Positions 1-64,000 of a DNA stretch of 64,000 nt are shown piece by piece (within the stretch, counting starts at the first letter, position 1; each line of letters opens with the position of its first letter). The notes under the pieces are model-generated. The model saw nothing but the letters and a program-made list of their open reading frames with translations, had not been told where the DNA came from and ran no database searches. This DNA is from Candidatus Cacconaster caballi. Its GTDB lineage: Bacteria; Bacteroidota; Bacteroidia; Bacteroidales; UBA932. Where the stretch lies: assembly GCA_018065695.1 (NCBI GenBank), contig JAGHST010000010.1:1-64000 (forward strand), in the 5' to 3' direction. Made by a program: the position numbers and the translations under genes.

Positions 1-47
1 GCCCGGACCTTGCGTTGGTCGCGCCTCAAATTCTAACGGCCGGGAGA

Positions 48-233
48 CGGGAGAAGTTCCGCTTCCGGACGCATTTCCCCGGAAGGGGCTTGCCTGCGGC
101 CGGAGTGGAATCTTCTCCGCCTTGCTGCCAGCGACGAGACTTCATTCAAGGCGGGAGAAGTTCCGCTTCCGGACGCATTTCCCCGGAAGGGGCTTGCCTG
201 CGGCCGGAGTGGAATCTTCTCCGCCTTGCTGCC
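48..233. repeat. Two tandem copies (48-129 and 152-233) of an 82-bp structured palindromic repeat, period 104 bp
   Basis: cgggagaagttccgcttccggacgcatttccccggaaggggcttgcctgcggccggagtggaatcttctccgccttgctgcc occurs twice; the ends are imperfect inverted repeats and the core contains CCCC-GGAA-GGGG. Confidence 0.85.
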
Positions 234-289
234 TGCGGCGAGAATTCCTCCGACGCCGGACTTGACGACCTCACATTTGTGAAAAAGAG

Positions 290-319
290 TTTGATTATGA
301 GAAAATTTTAGTACCTTTG
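290..319 (+). promoter_or_regulatory. Bacteroidota-type promoter (TTTG 290-293, TACCTTTG 312-319) for the L25 gene
   Basis: Match to -33 TTTG / -7 TAnnTTTG consensus, 18-bp spacing, upstream of rplY. Confidence 0.5.
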
Positions 320-405
320 CCCCCTGCTGAAAAAGGGAAAACCTTTTCGGTGCAATGGGTCCCGGTTGGAAATCGGGATGAGTAACACAATTTAAAACTT
401 TAAAA

Positions 406-999
406 ATGAAAGAATTGGAACTTAACGGTCAGCTTCGCGCTACCGGCAGAAAGGCAGACGTCAACAGTCTCCGCAGAGAAGAGAAAGTACCTTGTGTCAT
501 CTACGGCGCAGGTGTTCAGAACACAAATTTCTCAATCAACGAGAAAGACCTCAAGGCTCTGACCCACACTCCTTACTCACACATCGTCAAACTCGACGTT
601 GAAGGCAGCAAATTCACAGCAGTGCTCAAGGAAGTTCAGTATCACCCTGTAACCGACCGTCCTCTCCACGTGGACTTCCTCGCCATCGACGAGAGCAAAC
701 CGGTTACCATCTCAGTTCCTCTCAAGATTACAGGTAACTCCGAAGGTGTACGCGCCGGCGGTAAACTGAACGCTCCTATCCGCAAGCTCAAAGTGTCAGG
801 TCTGGTCAAGAATCTCCCTGACGAACTTCCTGTCGATATCACAACTCTCGGCCTCGGCAAGCAGATCAATGCTGGCGACCTCAAGTTCGACGGAATACAG
901 ATTGTCTCCCCTAAGTCAACTCTCGTCTGCGCAGTCCGCGCTACACGCAACTCGGCTGCCGGAGAAGCTCAGGAAACCGAAACTCCTGCAGCTGAATAA
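406..999 (+). CDS. rplY: 50S ribosomal protein L25/general stress protein Ctc
   Basis: MKELELNGQLRATGRKADVNSLRREEKVPCVIYGAG..., L25/TL5/Ctc N-terminal domain plus C-terminal beta domain. Confidence 0.95.
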   Translation: MKELELNGQLRATGRKADVNSLRREEKVPCVIYGAGVQNTNFSINEKDLKALTHTPYSHIVKLDVEGSKFTAVLKEVQYHPVTDRPLHVDFLAIDESKPVTISVPLKITGNSEGVRAGGKLNAPIRKLKVSGLVKNLPDELPVDITTLGLGKQINAGDLKFDGIQIVSPKSTLVCAVRATRNSAAGEAQETETPAAE

Positions 1000-1007
1000 G
1001 GACAAAG

Positions 1008-1613
1008 ATGAACTATCTTGTTGCCGGACTTGGAAACATCGGTGAAGAATACGCCGCAACCCGACACAATATAGGATTTATAGTGTTGGATGCCTGGGCT
1101 CAGGCATCCAACGCTGTATTTAAGACCGGCCGCTACGGCTCGACGGCTGAGGTCTCTTTCAAGGGGCGCAAAATCACCCTCCTGAAGCCTTCGACATATA
1201 TGAATCTGAGCGGCAAAGCCGTCAACTACTGGCTTCAGACCTTGAAAATCCCACGCGAAAATCTGATGGTGGTAGTGGACGACCTCGCACTCCCGTTCGG
1301 CACCGTCAGAATGAGGAAGAGAGGCTCGGCCGGAGGCCATAACGGCCTGAAGAGCATCGATTTTTCTCTCTCAACTGAAGATTATGCCCGACTGAGAGTG
1401 GGCATAGGCAACGGCGGCTTTCCTGAAGGCCACCAGGTGGACTTCGTGTTGGGAGAGTGGCTGCTGGAAGAAAAAAGAGCTCTTCCCGAAATCGCGGAAA
1501 GAGTCATATCAGCCATAAAGTGCTTCACCACCGAAGGCATCGACCGCGCAATGACGCAGTACAATCACGCCTCGTCCCCATCCTCGGGAGAACCGTCGAA
1601 GAAAGAGTCATAG
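1008..1613 (+). CDS. pth: Aminoacyl-tRNA hydrolase (peptidyl-tRNA hydrolase)
   Basis: MNYLVAGLGNIGEEYAATRHNIGFIVLD...KPSTYMNLSGKAV...GSAGGHNGLKSI. Confidence 0.97.
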   Translation: MNYLVAGLGNIGEEYAATRHNIGFIVLDAWAQASNAVFKTGRYGSTAEVSFKGRKITLLKPSTYMNLSGKAVNYWLQTLKIPRENLMVVVDDLALPFGTVRMRKRGSAGGHNGLKSIDFSLSTEDYARLRVGIGNGGFPEGHQVDFVLGEWLLEEKRALPEIAERVISAIKCFTTEGIDRAMTQYNHASSPSSGEPSKKES

Positions 1614-1975
1614 AGCGAATCCATCTCGCGGCGCTCCTTTTTCGTAGGGCGGCCCGAACCCCTGTCACGATATATGAAAAACGACTCCACAGGAGCGTGG
1701 AGTTTGGCCATTTCGCTTTCGGGAGTCAGATTTTCCGCATAGTTCGAAACATCCTTGGCCCCCACCCTCTTCTCCAGAGGCGCAAGCATCCTGTAGCGGT
1801 AGAGAACCGGACCTTTCCGCACCTCGATAACGTCACCGGCCTTCACCTCGCGCGAAGGCTTCACCCCCTGCCCGTTCACAGTTATGCGATTGCCCTTGCA
1901 GGCATCGGTAGCATCGGTGCGTGTCTTGAATACTCTTATTGCCCAAAGGTACTTGTCAATTCTGGTCGCGTCCAT
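1565..1975 (-). CDS. S4-domain RNA-binding protein (Hsp15/HslR-like); alternative start at 2002
   Basis: MDATRIDKYLWAIRVFKTRTDATDACKGNRITVNGQGVKPSREVKAGDVIEV S4 fold; 3' end overlaps pth by 49 bp. Confidence 0.9.
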   Translation of the reverse strand: MDATRIDKYLWAIRVFKTRTDATDACKGNRITVNGQGVKPSREVKAGDVIEVRKGPVLYRYRMLAPLEKRVGAKDVSNYAENLTPESEMAKLHAPVESFFIYRDRGSGRPTKKERREMDSLYDSFFDGSPEDGDEA

Positions 1976-2975
1976 CTTTCTCTTCGTAAAAATCGTACTC
2001 ATTCTCTTCCATCCGAGGCATTCTCACTTCGAGAAGATGAGTGTCCTTGCGCTCCGGGACAAGAACCACCTCGTCCAGAGAGGACGGCACCAGAACAGCC
2101 TGTCCTTCAGCCAGCGGACAGACTTGCGGCCCTTCGTCGCTGACGTAGCGCACTGCTGCCCCGCCGCCCGTGCAGATATACACCGCAAAACTCCCGTATC
2201 GCTCTATGGAGATGCGCGACGGCTCAAGCAGATTGAAACCGTTGATGACGAAATGGTTGCGGTCAGTGAAATTCACCTCCCCCGCACTGCTGCGGAAAAA
2301 GTACCGCTTCTCGTCATATTTCTTATAGGATATGCAGTCCAGAGCCTCTTCAAGATGCATTTCACGGCGGGTGAGGGGATCGTTCTCCCTGCCCCAGTCG
2401 TACAGACGGAAGGTAATGTCGCTCGGCTGCTGAATCTCCAAAGTACGGATGCCACCGGCTGCGGAATGGACTATTCCGGCCTCCACGAAGAAGCAGTCTC
2501 CCACAGCGGGATGATAGACATTCATAAGATCCTGTACACGCCCCTCCCTGCAGGCATTGTAGAACTCCTCCGCGGTGGTATCCCGCTTGAAGCCCATATA
2601 TACAGCGGAACCCGGAGCTGCCGCCGTGATGTACCAGAATTCATTCTTGCCGTATGAGTAGAACCTTTCACAGGCCACCTCGTCGTCGGGATGCACCTGC
2701 ACGGAAAGCCGGTCCGCTATATCCATTGTCTTTATCAGGACAGGGAACTGCAGATTGAAGAAATCGAACACGCGGTCTCCGACAAGGTCCCCCATATATG
2801 TTTCCAGTATATCGGAGAGGTCGTTTTCCGCAAGGAAGCCGTCGCTGACAACGGATGATGTATCTTCCATATCAGCTACAAGCCAGGCCTCGCCGATACG
2901 GTCTCCGAATGAATTGCCGCCCCAGATGCGCTCTTTGAAAACAGGCTTGAACTTAAGAGGATACAGTTTTTTCAT
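1956..2975 (-). CDS. manA: Mannose-6-phosphate isomerase class I
   Basis: MKKLYPLKFKPVFKERIWGG...LSVQVHPDDEVA...WYIT; start chosen at MKKLYPL. Confidence 0.92.
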   Translation of the reverse strand: MKKLYPLKFKPVFKERIWGGNSFGDRIGEAWLVADMEDTSSVVSDGFLAENDLSDILETYMGDLVGDRVFDFFNLQFPVLIKTMDIADRLSVQVHPDDEVACERFYSYGKNEFWYITAAAPGSAVYMGFKRDTTAEEFYNACREGRVQDLMNVYHPAVGDCFFVEAGIVHSAAGGIRTLEIQQPSDITFRLYDWGRENDPLTRREMHLEEALDCISYKKYDEKRYFFRSSAGEVNFTDRNHFVINGFNLLEPSRISIERYGSFAVYICTGGGAAVRYVSDEGPQVCPLAEGQAVLVPSSLDEVVLVPERKDTHLLEVRMPRMEENEYDFYEEKDGRDQN

Positions 2976-3750
2976 ATTTATGAAAAACGTATAAAATTGA
3001 ACATACAAACAGCACTGCTACGAGAAGCACAACCGGAAACAGATGCCAGTATGTCCCGCCCATAATGTCGGCAAGTCCACTGTCCAACTCGAGTTCCGGC
3101 ATAGATAGCGCGGTAATCGATGATATCAGATTGTTGAGCGAATGCAGACCGATTGAAATCCATATACACCCCGTCCTCAGATATATCCATCCGAAGAAAT
3201 AACCAAGGATAAAGGCCGGTATTGCCTGCCACGGATTGGCGTGCATTATTGCAAACAAGGCCGCAGACCAGAGAATGGCTCCCTGCCGCGACATACGGCC
3301 GGCGAGGCCTCTGGCCATCACACCTCTGCAGAGGAACTCCTCGGCAAGCGGAGCAAGGACGCAGGTGCTTATAATCAGGTCGGCCGGGGTGCACCCGTAG
3401 AAAACCCTCCGCAGCACCATCTTGAAAACCTCAGGCATCGGGATGAGCGAAGGTAGCGGGTCTATCAGGTAGATTATGCACAACGTCAGAGGCACGGCCA
3501 GAGCAGCCACAATCAAGCAGGCCTTCACACCCTGCCCGGCACTGTTGAGAGGCCGGATATCGGCCTGCGGGGACTTTTGTGCCAGCAGAAAAACCAACCC
3601 GATTGGAAAAATCATCGACACTGCATATACTATGCTCTGCGGCAGCGTGTCGGAGAACACTCCCATTGCAAGCTGCGCGGCAAACAGCACTGCCAGAACA
3701 AAAAAGCAGTGCCCGAGGGTCGGTGAGTATTTTTGAACCATTTGAAACAT
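2953..3750 (-). CDS. CPBP family intramembrane glutamic endopeptidase
   Basis: APLAEEFLCRGVMARGL...ILWSAALFAIMHANPWQAIPAFILGYFFGWIYLRTG... and N near SIGLHSLNNLI; multi-TM. Confidence 0.9.
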   Translation of the reverse strand: MFQMVQKYSPTLGHCFFVLAVLFAAQLAMGVFSDTLPQSIVYAVSMIFPIGLVFLLAQKSPQADIRPLNSAGQGVKACLIVAALAVPLTLCIIYLIDPLPSLIPMPEVFKMVLRRVFYGCTPADLIISTCVLAPLAEEFLCRGVMARGLAGRMSRQGAILWSAALFAIMHANPWQAIPAFILGYFFGWIYLRTGCIWISIGLHSLNNLISSITALSMPELELDSGLADIMGGTYWHLFPVVLLVAVLFVCSILYVFHKYEKTVSS

Positions 3751-3780
3751 TGTTCAAAATTAATACTTTTATTACTTTTG
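3750..3780 (+). promoter_or_regulatory. Promoter for divIC-like gene (TTG 3750-3752, TACTTTTG 3773-3780)
   Basis: -33/-7 consensus with 20-bp spacing; start codon at 3795. Confidence 0.55.
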
Positions 3781-3794
3781 TGAAAATAATTCAG

Positions 3795-4163
3795 ATGGAA
3801 GAAGATAAAAAGAAACTGACGGTCAGGGAAAGGATTGCCGCCCTGAAAGAGCGCAGGATATGGCGCATCCTGCTCAACAAATACTTTATTGTGGCCGTTA
3901 TCTTCTTTGTAATAATAGGTTTCATAGACGCCAACAGCATAGGCCAGTTCTTCCGCAACAGGGTTATCCTGCGTTCACAGAAAGAGCAGATACGCTACTA
4001 CGAACGCGAGATAAAGGCCGCCGAGACCAAACTCGAACAGTTGAATTCAAGGAAAGACTCTCTGGAGAAGTTCGCCCGGGAAGAGTACTATTATCTGGAA
4101 GACGGCGAGACGGTCTATCTGGTGGAAGGCGGCGAAGAGGTACCCTCATCGTCGGAAGAGTAG
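3795..4163 (+). CDS. Septum formation initiator family protein (FtsB/DivIC-like)
   Basis: MEEDKKKLTVRERIAALKERRIWRILLNKYFIVAVIFFVIIGF... single TM followed by coiled coil. Confidence 0.85.
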   Translation: MEEDKKKLTVRERIAALKERRIWRILLNKYFIVAVIFFVIIGFIDANSIGQFFRNRVILRSQKEQIRYYEREIKAAETKLEQLNSRKDSLEKFAREEYYYLEDGETVYLVEGGEEVPSSSEE

Positions 4164-5518
4164 GCGTCCAGATTACCGTTCCACAGGTAGTGGCGGGTCT
4201 CGCGCACTATCACCCCGCTCAGGAGCAGAATCGCAATGAGATTCGGTATGGCCATCAGAGCGTTCATAATGTCCGCAACGTTCCATACCGTGGAGAGGCT
4301 TATTACGGAACCGGAGAAGACGGCGGCAGCCCATAAGACACGATAGACCTTGACCATTCTCTGCCTCAGAGGTTTACGCCTTCTGCACAGATATTCGACG
4401 CATTTCTCTCCATAGTAGGACCATCCGAGTATGGTCGAGAAAGCGAAGGTTACGATGCCGACACTCATAATCAGAGGACCCGCTACGGGAAGTTTGTCAA
4501 AAGCAGCCTTAGTCAGGGCGGCACCCTGAGTATAGTCTATATCGGGATGCATTACGATGCTGCTGACAAGCACCAGACCGGTAATGGCACAGACTACAAC
4601 GGTATCCCAGAAGGTACCGGTGCTGGATACAAGCGCCTGACGTACAGGATTCCGGGTTTGTGCGGCAGCTGCAACAATCGGGGCTGAGCCCAAGCCGGAT
4701 TCATTGGAGAAGAGTCCTCGGGCTATGCCGAAACGGGCCGCCATCATCACGCTCGTGCCGATAAATCCGCCGCCGGCAGCCTGTGCACTGAAAGCGCTCC
4801 TGCAAATCAAGGATATACTCTCACCGAGCACGCTCCAGTTCATCCCCAGGATTATCAGACAGCCTATGACATAAAACAAGGCCATAAAAGGCACAAGCAT
4901 TCCGCAGACTTTCGCTATGCCTTTGACGCCGAACACGATGACAAGGAAAACCATAACTGTCAGGATGGCGCCGGTCAGGTACATATCGATTCCATAACTC
5001 TCATTGAGCAGCATCGAGATTGAGTTCGCCTGAACGGTATTTCCTATGCCGAAGGCGGCGATTGCGGTGAAGGCGGCAAAGAGAATGCCCAGCCATTTGA
5101 AGCCGAGGCCGCGTTCGAGAGCGAACATCGGGCCGCCGAGATGGTGTCCGTCCGTAGTCTTGACACGATATTTCACAGCCAGAAGCCCTTCGGAATATTT
5201 TGTGGCGATACCGAACATTCCGGAGATCCAGCACCAAAGCACAGCACCCGGACCGCCCAGAGCCACGGCTGTGGCCACACCCACGATGTTGCCGGTTCCG
5301 ATTGTAGCCGCAAGGGCCGTTGCCAGAGCACCGAACTGGCTGACGTCTCCCTTGGCTTCACTGTCTCTCGTAACGGAAAGTCTGATTGCCTTGAAAATAT
5401 ATCTCTGCGGGAAGCGGAGCCTTATGGTCATATAGATGTGGGTGCCAAGCAGCAGAATAATCATAGGCCACCCCCAGACCACAGAGGATATGTGCGCCGT
5501 TATTTCAGAAAAACTCAT
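4115..5518 (-). CDS. Alanine/glycine:cation symporter (AGCS) family protein
   Basis: ALAATIGTGNIVGVATAVALGGPGAVLWCWISGMFGIATKYSEG...; overlaps divIC-like gene by 49 bp. Confidence 0.95.
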   Translation of the reverse strand: MSFSEITAHISSVVWGWPMIILLLGTHIYMTIRLRFPQRYIFKAIRLSVTRDSEAKGDVSQFGALATALAATIGTGNIVGVATAVALGGPGAVLWCWISGMFGIATKYSEGLLAVKYRVKTTDGHHLGGPMFALERGLGFKWLGILFAAFTAIAAFGIGNTVQANSISMLLNESYGIDMYLTGAILTVMVFLVIVFGVKGIAKVCGMLVPFMALFYVIGCLIILGMNWSVLGESISLICRSAFSAQAAGGGFIGTSVMMAARFGIARGLFSNESGLGSAPIVAAAAQTRNPVRQALVSSTGTFWDTVVVCAITGLVLVSSIVMHPDIDYTQGAALTKAAFDKLPVAGPLIMSVGIVTFAFSTILGWSYYGEKCVEYLCRRRKPLRQRMVKVYRVLWAAAVFSGSVISLSTVWNVADIMNALMAIPNLIAILLLSGVIVRETRHYLWNGNLDAYSSDDEGTSSPPSTR

Positions 5519-5584
5519 AAACAGAACTTTTTGGTGCTAAAATGCATATCTTTGCAAATATAATAATAAAATGGAAATATTCGG

Positions 5585-7111
5585 ATGAAAAGAAACAGTC
5601 TTTCATACACTTCGGTTCTCCTCTGCGGTGTGGCGGCCATTGCGCTCTGCTGCAGCTGCGGCAAGAATCTGCCGGGTGAAAAATCCGCTGAAGAAAGGGA
5701 ACAGGAAAGAATCCTGCAACTCAAAAAGGCCGACAAGGAATACGACATCAAAGTCTCGGTCCGCAAGGACTATATAGGCAACTATTACTATTGGAACGAA
5801 GAGGTGAAGGAAAAAAACGCCGCTCTGGAACCGTACAACTACCAATCTATGAGCGACTGGTTCAAAGCCCTTCTCTTCACTCCGAAAGACAGATGGAGCT
5901 GGTACCTCTCCGCAGCCGACTATCTTTCATCGGAAAAAGGAACCGTTTCCAGCGGCGACTGGGGCGTCAGTTTCGTCCAGCCCACGGATGATTTCAAAGA
6001 TTACGGCATCTATGTCAGGCACATCTATCCGTCCTCACCGTTTGCCAAATACGGCGTTACGCGCGGCGCGAAACTTCTCTCCTTTGCAGGATTCTACATA
6101 GGCGAGCAGATAGACAGCGAAGATGAACTCACGGCCCTCAACAACCATCTCTACCAGAGTCCCAGCACATTCACTTTCAGGCTGACAGACGGCAGGGACA
6201 CCACCTTTACCGAAAAATTCGCCTCTGTCACAACCAATTACATCATCAGCAAGAAGATATTCACTTCAGCCGATTTTCCGGGGCTGAAGAGCCCCGTGGG
6301 CTACTTCAACTACCTCTCATTCAAAGCCAATTTCAAGGAAGACGTGGACCGGGCCTTCGCCGAATTCAAGGCGGCGGGCGTCAGGAAGATGATAGTGGAT
6401 CTGCGCTACAACGGAGGAGGTGACGTCGCACTGGCCCAGGTGCTCTCCAGTTATCTCGCACCTGCGGGCACTGCCGGCAAGGAGCTCTACACAACGACAC
6501 ACAACGCACTTCTCACATCGGAAGGATGGAATGAAACCACATATATCGGAACCAGTAGCGACAAGCCTACAGGGGGAACGGATATGGGCATAGGCATCGA
6601 TGAAGTCTATTTCATCATCGGAGGCAGCAGCGCTTCGGCCAGCGAACTTACCATCAACGGGCTCAAGCCTTATTGGAAGGAAAAGCTCCATCTGGTGGGA
6701 AGGCAGTCCTACGGCAAACCGAACGGAATGTACGTTCTCTATTATCCGCCGCACTCACAGCACAAAGAGTATGACAAGGGCGATTTCTCCGCGCTCAAAT
6801 ACGTATTCCTCCCTATATGCTTCTATGAAAAGAACTCTCTCGGAGAAGAGATTCCGAGCACTGCGGATCCGGGTAGCGGATTCATTCCCGAAGAGAGTAT
6901 TCCGGATGACATCTATCACGATTTCGGAGTGGAGGAGGCGAACATACGTGCCTGCCTCACCCACATCGTCACCGGGGCATATCCCGAAACCGCAGTCAAA
7001 TCGGTTTCGGGCGTAAAATCGTCCAACGGGCTGGTATGCAAATCCCTGCTTCCGAAGTCCCGTACAGACCGCAATTACGGATTGTTATTGAAAATATCAG
7101 ATAAATTTTAA
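5585..7111 (+). CDS. S41 family peptidase lipoprotein with PDZ-like region
   Basis: Lipobox LCCSC near N-terminus; MIVDLRYNGGGDV and GGSSASASELTINGL motifs of Peptidase_S41. Confidence 0.92.
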   Translation: MKRNSLSYTSVLLCGVAAIALCCSCGKNLPGEKSAEEREQERILQLKKADKEYDIKVSVRKDYIGNYYYWNEEVKEKNAALEPYNYQSMSDWFKALLFTPKDRWSWYLSAADYLSSEKGTVSSGDWGVSFVQPTDDFKDYGIYVRHIYPSSPFAKYGVTRGAKLLSFAGFYIGEQIDSEDELTALNNHLYQSPSTFTFRLTDGRDTTFTEKFASVTTNYIISKKIFTSADFPGLKSPVGYFNYLSFKANFKEDVDRAFAEFKAAGVRKMIVDLRYNGGGDVALAQVLSSYLAPAGTAGKELYTTTHNALLTSEGWNETTYIGTSSDKPTGGTDMGIGIDEVYFIIGGSSASASELTINGLKPYWKEKLHLVGRQSYGKPNGMYVLYYPPHSQHKEYDKGDFSALKYVFLPICFYEKNSLGEEIPSTADPGSGFIPEESIPDDIYHDFGVEEANIRACLTHIVTGAYPETAVKSVSGVKSSNGLVCKSLLPKSRTDRNYGLLLKISDKF

Positions 7112-7118
7112 ATAATTA

Positions 7119-7150
7119 TTTGGATAATCAATTAACTTTCATTATTTTCG
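7119..7150 (+). promoter_or_regulatory. Promoter for histone-like gene (TTTG 7119-7122, TATTTTCG 7143-7150)
   Basis: -33 exact, -7 one mismatch, 20-bp spacing. Confidence 0.4.
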
Positions 7151-7205
7151 TGCAGTTTAATCCAGAATTACCGTATTTATCTACCAAATTAACAACAAAA
7201 ACACT

Positions 7206-7382
7206 ATGAAGAAACTTGTAGATCAGATCAACGCTGAAATCGCTAATTTCCAGAAGAACGCTGAGGCTCAGATCGTTAAAGGCAACAAAGCTGCCGGCAC
7301 ACGCGCTCGCAAAGCTGCCCTCAACATTAGCAAACTGATGAAGGAATTCAGAAAAGTATCAGTAGAAGAGGCAAAGAAGTAA
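7206..7382 (+). CDS. Histone H1-like small basic protein (58 aa), absent from the supplied ORF track
   Basis: MKKLVDQINAEIANFQKNAEAQIVKGNKAAGTRARKAALNISKLMKEFRKVSVEEAKK; resembles Bacteroidota histone H1 family; own promoter and terminator. Confidence 0.88.
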   Translation: MKKLVDQINAEIANFQKNAEAQIVKGNKAAGTRARKAALNISKLMKEFRKVSVEEAKK

Positions 7383-7403
7383 TTCATTGCTGAACCATAA
7401 ATG

Positions 7404-7434
7404 AAGGATGTCCTCTGCGGCATCCTTTATTTTT
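7404..7434 (+). terminator. Intrinsic terminator after the histone-like gene
   Basis: AAGGATG-tcctctgcgg-CATCCTT followed by tatttt. Confidence 0.7.
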
Positions 7435-7468
7435 GTATATTTGCACCGTATCCATTCGATTTGCGACT

Positions 7469-8203
7469 ATGAACAGAACATCCGAATATAAATTCACCGT
7501 CATTGTCCCATATTACAACGAGGAAGGCAACATCCTCCGCCTCGAAGAGGCTCTCTCGGACTATCTCGACAAAGCACTTCTCAAGCCTGTCTGCGTGCTG
7601 TTTGTCAACGACGGCTCGACCGACGGCGGAGCGAAACTTGTCGAAGAGGCCTGCAGCCGCCATCCACAGTTCTTCCATATCGATTTCGAAAGGAACTGCG
7701 GCAAGAGTGCGGCACTGTGCGCAGGCTTCGCAAACACATTCTCAGAATACTGCGGATATATCGACGCCGACCTCCAGACCGTGCCGGAAGATTTCAATCC
7801 GCTGATAGAAAAACTACCGGGCAACGCTATGGTCACCGGCATCCGTGCCAACCGCAAGGACTCGGCCTTCTACAACTTCCAGTCGAAACTTGGCAACGGC
7901 TGGAGAAAACTGTTCACCCACGACAACGCCATCGACACAGGCTGCCCGCTCAAGGTATTCAAGACCTCCTGCGCAAAGAAACTCCCTTACTTTGAAGGGA
8001 TGCACCGTTTCATACCGGCTCTTGTGCTGCTTCAGGATGGCGCCACCTACGAGCAGCTTCCGATACGCCACTACGCCCGCACGGCAGGCCAATCAAAATA
8101 CAACGCCTGGAACAGGCTCGGCAAGACCTTTGCGGACTGCTTCGGCTACCTCTGGCTCAAGTCGCGCCTCAGGGATTATAAGATAAGCGGTTCCAACCTC
8201 TGA
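7469..8203 (+). CDS. Glycosyltransferase family 2 (polyprenyl-phosphate sugar transferase-like)
   Basis: FTVIVPYYNEEGNILRLEEAL...LFVNDGSTDGGAKLVEEAC...GYIDADLQTVPEDF; start chosen at MNRTSEYKF. Confidence 0.93.
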   Translation: MNRTSEYKFTVIVPYYNEEGNILRLEEALSDYLDKALLKPVCVLFVNDGSTDGGAKLVEEACSRHPQFFHIDFERNCGKSAALCAGFANTFSEYCGYIDADLQTVPEDFNPLIEKLPGNAMVTGIRANRKDSAFYNFQSKLGNGWRKLFTHDNAIDTGCPLKVFKTSCAKKLPYFEGMHRFIPALVLLQDGATYEQLPIRHYARTAGQSKYNAWNRLGKTFADCFGYLWLKSRLRDYKISGSNL

Positions 8204-8850
8204 TGACGGCAGGGCAGATATCCATATATTGTCTCGGCCTGCTGGCTCAGGCCCTTTTCTCCGCCCGCATTCTGGTACAGTGGATAAAATCGGAGAAAGC
8301 GGGAAAAGTGGTCTCCCCCACTCTTTTCTGGGTTCTCAGTCTTGTCGCTTCCCTGCTCTTCTTCATCTACGGATGGCTCAGAGAGGATTTCTCCCTGATG
8401 CTGGGGCAGTTCATAGGGTACTATGTATATATATGGAACCTTTCGGCAAAAGGAGTATGGAAACCTATGGGCAATCCGGGAAAGGTTCTGGCGGCAGTGC
8501 TGCTTCTGCTGCCCGGAGTCGCGGCCGTCTCCATCTGCGGCAATCCCGAGGCTTTCTCCACCCTCTTCAGAAATGAAGGCATCCCTTTGTGGCTGCTCAT
8601 CTTCGGCTCGGCAGGCCAGATAATATTCTCCTTGCGTTTCCTCTACCAGTTCATCTATTCGTCACGCAGGGGAGAATCCGTCCTTCCCTTCGGCTTCTGG
8701 ATAATCAGCACCACCGGTGCACTCCTGATACTCACATACGGCATCATCCGGCTCGACCCTGTGGTGATACTCGCCCAGTCGTTCGGACTTTGTTCATACA
8801 TCCGCAACCTTACAATATGGAAAAAAGAACACAGAGCCAAAGAATCCTGA
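8203..8850 (+). CDS. Lipid A biosynthesis N-terminal (LAB_N) protein with two tandem LAB_N repeats
   Basis: LLAQALFSARILVQWIKSEKAGKVVSPTLFWVLSL... and a second copy SAGQIIFSLRFLYQFIYSSRRGESVLPFGFWIIST. Confidence 0.9.
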   Translation: MTAGQISIYCLGLLAQALFSARILVQWIKSEKAGKVVSPTLFWVLSLVASLLFFIYGWLREDFSLMLGQFIGYYVYIWNLSAKGVWKPMGNPGKVLAAVLLLLPGVAAVSICGNPEAFSTLFRNEGIPLWLLIFGSAGQIIFSLRFLYQFIYSSRRGESVLPFGFWIISTTGALLILTYGIIRLDPVVILAQSFGLCSYIRNLTIWKKEHRAKES

Positions 8851-10211
8851 TTTACTTCCTGTTGCTTCTGCCGCTCCTTCTGATGAGGGACGTCACACCG
8901 ATGAACGAGCTGAAGTATCTGAGCATTGCTGACGAAAGCCTGCGCGACGGCCATTTCTGGACTATGTACAACCACGGAGTGCAGTATGCCGACAAACCGC
9001 CGCTTTACATCTGGCTGATAATGGGCATCAAACTCCTTCTGGGACGTCATTCCGTCTTTCTGATGACTCTCTTCTCCATCCTTCCGGCACTTGGTATCAT
9101 ACTGATTTTCAACAAGTGGTGCAAGAACGAGCTGAATCAGGGCCACACTCTTGCCGCCGAAATTGCGATGATGACCACAGGCTATTTCATAGGAGGTGCG
9201 GTGGTACTGAGGATGGATATGCTGATGACGCTCTTCATCGTGCTGGCCCTTTGGACATTCTACCGTCAGACAAACGGAGACCACAGGCTTGTGCTCAAGA
9301 TAGCCTTTCCCCTGTATGTGTTTCTGGCCATCTTCACGAAAGGCCCGGTGGGCTTTTTCGCGCCGCTGCTCTGCACCGCCGTGTGGCTTGCCTGCACACG
9401 TTCCCTCAAGGACTTCTTCCACTACTGGAACGCTCTGACCTGGGGCATACTGCTGCTGCTATGCGGACTGTGGTGGTGGCAGGTTTACCGGGAAGGCGGG
9501 ATGGTCTATATCAACGACCTGCTGCTGCATCAGACTGTCGGCCGCTCCATCGACTCGTGGCATCACAAAGGCCCCTGGTACTACTATCTCTACAGCATCT
9601 GGTATATGATGGCCCCGTGGTCGCTGCTGACCATAGGCGTCATAATCTGGGGGCTTGTCAAGAAAATCCGCCTGCCTCAGACGATAAGATTTTTCCTGGT
9701 TTGCGCCGGCACCATATTCGTGATGCTCTCCATCGTCAGTTCCAAACTGCAGATATATATGCTGCCCGCATTCCCGTTCATCAATTATGCGGCATTCTAC
9801 ATCCTTCAGGAACTTCCTTCCGGGTACCCGTCCCTTGCAAGGTTCTGCGAAGTTTCGCGCAAGGTTGTCGTTCGCGGTGCAACCGTCCTGCTCCTGCTGA
9901 TTTTCATAGGAGGATGCTTCGTTGGAAAATTCAATTACGCTCTCGGCTTCAAGGAGGTTGCCGGCGAAGCGCTCCAGAAGGCCGAGGAGCTGGATATCAA
10001 CGAATTCTGCTACCACAATATCAAAATGGGAGCCAATATGGACGTCTTTATCGGCAAGGAACTCAGACGTCTGACCGATGAAGAATTTGCAGATCCTATG
10101 CAGATAATCGGACAGGATGAGCCGGGAATTATTATTTTTACGAAAGATGAAAAGGGCATTGTGCACTGCAACGCCTTTCTCAAGGATATAAAAAACACAG
10201 AAAAGATATGA
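8817..10211 (+). CDS. ArnT/PMT-like glycosyltransferase family 39 membrane protein
   Basis: LSIADESLRDGHFWTMYNHGVQYADKPPLYIWLIMG...FTKGPVGFFAPLL; start at MEKRTQSQR overlapping LAB_N gene by 34 bp. Confidence 0.88.
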   Translation: MEKRTQSQRILIYFLLLLPLLLMRDVTPMNELKYLSIADESLRDGHFWTMYNHGVQYADKPPLYIWLIMGIKLLLGRHSVFLMTLFSILPALGIILIFNKWCKNELNQGHTLAAEIAMMTTGYFIGGAVVLRMDMLMTLFIVLALWTFYRQTNGDHRLVLKIAFPLYVFLAIFTKGPVGFFAPLLCTAVWLACTRSLKDFFHYWNALTWGILLLLCGLWWWQVYREGGMVYINDLLLHQTVGRSIDSWHHKGPWYYYLYSIWYMMAPWSLLTIGVIIWGLVKKIRLPQTIRFFLVCAGTIFVMLSIVSSKLQIYMLPAFPFINYAAFYILQELPSGYPSLARFCEVSRKVVVRGATVLLLLIFIGGCFVGKFNYALGFKEVAGEALQKAEELDINEFCYHNIKMGANMDVFIGKELRRLTDEEFADPMQIIGQDEPGIIIFTKDEKGIVHCNAFLKDIKNTEKI

Positions 10212-11317
10212 CAATCCAAACCCCGCACGCTCAACTTGAGCTCAGCAAAAGCGGAATGTTGCACAACTACAAGCACTTCCGTTCCAAATTGAAAGACTCC
10301 ACAAAAATGCTTATCCTCGTGAAGGCAAACGGCTACGGCCACGGAGCGGTTGACTTCGCAAGAGTAATGGAGGAAGCAGGCGCCGACTATCTCGGCGTGG
10401 CTTTTCCGGTAGAAGGTGTGGAACTGAAGAAGGCCGGCATCAAGCTTCCGGTCCTTGTCCTGACCTCCGGCACTGAAAACTATCCTGAAATCATAGAATA
10501 CGGCCTGGAGCCAGGTATGCCAAACATCGAAGCCCTCAGACGCCTGCGCGACGAACTGCGCAAGGCCGGCAGAACCGCTTATCCTGTCCACATCAAGCTC
10601 GACACCGGTATGCACCGCCTCGGCTTTATGGAAAAGGACCTTCCCGCTCTTCTGGATTTCCTCAGGGAAACTCCAGAAATCAAGGTGCAGAGCATCTACT
10701 CCCATCTGGCCGCATCCGACGAATCTCAGCACGACGAATTCACCCTCGGCCAGATAGCTCTCTATGAAAAGATGAGCAGCCGCATTCTCGAAGTGCTGCC
10801 CTACAGGCCAATCCGTCATATCCTCAACTCCGCCGGAATCGAGCGCTTCACCGAGTATCAGTACGATATGGTTCGTCTTGGCGTCGGAATCTACGGCATC
10901 AGCGCAGTGGATGACAGTCAGCTCAGGCCGGCAGCCGCTCTCCGCTGCCCTATACTCCAGATAAAGGAACTCGGAGCTGAAGACGGCACGGTGGGCTATG
11001 GCCGCCACGGCAAGCTCGGCCCGGGCATCAAGCACACAGCCACCATCTGCGTAGGCTATGCCGATGGCGTGAACCGTCACCTCGGCCGCGGCAACGCGAA
11101 GTTCTGCGTGAACGGCAAACTGGTGCCTACTATCGGCAACATCTGTATGGATATGTGTATGGTGGACGTCACCGGAGTTGACGCCAAGGTCGGCGACACA
11201 GTGACCATCTTCGGAGAGAACCCCTCGGCAAGAGACCTCGCCGGAATTCTCGACACAATCCCTTATGAAATATTCACATCCGTTGCAAAACGCATCAAAC
11301 GCGTGGTGGTAGAATGA
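10208..11317 (+). CDS. alr: Alanine racemase
   Basis: MLILVKANGYGHGAVDFARVMEEAGADYLGVAFPVEG...KLDTGMHRLGF. Confidence 0.95.
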   Translation: MTIQTPHAQLELSKSGMLHNYKHFRSKLKDSTKMLILVKANGYGHGAVDFARVMEEAGADYLGVAFPVEGVELKKAGIKLPVLVLTSGTENYPEIIEYGLEPGMPNIEALRRLRDELRKAGRTAYPVHIKLDTGMHRLGFMEKDLPALLDFLRETPEIKVQSIYSHLAASDESQHDEFTLGQIALYEKMSSRILEVLPYRPIRHILNSAGIERFTEYQYDMVRLGVGIYGISAVDDSQLRPAAALRCPILQIKELGAEDGTVGYGRHGKLGPGIKHTATICVGYADGVNRHLGRGNAKFCVNGKLVPTIGNICMDMCMVDVTGVDAKVGDTVTIFGENPSARDLAGILDTIPYEIFTSVAKRIKRVVVE

Positions 11318-12720
11318 CGATTGTACAGGCCCTGAAAGGAAAGATATTCGAAACCGTGTCGGAAGCCGCCTGTGACAAAGGCGTACGTGCCTTTGTCATA
11401 GGGGGTTTCGTGCGCGACTATTTCCTTCAGAGGCCCTGCACCGACATCGACGTGGTGGTGGAGGGAAGCGGCATAGCCATAGCCGAAGCCGTGGCTGAAA
11501 AGTTGCACTGCAAAGTGACCGTCTTCAAGAATTTCGGCACAGCCATGCTCAAGTACAGGGGGATGGAGGTGGAATTCGTAGGCGCCCGCCGGGAATCCTA
11601 CAGAGCGAACTCCCGAAAGCCGATTGTGGAGGACGGGACACTGCAGGAAGACCAGGAGCGCAGAGACTTCACCATCAACGCAATGGCCTTCAGTCTCCAG
11701 AAGGAAAACTACGGGGAGCTGGTGGATCCTTTCGGCGGCATAAAGGACCTCGACGCCGGAGTGATACGCACGCCGCTCGACCCGGACACGACCTACAGTG
11801 ACGACCCTCTGCGTATGCTCAGGGCCATCCGTTTCGCAACCCAGCTGGGCTTCACCATTGTCCCGGAATCCGTCGAATCGATCAGACGCAAAGCGAATCG
11901 TCTGGAGATTCTTTCCTACGAAAGGATTTCAGACGAACTCAACAAGATTATGCTCAGCCCGAAACCCTCTGTCGGCTTCAGGCTGCTTGACGAGTGTGAA
12001 CTTCTCCCATATATCCTTCCGGCGCTCTCAGCCCTGAAAGGTGTGGAAACTGTGGAGGGGCGCGGCCACAAGGACAATTTCAAACATTCGCTTCAGGTGC
12101 TCGACAACGTAGCCCTCTCCAGCGACAAGCTTTGGCTTCGCTGGGCGGCTCTCCTGCACGACATCGGCAAGGCGCGGACAAAGCGTTTCGAACCGGGCAC
12201 CGGCTGGACGTTCCACGGCCACGAATCCGTCGGAAGCAAGATGGTAAAGGGCATCTTCAGCAAACTGAAAATGTCGCAGACAGATGACTGCAGATATGTT
12301 CAGAAACTTGTCGCGCTCCATCTCAGGCCCATTGCCCTGGTCACGGATGAAGTGACGGACTCAGCCGTCCGAAGACTTCTTTTCGACGCCGGAGACGACG
12401 TGGACGACCTGATGATTCTCTGCAAGGCCGACATCACTTCGGCCAACGAAATGAAGGTGGAGAAGTTCCGCAGGCAGTACGAACACGTCAGGCAGAAGCT
12501 CATTGAAGTGGAGGCAAAGGATGCGGTCCGCAACTTCAAGAACCCCATCACCGGCGACCTCATTATGGAAAAGTACGGCATTCCTCCGGGACCTTCGATT
12601 GCCGTAATCAAGGAATTCGTCAAGGAGGCCATTCTCGACGGAGTGATACCCAACGACTATGAAGCGGCCTATCGTCTTATGGAGCAGAAAGCCGCCGAAC
12701 TCGGTTTCACTTCCAGATGA
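11314..12720 (+). CDS. cca: CCA tRNA nucleotidyltransferase / poly(A) polymerase family with HD domain
   Basis: VIGGFVRDYFLQRPCTDIDVVVEGSG...RRDFTINAMAFSL...LLHDIGKARTK. Confidence 0.94.
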   Translation: MTIVQALKGKIFETVSEAACDKGVRAFVIGGFVRDYFLQRPCTDIDVVVEGSGIAIAEAVAEKLHCKVTVFKNFGTAMLKYRGMEVEFVGARRESYRANSRKPIVEDGTLQEDQERRDFTINAMAFSLQKENYGELVDPFGGIKDLDAGVIRTPLDPDTTYSDDPLRMLRAIRFATQLGFTIVPESVESIRRKANRLEILSYERISDELNKIMLSPKPSVGFRLLDECELLPYILPALSALKGVETVEGRGHKDNFKHSLQVLDNVALSSDKLWLRWAALLHDIGKARTKRFEPGTGWTFHGHESVGSKMVKGIFSKLKMSQTDDCRYVQKLVALHLRPIALVTDEVTDSAVRRLLFDAGDDVDDLMILCKADITSANEMKVEKFRRQYEHVRQKLIEVEAKDAVRNFKNPITGDLIMEKYGIPPGPSIAVIKEFVKEAILDGVIPNDYEAAYRLMEQKAAELGFTSR

Positions 12721-13091
12721 AAACCATTTTCGATCCGCTCAGAAAAAAGGAGGTCGCTCTGACCCCCGAGGAAGGTGTCAGGCAGGCGGTCATAGCCTGG
12801 TTGCGCGACACGGTGGGCATTCCGCAGGTCAGAATGCAAAGCGAATGGCCTTTCAGATACAACGGAAGAACTTTCAGGGCGGATGTCATCACCTTCGACC
12901 GCAACCTCAAACCGGAAATACTGGTCGAATGCAAGGCGCCTTCAGTGAACATAGATTCATCTGTGATTGAGCAGGTTATACGCTATGTCCGCGTGCTGGA
13001 AGCAAAGAATATCATAGTCACGAACGGCTCCGTCACTCTCTTTTTCACCCGCGAGGGTGACTCCTACAAGCAAACAAGCGGTTTGAAATGA
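12717..13091 (+). CDS. Stand-alone type I restriction enzyme HsdR N-terminal domain protein (124 aa)
   Basis: RADVITFDRNLKPEILVECKAPSVNIDSSVIEQVIRYVRVLEAKNIIVTNG, PD-(D/E)XK-like core; ATGA overlap with cca. Confidence 0.85.
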   Translation: MKTIFDPLRKKEVALTPEEGVRQAVIAWLRDTVGIPQVRMQSEWPFRYNGRTFRADVITFDRNLKPEILVECKAPSVNIDSSVIEQVIRYVRVLEAKNIIVTNGSVTLFFTREGDSYKQTSGLK

Positions 13092-13131
13092 CATTGGCAC
13101 GATCACATGAAAATCGAGACCGTGCCAATGT
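13091..13131. terminator. Inverted repeat between the convergent HsdR_N and pyrB stops; possible bidirectional 3'-end structure
   Basis: ACATTGGCACG (13091-13101) / CGTGCCAATGT (13121-13131), 11-bp perfect arms, 19-nt loop, no clear U-tract. Confidence 0.5.
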
Positions 13132-13132
13132 A

Positions 13133-14218
13133 TCAGGCTTTGATGTTGCGTGAGTCGCAGTACCAGCACCGGAGTTCGCCGTTTTCGCATCGGCGGAAAA
13201 GACTCGGCGCGTGCTCTGCGTTACAGATGCACTTGGGATTTGCGCAGTGGCGTGTGGCATCGGCAATGGGACTTGGGCGCTCGGTCTGGCCATGAGATGG
13301 ATCGTCTTTCCATTCAAGGAGTTTGGTGATGAGAGCCATCCTGACAAACTTGCCGTTCTCCACCTGACGGAAATATGCGGCGCGAGGATCGTCGTCCAAC
13401 TCCGGCAGTATCTCGTTGACTCTCGGAAGCGGATGAAGCACAGCCATCTTCTCGCGCGCCAGCTTCATCTTTGACTTGTCCAGCACGAAACTGTCCTTGA
13501 CACGGTCGAACTCCTCCTCGTCGAGGAACCTCTCCTTCTGAACTCTGGTCATATAGAGAATGTCCAAAGACGAAATCACCTCCTCGATGGTCTTCACCTC
13601 GCGGTAGTCTATGCCGCACTTGTCGCATACATCCTGCTTGATATAGTCCGGCAATCGAAGCTCATCCGGTGCAATGAGAATAACCTTGATACCCTTGTAG
13701 CGTGAGAGCGCCTTGATGAGGGAATGAACCGTGCGTCCGAAACGGAGGTCTCCGCAGAAGCCGATGGTTATGTCGTCTATATGGCCTAGTTCGCGCTTGA
13801 TGGTAAGCAGGTCGGTAAGCGTCTGCGTAGGATGGCTGTGGCTGCCGTCTCCGGCATTGATTATCGGCACCTTTGAAACTTCCGAGGCGTAGAGTTGCGC
13901 ACCCTCGACGTGGTGGCGCATAGCAATCACGTCAACGAAACACCCCACAACCCTGACAGTATCCTGAACCGTCTCCCCCTTGCTGACGGAAGTATTCTTT
14001 GCATCGGAAAAGCCGAGCACGTTGCCGCCCAGTTCCATCATTGCAGAAGTGAAGCTCAGACGGGTGCGGGTGCTTGGCTCATAGAAGAGTGTCGCAAGTT
14101 TGCGGTGGGCCATAATGTCCTGATACTTTTCGCGGTTGGCGATAATGTCCTCGGCAAGGGAGATTATCTGGTCGGTCTCCTCCTTGGTAAGGTCCATCGG
14201 GTCGATAAGATGTTTCAT
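13133..14218 (-). CDS. pyrB: Aspartate carbamoyltransferase catalytic chain with C-terminal PyrI-type zinc-binding domain
   Basis: FYEPSTRTRLSFTSAMMELGG...GDGSHSHPTQTLTDLLTI; C-terminus CANPKC...CWYC like the PyrI Zn domain. Confidence 0.95.
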   Translation of the reverse strand: MKHLIDPMDLTKEETDQIISLAEDIIANREKYQDIMAHRKLATLFYEPSTRTRLSFTSAMMELGGNVLGFSDAKNTSVSKGETVQDTVRVVGCFVDVIAMRHHVEGAQLYASEVSKVPIINAGDGSHSHPTQTLTDLLTIKRELGHIDDITIGFCGDLRFGRTVHSLIKALSRYKGIKVILIAPDELRLPDYIKQDVCDKCGIDYREVKTIEEVISSLDILYMTRVQKERFLDEEEFDRVKDSFVLDKSKMKLAREKMAVLHPLPRVNEILPELDDDPRAAYFRQVENGKFVRMALITKLLEWKDDPSHGQTERPSPIADATRHCANPKCICNAEHAPSLFRRCENGELRCWYCDSRNIKA

Positions 14219-14236
14219 TGTTCTATCGTTTTTTAT

Positions 14237-14866
14237 CTATTTTATCCAACTTTCATCTGAAGGGTTGTTGCGGAAAGCGATGATTCTTTCCTTCCACTCG
14301 GAAGCGATATACCCCTTTTCGGCAGCCACCTCCACCAGAGCGTCGAGGTTGCTCAAAGAGTAGTTCACCGTCCCTGCCGCCGCTATGCGTTCGAGTCCTT
14401 TCTTCATACCGTAGGTGAAGATGCTGACAATGCCAAGCACCTCGGCGCCTTCTTCGCGAAGGGCCTCAACCACATCCACTGCACTGCCGCCGGTGGAAAT
14501 AAGATCCTCCACCACGACAACTTTCGTTCCCGGCTCCATCTTGCCCTCGATGCGGTTCGTACGACCGTGGCTCTTTGCTTCGGAACGTACATACCCCATA
14601 GGCAGATCGAGGATGGCGGCTGTCAGTGCAGCGTGGGCTATACCGGCAGTAGAGGTACCCATAAGCATCTGACACTCGGGAAAATGCTCCCGCACGAGAG
14701 AAGCAAGGCCCGCCTCTATCCTGTCGCGCACCCGTGGTGCGGAGAGGGTCAGGCGATTGTCACAATAAATCGGGCTCTTTATGCCGCTGGCCCAGGTGAA
14801 AGGCTGCTCCGGACGGAGAAATACGGCTTCTATCGAAAGCAGTTCGGCTGCAATTGTTTTTTCCAT
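14237..14866 (-). CDS. pyrE: Orotate phosphoribosyltransferase
   Basis: [20 protein letters not shown]...[28 protein letters not shown]. Confidence 0.95.
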
Positions 14867-14869
14867 ATC

Positions 14870-15577
14870 CTACTGATTTACAAATTCTTTCACACATCTT
14901 TCATAAGCTGCCACAGGATCAGCGGCGGCAGTTATCGGACGCCCCACGACTATGAAGTCGGAGCCGATTTCACGCGCCTTCTCCGGTGTGGTGATGCGCA
15001 CCTGGTCATCTGCGGCCGAGTCGGCAAAGCGGATGCCCGGAGTGACGGCCATAAAGCCTTCTCCGCAGGCCTTCTTCACGAGGCCGGCCTCCAAAGGAGA
15101 GCAGACTACTCCGTCGAGCCCGGCGGCCTTCGCATTGGATGCGTATTTCGCTATTGTCTCGCCAATGGAGGCATTGATGAGAAGTTCGCTTTGCATACGT
15201 TCCTCACTCGTGGAGGTGAGTTGAGTCACGGCAATCAGCAGAGGGCGTGAGCCGTCAGCTCTGGTGAGGCCTTCGAGAGCCGCCTTCATCATCTCCACCG
15301 TACCCGCAGCGTGGACGTTGGTCATATCCACGTCGAGAGCGGAAAGCACCTTCATCGCTTTGCGCACCGTATTCGGAATGTCGTGGAGTTTGAGGTCCAG
15401 AAAGATGCGATGGCCCCGGCGCTTTATCTCGCGCACGATGGAAGGCCCCTCCGCATAGAAAAGTTCCATACCTATCTTTACGAAAGGCTTGCGGCGGCAG
15501 TCGGTGAATTTGTCCAGAAATTCGAAGGTTGCCGCAGCACTGCTGAAATCGCAGGCTATTATCACGTCTCTGTTCAT
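14870..15577 (-). CDS. pyrF: Orotidine 5'-phosphate decarboxylase
   Basis: VIIACDFSSAAATFEFLDKF...IFLDLKLHDIPNTVRKAM...VVGRPITAAADP. Confidence 0.95.
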   Translation of the reverse strand: MNRDVIIACDFSSAAATFEFLDKFTDCRRKPFVKIGMELFYAEGPSIVREIKRRGHRIFLDLKLHDIPNTVRKAMKVLSALDVDMTNVHAAGTVEMMKAALEGLTRADGSRPLLIAVTQLTSTSEERMQSELLINASIGETIAKYASNAKAAGLDGVVCSPLEAGLVKKACGEGFMAVTPGIRFADSAADDQVRITTPEKAREIGSDFIVVGRPITAAADPVAAYERCVKEFVNQ

Positions 15578-16485
15578 ACTGTTCCTATTATTGATTTCAA
15601 TGTATCTATTCCAAGTTCATCCATCAGATGAGGCAGGCGTTCCACAATCTCGGGGCAGACCATAGGGTTGCGGAGATTCTCCGCTCCCACCTGCACGGCA
15701 GTGGCACCGGCCATCATCATCTCCACGACACCTTCGGCATCGGCCACTCCGCCGCACCCCATCACCGGTATCCTGCACGCGTGTGCCACCTGATAGACCA
15801 TCCGCAGGGCCACCGGAAAGATGGCGCGTCCGCTGAAGCCTCCCATCCTGTTGGCAATAACAGGTTGACGGCGTCTAATGTCGATTCTCATACCGAGCAT
15901 CGTATTTACCAGAGTAATACCGTCCGCGCCGGCATCTTCGCAGGCACGGGCTATTTCCACTATATCGGTCACGTTTGGACTGAGCTTGATGAAGAGAGGC
16001 TTGTTGCAGACCTTCCTGACAGCCGACGTCACCCCGGCGGCGGAAGATGCCTGAGTGCCGAAGGCCATCCCGCCGTTGTGGACATTTGGACAGGAGACGT
16101 TCACCTCCACGATGTCCACCCCGTCACACGCAGCGGCTTTGCTGCAGCACTCCGTATATTCTTCCAGCGAGAAACCGCTGATGTTGGCAATCACGGCTCC
16201 GCCGAAAATCTTTCTCAGGGCAGGCACTTTCTCCCCCACCAGCACATCTATGCCGGGGTTCTGAAGGCCCACCGAATTTATCATCCCGGCCGTACATTCC
16301 GCTATTCTCGGCAGCGGGTTGCCGTAGCGCGCTTCACGCGTAGTGCCCTTCAGTGAGATGCCGCCCAGTACATTGAGGTCCATAATGTCGGAAAGTTCCA
16401 CTCCGAAGCCGAAAGTGCCGCTTGCCGGAACCACCGGATTGCGCAACTGCACTCCGCAAAGGTTTACCGAAAGATCCTTTACCAT
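15574..16485 (-). CDS. pyrD: Dihydroorotate dehydrogenase (class 1B catalytic subunit)
   Basis: MVKDLSVNLCGVQLRNPVVPASGTFGFGVE...VEVNVSCPNVHNGGMAFG; start set at MVKDLSV. Confidence 0.95.
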   Translation of the reverse strand: MVKDLSVNLCGVQLRNPVVPASGTFGFGVELSDIMDLNVLGGISLKGTTREARYGNPLPRIAECTAGMINSVGLQNPGIDVLVGEKVPALRKIFGGAVIANISGFSLEEYTECCSKAAACDGVDIVEVNVSCPNVHNGGMAFGTQASSAAGVTSAVRKVCNKPLFIKLSPNVTDIVEIARACEDAGADGITLVNTMLGMRIDIRRRQPVIANRMGGFSGRAIFPVALRMVYQVAHACRIPVMGCGGVADAEGVVEMMMAGATAVQVGAENLRNPMVCPEIVERLPHLMDELGIDTLKSIIGTV

Positions 16486-17216
16486 AATAGTTCCTCCTTT
16501 TTGAAGACCGGACCGTCCTTGCAGATGCGCTTGGTGCCGGTCAGAGTCTGGCAACTGCAGCCGTAGCAGAAACCTGCGCCGCATCCCATCCTCTCTTCGA
16601 GGCTGTATTCTCCACTGCCCTCAAGCATAGTATGGAGAGCCTTCATCATCACCAGCGGCCCGCAGGTATAATAGTAGTCATATTGCGGAGCGAGGAGGCG
16701 GACGGCATCCGTCACGAAGCCCTTCACTCCGGCCGAACCGTCGGCGGTCGAAACGGACACCTTGTCCGTGAGCGCACGGAATTCCTTTTCCAGCACAATC
16801 TCATCGGCGCTGTTGAAACCGAGAATTACGGTCACTTCCCTGCCCTTGGAACAAAGTTCCTTGCAAAACCGGTAGAGGGGAGCCGCACCGAGTCCGCCTC
16901 CTACGAGCAGCGCCGACTTGCGGCAGGCCGCTGCGTCGAATCCGTTGCCAAGCCCTGTCAGTACATCGAGGACGGAGCCGGAAGGCATCCGCGAGAGAGC
17001 CCTCGTGCCGTCTCCGACCACCTTGTAGAGAAGAGTGATGCCGCCCTCCCACGCATCGCAGACTGAAATCGGCCTGCGCAGGTAGAAGCCTTCCAACTCT
17101 ATGTCAACGAACTCGCCACTGAACTTATAACCCGGCTCAAGAGCAGTAAGTTCAAGACAATACGTGTTTTTGGCAGTAACTTTGTTACTCTTAATATTGA
17201 ATTTCCTTTTCTCCAT
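16479..17216 (-). CDS. pyrK: Dihydroorotate dehydrogenase electron transfer subunit
   Basis: FAD/NAD domain with C-terminal ERMGCGAGFCYGCSCQT [2Fe-2S] cluster motif; adjacent to pyrD. Confidence 0.94.
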   Translation of the reverse strand: MEKRKFNIKSNKVTAKNTYCLELTALEPGYKFSGEFVDIELEGFYLRRPISVCDAWEGGITLLYKVVGDGTRALSRMPSGSVLDVLTGLGNGFDAAACRKSALLVGGGLGAAPLYRFCKELCSKGREVTVILGFNSADEIVLEKEFRALTDKVSVSTADGSAGVKGFVTDAVRLLAPQYDYYYTCGPLVMMKALHTMLEGSGEYSLEERMGCGAGFCYGCSCQTLTGTKRICKDGPVFKKEELLW

Positions 17217-17222
17217 CGGAAT

Positions 17223-20200
17223 CTACTTCTTCCTGTATTCCTTGTCTATGGTGGATATTCCCATCGTAATCTCTTCAAGCACGTCCAGCAGGACTCTGAC
17301 CGTCTCGAGGGCGGTGAAGACAGTTACGTTGTTCTCCACTGCGGTGCGGCGGATGGCGTAGCCGTCCAGATGAGTGCTCTTCTGATTGACGTCGATGGTG
17401 TTTATCACATAGCTTATATGCCCCTTCCTCAAGGCCTGATATATCTCGTCGCTGCCCTCGCTTATCTTCCTGAGATAACGGGTGCGTATGCCGTGATCCT
17501 TGAGGAATCTGGCGGTGCCCTTCGTAGCCTCTATGTTGAAGCCCAGATTGTAGAACCTTCTTACAAGCGGCAGGGCCTCCTCCTTTGTGGAATCGGCGAG
17601 AGTCACGAAGATTGTGCCGTAACCGCGCACTTCCATTCCGGAAGCCTGGAGCGACTTGTAGAGAGCCCTTGTGAAACTGTCGTCGTAGCCGATGGCCTCG
17701 CCGGTAGATTTCATCTCAGGGGACAGATATGTGTCGATGCCGGTAATCTTGCCGAACGAGAAGGCCGGAGTCTTGACGAAATGGCGCTTTCTTTCAGGGA
17801 AATAGACTTCTTTTATACCCTGCTCTTTCAGGGAATGGCCAAGCATTACGCGAGTGGCGATTTTAGCCATCTGGATGCCGGTGGACTTGGAGATGAACGG
17901 CACGGTGCGGGACGAACGCGGATTGACTTCGATTACATATACGTCATCGTGCTCATCCACTATGAACTGTATGTTGAACAGGCCTACGATACCTATTTCG
18001 AGTCCGAGTCTTACTGTATAGTCTATGATTTTCTGCTTTACCGCAGGACTCAAGCTGAATGAAGGATAGACGCTGATACTGTCACCGCTGTGAATGCCCG
18101 TACGCTCCACGTGCTCCATAATGGCGGGAATGAAGACATCCTTGCCGTCGCATATGGCATCCACCTCGGTCTCCTTGCCCATAATGTATTTATCTACTAG
18201 GACCGGAGAATCTTCATTGATTTCCACTGCGTTCTGGAGGTAGTGGCGGAGCGTGTCCTCATTGCCGACAATCATCATTGCGCGTCCGCCGAGCACGAAA
18301 CTCGGACGGACAAGCACAGGATAGCCTATTTCTGCTGCTGCAGCGACTCCGTCCTCCACGTTAGTCACCGCCTTCGCCTTCGGCTGCGGAATGCCCGTGC
18401 GGCGCATAATTGCCTCGAAGAGCTTGCGATCCTCGGCATTGTCGATGGCCTCAAGGCCGGTGCCTATCATAGGCACGTCAAATTCTGCCAGAGGGTTGGC
18501 AAGGTTTATCGCAGTCTGTCCGCCGAGGGTCACTATCACTCCGTCCGGCTTTTCAAGATTGATGACATCCATCACATTCTCCACGGTCAGAGGTTCGAAG
18601 TAGAGTTTGTCCGATATGGTGTAGTCGGTCGAAACCGTCTCGGGGTTGTTGTTGATGATGATGGCCTCATAGCCGGCTTCGCGTATCGCCCATATCGCGT
18701 GGACGGTGGAGTAGTCGAACTCGACGCCCTGGCCTATGCGTATAGGGCCGGAGCCCAGAACCAGTATCTTTTTGCGGTCGCTGCGTACCGATTCGTTCTC
18801 CTGTTCGTAGGTGGAATAGAAATACGGCACATAGGTCTCGTGCTCTGCGGAGCAGGAATCTATCATCTTATAGACAGGAACGATACCGTAGTCGTATCTC
18901 ATACGGATGATGTCGGCTTCCGTACGTCCCCAGAGAATGCCTATATATTTGTCTCCGAAGCCCATACGCTTTGCCTCCCTCAGAAGGTCGACGTCAAGCG
19001 GAGAAGCCAGCAGCCTGCGCTCCATCCGGATTATGTTGTATATCTTCTCAAGGAAGAGCATATCGATGCGGGTGCGGTCGTAGATGCGGGAAAGATCCAC
19101 CCTCAGGCGCAGAAGCTGGGCTATGGCGTGGATGCGGTCGTCGGTAGGTTTGCAAATATACCCGAGCAGCTTTTCCTCGCTCCAGTCATCGAATTTCTTC
19201 TTGTGGATGTGGCAGCAGCCCGCTTCAAGTGAACGGACAGCCTTCAGAATGCTCTCTTCAAGCGTGCGGCCGATGCTCATAACTTCGCCCGTAGCCTTCA
19301 TCTGCGTGCCGAGTTCGTTGGACGCCTCGCTGAACTTGTCGAACGGGAAGCGCGCCACCTTGGTCACGACATAGTCGATGGCCGGCTCGTTGCAGGCAGG
19401 GGAGCCCGCAATCATTATCTCATCGAGAGTAAGGCCCACCGCAATTTTTGCCGTGACACGGGCAATAGGGAATCCGCTCGCCTTTGATGCCAGAGCCGAA
19501 GAACGGGACACTCTCGGGTTCACCTCGATGATGTAGTATTTGAAAGAAAGAGGGTCGAGAGCGAACTGGACGTTGCAGCCGCCTTCTATCTTGAGGGCTC
19601 TGATGAGCTTGAGTGCGCTGTCCCGCAGAATCTGATACTCCTTGTCGGTCATTGTCTGGGCCGGAGCCACAACCATCGAGTCTCCCGTATGGACACCCAC
19701 AGGGTCTATGTTTTCCATACTGCAGATGGCGATGGCGGTGTCGTTGTGGTCCCTCATCACCTCGAACTCTATCTCCTTGTAGCCTTTTATGCTCTTCTCG
19801 ACCAACACCTGATGGACAGGCGAGAGGGCGAGAGCATTGCGCATAAGTTCACGGAGTTCCTCTTCATTGTCGGCAAAACCTCCTCCGGTGCCGCCAAGAG
19901 TGAATGCCGGACGAAGAATCACCGGATATCCTATCCTGCTTGCAATCTTCACGCCTTCCTCGACATCGTAGCAGATGTCGGAAGGAATCACCGGCTCGCC
20001 GATTTCCATACAGAGCTCCTTGAACAGTTCGCGGTCTTCGGCTTTCTCGATGCCCTGGAAGGAAGTTCCCAGAATCTCCACACGGCACTCGTCCAGCACA
20101 CCCTTCTTTGCGAGCTGAACCGCCAGATTGAGGCCGGTCTGACCTCCAAGACCCGGCACGAGGGCGTCCGGACGCTCATAACGGATGATTTTAGCAACAT

Positions 20201-20417
20201 ATTCCAATTTGAGCGGCTCCATATAGACCTTGTCAGCTATGTTGGTGTCGGTCATAATGGTGGCGGGATTGGAGTTCACCAATATCACCTGATACCCCTC
20301 CTCCTTCAGTGCAAGGCAGGCCTGTGTGCCGGCATAATCGAATTCGGCTGCCTGTCCGATGACTATCGGACCCGAACCGATGACCATTACCTTCTTTATA
20401 TCTGTTCTCTTAGGCAT
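17223..20417 (-). CDS. carB: Carbamoyl-phosphate synthase large subunit
   Basis: 1064 aa; MPKRTDIKKVMVIGSGPIVIGQAAEFDYAGTQACLALKEEGY and internal duplication. Confidence 0.98.
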   Translation of the reverse strand: MPKRTDIKKVMVIGSGPIVIGQAAEFDYAGTQACLALKEEGYQVILVNSNPATIMTDTNIADKVYMEPLKLEYVAKIIRYERPDALVPGLGGQTGLNLAVQLAKKGVLDECRVEILGTSFQGIEKAEDRELFKELCMEIGEPVIPSDICYDVEEGVKIASRIGYPVILRPAFTLGGTGGGFADNEEELRELMRNALALSPVHQVLVEKSIKGYKEIEFEVMRDHNDTAIAICSMENIDPVGVHTGDSMVVAPAQTMTDKEYQILRDSALKLIRALKIEGGCNVQFALDPLSFKYYIIEVNPRVSRSSALASKASGFPIARVTAKIAVGLTLDEIMIAGSPACNEPAIDYVVTKVARFPFDKFSEASNELGTQMKATGEVMSIGRTLEESILKAVRSLEAGCCHIHKKKFDDWSEEKLLGYICKPTDDRIHAIAQLLRLRVDLSRIYDRTRIDMLFLEKIYNIIRMERRLLASPLDVDLLREAKRMGFGDKYIGILWGRTEADIIRMRYDYGIVPVYKMIDSCSAEHETYVPYFYSTYEQENESVRSDRKKILVLGSGPIRIGQGVEFDYSTVHAIWAIREAGYEAIIINNNPETVSTDYTISDKLYFEPLTVENVMDVINLEKPDGVIVTLGGQTAINLANPLAEFDVPMIGTGLEAIDNAEDRKLFEAIMRRTGIPQPKAKAVTNVEDGVAAAAEIGYPVLVRPSFVLGGRAMMIVGNEDTLRHYLQNAVEINEDSPVLVDKYIMGKETEVDAICDGKDVFIPAIMEHVERTGIHSGDSISVYPSFSLSPAVKQKIIDYTVRLGLEIGIVGLFNIQFIVDEHDDVYVIEVNPRSSRTVPFISKSTGIQMAKIATRVMLGHSLKEQGIKEVYFPERKRHFVKTPAFSFGKITGIDTYLSPEMKSTGEAIGYDDSFTRALYKSLQASGMEVRGYGTIFVTLADSTKEEALPLVRRFYNLGFNIEATKGTARFLKDHGIRTRYLRKISEGSDEIYQALRKGHISYVINTIDVNQKSTHLDGYAIRRTAVENNVTVFTALETVRVLLDVLEEITMGISTIDKEYRKK

Positions 20418-21492
20418 TTTGCTGATCCTCCATCATCTTTATGAATTTATCTATGAGATATACGTTGTCCTGAGGGCCCGGTGCGGACTCCAGATGGAAC
20501 TGGACTCCAAAAATCCTGTCCCGAACATTTTCAAAACCCACCACATAGCCTTCCGGCACGGTAACGTGGGTCGGAGTGAGCTCTGTGCCCTCCACACTCT
20601 CGAAGCAATAGCTCTGATTCATAACGGCAATGTTGATGCGGCCGGTGGCAAGTTCCCTGACAGGATGGTCTCCGTGCAGGCCACAGCCCATAGGGATAAG
20701 TTTCGCACCGTAGTCCAGGCCTATGATTTCCTGCCCGAGTCCTATGCCGCATATCGGCTTCTTCCCCTTCAGTTCCTTGAAGAGCGCGACTGCCTCCGGT
20801 GCCTGCGGAGCGCCGGCAGGACCGTTCGAGAAAAGTATTCCGTCCGGATTGAAAGCGAGAATATCCTTTGCCGCCATCTTGAAAGGCACGATGGTGACGT
20901 TGCACCCCCTGCGGTTGAGGATGCGGATGATGTTGTGCTTGATGCCGCAGTCCACCGCCACCACGTGGAATCTCTGGTTCGGGGTGCGGGCAAACCACCG
21001 TTTGCGGCAGCAGGCCTTAGCAGCCAGATCTGTCGGACGAGGTGTCTGAGCGATGAGCTTGAGCGCATCTTCGCGCGGAAGGGACGCATCGACAATGGCT
21101 GCCATCGGGCGCCCCGTCCTGCGGATTATCTTGGTAAGCATCCTTGTGTCTATGCCGCTGATACCTGGAATGTTGCATTCCGAAAGTTCCTCATCGAGAG
21201 TCTTTGTGTAGCGGAAATTGCTCGGCGTGTCGCAACATTCGCGGACGACAAGGCCTCCGATATTGGGCACGCGCGTCTCGTAGTCTTCATCGGTAATGCC
21301 GTAGTTGCCTATCAGCGGATATGTCATCACAATGATCTGTCCGGCATAGGAAGGGTCTGATATTATCTCCTGATATCCGACTACGGATGTGTTGAAGACA
21401 ATCTCGCAGACGCTCGGGCAATCGGCGCCGAAACCGGTCCCGAGAAACTCCTGACCGGTCTCAAGCACAAGTTTTTTCGCTTTCTTTTCCAT
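20410..21492 (-). CDS. carA: Carbamoyl-phosphate synthase small subunit
   Basis: VLETGQEFLGTGFG...EIVFNTSVVGYQEIISDPSYAGQIIVMTYPLIGNYG...; amidotransferase domain with CGIGLGQEI. Confidence 0.97.
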   Translation of the reverse strand: MEKKAKKLVLETGQEFLGTGFGADCPSVCEIVFNTSVVGYQEIISDPSYAGQIIVMTYPLIGNYGITDEDYETRVPNIGGLVVRECCDTPSNFRYTKTLDEELSECNIPGISGIDTRMLTKIIRRTGRPMAAIVDASLPREDALKLIAQTPRPTDLAAKACCRKRWFARTPNQRFHVVAVDCGIKHNIIRILNRRGCNVTIVPFKMAAKDILAFNPDGILFSNGPAGAPQAPEAVALFKELKGKKPICGIGLGQEIIGLDYGAKLIPMGCGLHGDHPVRELATGRINIAVMNQSYCFESVEGTELTPTHVTVPEGYVVGFENVRDRIFGVQFHLESAPGPQDNVYLIDKFIKMMEDQQNA

Positions 21493-21501
21493 TTTCTGAA
21501 A

Positions 21502-22767
21502 TTAATGAATCCGGTTTCCGTTCCTGTAGGTCATCACCACCTTCGAGAATACTTCCATACCGTCGAACGGCGTGGAATGTCCTTTGGAAAGGAAACTGTT
21601 GCTGTCTATTCTGTATTTTGAATTCAAATCGATTATTGCCAGATCTGCCGGCTGACCGGGAACTATGCCGCCTCCAAGGGAGAATATGCGTCGCGGAGCG
21701 AGGCTCATCGCCTTGATGAGGCGTTCGAGAGAGATGCGTCCGCACCGCACCAGTGCCGTATAGAGCACCGGGAACGACGTTTCGAGCCCCACCACTCCCA
21801 TAGGGCTTCCTATCAGGCCGCGGGATTTCTCCTGTGCCGTATGAGGAGCGTGGTCTGTGGCAATGATGTCTATCGTGCCGTCTGCAAGGCCTTCTATGAG
21901 AGCTTCCCTGTCGGCGGCGCTGCGCAGCGGCGGATTCATCTTGAAACGGCCGTCTTCCTGAAGATCATCCTCGCACAGCACGAGATAGTGCGGCGCGGTT
22001 TCGCAGGTCACGTTCACCCCTTCGGCCTTGGCCTTGCGGATGAGCGCCACGCTTTCGGCGGTGGAGATATGGCAGACGTGATAGCGGCAGCCTGTCTGCC
22101 GGCACAGTTCCAGGTCACGGGCTATCTGTCCCCATTCGCTTTCGGAGCAGATGCCCTTGTGGCCGTGGGCCGCACACCAGCGACCATCGTGTATATAGCC
22201 TCCTTCAAGGAGGGAGTTGTCTTCACAATGGGCGGCTATGATGCACCCTTCGGCGGCGGCGGTCCGCATAGCCTTGAGCATCATCCCGCTCTCCTGCACT
22301 CCGCTTCCGTCGTCCGAGAAACCCACGCATCTGTCCTTGAGCAGAGCCATATCCACAAGTTCCCCGCCCCTGCGGCCCTTCGTGATGGAACCGTACGGGC
22401 GCACGTCTATCACTGCGTCCCGGCGTATGATTTCCATCTCCTTCTCCAGATTCTCAGGAGAGTCCGGCACCGGATTGAGATTGGGCATAGGGCATACGAC
22501 GGTATATCCTCCGGCGGCAGCGGCCTTCGAACCGGTCAGAATGGTTTCCTTCTCCGGGAAACCGGGCTCGCGGAAGTGGACGTGGACGTCGGCCAGGGCG
22601 GGCGACACGAGAAGACCTGTGCAGTCAACGGTCTGCGTTCCCGCAGGAGCGTCGGGGGATTCTCCCACGCAGACTATCCTGCCGTCGGCAACGAGCAGGT
22701 CAGCCTCTGCGATTTTTCCGTCATAGGCCATAAGGCCACCTTTGAACAGCAACGATTTACTCTCCAT
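21502..22767 (-). CDS. pyrC: Dihydroorotase
   Basis: VSPALADVHVHFREPGFPEKETILTGSKAAAAGGYT...IIATDHAPHT. Confidence 0.95.
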   Translation of the reverse strand: MESKSLLFKGGLMAYDGKIAEADLLVADGRIVCVGESPDAPAGTQTVDCTGLLVSPALADVHVHFREPGFPEKETILTGSKAAAAGGYTVVCPMPNLNPVPDSPENLEKEMEIIRRDAVIDVRPYGSITKGRRGGELVDMALLKDRCVGFSDDGSGVQESGMMLKAMRTAAAEGCIIAAHCEDNSLLEGGYIHDGRWCAAHGHKGICSESEWGQIARDLELCRQTGCRYHVCHISTAESVALIRKAKAEGVNVTCETAPHYLVLCEDDLQEDGRFKMNPPLRSAADREALIEGLADGTIDIIATDHAPHTAQEKSRGLIGSPMGVVGLETSFPVLYTALVRCGRISLERLIKAMSLAPRRIFSLGGGIVPGQPADLAIIDLNSKYRIDSNSFLSKGHSTPFDGMEVFSKVVMTYRNGNRIH

Positions 22768-22772
22768 AGCAC

Positions 22773-22804
22773 AAAAAAAACAGACAACCTTTCAGGGTGT
22801 CTGT
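22773..22804 (-). terminator. Attenuator terminator immediately upstream of pyrC
   Basis: Minus strand ACAGACACCCTGAAAGGTTGTCTGT then a T-tract (8 A on plus strand at 22773-22780), then GTGCT and the pyrC ATG. Confidence 0.85.
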
Positions 22805-22878
22805 CAGAAAAAAAGAAAAACGACAATCTCATCCGGAAAAGCCGGAGCCACGTGGCCATATCGATTGAGTTTTCTCAT
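22804..22878 (-). CDS. Putative 24-aa pyr operon leader peptide MRKLNRYGHVAPAFPDEIVVFLFF
   Basis: ATG at 22878, TGA at 22806-22804 touching the terminator hairpin; final codons GTT TTT CTT TTT TTC; preceded by a -7 box at 22901-22894. Confidence 0.65.
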   Translation of the reverse strand: MRKLNRYGHVAPAFPDEIVVFLFF

Positions 22879-22893
22879 ATATGCGTATTTGTG

Positions 22894-22924
22894 CAAAGGT
22901 ACTGCTTTTTTTCAAATTTATAAA
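22894..22924 (-). promoter_or_regulatory. pyr operon promoter (-7 TACCTTTG; weak -33 TTTA)
   Basis: Plus-strand CAAAGGTA 22894-22901; TTTA complement at 22921-22924, 19-bp spacing. Confidence 0.6.
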
Positions 22925-22942
22925 TTATTTCACACCTAAATA

Positions 22943-22962
22943 ATCCACATATATATGTGGAT
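22943..22962. promoter_or_regulatory. Perfect 20-bp palindrome ATCCACATATATATGTGGAT between divergent pyr and pur promoters
   Basis: Centre 22952.5, exactly 55 bp from the centre of each -7 box (22897.5 and 23007.5). Confidence 0.7.
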
Positions 22963-22979
22963 ATTTTTTCGAAGGCGGT

Positions 22980-23011
22980 TTTGGCAGGTAGGCTGTTTTC
23001 GCCTACCTTTG
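22980..23011 (+). promoter_or_regulatory. pur operon promoter (TTTG 22980-22983, TACCTTTG 23004-23011)
   Basis: Exact -33/-7 consensus, 20-bp spacing; purC ATG at 23019. Confidence 0.7.
22986..23008. promoter_or_regulatory. Inverted repeat AGGTAGGC-TGTTTTC-GCCTACCT overlapping the purC promoter spacer and -7 box
   Basis: 8-bp perfect arms, 7-nt loop. Confidence 0.6.
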
Positions 23012-23018
23012 TTGCGCT

Positions 23019-23699
23019 ATGAAACTTGTATATACCGGTAAAACCAAAGACGTTTTCGCACTCGAAAACGGCAATTATCTCCTTAAGTTCAAGGATGACT
23101 GCACCGGAAAGGACGGAGTGTTCGACCCGGGTGAAAATTCAGTCGGTCTCACCATAGACGGCGTAGGCGACGTCAATCTCAGAATGTCTGTCTATTTCTT
23201 CGAAAAAATCAATGCCGCAGGCATCAGAACCCACTATGTGAGCGCCAATCTGAAGGACACCACAATGGAAGTGCTTCCGGCAAAGGTGTTCGGCCACGGA
23301 CTTGAGGTCATCTGCCGCAACAGGGCGGTCGGCAGTTTCCGCCGCCGCTACGGAGAATATATCGAAGAAGGGGCGCCGCTTCCTTCATACGTGGAGACAA
23401 CCTTCAAGAACGACGAGAAAGGCGACCCGCTCGTGACAAAGGACGGCCTCGTGGTGCTCGGCATAATGACCGGCGAGCAATACGAAAGCATCAAGGAGAT
23501 GACACGCCGCATCACCGCCATCGTCGCTGACGACCTCCTTGAGAAAGGGCTCGTGCTGTACGACATCAAATTCGAATTCGGTTACGCTCCGGACGGAAGC
23601 GTGATGCTGATAGACGAAATAGCGTCCGGCAATATGCGCGTCTATAAGGACGGCAGGTATGTGGACCCTATGACACTTTCCAAACTCTTCTTCGCATAG
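23019..23699 (+). CDS. purC: Phosphoribosylaminoimidazole-succinocarboxamide synthase (short type)
   Basis: [38 protein letters not shown]...[22 protein letters not shown]...YDIKFEFGY...[11 protein letters not shown]. Confidence 0.93.
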
Positions 23700-23703
23700 A
23701 GAT

Positions 23704-24171
23704 ATGAAAGCAGCCATCATTATGGGCAGCGCCAGTGACCGGGACGTAATGGCCCCGGCTTGGGAGACCCTTGAAGAATTCGGCATAGAATACGAGAAGA
23801 AAGTCCTCAGCGCCCACCGCAATCCGGGCCCTCTTGCGGACTATGTACGTGCGGCCCGCTCCAACGGATTCGACATCATCATAGCAGGTGCAGGCGGAGC
23901 CGCCCACCTTCCGGGCGTGATCGCGGCCCTCACCACCCTGCCGGTGATAGGAGTGCCCGTCAGGTCGAAAGCCCTCGGCGGACTCGACTCCCTGCTCTCA
24001 ATAGTCCAGATGCCGTCAGGCATACCGGTAGCCACAATGGCGATAGACGGAGCGCGCAACGCAGCACTAATGGCCGTATCGATATTCGCGCTGCACGACA
24101 GCGCTCTGCAGGAAAAGCTGGAAGAGTTCCGCCGTCGTCAGAGCGACAAAGTACTTAACACCGCAATATAA
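23704..24171 (+). CDS. purE: 5-(carboxyamino)imidazole ribonucleotide mutase (class I-like)
   Basis: [12 protein letters not shown]...[12 protein letters not shown]...[17 protein letters not shown]...[16 protein letters not shown]. Confidence 0.95.
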
Positions 24172-24174
24172 CCA

Positions 24175-24209
24175 TATGCCCACCCGCCTCCGGTGGGCAT
24201 AACTTTTTT
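24175..24209 (+). terminator. Strong intrinsic terminator/attenuator between purE and purL
   Basis: TATGCCCACC (24175-24184)-CGCCTCC-GGTGGGCATA (24192-24201) then aac? context ending in TTTTTT (24204-24209); purL ATG at 24217. Confidence 0.85.
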
Positions 24210-24216
24210 ATAGACA

Positions 24217-27200
24217 ATGGCAAACACACGCATTTTCGTGGAGAAGAAACGTAAGTTCCGGACAGAAGCGGACAGTCTTCTGGCAGAACTCAACGAAAAT
24301 CTCTCCCTCAGTCTGGGCTCCCTGAGACTTCTCAACGTATATGACCTTTTCGGATTTTCTCCAGAACTCGTGGAGAAATGCCGCTATACGGTTTTCGGGG
24401 AAAAAGTGACCGATACCGTGACAGACAGCCTTCCGCTTGAAGGCAAAAAATATATTGCCGTGGAAAACATTCCCGGCCAGTTCGATCAGAGGGCTTCTTC
24501 GGCCGAGGACTGCGTCCACCTGATAGACCCGTCCGCCCGGATTTCCATCAAAAGTTCGCGTCTGCTCATTTTTGAAGACGGAGCCCCGCAGGAGGTCCTC
24601 GAAAAAATCAGAAACTACATCATCAATCCCGTAGAGTGCCGCAACAAGAATCTCGACGTGCTCTCCATCGCCGAAAAGGCTGAGGTCAAGCCGCTTGAAG
24701 ATCTCAGCGGGTTTCTTGACTCCCTGAAAAACCGCCCCGAGATGGAGGCCTTCTGCAAGTCCCATTCTCTGGCGATGAACGCCGATGACCTTGCCCAGGT
24801 CGTCAGCTATTTCACAAAAGAGGGGAGGAATCCCACCGAGACGGAACTCCGCATCCTCGATACCTATTGGAGCGACCACTGCCGCCACACCACTTTCACC
24901 ACGGAACTGACAGACATCAGAATTGACGAAAGTTTCATACGGGAAGACATTGAATCCACCCTCGCGCGCTTTCACAACATCCGCAAGGAACTCGGACGTG
25001 AGGACAGAAGCCTCTGCCTTATGGAACTCGCCACAATCGGAGCAAGATATCTCCGCAAGACGGGCAGGCTGGACGACCTCGAACAGAGCCAGGAGAACAA
25101 CGCCTGCAGCATCTTCATAGACGTGGACGTGGACGGCCGTACCGAAAAATGGCTGCTCCAGTTCAAGAACGAAACCCACAACCACCCTACCGAAATAGAG
25201 CCTTTCGGAGGCGCCAGCACCTGTCTGGGAGGCGCTATCCGCGACCCTCTTTCAGGGCGCGCATACGTCTATCAGGCAATGCGCGTGACCGGTGCCGGTG
25301 ACATCACAAAGGACGTGGCTCAAACTCTTGCCGGCAAACTGCCACAGCGAGTCATCAGCCGCAAGGCCGCGGGCGGCTACTCCAGCTACGGCAACCAGAT
25401 AGGCCTGGCCACCACACACGTGCGCGAAATCTTCGATGATGGCTATACTGCCAAGCGTATGGAGGTGGGTGCTGTCGTAGGAGCGGTCAAGGCCTGCAAC
25501 GTCCGCCGCGAGGCACCTGCAGCAGGCGACGTGATACTTATGCTCGGCGGACGTACGGGCCGTGACGGCATAGGAGGCGCAACCGGTTCCTCGAAGAAGC
25601 ACACGGGGCAATCTCTCGAAACCTGCGGCAGCGAGGTGCAGAAAGGCAACGCTCCGGAAGAGAGAAAACTGCAGCACCTGATGCGCCGCAGCGATGTTGC
25701 ACGCCTGATAAAGAAATCGAACGACTTCGGGGCAGGCGGAGTGAGCGTAGCCATCGGCGAACTCGCCGACGGACTGGACATCTATCTGGACCGCGTTCCC
25801 GTCAAATATACCGGCCTCAACCCTACAGAACTGGCCATAAGCGAATCGCAGGAGCGGATGGCGGTTGTCGTGGAAGCCCGTGACCGTGAGGAATTCGAAA
25901 GATACTGCGCCGAGGAGAACATCGAAGTCACCCACGTGGCCGATGTCACTTCGACGGGAAGAATGAGACAGTTCTACAACGGTACAATAGTCTGCGACCT
26001 TTCACGCGAGTTCATCGACAGCGCCGGAGCGCGCCACAGGGCCAAAGCGGAAATATCCGAAGTGGAGAATAAGAATCCGTTCCGTCTCAAGGTGGAAGGA
26101 GACAGCCTGCCGCAGAAAATGGCCTCCGTTATGGGCAGCCGTAACGTCGCTTCTCAAAGCGGCCTGATAGAGATGTTCGACTCCACTATCGGCAGAAGCA
26201 CGGTGCTGATGCCTCTGGGCGGCCGCTTCCAGGCCACCGAGACGCAGGTTTCAGCTCAGAAGATTCCGGTGGACGGATATACCGACACCGCCAGTGTGAT
26301 GGCATTCGGCTTCAATCCGGACCTCGCGAGATGGAATCCTTACCACAGCGCCGCATATGCAGTGGTGGAGGCCTGCACGAAAGTTGTCTGCTCCGGTGCC
26401 GACTGGTCGAAAATGAGGTTTTCCTATCAGGAATATTTCGAGAAGATGACAAGCGATGCCCGCAGCTGGGGCAAGCCTCTCAGCGCACTTCTGGGCGCTC
26501 TCAAGATGCAGTTGGACCTCGGCCTTCCTTCCATCGGAGGTAAGGATTCGATGAGCGGAACATTCGAAGAAATGAAAGTGCCGCCGACTCTGATTGCCTT
26601 CGGCATCACCACGGCCGACGCCTCGCACCTCATATCGCCGGAGCTCAAAGAGGCCGGCAACCGCCTCTACATCATAAGGCACACTCCTCTGGACAATCAT
26701 ATGCCCGACACTGAGCAGCTGAAAGCCAACTGGAACTTCCTGCACAACAGCATTATGGACGGCAAGGTTGTCTCAGCCTGGGCTGTAGGATTCGGCTCAA
26801 TTGCGGAAGCCGCGGTCAAAATGGCAATGGGCAACGCCCTGGGGCTCGAGATCACCATCCCGGAAGAAGAACTCTTCTCGCTTTCCTACGGCAGTGCAGT
26901 GGTGGAGGTCCGCGGCGAGCTCGATTTCCCTCAGGCTCACCTTCTCGGCAAAGTCACCGAAGGAGATATCGTCATCAACGGCACTGCGATGAAGCTGGAT
27001 GAACTTTCCGCCGCCTGCAATGCCAGATATTCGAAAATCTACCCTATGGAAACCCTGACTCCGGAGAAGGAGGGGCTGCCATACTGCGCGGAGATCAAGG
27101 ACGGGAGGCTCTCCTACAAGGGGGAAAAGGTGGAGCATCCGCTCGTATGTCTCCCTGTTTTCCCGGGCAGCAACTGCGACTACGACACCGCCAAGGCTTT

Positions 27201-27906
27201 CAGAAAAGCCGGAGCGCAGGTGGAGCCGTTCGTCTTCACAAATCTCACTGAAGCTGACGTCAACAATTCCATAATGGCACTTGCAGAAAGAATCTCCAAG
27301 TGCCACATACTTGCCTTCTGCGGAGGATTCTCCTCCGGAGATGAGCCGGACGGCAGCGGCAAGTTCATCGCAAGTGTCATCTGCAACCGTACTATAGCCT
27401 CCTCCATCGAAGGGCTTCTCGAGCGCGGCGGCCTGATACTGGGCATCTGCAACGGTTTCCAGGCACTTGTAAAGAGCGGGCTTCTTCCTTACGGCAGATT
27501 CGGCCAGGTCACCGAAGATTCCCCTACTTTATTCCACAACGACATCAACCGCCACATTTCACACATCGCACAGACTGAAGTTACGAGTGTGAACTCCCCG
27601 TGGCTGAGCAGCTTCACCCCGGGCGAACGCCACAGCATCGCCATCAGTCACGGAGAAGGAAAATTTGTCGCAACTCCGGAGATGGCTCGCAGTCTCTTTG
27701 CCAACGGTCAGGTGGCATTCCGGTATGTGGAGAATCCCAACGGCTCCTGCTTCGACATCGAAGGCATCGTCAGCCCCGACGGAAAGATACTCGGCAAGAT
27801 GGGTCACAGCGAGCGTTACGAAGAGAATGTCTTCAAGAACATAAGCGGCAACAAAATGCAGCCTATTTTCGACAATGCAGTGAAATATTTCAGAAAAATC
27901 AGATAA
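24217..27906 (+). CDS. purL: Phosphoribosylformylglycinamidine synthase (single-chain, with glutaminase domain)
   Basis: 1229 aa; TYWSDHCRHTTFTTEL, NETHNHPTEIEPFGGA, C-terminal glutaminase VFPGSNCDYDTAKAF ... GICNGFQALVKSGLLP. Confidence 0.98.
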   Translation: MANTRIFVEKKRKFRTEADSLLAELNENLSLSLGSLRLLNVYDLFGFSPELVEKCRYTVFGEKVTDTVTDSLPLEGKKYIAVENIPGQFDQRASSAEDCVHLIDPSARISIKSSRLLIFEDGAPQEVLEKIRNYIINPVECRNKNLDVLSIAEKAEVKPLEDLSGFLDSLKNRPEMEAFCKSHSLAMNADDLAQVVSYFTKEGRNPTETELRILDTYWSDHCRHTTFTTELTDIRIDESFIREDIESTLARFHNIRKELGREDRSLCLMELATIGARYLRKTGRLDDLEQSQENNACSIFIDVDVDGRTEKWLLQFKNETHNHPTEIEPFGGASTCLGGAIRDPLSGRAYVYQAMRVTGAGDITKDVAQTLAGKLPQRVISRKAAGGYSSYGNQIGLATTHVREIFDDGYTAKRMEVGAVVGAVKACNVRREAPAAGDVILMLGGRTGRDGIGGATGSSKKHTGQSLETCGSEVQKGNAPEERKLQHLMRRSDVARLIKKSNDFGAGGVSVAIGELADGLDIYLDRVPVKYTGLNPTELAISESQERMAVVVEARDREEFERYCAEENIEVTHVADVTSTGRMRQFYNGTIVCDLSREFIDSAGARHRAKAEISEVENKNPFRLKVEGDSLPQKMASVMGSRNVASQSGLIEMFDSTIGRSTVLMPLGGRFQATETQVSAQKIPVDGYTDTASVMAFGFNPDLARWNPYHSAAYAVVEACTKVVCSGADWSKMRFSYQEYFEKMTSDARSWGKPLSALLGALKMQLDLGLPSIGGKDSMSGTFEEMKVPPTLIAFGITTADASHLISPELKEAGNRLYIIRHTPLDNHMPDTEQLKANWNFLHNSIMDGKVVSAWAVGFGSIAEAAVKMAMGNALGLEITIPEEELFSLSYGSAVVEVRGELDFPQAHLLGKVTEGDIVINGTAMKLDELSAACNARYSKIYPMETLTPEKEGLPYCAEIKDGRLSYKGEKVEHPLVCLPVFPGSNCDYDTAKAFRKAGAQVEPFVFTNLTEADVNNSIMALAERISKCHILAFCGGFSSGDEPDGSGKFIASVICNRTIASSIEGLLERGGLILGICNGFQALVKSGLLPYGRFGQVTEDSPTLFHNDINRHISHIAQTEVTSVNSPWLSSFTPGERHSIAISHGEGKFVATPEMARSLFANGQVAFRYVENPNGSCFDIEGIVSPDGKILGKMGHSERYEENVFKNISGNKMQPIFDNAVKYFRKIR

Positions 27907-27912
27907 GAGACT

Positions 27913-29277
27913 ATGAGCATATTCGGTGTATATGGCTCGCCACACGCCTCCAACCTCGTATATTACGGGCTCCACTGCCTTCAGCACAGAGGACAGGAAG
28001 CGGCCGGCATCGCTTCGTTCGACGATGAAGGCAAAGGCGTCCGCCTGCGCGGACTCGGCCTTCTGAGCGAAGTCTTCAGCAAAGGAAATCTCGACACGCT
28101 CCAGGGCAATATCGCTATGGGCGGGGTCAAATATGCAAACGCATCGAAGGGAGGTCTGGACAATGTACCTCCACTGTTTTTTCACCATCATTCCGGTGAT
28201 TTCGCCATTGCAAACGACGGAAACCTCATCAACCGCGAAGAAGTGGCCACCTATCTCGAAAGCAAGGGCTGCATCTTTATGACCGACACCGACAGCGAAC
28301 TGATGGCCAACCTCATCAAAAAAGAGGCCTCCGATGACCGTATCTTCAATATCGTCAGCGCTTTGCAGAAGATGGAGGGGGGCTTTACATTCCTTGTGAT
28401 GACCAAAAACCGCCTCTACGCCTGCCGCGACCACAACGGCATCAAACCGCTTTCGATAGGGTCTCTGCCGGACGGAGGTTATGTGGTCAGCAGCGAGACC
28501 TGCGCCTTCGACATCGTGGGGGCAACCTTCCTCAGAGACGTCAATCCGGGAGAAATCGTAACCATAGACCATCACGGCATCAGGAGTATGAACTACGATG
28601 AAGAGTACCGCTACCGCATCTGCGGTATGGAATACATCTATTTCGCACGCCCCGACAGTGACATCGACGGCTGCAATGTCCACGCCTTCCGCAAAGAGTC
28701 GGGCAAACGGCTCTTCAGGGAGTCTCCCGCCGATGCCGACATCGTGGTGGGAGTGCCGGACTCCAGCCTGAGCGCCGCTCTGGGATATGCCGAAGAGTCC
28801 GGTCTGCCGTACGAAATGGGACTTGTCAAGAGCAAATACGTGGGCCGAACCTTCATCGAGCCGTCCCAGGCTATGAGGGAAAGAGGCGTGAAAATGAAAC
28901 TCTCCGCGGTGCGCAGCATCGTTTCGGGCAAAAGAGTGGTACTGGTCGATGACTCGATAGTCCGAGGCACCACATCCCTGAAAATCATCAATCTGCTGCG
29001 CGATGCCGGAGCCAGAGAGGTTCACGTGAGAATTGCCAGTCCGATGATGACTCACCCTTGCTTCTACGGAGTGGACACCTCCACAAAGGAGGAGCTTCTC
29101 TGTTCGCACAGGACTCTTGAAGAAGCCAGAATGAAAATCGGCGCGGACTCCCTCGCATTCCTCTCCCCGGCTGCCACTTCCGCATCCCGCCCGGCCGACA
29201 AAGGGCTCTGTCTGGCCTGCTTCACAGGCATCTACCCAACCCCGATATATTCACACGACAACGAAATAAACAAATAG
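27913..29277 (+). CDS. purF: Amidophosphoribosyltransferase-like class II glutamine PRPP transferase
   Basis: GLHCLQHRGQEAAGIASFDDEG...VVLVDDSIVRGTTSLKII. Confidence 0.95.
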   Translation: MSIFGVYGSPHASNLVYYGLHCLQHRGQEAAGIASFDDEGKGVRLRGLGLLSEVFSKGNLDTLQGNIAMGGVKYANASKGGLDNVPPLFFHHHSGDFAIANDGNLINREEVATYLESKGCIFMTDTDSELMANLIKKEASDDRIFNIVSALQKMEGGFTFLVMTKNRLYACRDHNGIKPLSIGSLPDGGYVVSSETCAFDIVGATFLRDVNPGEIVTIDHHGIRSMNYDEEYRYRICGMEYIYFARPDSDIDGCNVHAFRKESGKRLFRESPADADIVVGVPDSSLSAALGYAEESGLPYEMGLVKSKYVGRTFIEPSQAMRERGVKMKLSAVRSIVSGKRVVLVDDSIVRGTTSLKIINLLRDAGAREVHVRIASPMMTHPCFYGVDTSTKEELLCSHRTLEEARMKIGADSLAFLSPAATSASRPADKGLCLACFTGIYPTPIYSHDNEINK

Positions 29278-29280
29278 ACT

Positions 29281-30306
29281 ATGGCAATAAGTTACGAAAA
29301 AGCAGGTGTCAACCTGGAAGCAGGATATGAAGTAGTCCGTCGCATAAAGCAGCACGTTGCGTCCACCGCCCGCAAGGGCTCGATGGGTGGCATCGGCTCG
29401 TTCGGAGGGATGTTCGACCTTTCCGCCCTCGGAGTGAAAGAACCGGTGCTGGTAAGCGGCACCGACGGAGTCGGCACGAAACTCAAGATAGCATTCGCCC
29501 TCGACAAACACGACACAATCGGCATCGACGCCGTGGCAATGTGTGTCAACGACGTTCTCGCTCAGGGGGCGGAGCCTCTCTTCTTCCTCGATTATGTGGC
29601 TCTCGGTCACAATGTGCCTGAGAAAGTGGAGGCAATCGTGGCAGGCGTGGCTGAAGGCTGCCGCCAGGCCGGCTGCGCTCTTGTGGGCGGCGAAACGGCT
29701 GAAATGCCGGGAATGTACGCCGGTGACGAATACGACATAGCAGGCTACACCACCGGCGTAGTGGAGAAATCCAAACTCATAGACGGCTCGAAAGTCTCTG
29801 TCGGAGACGTACTTGTCGGCATAGCATCCAGCGGCGTCCACTCCAACGGATTCAGCTTGGTCAGGAAGATTGTCCGCGACAATGGACTCTCCTATGAAGA
29901 TACAATTCCGGAATTCGGAGGCCGCAGGCTCGGGGAAGTGCTTCTGACACCAACGCGCATCTATGTGAAACAGGTGCTCGACGTCATCCGCCGCTGCGAC
30001 GTTCACGCAGTGGCCCACATCACCGGAGGCGGCTTCGACGAGAACATCCCGCGCGTACTTCACGATGGGCAGGGCATTGAAATCAACGAAGGCACATGGG
30101 AGATTCTCCCGGTGTTCCGTATGCTTGAGAAATGGGGCTCAATCCCTCATCGCGAAATGTTCAACATTTTCAATATGGGCATAGGTATGGTACTGGTAAT
30201 GAGTCCTGAAGAAGCGGACGTGGCCATCAGCACACTCTCCTCCCACGGAGAAAAGGCCTCTGTCATCGGCAAAGTAACCGCCACCGAAGGCGTATGTATC
30301 AGATAA
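29281..30306 (+). CDS. purM: Phosphoribosylformylglycinamidine cyclo-ligase
   Basis: [20 protein letters not shown]...[14 protein letters not shown]...[12 protein letters not shown]. Confidence 0.96.
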
Positions 30307-30310
30307 GTAT

Positions 30311-30898
30311 ATGAAGAATCTTGCTGTATTCGCCAGCGGCAGCGGCACCAATTTCGAAGCCATAGCACAGGCCTGCGCCGACGGGCGCATCAACGCCCGC
30401 GTGGCACTTATGGTATGCGACGTTCCCGGAGCAAAGGTAACGGAAAGAGCCGCGCGATTCGCGGTAGAGACATTTGTCTTCAACCCCAAATCATACGGAT
30501 GCAAAGCGGAATACGAGAATGAAATCGCAGCTAAACTCGACTCTGCGAAAATCGACCTCGTCTGCCTTGCCGGATATATGAGGATAGTCGGTCCCACCCT
30601 CCTGAAGGCCTATGAGGGCAAAATCATCAATATCCACCCGTCACTGCTGCCCTCGTTCAAGGGAGCGCACGCCGTTGAAGACGCAGTAGCCTACGGCGTC
30701 AAAGTCTTCGGCATCACCATACACTGGGTAAACGACCAGCTCGACGGCGGAGAGATCATCGCGCAGAGAGCATTCGACTACGAGGGCAACGACCCCGCCG
30801 AAGTCCACCGCCTCGGACAAATCATCGAACACCAACTCTACATAGATACAATCAACAAATTGCTGCGGGAGGGCCAGGTCGGAAAAAACGAACAATAG
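30311..30898 (+). CDS. purN: Phosphoribosylglycinamide formyltransferase
   Basis: MKNLAVFASGSGTNFEAIAQACADG...NIHPSLLPSFKGAHAVEDAV. Confidence 0.96.
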   Translation: MKNLAVFASGSGTNFEAIAQACADGRINARVALMVCDVPGAKVTERAARFAVETFVFNPKSYGCKAEYENEIAAKLDSAKIDLVCLAGYMRIVGPTLLKAYEGKIINIHPSLLPSFKGAHAVEDAVAYGVKVFGITIHWVNDQLDGGEIIAQRAFDYEGNDPAEVHRLGQIIEHQLYIDTINKLLREGQVGKNEQ

Positions 30899-30926
30899 CG
30901 GAATACAATCAGATAAAAATATAAAA

Positions 30927-32456
30927 ATGAGAGCATTAGTAAGCGTCAGCGACAAAACGGGCCTTGTGCCGTTCGTAAAGGAACTTGAGACCCTCGGCTG
31001 GGAAATAGTGGCCACGGGAGGCACTAAAAAGCTCCTGGATGAAAGCGGAATAAAAACAATCGGCATCAGCGAAGTCACCGGATTCCCGGAGATCTGCGAC
31101 GGCCGCGTCAAAACCCTCCACCCTAAAGTACACGGCGGTATCCTCGGCAGAAGAGACATTCCGCAACATATGCAGACCCTCAAGGAAAACGGCATCACCA
31201 CCATCGAACTCGTCTGCGTCAACCTCTACCCGTTCCGCCAGACCATCGCCAAAGAAGGAGTCACAATGGAAGACGCCATCGAAAACATTGACATCGGAGG
31301 CCCGTCAATGGTGCGCAGCGCAGCCAAGAACTGGAAAGACGTCACCATCGTCTGCGACCCGTCGGACTACGGCACCGTACTCGAGGAAATCCGCAGCAAC
31401 GGCTTCACCTCCGACGAGACACGACTCAAACTCTCTGCAAAAGCATACACCCATACCGCCCAGTACGATATGTGCATAGCCGGGTATATGAGAGAAAAAG
31501 CCGGCCTCCCGGAAAAACTCTTCCTCGAATATGACATCAAACAAAGCCTTCGCTACGGCGAGAACCCTCACCAGAGCGCCCGGTTCTACAGCACACCGCA
31601 ACCGACCTCCTTCTCACTCGCCTTCGGACGCCAGATTCAAGGCAAAGAACTCTCATACAACAATATACAGGATGCCAATGCCGCACTCAACATAGTCCGC
31701 GACTTCGACCAACCTTTCTGCGTAGCCCTCAAGCATATGAACCCTTGCGGAGCCGCAATCGGCAAAACCATAGAAGAAGCCTGGCAGGCGGCCTATGAAG
31801 CCGACACGGTCAGCATCTACGGAGGCATCGTGGCAGTCAACAGAACCCTCACCGCAGAAGTGGCCGCCGGAATGAAACCTATCTTCCTGGAAATAGTCAT
31901 CGCACCTTCCTTCACCCCAGAAGCCCTTGAAATCCTCGCAACCAAGAAAAACCTCCGCGTGATGGAAGTGGATATGACCCAGTCAGAGGCACCGGTTCCA
32001 CAATATATCAGCGTCAACGGCGGAATGCTCGCCCAGCAGCTCGACACACAGGTGGAAACCCTCACCACTGAGATGTGTGTCACCACAACGAAACCGACCG
32101 AAACTATGATGAAAGACCTGCAATTCGGCTGGAACATTGTAAAACACGTCAAGAGCAATGCGATAGCCGTAGTCCGCGACGGACACACAATCGGCGTGGG
32201 AGCAGGCCAGACCAACCGCGTCGGCTCCGCTGAAATTGCACTGAAAGAGGCACAGGCAGCAGGCTATACGGAAGGTCTGATACTCGCCTCCGACGGATTC
32301 CTCCCGTTCGGCGACACAGTTGAACTCGCCGCACGCTACGGCGTTGCCGCCATCGTCCAGCCCGGAGGCAGCATCCGCGACGAAGAATCCATCACAAAAG
32401 CCAACGCTCTGGGCATACCGATGCTCTTTACCGGCATCAGACATTTCAAACATTAG
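30927..32456 (+). CDS. purH: Bifunctional AICAR transformylase/IMP cyclohydrolase
   Basis: MRALVSVSDKTGLVPFVKELETLGWEIVATGGTKKLL...LRYGENPHQSARFY. Confidence 0.97.
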   Translation: MRALVSVSDKTGLVPFVKELETLGWEIVATGGTKKLLDESGIKTIGISEVTGFPEICDGRVKTLHPKVHGGILGRRDIPQHMQTLKENGITTIELVCVNLYPFRQTIAKEGVTMEDAIENIDIGGPSMVRSAAKNWKDVTIVCDPSDYGTVLEEIRSNGFTSDETRLKLSAKAYTHTAQYDMCIAGYMREKAGLPEKLFLEYDIKQSLRYGENPHQSARFYSTPQPTSFSLAFGRQIQGKELSYNNIQDANAALNIVRDFDQPFCVALKHMNPCGAAIGKTIEEAWQAAYEADTVSIYGGIVAVNRTLTAEVAAGMKPIFLEIVIAPSFTPEALEILATKKNLRVMEVDMTQSEAPVPQYISVNGGMLAQQLDTQVETLTTEMCVTTTKPTETMMKDLQFGWNIVKHVKSNAIAVVRDGHTIGVGAGQTNRVGSAEIALKEAQAAGYTEGLILASDGFLPFGDTVELAARYGVAAIVQPGGSIRDEESITKANALGIPMLFTGIRHFKH

Positions 32457-32461
32457 AACCT

Positions 32462-33709
32462 ATGAAAGTACTGGTCATAGGCGGAGGCGGCCGCGAACAC
32501 GCCATAGTGGACGCACTCTCGCGCTCCCGCAAAGTATCGGAAATATTCTGCGCCCCCGGCAACGCCGGCATAGCCGAACTGGCCACCTGCGTGCCCCTGA
32601 AGGATACAGACGTGGAAGGCTTGCTGACCATTGCCGTCGAGAAGAAAATCGACCTGACGGTAGTGGGGCCGGAAGCATCGCTGGCAGCAGGCATTGTGGA
32701 CAGATTCCGCTCCGCCGGACTCAGGATATTCGGCCACACGAAAGAGGCGACCCGCATTGAAAGCAGCAAGCAGTACGCCAAGCGGCTGATGGAAAAATAC
32801 GACATCCCCACTGCTTCATACCGCAGTTTCGACGACTTCGACAAGGCGCTTGAATACGTTTCGCAACGGCCTTTCCCCGCAGTGCTCAAATACGACGGAC
32901 TAGCAGCAGGCAAAGGCGTAGTCATCGCCCAGAACATTGATGAAGCCCGCTCCGCCCTTGCCGATATGCTCCTCAACTCTGCCTTCGGCAAAGGCAGTGT
33001 CGTGGTGGAGGACTACCTGGAAGGCCCCGAATTTTCATTTATGTGCTTTGTCAGTGGCCGGAACGTTCTGCCAATGCCTCTCTCCCAGGACCACAAACGC
33101 GCCTTCGACGGCGACAAAGGCCCGAACACAGGCGGAATGGGAGCATACACCTCCCTTCCTTTCATCACTGAAGCAGACCGCACCTATGCCCTTGAAAATA
33201 TTCTCCGCCGCGCAGCCTCAGCAATGGCCGATGAAGGGACTCCTCTTTCCGGAGTCCTCTATGCAGGGCTTATGAAGACAGCACAAGGCATCAGGGTCAT
33301 AGAATTCAACGCCCGCTTCGGAGACCCTGAGACGGAAGTTGTGCTACCGCTGCTCGAAAGCGACATATTCGACGTCTTCTGCGCAGCAGCAGAAAGCAAA
33401 CCTCTGCCGGACGCCCTCAAATGGAGCAACCGCGCGACTATGGGAGTGGTGATGGCATCGAAAGGCTACCCTCTTTCATACGAAAAGGGATTCACGATTT
33501 CCGGACTGGAAAAAGTGAAATCGAAGATTTTCCATATGGGCACAAAGTGCGAAGGAGGCCGTCTGGTAACCGCCGGAGGACGGGTGCTGATGGTTGTAGC
33601 CGAGGCTGAAACGATAATCGCCGCACGCGCTAAGGCATACGGCGACATCGAATCCATAAGTTGCGACAATCTGTTCTACCGCAAGGATATAGCGCATCAG
33701 GCACTATAG
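32462..33709 (+). CDS. purD: Phosphoribosylamine-glycine ligase
   Basis: MKVLVIGGGGREHAIVDALSRS...VLKYDGLAAGKGVVIA...GGMGAYTSLPF. Confidence 0.97.
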   Translation: MKVLVIGGGGREHAIVDALSRSRKVSEIFCAPGNAGIAELATCVPLKDTDVEGLLTIAVEKKIDLTVVGPEASLAAGIVDRFRSAGLRIFGHTKEATRIESSKQYAKRLMEKYDIPTASYRSFDDFDKALEYVSQRPFPAVLKYDGLAAGKGVVIAQNIDEARSALADMLLNSAFGKGSVVVEDYLEGPEFSFMCFVSGRNVLPMPLSQDHKRAFDGDKGPNTGGMGAYTSLPFITEADRTYALENILRRAASAMADEGTPLSGVLYAGLMKTAQGIRVIEFNARFGDPETEVVLPLLESDIFDVFCAAAESKPLPDALKWSNRATMGVVMASKGYPLSYEKGFTISGLEKVKSKIFHMGTKCEGGRLVTAGGRVLMVVAEAETIIAARAKAYGDIESISCDNLFYRKDIAHQAL

Positions 33710-35083
33710 ACTGAGGTACTTGTGGATGGCTGCGGCGGCCTTGCGCCCCGCACCCATTGCAAGTATCACGGTTGCGGCTCCGGTCACGGCATCTCCTCCG
33801 GCGAACACGCCGGGACGGGAGGTGGCACCGTCTTCGGATGCTATTATGCAACCCCGCCTGTCGGTATCCAGACCTTTTGTGGTGCCGGCAATCAGCGGAT
33901 TGGGAGAAGTGCCCAGCGCCATTATCACGACATCCGCTTCTATGTCGAACTCGCTCCCTTCCACAGCCACCGGACTTCTCCGGCCGCTTGCGTCAGGCTC
34001 ACCGAGTTCCATACGGATGCAGCGCAGTCCCCTCACCCATCCTTTTTCGTTGGCGAGAATCTCCACAGGATTTGTGAGCATCCGGAATTCTATACCCTCC
34101 TGCTTTGCGTGGTGCACCTCTTCGGCGCGCGCCGGCAGTTCGGCTTCAGTGCGGCGATATACTATCGTCACCTCGGACCCGAGTCTCAGCGCTGTACGGG
34201 CGGCATCCATAGCAACGTTGCCGCCTCCAACGACTGCAACTTTGCCTCCTACGAAAATCGGAGTATCGCTCTCCGGGTCAAAAGCCCGCATAAGGTTACT
34301 TCTGGTAAGGAATTCATTGGCAGAGAACACTCCGTTGCAGTTCTCTCCCGGTATATTCATAAATCTCGGAAGACCTGCGCCGGAGCCCACGAACACAGCA
34401 TCGAAACCCTCCTTGTCAAGAAGATCGTCTATGGTCAGAGTGCGTCCCACCACGACATTGGTTTCTATCTTCACGCCAAGCGCGCGAACATTGGCAAGTT
34501 CGTGTTCCACAACCTTTTCCTTCGGAAGACGGAACTCCGGAATGCCATACTGCAGCACACCGCCGGCCTTGTGGAGCACCTCGAAAATCGTAACCTCATA
34601 GCCGAGCCTGGCGAGGTCGCTTGCACAGGCAATGCCGCTCGGGCCACTGCCCACAACGGCAACTTTTTTGCCGAGGGAAGGAACCGAAACTTGCGGAGCA
34701 ACACCATTCTCACGGCTCCAGTCTGCAACGAAACGTTCGAGCTTTCCGATGGCGATGGCCTCGCCCTTGATGCCCAATATGCAGCTGCCCTCGCACTGAG
34801 TTTCCTGAGGGCAGACGCGTCCACACACTGCCGGAAGCGAACTGTCTTGAGCTATAATCTCTTGAGCTGCAGCAAAATCGCCGCATTTTACGCGCTCTAT
34901 GAACCGTGGAATCTTTATGGAAACCGGACACTTCTGCATGCAGCGCGGCTCTTTGCAATTCAGGCAACGCGAAGCCTCAAGAACGGCCTCCTCCCGGGAA
35001 TAGCCGAGGCACACTTCCTCGAAGTTGCGGGCTCTCACCTTTGCATCCTGCTCCCTTACCGGGACTCTTTTCATTCTGTCCAT
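33704..35083 (-). CDS. NAD(P)-dependent oxidoreductase, GltD/NfnB/SudA-like
   Basis: RCLNCKEPRCMQKCPVSIKIPRFIERV...CGRVCPQETQCEGSCILG...VAVVGSGPSGIACASDLARLGYEVTIFE. Confidence 0.93.
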   Translation of the reverse strand: MDRMKRVPVREQDAKVRARNFEEVCLGYSREEAVLEASRCLNCKEPRCMQKCPVSIKIPRFIERVKCGDFAAAQEIIAQDSSLPAVCGRVCPQETQCEGSCILGIKGEAIAIGKLERFVADWSRENGVAPQVSVPSLGKKVAVVGSGPSGIACASDLARLGYEVTIFEVLHKAGGVLQYGIPEFRLPKEKVVEHELANVRALGVKIETNVVVGRTLTIDDLLDKEGFDAVFVGSGAGLPRFMNIPGENCNGVFSANEFLTRSNLMRAFDPESDTPIFVGGKVAVVGGGNVAMDAARTALRLGSEVTIVYRRTEAELPARAEEVHHAKQEGIEFRMLTNPVEILANEKGWVRGLRCIRMELGEPDASGRRSPVAVEGSEFDIEADVVIMALGTSPNPLIAGTTKGLDTDRRGCIIASEDGATSRPGVFAGGDAVTGAATVILAMGAGRKAAAAIHKYLSL

Positions 35084-35937
35084 TACCGGTTCCTCCCGAT
35101 TTTACATTTGTGGTCAGCCTCAGCCTCCTGAGACTTGTACATTGTCTGGCGCCTCATCGCCTCATCGAAATCCACTTCGTAGGCATTGAACTCCGGTCCT
35201 TCGACGCAGGCGAAACGGTTGCGACCGCCGACGGTCACGCGGCAGCCTCCGCACATTCCGGTCCCATCCACCATAAGAGTGTTTAGACTCACCTCCAGCG
35301 GAATGCCGGTGGGTTGGAGTGTCAGTGTCGTGAATTTCATCATAATCATCGGGCCGATGGATACGGCCTGATCCCAGGTGCGTCCCTCTGCGAGCAGCAA
35401 TTTTATCTTTTCGGTCACCAGTCCGCGGTGGCCGCGGGAGCCGTCGTCCGTACAGATGAAGAGGTTGTCACAGACAGAGCGCATCTCATCTTCCAAAATT
35501 ATCAGTTCTGCAGTCTTGGCGCCTGCAATCACGTCCACCCTTGCGCCTTTTTCGTGAAGATATTTGACCTGCGGATAGACCGGAGCCGCACCCAAGCCAC
35601 CTGCCACGAAGAGATATCTCTTCCCTTCCAATTCTCCGTCTGGAGCACTGACAAACTTCGAAGGCTTCCCGAGCGGCCCCACGAAATCCGTAAATTCCGC
35701 TCCCTCCTCCAATGCGCATATCATTCGACTTGAAGCTCCAACTATCTGAGTGACAATCGTCACCGTGCCTTTTGCCCGGTCATAGTCACATATTGTCAGC
35801 GGTATCCTTTCGCCCTGCTCCCTGGCGCGGACAATAAGAAACTGCCCCGGCTGCGCTGCAGAGGCAAGCCTCGGCGCCTCCACCTCCATAAGGCAGACGG
35901 TCGGGGTCAGAAAAGATTTTCTGATGATTCTGTACAT
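35083..35937 (-). CDS. Ferredoxin-NADP reductase-like FAD/NAD/[2Fe-2S] subunit, NfnA/SudB-like
   Basis: MYRIIRKSFLTPTVCLMEVEAPRLASAAQPGQFLIVRA...DGTGMCGGCRVTVGG...; 1-nt overlap with the NfnB-like gene. Confidence 0.93.
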   Translation of the reverse strand: MYRIIRKSFLTPTVCLMEVEAPRLASAAQPGQFLIVRAREQGERIPLTICDYDRAKGTVTIVTQIVGASSRMICALEEGAEFTDFVGPLGKPSKFVSAPDGELEGKRYLFVAGGLGAAPVYPQVKYLHEKGARVDVIAGAKTAELIILEDEMRSVCDNLFICTDDGSRGHRGLVTEKIKLLLAEGRTWDQAVSIGPMIMMKFTTLTLQPTGIPLEVSLNTLMVDGTGMCGGCRVTVGGRNRFACVEGPEFNAYEVDFDEAMRRQTMYKSQEAEADHKCKIGRNR

Positions 35938-35948
35938 TTCTTTCTACG

Positions 35949-38453
35949 TTATTGCAATCTTTCGAAAGTATAACCTTTCTTCTTGAGATATTTCACTATT
36001 TCGTCCAGACGATTGTAGAGTCTTTCTGCCTGAGGTCTGGCTTCGACTATGCCCGGATGAATCAGCACGAGCGCTCCTGAAAGGCCCTCGCTCTTTTCGA
36101 ACTTGTAAAGTCCGTCTATAAGTGTCTGAGCGTCGCGGTAGTTCTTCATATCGGGCGTCGTATAGTCGGCAGGGGTGCCGATGCCCGGCGTATAGTTCAC
36201 GGTCTTCACCCCCATAGCATTGAGGACAGCCACGTTGGAGGCATTGTAATGCTCGTATGGGGGAAGGAACCACTGCGCTTTTTCACGGGTGATGCCATAG
36301 CGGCTGAGAGCCGCATAGTTTGCCTTGAGGTCACAGATAATGCTGTCAACACTCATCAGGTCGGCACGTTCCCCGCCCCAGTCACAGTAGAGGACGTGAT
36401 TGTCCGAGTGTCCTCCCACATAATGACCTTCCTTTACAATCTGCTCTATCACAGGCCTCTGCTCCTCACTTCTGAGGCAATTGCCCGTAAGGAAGAAATT
36501 CCCTTTTATCTTATGCTTCTTAAGAGTCTTGAGGATTGTAGGCGCACCGTTGAAATTGAGGTCTGCCGTAAAGCAGAGATAGATTTTCTTGTTTTCCGGA
36601 TCAACTCTCACAATGGCGCCGCGGTCGTCTTTCGTGAATGAAGCCGCCGCTTCCTGCTCGTGACCCTTCTGCTCCATTGCAGCAAAAAGGCAGGCAAGGC
36701 CGGCTGTGCCGTCCATTGTAGGTTCATTGCTTGCATAGTCGCCTATCTCGTCGTGATAGACGGCAATGCCGTTGTTGAGTACTGCGAAAGTGTCAGGCCT
36801 GGTCAGAGCGCCGCCAGCCCTCTCCTGGAAGAGAACATTGTAGATAGGGCCATCCACAAGTCCGCCGTATGGCAAACCGCCGTGCGGAGTGTAGGAGGAG
36901 TGAGGGTCCGAAGGGTGGTCGTATCCAGGCATCTGTGCGAAAGGAACGCCTGTAATCATCGTGGTGCCCCAAGGATTGCAGCCGAGGAGCCAGTCGCGCA
37001 GAGCGGCCTGCATCTCGTTGAAACTTGTATCGCCTGTAGCCTTTTCGTAGAGATATGCGTGGGTTGCGGCAGAAGAGGTAAGATTGTTCGAGCACCAGAG
37101 ATATGGAACTCCGTGGAAGAACGGTTCGTCGCCGGCTCTGTCCTTGAGGTCCTGGAGTCCCTGACGCATATAGCCTGCAAATTCTTTGCTGACAGCCTCA
37201 TCTTCTGAAGATGCCAGGAGGAAGTGTCCCAGATTGATGAAAGGATACCACTGGTAGTGGTGGTATTCCTTGCCCGGACCGCGGCCTCTCTCCATCCAAG
37301 GATTGACAGGTTCCAGTTCGCCCCAATAGGCTGCCTGCTGTTTCCAGTAGTCACCTTCTCCGAGAGAATACATCGTGGCGGCTGCGAGTTCAATGTCGTC
37401 AACCCAGGTATCCTCTTCATAGAAATATGGGGAAACGACGCACGCCGTCTGTGTGTTGCCCGGATATTCCAGAGCGAAATCGTATGCAGACTGAACCTTC
37501 CCCTTTATCTTTCTGGCGAACTCCGGATAGAATTCCTTCATCACGTCGGAGCCGAGAGCGAAAGTCGAAGCGAACTTGCCGGCAGCGGACGAAACACCGG
37601 TAGTGCGGTTCACCTTGTTCTTCGCCACCTGAGGCTTGCCTGTCACGAAATATACCGGGCGCCCCTTGCCCGGGCCGTACCCATAATCGACGCTGTCCAG
37701 ATACGGCATTCTGAAACCTGCGTGGTCGCGGTCATCCGCAATCTGATAATACATCTCCTTAGGTGCCGGATTCATCTTGTCGAGCCAGTCCAGACCCCAT
37801 TTCACCTCGTCAAGGATATCAGGGATGCCGTTGGAACCCGCCCTTCCGCGAGCGTCATAGCGATCCTTGAAGACACTCTTGTCCTTTGTGTATTTATAGG
37901 CAAAGGCCATCTGGTAGATGGTGGTGGAGGACGTGGTCATATACTGGAGATAGTCGGCTGCATCGTGCCATCCGCCCGTCACGTCGATATGTTCACCCGT
38001 GCGTTCAGGATGATATACTATATATCCATCGTCCTGATGGCAGAGATGGTCCGTGTAAGGATTGTCGCCACAGCGCTGCTGGCGCAGATAGACAAGAAGG
38101 TAGTCGGCCAGGCCGTCATATACGTCGGTGCCGATGCGGAAAACCGGGGATTTAGCCCCACCGCTGACGATGTAATAACTTCCCGGCTTCTTCAGCTGAG
38201 AGAAATCCAGTCTGTATGAACTCTTGAGAGCCCACTTCGAAGGGTCTGCCTTACGGCCTTCGCCTGTGAGGACAGTCTCGTCGGAGATTGCGTCATATAC
38301 CGTAAACAGGCCGTCGGTTACTTCGGTTGAAATCTGTACGGCCACTTTTATATCTTCCGGCAAATATCCTACCTGATTGACTCTCACCCAAGTCTGAGCA
38401 TTGAGTGTAATTGCCGAAATCACTGACAGTGCAAGGAGAAACAGTCTTTTCAT
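35949..38453 (-). CDS. Secreted glycoside hydrolase family 9 (cellulase N-Ig + GH9) fused to C-terminal polysaccharide deacetylase (NodB-like)
   Basis: Signal peptide; WVRVNQVGYLPEDIKVAV; GGWHDAADYLQY; SNEPTMDGTAGL; C-terminus IYLCFTADLNFNGAPTILKTLKKHKIKGNFFLTGNCL...GHYVGGHSDNHVLY. Confidence 0.9.
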   Translation of the reverse strand: MKRLFLLALSVISAITLNAQTWVRVNQVGYLPEDIKVAVQISTEVTDGLFTVYDAISDETVLTGEGRKADPSKWALKSSYRLDFSQLKKPGSYYIVSGGAKSPVFRIGTDVYDGLADYLLVYLRQQRCGDNPYTDHLCHQDDGYIVYHPERTGEHIDVTGGWHDAADYLQYMTTSSTTIYQMAFAYKYTKDKSVFKDRYDARGRAGSNGIPDILDEVKWGLDWLDKMNPAPKEMYYQIADDRDHAGFRMPYLDSVDYGYGPGKGRPVYFVTGKPQVAKNKVNRTTGVSSAAGKFASTFALGSDVMKEFYPEFARKIKGKVQSAYDFALEYPGNTQTACVVSPYFYEEDTWVDDIELAAATMYSLGEGDYWKQQAAYWGELEPVNPWMERGRGPGKEYHHYQWYPFINLGHFLLASSEDEAVSKEFAGYMRQGLQDLKDRAGDEPFFHGVPYLWCSNNLTSSAATHAYLYEKATGDTSFNEMQAALRDWLLGCNPWGTTMITGVPFAQMPGYDHPSDPHSSYTPHGGLPYGGLVDGPIYNVLFQERAGGALTRPDTFAVLNNGIAVYHDEIGDYASNEPTMDGTAGLACLFAAMEQKGHEQEAAASFTKDDRGAIVRVDPENKKIYLCFTADLNFNGAPTILKTLKKHKIKGNFFLTGNCLRSEEQRPVIEQIVKEGHYVGGHSDNHVLYCDWGGERADLMSVDSIICDLKANYAALSRYGITREKAQWFLPPYEHYNASNVAVLNAMGVKTVNYTPGIGTPADYTTPDMKNYRDAQTLIDGLYKFEKSEGLSGALVLIHPGIVEARPQAERLYNRLDEIVKYLKKKGYTFERLQ

Positions 38454-38463
38454 ATATTTTTCT

Positions 38464-40236
38464 TTATTTTATTTCAAGCATATAAGGGATGCGTGCCTCA
38501 ACTGCAGGTCCATTGATACCGGTAAGCCAGAGTGTGGCCTTCTGAACGGCATCCAAAGGGGCTTCCGAAGCCTTGGCACCGCTCTTCTGGAATTTCTCCA
38601 TAAAGCGCTCATACATTGTCTTCTCGACAGGGTACTCCACAATCTGATATTTATCGAGAGAAACTGCTGCGGCTGCATAGCTGACCGCATCGCTGAGGGT
38701 ACCTATCTCATCCACGAGTCCTATGCCAAGGGCATCTCCTCCGGCCCAAACGCGTCCTTGTGCTATTTCATCCACCGCCTCGACGCTCATATTGCGGCTG
38801 CCTGCCACAAGAGACGTGAATTTCGTATAGACGTCTTCAATCATATCCCGCATATATGCAGTCTCTTCTCCATCGAGAGGGAAAAATCCGTTGATGAGGC
38901 TTCCGTGTCTGTGTGTCGCCACTTCCACCATATTTATATGGAGGTTTTTCTTGAGCGCTCCGGAAAAACTCGGGATGAGGCCGAATACGCCGATGGAACC
39001 GGTGAGAGTGGTGCGGTCCGAAAAAATCTTGTCACAGGCGCAGCTTATCCAGTATCCGCCGGATGCGGCATAGTCACCATAGCTTGCCACAACAGGCTTG
39101 ACAGCCCTGAGAAGTTCTATTTCCCGCTGGATTATTGCTGAAGCCTGAACGCTTCCTCCCGGAGAATTGACACGGAAGACAACAGCCTTGACCGAACTGT
39201 CGCGACGGGCTTTTTCAATCTCCTTGGCAAAGGTGTCTCCGATATATCCGTCGGAACTGTCTCCCATTACAATTTCACCGTTTGCATAGATGACAGCTAT
39301 CTTGTCCTTTGTCTTATAGTCGGGTTTCACGGCCTTGGAAGCATACTCAGGCAGCGTGACGAACTTGAGTTCCTTCTCCTTCTCCACACCGGAAAGTGTG
39401 CAGAGGTATTCCACAACCTCATCGCGATACCACAATTCATCGACGAGGCCTTTTTCGCGTGCCGCTTCGACATTACCGATGGCAAGGTTGTCAATCCAGC
39501 CGTTCAGGTCGCTTTTCGAGAAATCTCTCGAAGAGCAGATGGCGTCTGCCAGAGCATCCCAGACGGAAAGGAGCATCTCCTCTGTCTGGCGGCGGTTCTC
39601 AGGGCTGATGTCGTTGCGTATGAAAGGCTCTCCGGCAGATTTGAACTTACCGTGGCGTATAAGCTGAATGTCGAGACCGAGCCTGTCGATGAGATCCTTG
39701 TAGAACATCATAGGGGATGAAAGGCCGCTTATCATAATGTCTGCATACGGATTTACAATCACCTTGTCGGCTACGGACGCCATATAGTATGACATAATGT
39801 CAACATACTGCAAATCAGCCACAATGGCCTTACCCTTGGCACGGAAGCGTGAAAGCGCCGTGCGGAACTCCTCGGCTGTAGCCAGACTCATATTGATCTG
39901 AGCGGGAGTCATATAGATATACTGGATGGAAGGGTCGTCGGCGGCCTTGTCTATAGCCTGAACGGCCTTGAACAGGGAAATGCTGCTGCTCACGTCGCTC
40001 GAAGTGCCGGTCATTCCCAGACTGAAATTGAAGGTCTCGGTTGACTGTTCGGTGACGGGGGTGGAGAAATCGATTTTGAGAATTGTGTTATTCCCTATCG
40101 CCACAGTCTCTTTCTCTCCTGCGGATAAGGAGGCGACAAGGGATCCGAGCATACCGATGCCGAGGAAAGTCAGAATAATGAAGGCGGCAATGCAGCCGAG
40201 CAGAGCGCCGAAAAAGATTTTCCAAAAAGTTTTCAT
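38464..40236 (-). CDS. sppA: Signal peptide peptidase SppA (67K type)
   Basis: MKTFWKIFFGALLGCIAAFIILTFLG...FRVNSPGGSVQASAIIQREIELLRAVKPVVASYGDYAASGGYWISCACDKI. Confidence 0.95.
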   Translation of the reverse strand: MKTFWKIFFGALLGCIAAFIILTFLGIGMLGSLVASLSAGEKETVAIGNNTILKIDFSTPVTEQSTETFNFSLGMTGTSSDVSSSISLFKAVQAIDKAADDPSIQYIYMTPAQINMSLATAEEFRTALSRFRAKGKAIVADLQYVDIMSYYMASVADKVIVNPYADIMISGLSSPMMFYKDLIDRLGLDIQLIRHGKFKSAGEPFIRNDISPENRRQTEEMLLSVWDALADAICSSRDFSKSDLNGWIDNLAIGNVEAAREKGLVDELWYRDEVVEYLCTLSGVEKEKELKFVTLPEYASKAVKPDYKTKDKIAVIYANGEIVMGDSSDGYIGDTFAKEIEKARRDSSVKAVVFRVNSPGGSVQASAIIQREIELLRAVKPVVASYGDYAASGGYWISCACDKIFSDRTTLTGSIGVFGLIPSFSGALKKNLHINMVEVATHRHGSLINGFFPLDGEETAYMRDMIEDVYTKFTSLVAGSRNMSVEAVDEIAQGRVWAGGDALGIGLVDEIGTLSDAVSYAAAAVSLDKYQIVEYPVEKTMYERFMEKFQKSGAKASEAPLDAVQKATLWLTGINGPAVEARIPYMLEIK

Positions 40237-40291
40237 ATTGTCATTATCGTTGATTGTCAAGAGCAGACGCCCACCGGAGGCAGGCATACAT

Positions 40292-40323
40292 TTTGCAAAT
40301 ATAACAATTATTCATTATTTTTG
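40292..40323 (+). promoter_or_regulatory. Promoter for the Cys/His-rich protein / TonB receptor cluster
   Basis: TTTG 40292-40295, TATTTTTG 40316-40323, 20-bp spacing; ATG at 40339. Confidence 0.65.
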
Positions 40324-40338
40324 CGAGAGGTGAAAAAG

Positions 40339-40686
40339 ATGGTCAGACAGATTTTTGCGATTTTTCTCATAGCCCTTTATCTATGCGGCTATGCGGAAGT
40401 CTGTGCTCATCACTGCAGCCATATGGAATGTGAATGCTTCCATTGCAAGCACTGCTACCACTTCCACTGCGACGACGGCTGCTGCAAAGCCTCCTACTCA
40501 CCCGCAGCCGATCAGGACTGCGGCGACGGCAGCGTGACGCTTCCCGAACAGGCTCAGCAATTTGTGGCCGTGGCCTGCGCCGACATCCCATCATCCGCCA
40601 TCCAATCCGACGTCATCAACTTCAGGATAAAGGCCCCACCACTTGCGGAAGCCGGAAACCCCATTTCATGCGTCAGGAGATTGTGA
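40339..40686 (+). CDS. Small exported Cys/His-rich protein (putative metal-binding), unknown function
   Basis: MVRQIFAIFLIALYLCGYAEVCAHHCSHMECECFHCKHCYHFHCDDGCCKASY; hydrophobic N-terminus; start placed downstream of the promoter. Confidence 0.75.
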   Translation: MVRQIFAIFLIALYLCGYAEVCAHHCSHMECECFHCKHCYHFHCDDGCCKASYSPAADQDCGDGSVTLPEQAQQFVAVACADIPSSAIQSDVINFRIKAPPLAEAGNPISCVRRL

Positions 40687-40756
40687 CGGTCCTCTTTTTT
40701 CCGCGCCTTCGAAGGCAGCGGACAGGACTTTCGTTACACAATCAAATCTAACGCAA

Positions 40757-42979
40757 ATGAAAAAATCAACTCTTACAATCATATCGCTGCTACTGTTCAC
40801 ATCGCTTTCAGCCCGGAATTTCACCGGGAAAATCTGGTATTCCAAACCGGGAGGAGCAACGGAGCCGCTACCGTTTGCACAAGTGTATTGGCTTGAACAA
40901 AAGATACTTGCAGATGCCGATGAAAATGGAGTATTCACTCTGGACATCAGTCATCCGGCCACTCTGGTAGCCACTTATGTGGGATATACCCGCGACACAG
41001 TGGTAGTGAATGAAGGAATGATGAGCGCCGATTTCTTCCTGACCGGAGAGAATGATATCGAACAGGCCGTCGTCACGGGCCGTCAGGCAGGATTGTCAAA
41101 GCTCAAGCCCATTCGGACAGAAGTCATAACGGCTGCCGGACTCTGCAAAATGGCCTGCTGCGCCCTTGCCGAAAGTTTCGAAAATTCCGCCAGCGTCACA
41201 GTCGGATATTCCGATGCCGTGACCGGCGCCCGCCAGATAAAACTTCTGGGCCTTTCCGGCACCTACACCCAGATGCTGGACGAAAACCGCCCCGTGATGC
41301 GCGGCATTGCGAGCCCGTTCGGAATGTCTTTCGTCCCCGGACAGTGGCTGGAGAGCATCCAGATAGCAAAAGGCCCTTCTTCAGTTATCAACGGCCTTGA
41401 AGCCATCACCGGGCAGATAAATATGGAACACCGCAAGCCGACGGACGAGACTCCGCTATTCATCCAACTCTACGGAAGTCTCGACAAGATGTTCGAGGCC
41501 AACGTGGCATCGGCTCTCCAGATAAATCCGAAGTGGAGCGTAATCAATATGGCCCACGTCGGGGGCTCCGTCTCCAATATGGACCACAACAAGGACGGAT
41601 TCCGTGACGAACCTGAAGATTTCAAGACTCTCTTCACCACCAGATGGCTTTACTATGCCCCGAGCGGCGTCCAGGTGCGCTTCGGCGGGCGTTTCATCTA
41701 CGATAACCGCCTTGGCGGACAGACCGGTTACCGTAGCCGGCTCAGTTCCTCTTCCGGCAATACCTACTGGGGTTCCGAAATCAAGAACAGGGGCGTGAAC
41801 GGATATCTCAAGGTCGGAATCCCCCTCAATACTGAAAACAGTGCCAACATTGCACTCGTGGCCGATTACACCTACCACGAGATGGACGCTCTCTTCGGCC
41901 TCCAGGAGTACGGCGGCACACAGCACTCCGTCTTCGCCAATCTCATCTACCAGAACGAAATCAACGAGCGCCACAAGATTGAAGCCGGCCTGACGTCGCA
42001 CTACGACAGGATAGATGAAACCGTACACGGCGCTTTCTGGAAAAAAGACCTTTTCCGCAACGAACCCGCATTCGCCGCATTCGGTGAATATACTTTCACC
42101 CTTGAGGACAAACTCACCTTCGTGGGTGGAGTGAACCTGGAATACAACTGCAACCACGGATGGCTTTTCGCACCACGAGCCAACGTCAAATACTGCGTGA
42201 CGGACAATATCGTCCTGCGCGCCCTCGGCGGCCGCGGCTACAGGACAGCCGGCATCTTCACTGACAATCTCGGCATATTCTCCACCAACTACAAAGTGGT
42301 GACGGCTCCCCACCTCGATCTGCTGGAGGACGCCTGGACATTCGGAGGCAACGCCACCTTCTATCTTCCTTTCGGAGTCGGAGAGGACAACACCTACATC
42401 AGTCTGGACTATTTCCGCAACAGTTTCAACAAGCAGGTCATAGTGGATCCGGAGGTGGTGAACAACACCTACAGCATCTACAACCTCGACGGACGCTCTT
42501 TCACCAACACCTGGCAGCTGGACTTCAACGTAGAACCCGTCGAACGCTTCACCATCACCGCCACAGCCCGATATACGCAGGCCAAGGTGAATCTGCAGAA
42601 TCAGGGACTGGTGGAAAGACCTATGACAAGCCGCTTCAAAGGCGTGCTGAACCTGCAGTATGCTACAGCGATGAACAGATGGACATTCGACTTCACCGCC
42701 CAACTCAACGGAGCGATGAAACTGCCGTCTTTCGCAGTCAGGCGCTGGGACAGGGACGAATCTCCGGTCTATCCGATGCTGTTTGCTCAGATTACCAGAA
42801 AATTCAGAGGCATAGACGTTTACGTCGGCGGTGAAAATCTGACGAACTTCCGCCAGAAGGATGCCATCATCGATGCGCAGTTTCCTTTCAGCCATTCGTT
42901 CAACGCCAGTTGCGTATGGGGCCCTCTGATGGGCATAAAAGTCTATGCCGGACTGCGTTACACTCTTTGGAAAATGTAA
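40757..42979 (+). CDS. TonB-dependent outer membrane receptor with carboxypeptidase-regulatory-like N-terminus
   Basis: MKKSTLTIISLLLFTSLSARNFTGKIWYSKPGGATEPLPFAQVYWLEQ...; plug region ...GLSGTYTQMLDENRPV...GPSSVINGLEAITGQINMEHRKP; terminal beta-barrel ending in W-K-M. Confidence 0.93.
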   Translation: MKKSTLTIISLLLFTSLSARNFTGKIWYSKPGGATEPLPFAQVYWLEQKILADADENGVFTLDISHPATLVATYVGYTRDTVVVNEGMMSADFFLTGENDIEQAVVTGRQAGLSKLKPIRTEVITAAGLCKMACCALAESFENSASVTVGYSDAVTGARQIKLLGLSGTYTQMLDENRPVMRGIASPFGMSFVPGQWLESIQIAKGPSSVINGLEAITGQINMEHRKPTDETPLFIQLYGSLDKMFEANVASALQINPKWSVINMAHVGGSVSNMDHNKDGFRDEPEDFKTLFTTRWLYYAPSGVQVRFGGRFIYDNRLGGQTGYRSRLSSSSGNTYWGSEIKNRGVNGYLKVGIPLNTENSANIALVADYTYHEMDALFGLQEYGGTQHSVFANLIYQNEINERHKIEAGLTSHYDRIDETVHGAFWKKDLFRNEPAFAAFGEYTFTLEDKLTFVGGVNLEYNCNHGWLFAPRANVKYCVTDNIVLRALGGRGYRTAGIFTDNLGIFSTNYKVVTAPHLDLLEDAWTFGGNATFYLPFGVGEDNTYISLDYFRNSFNKQVIVDPEVVNNTYSIYNLDGRSFTNTWQLDFNVEPVERFTITATARYTQAKVNLQNQGLVERPMTSRFKGVLNLQYATAMNRWTFDFTAQLNGAMKLPSFAVRRWDRDESPVYPMLFAQITRKFRGIDVYVGGENLTNFRQKDAIIDAQFPFSHSFNASCVWGPLMGIKVYAGLRYTLWKM

Positions 42980-42994
42980 TTTCAAAAAAATATC

Positions 42995-43324
42995 ATGAAA
43001 AAATTCCTTTCTATCATTCTCGTGGCGCTGATGGCCACGGTATCTTTCGAAGCAATGGCTCAGGACAAGCAGCAAAGCAGGCAGAAGGCCAAGGCCTCCA
43101 TTGAAGAAGTAACCTTCGTAACCACCATAGACTGCAAGAACTGCGTCAAGAAGGTGGAAGCCAACCTTCCGTACGAAAAGGGCATCAAGGATATGAAAGT
43201 GACCCTTTCCGACAAGACCGTATGGATCAAGTACGATGCATCCAAGACCGACAAGAAGAAACTTGCCGGAGCCATAAACAAGCTCGGTTACGAAGCCGTC
43301 GAGAAAGAGGATCCCGCACAATAG
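42995..43324 (+). CDS. Secreted heavy-metal-associated (HMA) domain protein
   Basis: Signal MKKFLSIILVALMATVSFEAMAQ; VTTIDCKNCVKKVEANLPYEKGIKDMKVTLSDKTVWIKYDASKTDKKKLAGAINKLGYEAV. Confidence 0.92.
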   Translation: MKKFLSIILVALMATVSFEAMAQDKQQSRQKAKASIEEVTFVTTIDCKNCVKKVEANLPYEKGIKDMKVTLSDKTVWIKYDASKTDKKKLAGAINKLGYEAVEKEDPAQ

Positions 43325-43341
43325 ATACCCGTAGTCCGGCA

Positions 43342-45138
43342 ATGAAGAAGTTACTCGCTTCCGTCTGCATCCCGCTGCTTCTGATTCAGTCCTCGCAAGG
43401 GCAGGAAGCACCTTCAGGTCAATGGGAAGGCAGCGCCAGTTTCGATATCGGGAGCAATTTCGTCAGGGATATGAGTTCCAGAACTTTTTCCCGCAGTTCC
43501 GGCAACGTTTCCGCCTGGGGAAAATACAGCACCGACAAATTCTCCATCAAACTGGACTTAAAGGGCCTCAATGAGTTCGCCGCTTCAACCCTCAGGGGAC
43601 GGACGCTGAACGTCAAGGACCCTGCTTCTCCCGAACTGAATATCGACATAATCCAGAAGGAGAAGTCGGTTCTGGAGGAGAAAACAGGAGTGCAGATGGA
43701 ATACAGGCCCGATTCACGGAACACTTTCTCATTCTCTGCCGGACAGAAGTTCGACAGGCAGTCTCCGGAACAGGCCGGCATCTCCATCACTCAGAGTTTC
43801 TCGGGAGACAATTACGAAACCCTGCGGGCTTCGTGCTCCTTCAACATCGAAGAGGTGTTGCAGAAAAGTTCGCTCTACAATGCCAAGGTCGGCTGGATTC
43901 ACAGATTCGAAAAGCCGGGCAGGGAGATGGAATCCTCCGCAGGTTGGGAACTCACCCGAATCGACAAGTCCTCAACCTGGTTCATTTCACCGGTAAGCGA
44001 TATCGATTTGGAAGAAGAGACGCAGAGCGGAGAGGAACCCGACCGCATATATAGAATCACTCCGGTTTCTGTCGGAAATGATTTCAGTGCATCGGTGCTC
44101 TATCGCGACAAGAACCTGTTCGGTCAGAAGAGCCTCAACCTCGAACTCGGGCTAATTTTCAAAGCAGGATTTGACAGGGACAGACTCTCAGCCGCCAACT
44201 ATAAGAATGAAATGTGGGTGGACAGTCTGGAATACCGCGAAAGCTTCCGTTTCGTCTCGCTTGAGGCTGTCCCGAAGGCGAAAATGTCTTACTCTCCGGA
44301 CAAATTCAGTGTAAGTCTTCAGCTGACACCGGATTTCTATGCCACCAAACTTGACAGTGAGCCGAATCTGGGCGAATTCAAATCCAGCAAGGTTGTCATC
44401 CTGCCGGACTTGAGCGCCCTATGGGCAATCTCCCCGAAGCACAACGTCGGAATCTCCTACAAGCAGAGCCTCACCCATCCGACATATCTGCAGCTCTGCT
44501 GGTTTCCGAGGACCGGCGACTATGAAAACGAACAACTGATGGGAAATCCCGACCTGAAGCCGAGCCTCAAAGGAAATGCATCTCTCTCATATACTTTCCG
44601 TTCAGGATTCTTCACCGCAAAACTGGAAGGGACATCCACGATTAATTGGGACAAAATAGAAAAGGTGTTCAACAACAAGGACGGATTCCGTGTATATACC
44701 TGGATTAACTCGGGACGCAGTTTGGACAACAGTGTAAAACTTTCGATGAGCGCCGCCGTGAAGAATTTCAAAGCCTCACTTGGAGGCTACTACAATCATT
44801 TCGCAGGATACAACAATGCCGGAAACGTGACACGAAGCTCCGACTGGGGAATGAACGCAGATGCCCTGCTCAAGGTCAGGGGAGGTTGGACATTCAGTGC
44901 CAAAGGAAGGTATCAGAGCAAAATAATACGTTCATACAGTTCCATCACCCAATATATCGGATGTGACGCCCGCGTGGACAAAGACTTCAGACGGTTCAGC
45001 ATATTTATCCAAGGGAAAGACCTGTTCGATCAGACGATAGAAGTCATCACCTACTCCGAGGACCACACTTACGCCCGCATAGAGGAAAATTTCTACAACC
45101 GGAGAATCTTTTCAGCGGGAATATCCGTCAAATTCTGA
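43342..45138 (+). CDS. Outer membrane beta-barrel protein (TonB-receptor-like barrel without plug)
   Basis: MKKLLASVCIPLLLIQSSQGQEAPSGQWEGSASFDIGSN...; repeated amphipathic strands, C-terminal ...RRIFSAGISVKF. Confidence 0.8.
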   Translation: MKKLLASVCIPLLLIQSSQGQEAPSGQWEGSASFDIGSNFVRDMSSRTFSRSSGNVSAWGKYSTDKFSIKLDLKGLNEFAASTLRGRTLNVKDPASPELNIDIIQKEKSVLEEKTGVQMEYRPDSRNTFSFSAGQKFDRQSPEQAGISITQSFSGDNYETLRASCSFNIEEVLQKSSLYNAKVGWIHRFEKPGREMESSAGWELTRIDKSSTWFISPVSDIDLEEETQSGEEPDRIYRITPVSVGNDFSASVLYRDKNLFGQKSLNLELGLIFKAGFDRDRLSAANYKNEMWVDSLEYRESFRFVSLEAVPKAKMSYSPDKFSVSLQLTPDFYATKLDSEPNLGEFKSSKVVILPDLSALWAISPKHNVGISYKQSLTHPTYLQLCWFPRTGDYENEQLMGNPDLKPSLKGNASLSYTFRSGFFTAKLEGTSTINWDKIEKVFNNKDGFRVYTWINSGRSLDNSVKLSMSAAVKNFKASLGGYYNHFAGYNNAGNVTRSSDWGMNADALLKVRGGWTFSAKGRYQSKIIRSYSSITQYIGCDARVDKDFRRFSIFIQGKDLFDQTIEVITYSEDHTYARIEENFYNRRIFSAGISVKF

Positions 45139-45140
45139 AA

Positions 45141-46457
45141 TCACTGCCGGCTCGTGACTTCGCAAACAAGAATCGCAGTGGTTTTGGAGGTGATTTTGAA
45201 ATCGTCATCGATGCGACGGCCGGCCACAGCCACGATGCGCTCTGAGCCTTTTCCGTCCGTGAGGACTATCACGGCCTCCTGCTTTTTCTGTTCCACGTCG
45301 AGTTTCAGATCGATGAAGTAGTCGCTCAGAAGTTTGAAGCCCTTCATTCCGAAAGGTTTGAAACGGTCGCCTGCCTTAGGGCGGCGAATGCTCAGAGTAC
45401 CCCTGATTTTGGCAGCATCCACATATTGGACTCCCTGCGGAGCATTCTTCGGATTGAAACCGGCTGGAAGCGCCATCTTCCGGACAACAAGCCCGGGCAA
45501 CTGCGGCGGCTCACTTGCGGGATAAACCTTAAGGCAATTGCGGTCGCGGACAAGCGTATGGGTCGGGCTGTTGAACACCTTGCCGCTCTGTGCATCCACA
45601 GACGCCTCTATCTGAGAGAGTTGCGACTCGTTGAAGCCACACCCTTCCAGCATCCTGAAAAGCCAGTAGCTTCTGTGCCGCTCACCTCGCAGCGCTTCGA
45701 TGTCGATGGAAAACATATCTCCGCTGCGCTTCAGAAGTGAAGGTTCCTTCTGGAGATACAGTTCGTCCATTATCTCCCCTATCTGTGAAAAGCGCTTCAT
45801 CTCGCCTTTGATGGTGGAGAGAAAAGAAGAATTTATCATCTTCAGGTGAGGAAACACCTCATTCCTCAAACGGTTGCGGGAATAATGGCTCTCCCGGTTG
45901 GTGTAGTCCTCCCTGTATTCCACTTGGGAAGCGACTGCAAAACGTTCGATTTCCTCTCTTGTGAATCCCATAAGAGGTCTTATGATGCAGCCGTTGCTTA
46001 CTTTGATTCCGGCAAGGCCGCGCAGACCTGTTCCCCTGAGCAGATTGAGAAAAAACGTCTCCACACTGTCGTTGAGATTGTGGGCGATGGCCAGATACTC
46101 AAACCCCTTCTCCTTGACCAGACTTGCGAACCAGCCGTAGCGAAGGTCCCGGGCCGCCATTTGGGTACTGATGGAAGAATCTTTAGCATAAGCACTTGTG
46201 TCATAAGACGTTGTAAAGAATTCTACACCATTGCGCCCGCACCAGGAACGGACGAGGCGCTGGTCTTCGTCGCAGTCACCCGGCCTAAGATTGAAATTGA
46301 CGTGAGCCACGGAGAAAGGAATCCCGAGCGAACTCTTCAGAAACAGAGTGGCCATCGTCATCGAATCAATGCCTCCGCTGACAGCTACAAGCACTCTGCA
46401 CTTTTCGCTGCGGTTGGCAGTGAGGCGGTCAAGCATTTCATCGAATTTCTCCTGCAT
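45141..46457 (-). CDS. tilS: tRNA(Ile)-lysidine synthase
   Basis: VLVAVSGGIDSMTMATLFLKS...AHNLNDSVETFFLNLLRGTGLRGLAGI. Confidence 0.95.
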   Translation of the reverse strand: MQEKFDEMLDRLTANRSEKCRVLVAVSGGIDSMTMATLFLKSSLGIPFSVAHVNFNLRPGDCDEDQRLVRSWCGRNGVEFFTTSYDTSAYAKDSSISTQMAARDLRYGWFASLVKEKGFEYLAIAHNLNDSVETFFLNLLRGTGLRGLAGIKVSNGCIIRPLMGFTREEIERFAVASQVEYREDYTNRESHYSRNRLRNEVFPHLKMINSSFLSTIKGEMKRFSQIGEIMDELYLQKEPSLLKRSGDMFSIDIEALRGERHRSYWLFRMLEGCGFNESQLSQIEASVDAQSGKVFNSPTHTLVRDRNCLKVYPASEPPQLPGLVVRKMALPAGFNPKNAPQGVQYVDAAKIRGTLSIRRPKAGDRFKPFGMKGFKLLSDYFIDLKLDVEQKKQEAVIVLTDGKGSERIVAVAGRRIDDDFKITSKTTAILVCEVTSRQ

Positions 46458-46461
46458 AGCG

Positions 46462-47364
46462 CTACTTTGACTGACCTATCGTATAACTGAATCCGATGGT
46501 GAAAAGTTCCTTGAACTGCACTCCTGCGGCCTGATACTCCTCCTCTGTCCTTTTATTCTTCTTGTTGAGTTTCACGTTGTCGTCATATATGAGGTTGGTG
46601 AGCAGCGTGAAGGAGAAATGCTTGGAAATTTTGGCAGTTACAGTCGTATCCCAGTTGACCTTGATATTCTGCGGATTTTTCAAATAGTCCGAGAAGAGAA
46701 TCAGAGAACTGTTCACCTTGAAGTTCTCCACGTCTATCCGGCCGTCTATCTTTATCTGCGCACCGAGTTCGAACCGTGCGAACTGGTCGATTGCATTACC
46801 GTACTTTTCCCTCAGCTCGGGAACTCTGACAATCACCACTTTGCCGGTCAGAGGCGCCACATTGATGGAGATACTCTTCGTCGGAGTATAGTCGATACCG
46901 AGACCGAGGCTGGTGTTGGCCGGGGCCAGGAGATCGGAAACCAGAGTCTTGTCCGTTTCGCTCTTGTATCCCTTTGCAAACTGGGAACGGAAATTGAAGA
47001 CTGCCGAGATGTAGAGTTTCTCGACTGCCTTGTAGCCGAACTTGCTGTCAAGCACAAGGCGGTCATCACTTTTGCGAAAACCTGTCTCATACGACTCTAT
47101 GAAGCCGTATCCTGCCTGCAGCTCACTGTTCCATATACATTTGCCCTTGGTGTAATTGGCATAAAGATCCGCCAGTGTATTGAGCGAAAGTTGACCGCTT
47201 CCACCTGCAGCCCAGTTGGTGAGGGAGAGTTGGGAAAAGCCCAGAGTGGCCACGATACCCTTTTTCCAGTGGCTCTCCGGTTTTTTTTCTTCTTTCTTCT
47301 CCTGTGCCATCAGAGACGCGCTGATCACAAAAAGCAGGAGTACGGCGGCGGTCAGTCTTTTCAT
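46462..47364 (-). CDS. DUF3078 domain-containing outer membrane protein
   Basis: WKKGIVATLGFSQLSLTNWAAGGSGQLSLNTLADLYANYTKGKCIWNSELQAGYG. Confidence 0.85.
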   Translation of the reverse strand: MKRLTAAVLLLFVISASLMAQEKKEEKKPESHWKKGIVATLGFSQLSLTNWAAGGSGQLSLNTLADLYANYTKGKCIWNSELQAGYGFIESYETGFRKSDDRLVLDSKFGYKAVEKLYISAVFNFRSQFAKGYKSETDKTLVSDLLAPANTSLGLGIDYTPTKSISINVAPLTGKVVIVRVPELREKYGNAIDQFARFELGAQIKIDGRIDVENFKVNSSLILFSDYLKNPQNIKVNWDTTVTAKISKHFSFTLLTNLIYDDNVKLNKKNKRTEEEYQAAGVQFKELFTIGFSYTIGQSK

Positions 47365-47388
47365 ATAGGAACGGTTTTTATGCAGCGT

Positions 47389-48879
47389 TTAGTATGCGCG
47401 GGCAAAAATCACCCTGCGGTGCGAAGGCTTGCCTGTGTAGATGCACCGGCCTTCCTCTTCACAGACGCAGGAGTCGATAGGAATGCAACGGATTGTGGCT
47501 TTCGTCTCCTCCTTTATCTTTTCTTCCGTCTCGGCCGTGCCGTCCCAGTGGCAGAGGAGGAAGCCTCCCTTCTCAATCTTCTCCTTGAACTCCTCCCAGG
47601 TATCCACCTTGAAGACATTGTCATCGCGGAACTTGAGAGCCTTGTTGTATAAATTTGCCTGAATTTCGTCCATCAAAGCCTTAACGCGGAGCGCAAGACC
47701 TTCCTGCGGCAGACTCTCCTTGGTCGAAGTGTCGCGGCGGGCAAGCTCGACGTTGCCGGATTCAAGGTCGCGAGGGCCTATCACGACGCGTACCGGGACA
47801 CCCTTGAGTTCCCACTCGGCGAACTTGAACCCCGGACGGAGATTGTCGCGGTCGTCTATCTTCACCGAAAGGCCTTCCGCCTCCATCGACTTTTTGATTT
47901 GCTCCATACGGGCGACGATGGCATCGTGTTCGGCATCCGTCTTGAAGATAGGCACCATTACCACCTGAATAGGGGCGAGAGCCGGAGGAAGCACCAGTCC
48001 GTTGTTGTCGGAGTGGCTCATTATGAGCGCACCCATAAGGCGGGTTGAGACGCCCCAGGAGGTTGCCCATACATAGTCGAGCTTCCCTTCCCTGTTGGCA
48101 TACTGAACGTCGAATGCCTTTGCGAAATTCTGGCCGAGGAAGTGCGACGTACCGGCCTGCAGAGCCTTGCCGTCCTGCATCATAGCCTCTATGCTGTACG
48201 TGTCGAGGGCTCCGGCGAAGCGCTCTGTCTCAGACTTGTGGCCGACAACCACCGGCATCGCCATATATTTTCTCGCAAACTCGGCATAGACGGCCACCAT
48301 CCTCTGCGCCTCCTCGACTGCCTCCTCTCTCGTGGCGTGGGCGGTATGGCCCTCCTGCCACAGGAATTCGGCGGTGCGCAGGAAGAGCCTTGTCCTCATC
48401 TCCCAACGGACCACATTGGCCCACTGGTTACAGAGAATCGGAAGATCCCTCCACGACTTTATCCAGTTCTTATAGGTGTTCCAAATGATTGTTTCCGAAG
48501 TGGGGCGGACAATCAGTTCCTCTTCAAGCCTTGCATCCGGATCTACCACAACGCCTTTGCCGTCCGGAGAGACCTTCAGACGGTGGTGTGTCACCACTGC
48601 ACATTCCTTTGCAAAGCCCTCCACGTGCTCCGCCTCGCGGCTGAGGAAAGATTTAGGGATGAAAAGAGGAAAATATGCATTCTGGTGGCCTGTGGCCTTG
48701 AACATTCTGTCGAGCTGTTCGTGCATCTTCTCCCATATTGCATAGCCGTACGGCTTGATGACCATACAGCCTCTGACAGCCGACTGCTCGGCCAAATCCG
48801 CCTTGACCACGAGATTGTTGTACCACTTGGAATAGTCGTCTTCCCTGTTGGTCATCTCTTTGTTTACTGCTTCTGACAT
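47389..48879 (-). CDS. proS: Prolyl-tRNA synthetase (archaeal/eukaryotic-type)
   Basis: [66 protein letters not shown]. Confidence 0.97.
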
Positions 48880-48960
48880 TTTTATGGTATGGAAATTGAT
48901 GATAATTGAATTATATTTGTTGCAAAAATACTAAAAATCTTACACAGGAGGAAAGAAAAA

Positions 48961-49830
48961 ATGAAAACCAACACTTTATCCGCTTTACTGACAGTGGCAT
49001 TGGCGATGTTGGCAAGTTCTTGCGGAACTGCAGGTTACTACACCTCCGGCATCTACAGCGACGGCATCTACTACAGGTCCTCACCGGAGACCCGTGCGCA
49101 GATAATCGCTGACAACTCTGCCAAAGCACAGACAAACCAGACAGACCTTGAAGAGGACTTCGTGGCCTCCGACGAGAGCGGCAATCTCTGGCTCGTTTCA
49201 AATAACAGGGAAGGTTATTTCGCATCCAAGCTCCACCGCTTCGACAGCCCTACATACACTTTCCCTTTCTGGGTCGGAGTCACCGGCGCAATCGTATATG
49301 ACGCCTTCGGCCGCCCATACTATTGGGACAGATGGCGTTATCCATACTACAGCAGCTGGTGGTGGGATGACTACCACTACTGGCACAGCCCTTGGCATCC
49401 ATACTACGGCTACGGATACCATCATCCGTACCACTACTACCATCCGACTCATCACGGCACTCCGTATCCTGACAGGGCAGGCCGCAACGTCGTCTATACT
49501 CATCGCAGCAGCGACGGGGCATACAGAACATCTGCCCGTTCAAGCGTCATTTCCTCTTCCGGAAGGAACCGCTCCTCATCCGCCAACTCCACTTCATACT
49601 ACGGCAACCGCAGCAACCGCATAAGTTCTTCAGCCGTATCAAGAAGCAGCAAGGCCAGGTCAAGTTCATCAGGACGCTCAAGATCTTCATACAGCTCATC
49701 GTCCGCCAGCCGTTCCTCTGCAGGTTCTTTCAACGGAAGTTCTTCAAGCTACAACGGAAGTTCTTCAAGCAGATCGACAGGCTCTTTCAGTAGCGGCAGC
49801 AGCAGTTCCGGCGGCGGCCGCAGGAGATAA
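48961..49830 (+). CDS. Low-complexity lipoprotein with Y/W/H-rich middle and Ser/Arg-rich tail
   Basis: Lipobox MLASSCGTAG; YYWDRWRYPYYSSWWWDDYHYWHSPWHPYYGYGYHHPYHYYHPTHH; C-terminal SSSSGRSRSSYSSSS; AGGAGG ribosome-binding site at 48946-48951. Confidence 0.85.
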   Translation: MKTNTLSALLTVALAMLASSCGTAGYYTSGIYSDGIYYRSSPETRAQIIADNSAKAQTNQTDLEEDFVASDESGNLWLVSNNREGYFASKLHRFDSPTYTFPFWVGVTGAIVYDAFGRPYYWDRWRYPYYSSWWWDDYHYWHSPWHPYYGYGYHHPYHYYHPTHHGTPYPDRAGRNVVYTHRSSDGAYRTSARSSVISSSGRNRSSSANSTSYYGNRSNRISSSAVSRSSKARSSSSGRSRSSYSSSSASRSSAGSFNGSSSSYNGSSSSRSTGSFSSGSSSSGGGRRR

Positions 49831-49843
49831 CAATTAAAAAGGA

Positions 49844-51364
49844 TTGAAAATGAAAAGGATATTTACAGTTTCGCTGTCGCTTCTGATTGCAGCGGCGGCT
49901 TTCGGGCAGGACCGCTATGACGAGTTGCTGCTCTCCACTGAACAGTACGGAGGTTCGGCACGTACGATGGCTATGGGCAACGCCTTCACGGCTCTCGGCG
50001 GTGATATGGGCTCTCTCTCCATCAACCCCGCCTCCTCAGGCGTGTTCAGATGTTCCCAGATTTCAGTCACTCCGGCGGTAGGATTCAGAAGCGCCACCTC
50101 CACCTATCTGGGAAGTGAGGTGAAAAGCTCAGCCAGCACATTCACAGTTCCCAACACCGGCTTCGTGTTTACTTTCGACACCGGCAGAATGTCAGGACTT
50201 CTGAATTTCAATTTCGGTTTGACATTGAGCCGCAAGGCCGATTTCAATACCGTCACCAGAGTTGCAGGCTCCACTTCGGGTTCATCATACGTGGCAAGCC
50301 TTGCATCCGAACTGGCCGCATCCGGAATAACTTACGACAGAATCGATATGGATGCCGGCGCAAGACCGTTCGACAACGTCTCCAGCGCATATTGGCCGCA
50401 CATATTGATGTACAACGCATTTCTTATCGACCTCGACGGGGATTTTCCATCCGATGACGCGGCCTATATTCCGAACACCTACAGCAGGGACAATCTGCAC
50501 CGTCTGCGCATTCCGGGCGAACTCAATCAGGACCTGTACCGAAGGACTCGCGGAGGCATAGATGAATTCTCTCTCAATTTCGGCGGCAACGTCTCCGACA
50601 TACTCTATTTCGGAGTCAACGTCAATCTGGAGAGTGTCAACTACATAGTGGAAGAGAGCATGAGCGAATTTTCCTCCGAGCCGGGAAGATTCGACACCGG
50701 GTTCGACGAAGCCCTGGCCAACTACTGGAGACAGACCACCGGACTGGGCATAAACGCAAAGTTCGGTCTCATCGTCACACCTGTGACCGGACTCAGAATC
50801 GGCGCCACCTTCACAACCCCTACCGCCTACAGCCTGACAGACACGTGGGACCATACGGTCTATTCCTATTTTGACGGCAGCAATCCTCTCTATCAGGACT
50901 GGAAGCGCGAAACACCTCCGGGAGTATATGACTGGAGCACAACCTCCCCACTACGTTTCAGCATAGGTGCGGCATATGTGTTCGGCAAGGGAGGCCTTGT
51001 AAGTTTCGACTACGAAAGGGTGAACTACAGCCGCATCAGCAACGAATTCAATGCATCCAACATATTCAGGGCGGGAGCGGAAGGCCGCATCGCGGATTTC
51101 ATCTCCCTGAGGGCCGGCTATGCCCACTACAGTTCGCCTGAAGAGGGCGGTTCCGCCACGAGGCTCGTCAGCGGAGGCCTTGGCTTCAACCTGAACAGCT
51201 CTTTCGGTATTGACGTAGCTTATCAGCATATGCTGCAATCAAGCGGGACATTCAGCCTGTACAACAACTACACGGACATCTACGAAGGATCCGTGACAGC
51301 ACCGACAGGCACAGAGGTCCGCTCCGGCGGAAGAGTGTCGATCTCCCTCAACTGGAAGTTCTAA
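49844..51364 (+). CDS. Outer membrane protein, FadL/OMPP1-like beta-barrel
   Basis: Signal peptide; GGSARTMAMGNAFTALGGDMGSLSINPASSGVFRCSQ; C-terminal VSISLNWKF. Confidence 0.85.
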   Translation: MKMKRIFTVSLSLLIAAAAFGQDRYDELLLSTEQYGGSARTMAMGNAFTALGGDMGSLSINPASSGVFRCSQISVTPAVGFRSATSTYLGSEVKSSASTFTVPNTGFVFTFDTGRMSGLLNFNFGLTLSRKADFNTVTRVAGSTSGSSYVASLASELAASGITYDRIDMDAGARPFDNVSSAYWPHILMYNAFLIDLDGDFPSDDAAYIPNTYSRDNLHRLRIPGELNQDLYRRTRGGIDEFSLNFGGNVSDILYFGVNVNLESVNYIVEESMSEFSSEPGRFDTGFDEALANYWRQTTGLGINAKFGLIVTPVTGLRIGATFTTPTAYSLTDTWDHTVYSYFDGSNPLYQDWKRETPPGVYDWSTTSPLRFSIGAAYVFGKGGLVSFDYERVNYSRISNEFNASNIFRAGAEGRIADFISLRAGYAHYSSPEEGGSATRLVSGGLGFNLNSSFGIDVAYQHMLQSSGTFSLYNNYTDIYEGSVTAPTGTEVRSGGRVSISLNWKF

Positions 51365-51990
51365 AGCAGGAAGGAAATGGCATTCGGGCCTTCGTTGCAC
51401 AGAAGGTCCAGAACGGAAAGGTTCGGCACAAAGTCGAATCTGTCGGAGAAGACCTGATAATAGGTCTTCTCTTTTTTATACTGCTGGAGAAGCGTGACAC
51501 CTCTGTGTTTCGGATGGATGGTGTCCCTGAAATCCCCATCTCCATAATCTTTCACATACTCCTGCGTGAAACAGATATCCGCCTTGAGGCCGACCAGGGA
51601 AAGCAGCAGAAGGAGAAGTTTCGTATTCAAATCGAAAAGAAAGACGGGCCGGCTGTCCAACACGGCAAAAATGTCATCCTTATAGTAGGCATAGAAAGGG
51701 GAAGAGTTGTATGCAGCATCGAAGGCGCGACGGTGTACCTGAAGCCACGGCTCTCCGTAGTCCACCTTCATATCTCTGACCGGTCTGCTGAGAGTGGTCT
51801 CCCTGACCACCGGAACGCTGAGGGAAACGGGACCCGAACCGCTGAGAATCCTGCATCTGTTGCGGTATGACTGTTTCTGGTAGAATTCACACTGTTCCAC
51901 CAGCACCCTGTCGCCCGAAGCAATGGCGAAGAAATACTCTATCGGCGGAAAATACGCCGTAGACAGGACCGCCTGAGGAAAAAGGGCCAT
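51361..51990 (-). CDS. WbqC family protein
   Basis: MALFPQAVLSTAYFPPIEYFFAIASGDRVLVEQCEFYQKQSYRNRCRILSGSGPVSLSVPV; start set at 51990. Confidence 0.88.
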   Translation of the reverse strand: MALFPQAVLSTAYFPPIEYFFAIASGDRVLVEQCEFYQKQSYRNRCRILSGSGPVSLSVPVVRETTLSRPVRDMKVDYGEPWLQVHRRAFDAAYNSSPFYAYYKDDIFAVLDSRPVFLFDLNTKLLLLLLSLVGLKADICFTQEYVKDYGDGDFRDTIHPKHRGVTLLQQYKKEKTYYQVFSDRFDFVPNLSVLDLLCNEGPNAISFLL

Positions 51991-51991
51991 C

Positions 51992-52759
51992 CTATTTGAC
52001 AATGCCGCGTTTGGAAGCCTGTATGAAATTAAGTATGTTCCGCTTGTAGTCTGAATCAGGGAATGCCGACTCCACTCTCCTGCAGGCGTCGCTGACATTT
52101 TCGCCCTCATCGTAGATTACGCGGTAAATCTCGCGGATTTCCTCTATTGCGGCGTTGTTGAACCCTCTGCGGCGCAGGCCGACAATATTGATACCTTCGA
52201 ATGAGAAGGGATTGCGTGCGGCAATCACATATGGCGGCACATCTTTATTGACGGCAGAAGCGCCTCCGACCATTGAGTGGGCTCCGATTCGGGAGAATTG
52301 GTGGCAGAGGGCCCCTCCTCCGAGAATTGCCCAATCGTCAACGTCGGTTTCTCCGGCCACTGCGGCATAACTGGAGAAGATGCAGTTGTTGCCTACCGAA
52401 CAGTCGTGGGCTATATGTACATAGGACATGATAAGGCAGTTGCTGCCCACCTTCGTCACGAATTTGCCGCTGGCAGCCGTGCCGCGGTTGATTGTGGCAC
52501 ACTCGCGTATGGTGGTGTTGCATCCTATTTCGACATAAGTCACCTCTCCGTTGAATTTCAAATCCTGAGGCTCGGCTCCTATCACAGCTCCGGGGAACAC
52601 CTTGCAACCGTCCCCGATTCTGGCGTAGTCGAATATGGTGGCGTGCGGGCCGATATGGCAATTGTCGCCTATCTCGACATTCTCCGCAATATAGCAGAAA
52701 GGTTCAATCACTGTATTTTTGCCGATTTTGGCACCCGGATGTACGAAACTGTATTCCAT
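51992..52759 (-). CDS. lpxA: UDP-N-acetylglucosamine acyltransferase
   Basis: Left-handed beta-helix hexapeptides; FVHPGAKIGKNTVIEPFCYIAENVEIGDNCHIGPHATIFD...LKFNGEVTYVEIG. Confidence 0.96.
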   Translation of the reverse strand: MEYSFVHPGAKIGKNTVIEPFCYIAENVEIGDNCHIGPHATIFDYARIGDGCKVFPGAVIGAEPQDLKFNGEVTYVEIGCNTTIRECATINRGTAASGKFVTKVGSNCLIMSYVHIAHDCSVGNNCIFSSYAAVAGETDVDDWAILGGGALCHQFSRIGAHSMVGGASAVNKDVPPYVIAARNPFSFEGINIVGLRRRGFNNAAIEEIREIYRVIYDEGENVSDACRRVESAFPDSDYKRNILNFIQASKRGIVK

Positions 52760-53604
52760 TATCTTTCTTTTAAATGCCTTGCAAGAAGCAAAGCCGCTTT
52801 TGTATTAATCTTGTGACCTGGTTTATAAGCTGTTATGCGTCCTCTGACAGGAGCGCCGAGCAGTGCGAAGTCCCCTATGATGTCAAGGAGCTTGTGGCGG
52901 GCGCATTCATTGGGGAACTTGAGAGCGTCATTGTTGCAATATCCATTCGGTTCGTCTATTACAAGGGCATTGTCAAGAGCGCCTCCCTTTATCAGACCTG
53001 CTGCACGAAGCGCCTTCACCTCGCTGAGGAAGCAGAAAGTGCGGCAAGGAGCGACCTGCTCCGCGTAGTCGCCGTCTTCACTCCAGAGGGCATTCTGCAC
53101 GCCGAGCACTTTGGATTTGAAATCGATGGTGACATCGAAAACGGTTTCGGAAGATGGCTCCATCACTATGCGCGAGCTTGAAAAAAGTCCTCTGCAGACC
53201 AACCGACGGGGAATCTCAATATATCTGCGCTCGGATGGCTGCTCCAGCAGACCTGCCTGAAGAAAGGCCTGCGCATAGGGAGCGGCACTGCCGTCCAGAA
53301 TAGGAAGTTCTTCCGAGTCGAGAGTCACCAGAGCGTTGTCCACACCCATCGCCAGCATTGCGGAAAGAAGATGTTCTGTGGTGCGGACGGTTGCTTCTCC
53401 ACTTCTTAGCAGCGTCGAGCGTCTTGTGCCGCTGACATTGGCAATGCAGGCACGGACTCTCTTCCCGCCGAGGTCTTCACGCTGAAAGACTATGCCGTGG
53501 TCCACTCCGGCGGGCATTACCGTCATTGTGACTGTTGCGCCCGTATGGAGACCCTTTCCTGTAAATGTACAGGATTTGCCGAGTGTGTGCTGTTTCGTCG
53601 TCAT
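52759..53604 (-). CDS. lpxC: UDP-3-O-acyl-N-acetylglucosamine deacetylase (not fused to FabZ)
   Basis: [41 protein letters not shown]...[20 protein letters not shown]; 281 aa, stop overlaps the lpxA ATG. Confidence 0.95.
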
Positions 53605-54560
53605 TTCTTTAAAGGGGAGTTCTTGAAGATGGCATAGGCCCGCATATATTGATGATAATCAAATGCGGGAGAGCCCATCACGTTGGTTCCCGGCTCTCTG
53701 ATGCTCCCCAATACGCCGCTGTCAGCGGCAATTTTTGTGCCATCCGCGATGGTGAGATGTCCTGCGATACCCACCTTGCCGGCAATTACGCAGCCTTTAC
53801 CCACTTTGGTGGAACCGGCGATGCCGCTCTGCGCCGCCATTACGGTGTTCTCACCGATTTCCACGTTGTGGGCCACCATACAATGGTCGTCTATCTTGAC
53901 GCCGCGGCGGATGATGGTCGAGCCCATCGTGGCACGATCTACCGTGGTGCAGGCACCTATCTCCACGTCGCTTTCAATCACGACGTTGCCAAGCTGCGGT
54001 ATCTTTGAATAGGAACCGTCCGGAGCGGGTGCGAATCCGAAACCGTCGGCGCCTATGACGGCATTTGCGTGTATGATGCAGTTATCGCCTATCTCACAGT
54101 CACGATATATGCGGACTCCGGGGTAGATGATGCAGTTTCTGCCCACCCTGACTTTCGCCCCTATATAGACGTTCGGATATATGTGAGTGCCCCTGCCCAG
54201 AGAGGCTGACAAAGCGATTGAATCGCTGAAACAATTGAAACGTGCGTGGAAGCGGTTGCCGCGCACTTTCGAGTTTCCAAGCGCATCGAACCACCTGAGA
54301 AGTATCGCTACGGAAGCGTATGCGTCGTCCACCTTGATCAGAGTGGCGGGAATCTCCCGTTTAGGGACGAAAGACCTGTTGACAATAAGGACGCTTGCCT
54401 TTGTCTCATATATGTAGCGTTCGTATTTCGGATTTGCAAAAAAGCAGATATTCCCCCTCTTTCCCTGTTCGATACGGGCCGGAGCGGCCACCTTTTCCTG
54501 AGGATTGCCTTCAACCTCGCCGCCGAGCAGATCCGCAATTGTCTGAACTGTGATTTCCAT
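53601..54560 (-). CDS. lpxD: UDP-3-O-(3-hydroxymyristoyl)glucosamine N-acyltransferase
   Basis: [57 protein letters not shown]; hexapeptide repeats. Confidence 0.95.
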
Positions 54561-54608
54561 AATGAGGATGCAAATATAGTCATTTTAAGATGATTTTTAT
54601 GGCAATTC

Positions 54609-54639
54609 TTGCATAATCAAGCGGAAATTCGTACATTTG
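54609..54639 (+). promoter_or_regulatory. Promoter of rimP-nusA-infB-purB operon
   Basis: TTG 54609-54611, TACATTTG 54632-54639, 20-bp spacing. Confidence 0.6.
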
Positions 54640-54649
54640 CCTCCGATTT

Positions 54650-54674
54650 GAGGGGACAGCCGTCCCCTCTTTTT
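54650..54674 (+). terminator. Terminator-like hairpin at the extreme 5' end of the rimP-nusA-infB transcript
   Basis: GAGGGGAC-AGCC-GTCCCCTC followed by TTTTT; begins about 10 nt after the -7 box; no gene ends upstream (lpxD is divergent). Confidence 0.75.
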
Positions 54675-54690
54675 CATAAATGGACCCGCT

Positions 54691-54930
54691 ATGATACAGA
54701 AACCACTCCTGGAAGCCGTTGTCAACGAATACCTGAAAGGCACAAAACTCTCCCTTGCGGAAATATCCGTGAGCGAGGACAACGACATAGAAGTCATTAT
54801 CAGAAGAACCGACGGCGAGGGTGTGTCGATAGATGACTGCGCCGACCTCAGCCGCTACATCGAATCCAGATTCGACCGTGACAAGGAAGATTTCTCCCTC
54901 ATGGTGGGCTCCGCCGGAATAGAAGAATAA
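54691..54930 (+). CDS. rimP: Truncated ribosome maturation factor RimP (N-terminal domain only, 79 aa)
   Basis: EVIIRRTDGEGVSIDDCADLSRYIESRFDRDKEDFSLMVGSAGIEE*, upstream of nusA. Confidence 0.85.
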   Translation: MIQKPLLEAVVNEYLKGTKLSLAEISVSEDNDIEVIIRRTDGEGVSIDDCADLSRYIESRFDRDKEDFSLMVGSAGIEE

Positions 54931-54963
54931 ATAAGTGAAACAACAATAATTCTTTACAGACAA

Positions 54964-56208
54964 ATGGAAGGTTTGAACCTTATCAGCACATTCGCTGAAT
55001 TCAAAGAGTTGAAGAACATCGACAGACCGACAATGATGAGCGTGCTGGAAGACATTTTCCGCACACAGCTCGCCAGAATGTACGGCGATGCCGACAATTT
55101 TGACATCATCATCAATATCGACAAGGGCGACTTCGAAATATGGAGGAACCGCACAGTGGTCGAGGAAGTCACCGATCCCAACAAGGAGATATCCCTCAAG
55201 GAGGTGCAGCAGATAGACGATTCCTATGAAGTGGGCGAGGAGTATCCGGAGGAGGTACAGCTCGCAAGTTTCGGACGCAGGGGTATCCTCAACCTGCGCC
55301 AGAACCTTTCAAGCCGCATTCTCGACATAGAAAAAGCCAATCTCTACAACAAATACAAGGAAAGGGTCGGCGACATAATCGTGGGTGAGGTATATCAGGC
55401 TTGGAAGAAGGAAGTTCTCGTGATGGACGAAGACGGAAACGAGCTCATACTGCCTAAAGCAGAGCAGATTTCAACCGATTTCTTCAGGAAGGGCGATACC
55501 GTGAAAGCCGTCATCATCAATGTGGAGATGCGCAACAACACCCCGATCATCACCCTGTCACGCACATCCACCCTCTTCCTCGAAAGGCTCTTCGAGCAGG
55601 AGGTTCCGGAGATATTCGACGGCCTCATCACCATCAAGAAAGTGGTGCGTATGCCGGGCGAACGTGCCAAGGTGGCTGTTGAAAGTTACGACGACCGCAT
55701 CGATCCGGTAGGTGCCTGCGTCGGTGTCAAGGGTTCCCGCATCCACGGCATCGTACGCGAACTTCGAGGCGAGAACATTGACATAATCAACTGGACAACC
55801 AACACCCAGCTTCTCGTGCAGAGGGCGCTGTCCCCTGCCAAGATATCATCTATGAACATCAACGAGGCGGCTAAGGAAATCAGAGTGGAAATGCAGTCGT
55901 CCGAACTCTCCCTGGCAATCGGAAAGAGCGGAGCCAACATCCGTCTTGCAGAGGAGCTTTCCGGCTATCGCATAGACGTTTACAGGATGGATGCCGAGCA
56001 GGACGCAGATGATGAGGAAGACGTATATCTCGACGATTTCAGCGATGAAATCGAGCAGTGGGTAATCGATGCTCTCAAGGGCATCGGATGCGACACCGCA
56101 AGAAACGTCCTCGCACTTCCTGCCGAAGAGATTGTCCGCAGAGCCGATCTTGAAGAGGAGACCGTCGAGGAAGTCCTTGGCATACTCAAGGCCGAATTTG
56201 AAAATTAA
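54964..56208 (+). CDS. nusA: Transcription termination/antitermination factor NusA
   Basis: S1 and KH domains: MPGERAKVAVESYDDRIDPVGACVGVKGSRIHGIVRELRGENIDIINW. Confidence 0.97.
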   Translation: MEGLNLISTFAEFKELKNIDRPTMMSVLEDIFRTQLARMYGDADNFDIIINIDKGDFEIWRNRTVVEEVTDPNKEISLKEVQQIDDSYEVGEEYPEEVQLASFGRRGILNLRQNLSSRILDIEKANLYNKYKERVGDIIVGEVYQAWKKEVLVMDEDGNELILPKAEQISTDFFRKGDTVKAVIINVEMRNNTPIITLSRTSTLFLERLFEQEVPEIFDGLITIKKVVRMPGERAKVAVESYDDRIDPVGACVGVKGSRIHGIVRELRGENIDIINWTTNTQLLVQRALSPAKISSMNINEAAKEIRVEMQSSELSLAIGKSGANIRLAEELSGYRIDVYRMDAEQDADDEEDVYLDDFSDEIEQWVIDALKGIGCDTARNVLALPAEEIVRRADLEEETVEEVLGILKAEFEN

Positions 56209-56232
56209 TCAACACTAACGGGAGGTATTTTT

Positions 56233-58980
56233 ATGTCAGAAGGAACAATAAGAATCAACAAGGTACTCAAGGATTTCAACATTGGCATCGGCACACTCAA
56301 TGAATTTCTAAAGAAAAAGGGATTCAAAGAGGAACTTACCCCTACAATGAAGATTTCCGAAGAGACATTTGAGTTGATTGCCAAACAGTTCGGCAACGAT
56401 CAGCTTGTCAAGGAGCAATCCAGGAAGGTCGCAATCAAGGTGAAGGAAATCACCGAGATGGAAAGTGGAAAAACTTCAGCGGAAGATGACGAACCGGTAA
56501 GGGAGGTCATCATCAAGACCAATGTGCTGACGGAGCAGAAAAAGGTGGAAACTCCCGCACCTGCAGAACCTGCACCGAAAGCACCCGCTCCGGCAGTTCC
56601 TGCACCCGAACCTCAACCTGTGGCTGCTGCACAGCCTAAAGTTGAAACCGCGCACAAATCTGACATAAAGATTCTGGGCAAAATAAATCTGGAAAAACCC
56701 CGCAAGGAGGAGAAGAAGCCTCAACAGGAAACTCCCAAGAAGGCGGCGAATGAGCGTGAGCCCGAACGCAAACCTGAATCAGTATACTCCCCGGAACCTC
56801 AGCCGAAGAGCGAAAAGCCGGTCATCGAACACATCGAGACAAAGGTGGAGAAACTCGCCGGTCCTAAGATTGCCGGTACGATAGACCTCTCTCAATTCGA
56901 GAAGAAACCTTCGCACAGCAACAACGAGTCAGGCTCGAAGAAAGACAAGAACAAGAGGGAAAGAATCCACAAGACTCCAGGCAAGGTGGATGTCAGCGGC
57001 TCAAAGGGCAATGCAGGCGGAAACGGCGGCAACAACCGCAAGAAAGACCGGTTCAAGGCTGTCAAGGTGGAATTTGACAATGACGAGATACAGAAACAGA
57101 TAAAGGAGACCTATGCCAGGATGACCGAAGGCAAGGGCAAGACCAAGACTTCGAAGCACCGCCGCGAGAAACGCGAGGAAATAGCGGAGAAGAGAATGGA
57201 GCAGGAAGAGCTTCAGGAGATGACCAGCAATGTTTTGAAGGTCACGGAGTTCGTCACGGTAAACGAACTCGCCATTCTGATGAACAACACCCCTGTCACC
57301 AAAGTCATCGAGGCCTGCATGAACCTTGGGCTGATGGTTTCCATCAACCAGAGACTCGACGCCGAGGCGCTCGTGCTCGTAGCCGAGGAGTTCGGATACA
57401 AGATAGAATTCGTGACCGCCGAAATCCAGGGTGCCATCTCTCAGGAAGAGGACAAGGAGGAGGATCTCGTCTCGCGTCCTCCTATCGTGACCGTGATGGG
57501 CCACGTGGATCACGGCAAGACTTCCCTCCTCGACTATATCAGAAAGACAAACGTGATTGCAGGTGAAGCGGGCGGTATCACACAGCACATCGGTGCATAC
57601 AGCGTCAAACTTGCAGACGGGCGCCGCGTGACATTCCTCGACACCCCGGGACACGAAGCCTTCACGGCTATGCGTGCCCGCGGAGCGAAAGTTACCGACC
57701 TTGCCATAATCATAGTGGCGGCGGATGACGCGATAATGCCGCAAACTATTGAAGCCATCAACCACGCCCAAGCCGCAGGCGTCCCTATGATATTTGCAAT
57801 CAATAAGATAGATAAGCCGGGGGCTAATCCTGAAAAAATCAAGGAGCAATTGGCGAATATGAATATCCTCGTGGAGGACTGGGGAGGCAAATACCAGTGT
57901 CAGGAGATATCGGCAAAGAAAGGCATCAACGTGGAGGCCCTTCTCGACAAGGTTCTGCTCGAAGCCGACATTCTTGACTTGAAGGCGAACCCGGACAAAC
58001 TCGCAGTTGGCAACATCATCGAATCTTCGCTCGACAAGGGTCGCGGCTATCTCGCCACCGTACTCGTACAGAGCGGAACTCTCCACGTGGGGGACCCTAT
58101 CGTGGCAGGCTGCTATGCAGGGCGCGTCAAAGCAATGTTCAATGAGCGCGGGCAGAAACTCAAGGAAGCCGGCCCGTCCACTCCGGTATCGGTGCTCGGC
58201 CTTTCAGGCGCACCTACCGCCGGTGACACTCTCAACGCTATGGAAGATGAGAAGGAAGCGCGCGAAATCGCCAACAAGCGTGAACAGCTGATCCGCATCC
58301 AGGGCATCAAGACTCAGACTCACATCACTCTTGAAGAGATAGGCCGCCGCATCGCCCTGGGTAACTTCCAGGAACTCAACATCATCGTCAAGGCCGACGT
58401 GGACGGTTCCATCGAAGCCCTGTCGGACTCGCTCATCAAACTTTCCACCGAAGAGATTCACGTCAATGTCATCCACAAGGCCGTGGGTGCCATTTCAGAA
58501 TCGGACGTTCTGCTTGCTGTCGCATCCAACGCAATCATCATAGGTTTTCAGGTGCGTCCTATGCCGAGCGCACGCAAACTGGCCGAGAAAGAGCAAATTG
58601 AAATCCGCCTCTACTCCGTCATCTACGATGCCATCGAGGAGGTCAAAAGCGGTATTGAAGGCATGCTCGCTCCTGAGCAGAAAGAAGAAGTCACCGCAAA
58701 TGCGGAAGTTCTCGAAACTTTCAGAATATCGAAAGTCGGAACGGTTGCCGGCTGTATGGTCAGGGAAGGCAAGCTCACAAGAAGCGCGAAAGTCCGCGTA
58801 ATCCGCGACGGTATAGTGGTTTACACAGGCTCACTCGCATCTCTCAAGAGGATGAAGGACGACGTGAAGGAAGTCGCTTCAGGATTCGACTGCGGCCTCG
58901 GAGTGGAAGGATTCAACGACATCAAGGTGGGAGATCAGATAGAGGCTTACCAGATTGTCGAAATCAAGAGAAAACTGTAA
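56233..58980 (+). CDS. infB: Translation initiation factor IF-2
   Basis: [42 protein letters not shown]...[23 protein letters not shown]. Confidence 0.98.
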
Positions 58981-58983
58981 GAT

Positions 58984-60321
58984 ATGGACACGCTTCAGGC
59001 AATTTCTCCGATTGACGGGCGCTACAGGGCCAAAACAGAATGCCTTTCGGACTACTTTTCCGAAGGCGCTCTCATACGTTATCGGGTAAAGATTGAAGTG
59101 GAGTATTTCATAGCGCTTTGCGAAATCCCTCTTCCTCAACTCAAGGGTGTGGACGATTCGGTATTCCCCCACCTGCGCAGGATATACAACGATTTCGAGA
59201 TGGAAGACGCCGAGCGCATCAAGGACATCGAACTCACGACGAACCACGACGTAAAGGCCGTGGAATACTGGCTCAGGCGCAAGTTCACGCAACTCGGTCT
59301 CGAACGTTACGTGGATTTCATCCATTTCGGCCTCACAAGTCAGGATATAAACAATACCGCCATCCCGAACGCTCTGATGGACGCTGTCAGTGACGTTTAT
59401 ATTCCTCAGTTGGAAAAACTTCTGAATATTCTTGAGGAAAAGGCCAATCTTTGGAAGGAGGTGCCTATGCTCTCCCATACACACGGGCAGCCCGCAAGCC
59501 CCACCCGCGTAGGCAAGGAACTCGGCGTCTTCATCTCCAGAATCAGAGAACAGTACGATTCCCTTCGCCGCTGCAGATTCCCTGCAAAGTTCGGAGGCGC
59601 CGTAGGCAATCTCAATGCACACAAGGTCGCTTATCCGGACTTGGACTGGAACGACTTTGCGGTGAATTTCGTGGAAGACCGCCTGGGGCTCAAGCGCTCA
59701 TACCCTACCACCCAGATAGACCACTATGACGGCCTTGCAGCAATCTTCGACAACCTCAGGCGCATCAACACCATTCTCATAGATTTCAGCCGCGACATCT
59801 GGACCTACATCTCAATGGAATACTTCGGCCAGCGAATCAAGGCAGGGGAAGTGGGCAGCAGCACAATGCCGCACAAAGTCAATCCCATCGACTTTGAAAA
59901 TGCGGAAGGCAATCTTGCCCTGGCAAACGCCCTGCTGGGATTCTTCTCCGAGAAACTGCCCGTTTCACGCCTTCAGCGCGACCTTACGGACTCCACGGTT
60001 CTGCGAAACATAGGAGTTCCCCTCGCTCACAGTCTGGTGGCATTTCTCTCCCTTGAAAAGGGAATGGACAAGTTGATTCTCAATGAAGAGCGAATCTTCG
60101 CGGACCTGGACGGCAACTGGGCTGTCGTGGCGGAAGGCATACAGACCGTTCTCCGCAGGGAGGGTTATCCTAATCCGTACGAGACGCTTAAAGAACTGAC
60201 GCGTACAGGTCACCGCATATCGCGGCAGATGATAGAGGGTTTCATCGACTCTCTGGACATCGACGACTTTGTCAAGGACGAACTCCGAAGCATCACACCC
60301 CGCAATTACACCGGAATATAA
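58984..60321 (+). CDS. purB: Adenylosuccinate lyase
   Basis: LQAISPIDGRYRAKTECLSDYFSEGALIRYRVKIEVEYFIAL...GSSTMPHKVNPIDFENAEGN. Confidence 0.97.
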   Translation: MDTLQAISPIDGRYRAKTECLSDYFSEGALIRYRVKIEVEYFIALCEIPLPQLKGVDDSVFPHLRRIYNDFEMEDAERIKDIELTTNHDVKAVEYWLRRKFTQLGLERYVDFIHFGLTSQDINNTAIPNALMDAVSDVYIPQLEKLLNILEEKANLWKEVPMLSHTHGQPASPTRVGKELGVFISRIREQYDSLRRCRFPAKFGGAVGNLNAHKVAYPDLDWNDFAVNFVEDRLGLKRSYPTTQIDHYDGLAAIFDNLRRINTILIDFSRDIWTYISMEYFGQRIKAGEVGSSTMPHKVNPIDFENAEGNLALANALLGFFSEKLPVSRLQRDLTDSTVLRNIGVPLAHSLVAFLSLEKGMDKLILNEERIFADLDGNWAVVAEGIQTVLRREGYPNPYETLKELTRTGHRISRQMIEGFIDSLDIDDFVKDELRSITPRNYTGI

Positions 60322-60332
60322 TACTTCTTGTT

Positions 60333-61655
60333 TCAGAGTATTTCCTGAAGGCCCTGAAGCCTGGTGCCGTTGGAACCTTTTACCAGAATCGTGCAGCCGT
60401 CAAGCGGATTCCCCGCAAGAAATTCCTTCAACTGGTCAGACGTGGCGAAGCACTTCGCCCCATTTTTCGACCGGGACTGCCTGAGGGCATTGTCGAACTC
60501 TCCGCCCACAAGATACACGGTATCAGTAATGGACAGGGCCTTCTTGAGCACCGCTTTATGCTCTGCTTCAGAGTCAGGGCCCAATTCAAGCATATCGCCG
60601 AGTATCAGAACTTTGTCAGGGTAATCGAGGGACGCGAAATTATCCAGGGACGCAGCCATACTGGTAGGATTCGCGTTATATGCGTCCATTATGACCTTGT
60701 TGCGGCCCGTTTCGATGAACTGTGACCGGTTGTTGGAAGGTTTGTACGCCTCTATTGCCCGGATTGCGTCTGCCTGGTGCACGTCGAAATGCTTTCCGAC
60801 GCACAATGCAGCAAGGACATTATCCGCATTGTAGTTGCCGACCAGTTTCGTACTGATCGACCTTTCTCCACGATCCGTGCTGATATTGAGTGTCAGGAAA
60901 GGATTCTCAAATGAGAACGGCGATATGACCACCTGTTGCAGCTGCACGCCGTAAGGCCGGAGAATCAGGCCCTTCCTGTATCCCACCATCTCCTGAAGAT
61001 GCTGATTGTCGGCATTGTAGAATACAGCTCCTCCTTTCTGGCGAAGATAGTCGTAAAGTTCGCCTTTTGTCTTTTTCACTCCTTCGAAAGAGCCGAAACC
61101 CTGAAGATGAGCCTTGCCCACATTAGTTATCAGTCCGCAAGTCGGCTGGGCTATTTCCACAAGGGAGGCAATCTCGCCCGGAGCGCTTGCTCCCATCTCG
61201 ACGACGGCAATCTCCGTCTCCCTGTCTATTCTGAGCAGGGTAAGAGGCACTCCGATATGGTTGTTGAAATTGCCCTGTGTAGCGACAATCCTGTATTTGG
61301 AGGCAAGAACTGCAGAAATCAACTCCTTGGTGGTTGTCTTGCCGTTTGTGCCGGTTATGCCGACAACCGGAATGTCGAACTGTCTGCGATGATGCTTAGC
61401 CAGTGTCTGAAGTGTCTTGAGAGAGTTCTCCACAAGGATACATTTGCGTCCCTTGTAATGTTCCGCTTCAAGAGACACCCTATCCACGACTGCATATCTG
61501 GCGCCGTCCTTGAGAGCCTGAACGGCGAAATCGTTGCCGTCGAAATTTTCCCCCTTCAGGGCGAAGAACATACAACCTTCCGTTATCTTGCGACTGTCTG
61601 TGCAGATGCCTGTACATTTCCTGTACAGCTCATACAATTTTTCTATCTCTATCAT
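60333..61655 (-). CDS. murF: UDP-N-acetylmuramoyl-tripeptide-D-alanyl-D-alanine ligase
   Basis: VVGITGTNGKTTTKELISAVLASKYRIVATQGNFNNHIGVPLTLL...VIMDAYNANPTSMAASL. Confidence 0.96.
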   Translation of the reverse strand: MIEIEKLYELYRKCTGICTDSRKITEGCMFFALKGENFDGNDFAVQALKDGARYAVVDRVSLEAEHYKGRKCILVENSLKTLQTLAKHHRRQFDIPVVGITGTNGKTTTKELISAVLASKYRIVATQGNFNNHIGVPLTLLRIDRETEIAVVEMGASAPGEIASLVEIAQPTCGLITNVGKAHLQGFGSFEGVKKTKGELYDYLRQKGGAVFYNADNQHLQEMVGYRKGLILRPYGVQLQQVVISPFSFENPFLTLNISTDRGERSISTKLVGNYNADNVLAALCVGKHFDVHQADAIRAIEAYKPSNNRSQFIETGRNKVIMDAYNANPTSMAASLDNFASLDYPDKVLILGDMLELGPDSEAEHKAVLKKALSITDTVYLVGGEFDNALRQSRSKNGAKCFATSDQLKEFLAGNPLDGCTILVKGSNGTRLQGLQEIL

Positions 61656-61658
61656 AAT

Positions 61659-62093
61659 CTATTTTCTTCCGGTACTTCCGAATCCGCCCTCTCCGCGGGT
61701 GCTTTCCTCCAGCTGCTCAACTTTTTCCCACTGAACCTGCTCATAGCGGGCCACCACCATCTGCGCAATGCGCTCTCCCGGGTTGACGGTGAAAGGTTCT
61801 TTTGAAAGATTTACCAGAAGCACCTTTATCTCGCCGCGGTAGTCCGCGTCTATCGTGCCCGGGCTGTTCGTAATGCTGATGCCATACTTCGCCGCAAGTC
61901 CGCTGCGCGGCCTTATCTGAGCTTCATAGCCTTCCGGCAATTCGATGAAAATGCCGGTTGGGACCATTGCGCGTTCGAGGGAGCCGAGAACTACCGGTTC
62001 TTTTATATCGGCTTTAAGGTCCATTCCTGCGGAACTGGAAGTGGCATACTCCGGGTCCGGCCAGGCGGATTTATTGACAATCTTTACTTTCAT
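61659..62093 (-). CDS. dut: dUTP diphosphatase
   Basis: [30 protein letters not shown]...[37 protein letters not shown]...[12 protein letters not shown]. Confidence 0.97.
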
Positions 62094-63573
62094 ATCGTTT
62101 GATTTTTCTTTCACGGTATATTATGCCGCCACCTATGCCCACTACAAAGACGGAGAGGATGACAACTCTTATGACGAGATCCAGCCAGAAAGGAATGCCC
62201 GTCTCAGGGAGCATGGAGCCAAGCACATACAGAGCGAACCCCGTGACGATTGTCGGGATTATGATATACCAGTTGTAGGGTATCCTGTAGTATTTGTTGC
62301 CGAGCAGAACGCTTATCAGAAGCATCACGGCATAGCTGGCCAGGTGGCCCCAGGCGGCTGCGTGATATGAATAGACAGGCATCCAGATGACGTTTATCAC
62401 TATGGTGACGGCCAGCCCGGCAAGAGTTATCCAGATGGCATAGCCGGTCTTGCCCGAAAGTTTGTACCACATATTCACGTTGAACAGCATTCCGAGGAAG
62501 ACGTATGCCATAAGCATTATCGGGGCGATGGAAAGGCCCTGACGGAAGTCACGTCCCAGAATCAGGCCTATCTGGTCCATAAATAGCATTATGCACAGGA
62601 AGCCGAACATACAGAAAGCCACGAAATAATTCATCACCTTGGCATACAGTTCCCTGCTGCCTTTTTCTCTGGCCCGCTGGAAGAAGAACGGCTCTGCCGC
62701 GTAGCGGAACATCTGGATGAAGAGCTGCATTATGACAGCTATCTTCACGCCGGCCTGATATACACCCAAATCCGATCTCCACATAGCTGCGTCTGCATTG
62801 AGGAAGCGCATCAACACCCTGTCGAGGAAGTCGTTGAGAACTCCCGGAAGCCCCGCCACCATAAGCGGCAGAGAATATGCAAGCAACCTGCCGATCAGTT
62901 TCCTGTCAAATCTGATGGAAAGTCTGAGAATATCCGGAAGGAGGAGCACAAGGCTCAGGAGGCAACTGACGAAAATCGCAAAGATGGCGTATGTGTAGTC
63001 AGGAGTCGGGCTTACGAACCCCAGGAGCCAGTGGTCCGGGTTTGCGACAAACCGTGAGGGCATTGCCAGATAGAGCAGAAGGTTGGCACCCACTTCGGTC
63101 AGAATCTTCAGAGTCTTTATGACGGCAAACCGGACAGCCTTGTGCTCGTGCCGGAGTTTTGCGAAAATTATCGCCAAAGGGCAATCCAAAGCCAGAATGG
63201 CTGCCACATATATTATCACGTTGCCTCGGCCCTCATATCCGAGCGAGAGGGCTATATCTCCGCTGAACAGGGCGCAGCATCCGAAAAACAACAGGCAGAG
63301 GCCCGTCACCGTCAGGAATGCGTTGGAGAAGACACTTTTGGGATTGGCTCCATCCCTGCTGGCGTATCGGAAACAGCCCGTCTCAAGCCCCAGGACAAGG
63401 ACCACCTGAAGCATGGCGATATAGGACATGAATTCGGTGACGACACCGTAGTCGGAGGTTGCCAGAACTCTCGTGTAGAGCGGAACCAGCAGGAAATTTA
63501 CAATGCGGGCCAGAATCGTGCTGAGTCCGTATATGGCCGTTTCGCCTGCAAGCTGTTTTAGAGGATTCGCCAT
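62071..63573 (-). CDS. Polysaccharide/lipid flippase (MATE/MVF superfamily, Wzx-like)
   Basis: [56 protein letters not shown], 12-14 TM. Confidence 0.9.
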
Positions 63574-63640
63574 ATAAAATGCAATGACAAGCAAAATTAA
63601 CAATTTTATTCGTAATTTTGGACATTAAAATCCACATATT

Positions 63641-64000
63641 ATGAGATTGGGAATCGCATATTTAATCATTGCTGCGGCAGTTGTCGTCACGGGGTGCAGA
63701 AACACTCCGAAGGACCCGCAGGAGCCTGCAGCTGAACAAGACACTACAATGACAACAACATCACAGGACACTCTCAAGGTTGACCCTTGGAGCTGCATCG
63801 GCCAGGAGCCGCAGATCAAGATTGCCACTACGGCAGGAGACATAACCGTGAAGCTCTACAGCGACACTCCTCTCCACAGGGACAATTTCGTAAAACTTGC
63901 AAAGAGCGGGTTCTACAATGGAATCCTTTTCCACCGCGTCATCAAGGAATTTATGATTCAAGTGGGAGACCCGAACACCAAAGATCCGTCAAAAGCCTCA
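63641..64000 (+). CDS. Cyclophilin-type peptidylprolyl isomerase lipoprotein (cut by window end)
   Basis: [21 protein letters not shown] lipobox; [53 protein letters not shown]; open to the window edge. Confidence 0.9.

Follow-up and report, generated by a model that had tools for sequence, protein, structure and literature searches.

A conserved head gene, TonB-dependent receptor and HMA protein in Bacteroidota: a candidate soft-metal uptake module with a possible translational sensor

What is the TonB-dependent receptor encoded at this locus likely to import, and which of its neighbors act with it? To our knowledge, the passage of copper and other soft metals across the Gram-negative outer membrane is poorly known, and only a few TonB-dependent transporters (TBDTs) have been established for it. 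The window (the whole 64-kb stretch of DNA that was analyzed) comes from Candidatus Cacconaster caballi, a gut member of the Bacteroidales, whose genome amounts to 1.38 Mb in 53 contigs and is ~81% complete. Four co-directional genes are located behind one promoter, all on the plus strand and separated by gaps of 70, 15, and 17 nt. The features of the region are as follows.

38464 to 40287, minus strand: sppA-like gene, divergent; a conserved neighbor outside the system, divergent upstream in 66 of 73 loci
40292 to 40323, plus strand: promoter TTTG-n20-TATTTTTG of the Bacteroidota housekeeping type, read in the sequence
40339 to 40686, plus strand: head gene for an exported Cys/His-rich protein of 115 aa, divergent HYC_CC_PP-like (profile match, landmarks, and position)
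40688 to 40729, plus strand: RNA hairpin beginning 1 nt after the head-gene stop (MFE -21.1, z -2.51), at the same place in relatives
40757 to 42979, plus strand: TonB-dependent receptor of 740 aa (CarboxypepD_reg-like, Plug, and barrel; domain matches and AF2 fold)
41141 to 41179, plus strand: plug motif LCKMACCALAESF with LCKMACC, residues 129-141; C134-C135 invariant, C130 often present
42995 to 43324, plus strand: secreted HMA protein of 109 aa (PF00403, 42 bits vs 24.8 cut-off), adjoining the receptor in 78 of 80 loci
43133 to 43144, plus strand: CKNC metal-binding motif of the HMA domain, position checked (DCKNC at residues 46-50)
43342 to 45138, plus strand: plug-less outer-membrane barrel of 598 aa (OMP_b-brl_3, PF14905, 95 bits)

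The features that the initial annotation had read here were all found: the single promoter with four genes behind it, the head-protein motif HHCSHMECECFHCKHCYHFHCDDGCC, the cysteine cluster in the receptor plug, the secreted HMA protein with CKNC (its N-terminus is signal-peptide-like), and the barrel without an obvious plug, in which the domain search gave no Plug match. The likely start of the head gene is ATG 40339, giving a product with 13 Cys and 7 His; an alternative TTG at 40321 sits within the -7 element.

The promoter consists of TTTG (40292-40295), 20 nt and TATTTTTG (40316-40323). The pattern TTTG-n17..22-TAnnTTTG was detected upstream of 26 of the 60 head genes (relatives and window) and in 0.5% of dinucleotide shuffles, so it is no chance match. 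No metal-regulator box was seen by eye in these upstream regions, where the housekeeping promoter alone was recognized. The distance from the -7 element to the head-gene ATG is 15 nt in the window and merely 5 nt in many relatives (L034, L035, L037, L040-L043, L045, and L053 among them), so that the head-gene mRNA is probably nearly leaderless.

The conservation of the gene order was analyzed in 80 receptor loci at the order level and in a phylum sample of 40 receptor loci from Bacteroidota, nearly all of other families. At the order level, an HMA gene was located downstream of the receptor, on the same strand, in 78 of the 80 loci, and a small Cys-rich exported head gene between the receptor and the sppA-like gene in 60. 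Some of the missing head genes are explained by truncated contigs and several intact loci truly lack one; in some of the relatives without it, receptor and HMA gene are kept intact. No homologue of the barrel was present at any of the 80 loci. Therefore, the conserved unit comprises the head gene, the receptor and the HMA gene, and the co-occurrence of four families that had been put forward for checking held for these three and failed for the barrel. In the phylum sample, the plug cysteine pair was recognized by pattern in 36 of the 40 loci, and L240-L242 were added by eye. The head gene was detected by profile in 28 of the 36, and an HMA domain was adjacent or fused in 18, being absent beside the other half. 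Head gene, receptor and HMA gene are a real module kept across Bacteroidota. No description of it as a unit was found in the literature on HYC_CC_PP, on HMA with TBDT in Bacteroidota and on copper in Riemerella, most subscription journals lying outside that scope.

Receptors without the plug pair were also tried as a negative control. This control failed and was given no weight, as three of the four turned out to have the pair, with other flanks and Cys-rich neighbors of their own. In L240 and L242, the genes upstream of the receptor include one for another kind of Cys-rich head protein, whose FWQPP[RQ]LA-stop ending places PP at its extreme end and may mark a second head type, and one for an HMA-like protein that is degenerate and has a single Cys.

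The receptor was assigned by its Plug domain (PF07715, 31.4 bits), with a CarboxypepD_reg-like match slightly under the cut-off. Its AF2 model (pLDDT 87.7) has the TBDT fold, with Cir, ZnuD, PhuR, PirA, and BtuB as the nearest structures, and TonB is present. Homologues were detected in 146 of 149 genomes at E <= 1e-3, a count that includes distant TBDTs, and the orthologues in the genus are mostly 60–70% identical. The cysteines of the plug had been taken as unusual for this receptor; rather than an oddity of one genome they are a family signature, since C134-C135 was invariant in 81 of 81 order-level sequences and in 56 of 56 aligned homologues across the phylum, and a Cys pair is lacking at this position in 9gbc, the best PDB sequence-profile match. 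C130 was present in 20 of the 56 aligned receptors. By DSSP on the model, the pair lies in a short loop that links plug helices one and two, and from TBDT structures in general we infer that this loop faces the periplasm. Elsewhere in the receptor, an invariant D-x-N-x-D-G-F-x-D-x-P-like stretch (residues 267-286, 41555-41614) looks like a calcium-binding loop, with a conserved His beside it (H267, 55/56).

Apart from the protein encoded next to the receptor, no product of the window genome was found to carry an HMA domain. In the Bacteroidales of the order-level sample the HMA motif is D/H-CxxC. The receptors of L209, L223, and L233, and probably that of L232, carry one or two HMA domains fused at their own N-terminus; such a fusion is good evidence for a joint function. 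Phylum-level HMA proteins (L213, L223, L232, and L233 among them) share a motif of the G-x-C-x-M-C-K type, and the fused domains contain a GHDNE stretch and a C-terminal LPxCCxY motif, both absent from the HMA protein of the window.

The reading that we prefer, at roughly even confidence, is that of a three-gene soft-metal uptake operon, most likely for copper, with a translational sensor of its own. The metal-linked outer-membrane route put forward in the initial annotation is well supported by the HMA synteny (78/80), the three to four fusions, an operon that includes CopA, and the position of the head family at CusA and CopA. The receptor would import a soft-metal ion or chelate using the energy of TonB. 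Its plug thiols, located in the loop that joins the first two short helices of the plug, would accept the metal or give it up, and thiol exchange would pass it on to the HMA protein in the periplasm. Such a handover from plug to HMA is plausible.

Which metal is carried is probably answered by copper or another soft metal. In one locus of the same order (L206), the operon has the order head-receptor-HMA-CopA, CopA being a copper ATPase; elsewhere, the head family lies near CusA or CopA, and the closest solved relatives of the HMA domain are Cu ATPases and copper chaperones. Of 297 Bacteroidota sampled, 278 have CopA. However, a Cu-ATPase was absent from 24 of the 25 genomes of the genus of the window (G000-G024), and heme-copper oxidase (COX1) from all 25, so the need for copper is not obvious there. 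That the genome of the window yielded just one HMA domain likewise speaks against copper. The genus keeps receptor and HMA with little copper gear; the module thus outlives the usual copper equipment, and its persistence in a genus without a known copper client is a puzzle.

Accordingly, a system for a non-copper metal in these anaerobes, such as zinc, cobalt or nickel, is a credible alternative, although it is not the one to which we would give most weight. The near absence of CopA and the absence of COX1 in the genus favor it, as do the D/H-CxxC motif of the Bacteroidales HMA proteins and the presence of ZnuD among the folds nearest to the receptor. An Asp before CxxC is a feature of the Zn-type HMA domain of ZntA. 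The CopA gene within the L206 operon, the association of the head family with CusA and CopA in other loci and the copper proteins among the nearest solved HMA sequences speak against it. Some CutF-like proteins, a group compared with the head protein below, are thought to serve Ni/Co (PMC9973294), which also counts for a non-copper metal.

The preferred reading of a copper or soft-metal operon includes a sensor, and this part depends on the head protein. A direct sequence search with it in 101 genomes found itself alone, so synteny and profiles were used to collect its relatives. A profile from which it had been left out still gave it as the top match in the window (E 1.7e-4; strong compositional bias, 20.9 bits). 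The NCBIfam family NF047658 HYC_CC_PP was matched by 60 of 75 aligned head proteins at E <= 0.1; the near Bacteroidales head proteins scored 18.7–22.3 bits, under the 28-bit cut-off, and no match to NF047658 was obtained for the head protein of the window. The landmarks of HYC_CC_PP, H-x-C (here HHC), CC, and PP, are nevertheless present in it in order, with 52 residues from CC to PP, 16 from PP to the end and 68 from CC to the end. The family also leads CusA/CzcA efflux operons, at times with CopA nearby.

The residues and distances that are kept in this family were then compared with those that vary. C32, C54, and C55 are invariant. The CC-PP spacing is near-fixed (55.7 ± 2.0, n = 45, and 53.7 ± 1.2, n = 19; 52 in the window), within 52–57 at the order level and 51–61 in the phylum, whereas the HxC-CC distance varies widely (sd 7.7–13.8). 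At the order level, W was found at -3 in 52 of 59 C-termini and R at -2 in 46 of 59; in the phylum set the end is mostly F-L-I. The window protein reads KAPP, and its PP begins 16 residues before the end; a large order-level clade lacks PP and has PDSG in its place. By AF2, the signal helix alone is confident and the rest is predicted to be disordered.

The spacers between head gene and receptor were more stably folded than control spacers (mean z -2.56 vs -1.51, p 1e-4), although the controls are themselves structured, and the hairpin starts at 3 nt or less from the head-gene stop in 83% of the order-level spacers vs 55% of the controls; these statistics, like those of the spacings, come from related sequences and not from independent samples. 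Spacers before CusA were similarly structured, and terminator-like sites were no commoner than in shuffles. Very long inverted repeats, with stems of ~20 bp or more and z of -5 to -9, were observed in the head-receptor spacers of L093, L080, and L078, and are possibly inserted repeat elements.

The initial annotation had left the small protein as chaperone or sensor. Its fixed CC-PP spacing, conserved C-terminus, stop-proximal hairpin, predicted disorder and presence in front of both kinds of operon favor the second of these, and the protein looks like a cis-acting nascent-chain metal sensor rather than a chaperone; a family that leads both efflux and uptake operons is hard to fit to a dedicated uptake carrier and natural for a sensor. 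The head protein would be exported during its synthesis and bind metal via H-x-C and CC, and it would control the expression of the receptor in cis, the ribosome being slowed or released at the PP/C-terminal end beside the stop-codon hairpin. Under the alternative, which we regard as rather unlikely, the head protein is a stable, metallothionein-like periplasmic chaperone or buffer that feeds or protects receptor and HMA protein, and the hairpin acts in stability or attenuation, as is ordinary between cistrons. A strongly Cys/His-rich exported protein, with very His-rich inserts in some relatives, would suit this role, and stop-proximal hairpins are common between genes, as the mean z of the control spacers indicates. 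Yet the His-rich part is freely variable while the CC-PP and CC-stop spacings are fixed and the C-terminal residues conserved, and neither the efflux operons headed by the family nor the predicted disorder agrees with a stable carrier.

Returning to the uptake operon with its sensor, two further explanations of the receptor and its surroundings were considered. That the receptor is one for siderophores, heme or cobalamin, with the HMA neighbor incidental, is very unlikely: it shares the general TBDT fold with Cir, BtuB, and siderophore receptors, and weak NCBIfam siderophore-receptor matches were obtained far under the cut-off, but HMA synteny, HMA fusions and the invariant plug pair all stand against it. 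Least probable is a single metal system of all four genes, with the barrel as a second receptor or an export channel, because the barrel, although co-directional and only 17 nt away in this genome, lacks a homologue at every order-level receptor locus and its closest matches in the genus reach just 24–31% identity.

The fourth gene, which had been counted as part of the metal cluster, is by synteny a bystander, co-directional in this genome and not a conserved member. The genes beyond HMA (cellulase/deacetylase, oxidoreductases, and hisS) also look unrelated. A cellulase-like protein with a polysaccharide deacetylase-like C-terminal part is encoded at 35949-38453 on the minus strand, and in L063 a similar cellulase-like gene comes right after the receptor operon.

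More tentatively, the results may be extended to the phylum: HYC_CC_PP proteins and their relatives could be nascent-chain sensors of Bacteroidota, with an arrest or termination signature PP-n(12-16)-[FW][LR][ILV]-stop coupled to a stop-codon hairpin, that switch soft-metal import and efflux operons. From the import receptor, the metal would pass via the invariant plug cysteines to an HMA metallochaperone, which is part of the receptor chain in some species. If this is true, Bacteroidota, a major gut and marine phylum, would gain a receptor with an identifiable partner for metal handover, and the natural HMA-receptor fusions make this handover testable.

Among known systems, OprC, the copper TBDT of Pseudomonas (PMC8610252), resembles the module in its TBDT fold (6z91) and in the import of a soft metal proposed here. 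The cysteine pair sits elsewhere in the plug than the copper site of OprC, however; of the OprC-type CxxxM-HxM site, CxxxM is missing from the window receptor and present in one of 56 homologues, and the one HEM of the window receptor, at 374, is not conserved. HMA proteins of the MerP and CopZ type share PF00403 with CxxC, and differ in that the domain is here paired or fused with a TBDT; the window HMA protein scored below the NCBIfam cut-offs (26.9 vs 92.55 for MerP, 43–46 vs 91–95 for CopZ). NF047658 HYC_CC_PP has H-x-C, CC, and PP in common with the head protein, of which the window copy is a short and divergent form without a profile match.

The closest parallels in layout were found in Pseudomonadota, where CruR and CutF resemble the cis control proposed here. 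In the cruR-crtA(bfrG)-bp2921 operon of Bordetella pertussis, CruR, a DUF2946 upstream ORF, precedes a copper TBDT, and copper is sensed by the nascent CruR chain via CXXC and RAPP (PMC9426467, PMC12914433). Arrest of its translation has since been demonstrated in vitro (PMC12992588). As in the module, a small exported Cys protein with a C-terminal PP leads an operon with a TBDT. The differences are several: none of 75 head proteins matched DUF2946 (PF11162), PP lies ~16–18 residues from the end in the head family and 3 in CruR, a hairpin at the stop takes the place of a 162-nt Rho-dependent region, an HMA protein that of a PepSY_TM protein, and CrtA lacks conserved Cys whereas the module receptor has its invariant plug pair.

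In CutF-CutO of Rhodobacter capsulatus, the exported CutF senses copper by means of a Cys motif and a C-terminal PP, and a stem-loop precedes the target gene (PMC9973294); the head gene is alike in its cleavable signal, Cys metal site, C-terminal PP, and stem-loop before the target. The rules for CutF-like proteins are fewer than 150 aa, an N-terminal signal, PP in the last 15 residues and a co-directional gene within 1 kb (PMC9973294). On these rules, the window head gene has 115 aa, a signal-like helix, and a 70-nt gap, with PP at -16, just outside 15, and the hairpin at 40688-40729 supplies the stem-loop between head gene and receptor. That survey lists members from Bacteroidota, with OEP/CusA (RND) and TonB genes as frequent downstream neighbors, so the broad notion of head proteins of this kind in the phylum is not new (PMC9973294). 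The target in the module is an import receptor with HMA, and the head C-terminus is [FW][LR][ILV]-stop, both unlike CutF-CutO. According to PMC12992588, Bacteroidota have no upstream ORFs of the RAPP/RGPP type at copper-related genes. In this phylum, however, another head family of the same layout stands in front of both import and efflux operons; if the sensor reading is true, the head gene would fill this gap. The head family is filed here as one that would work like CruR and CutF without being a member of either, its C-terminal signature being different.
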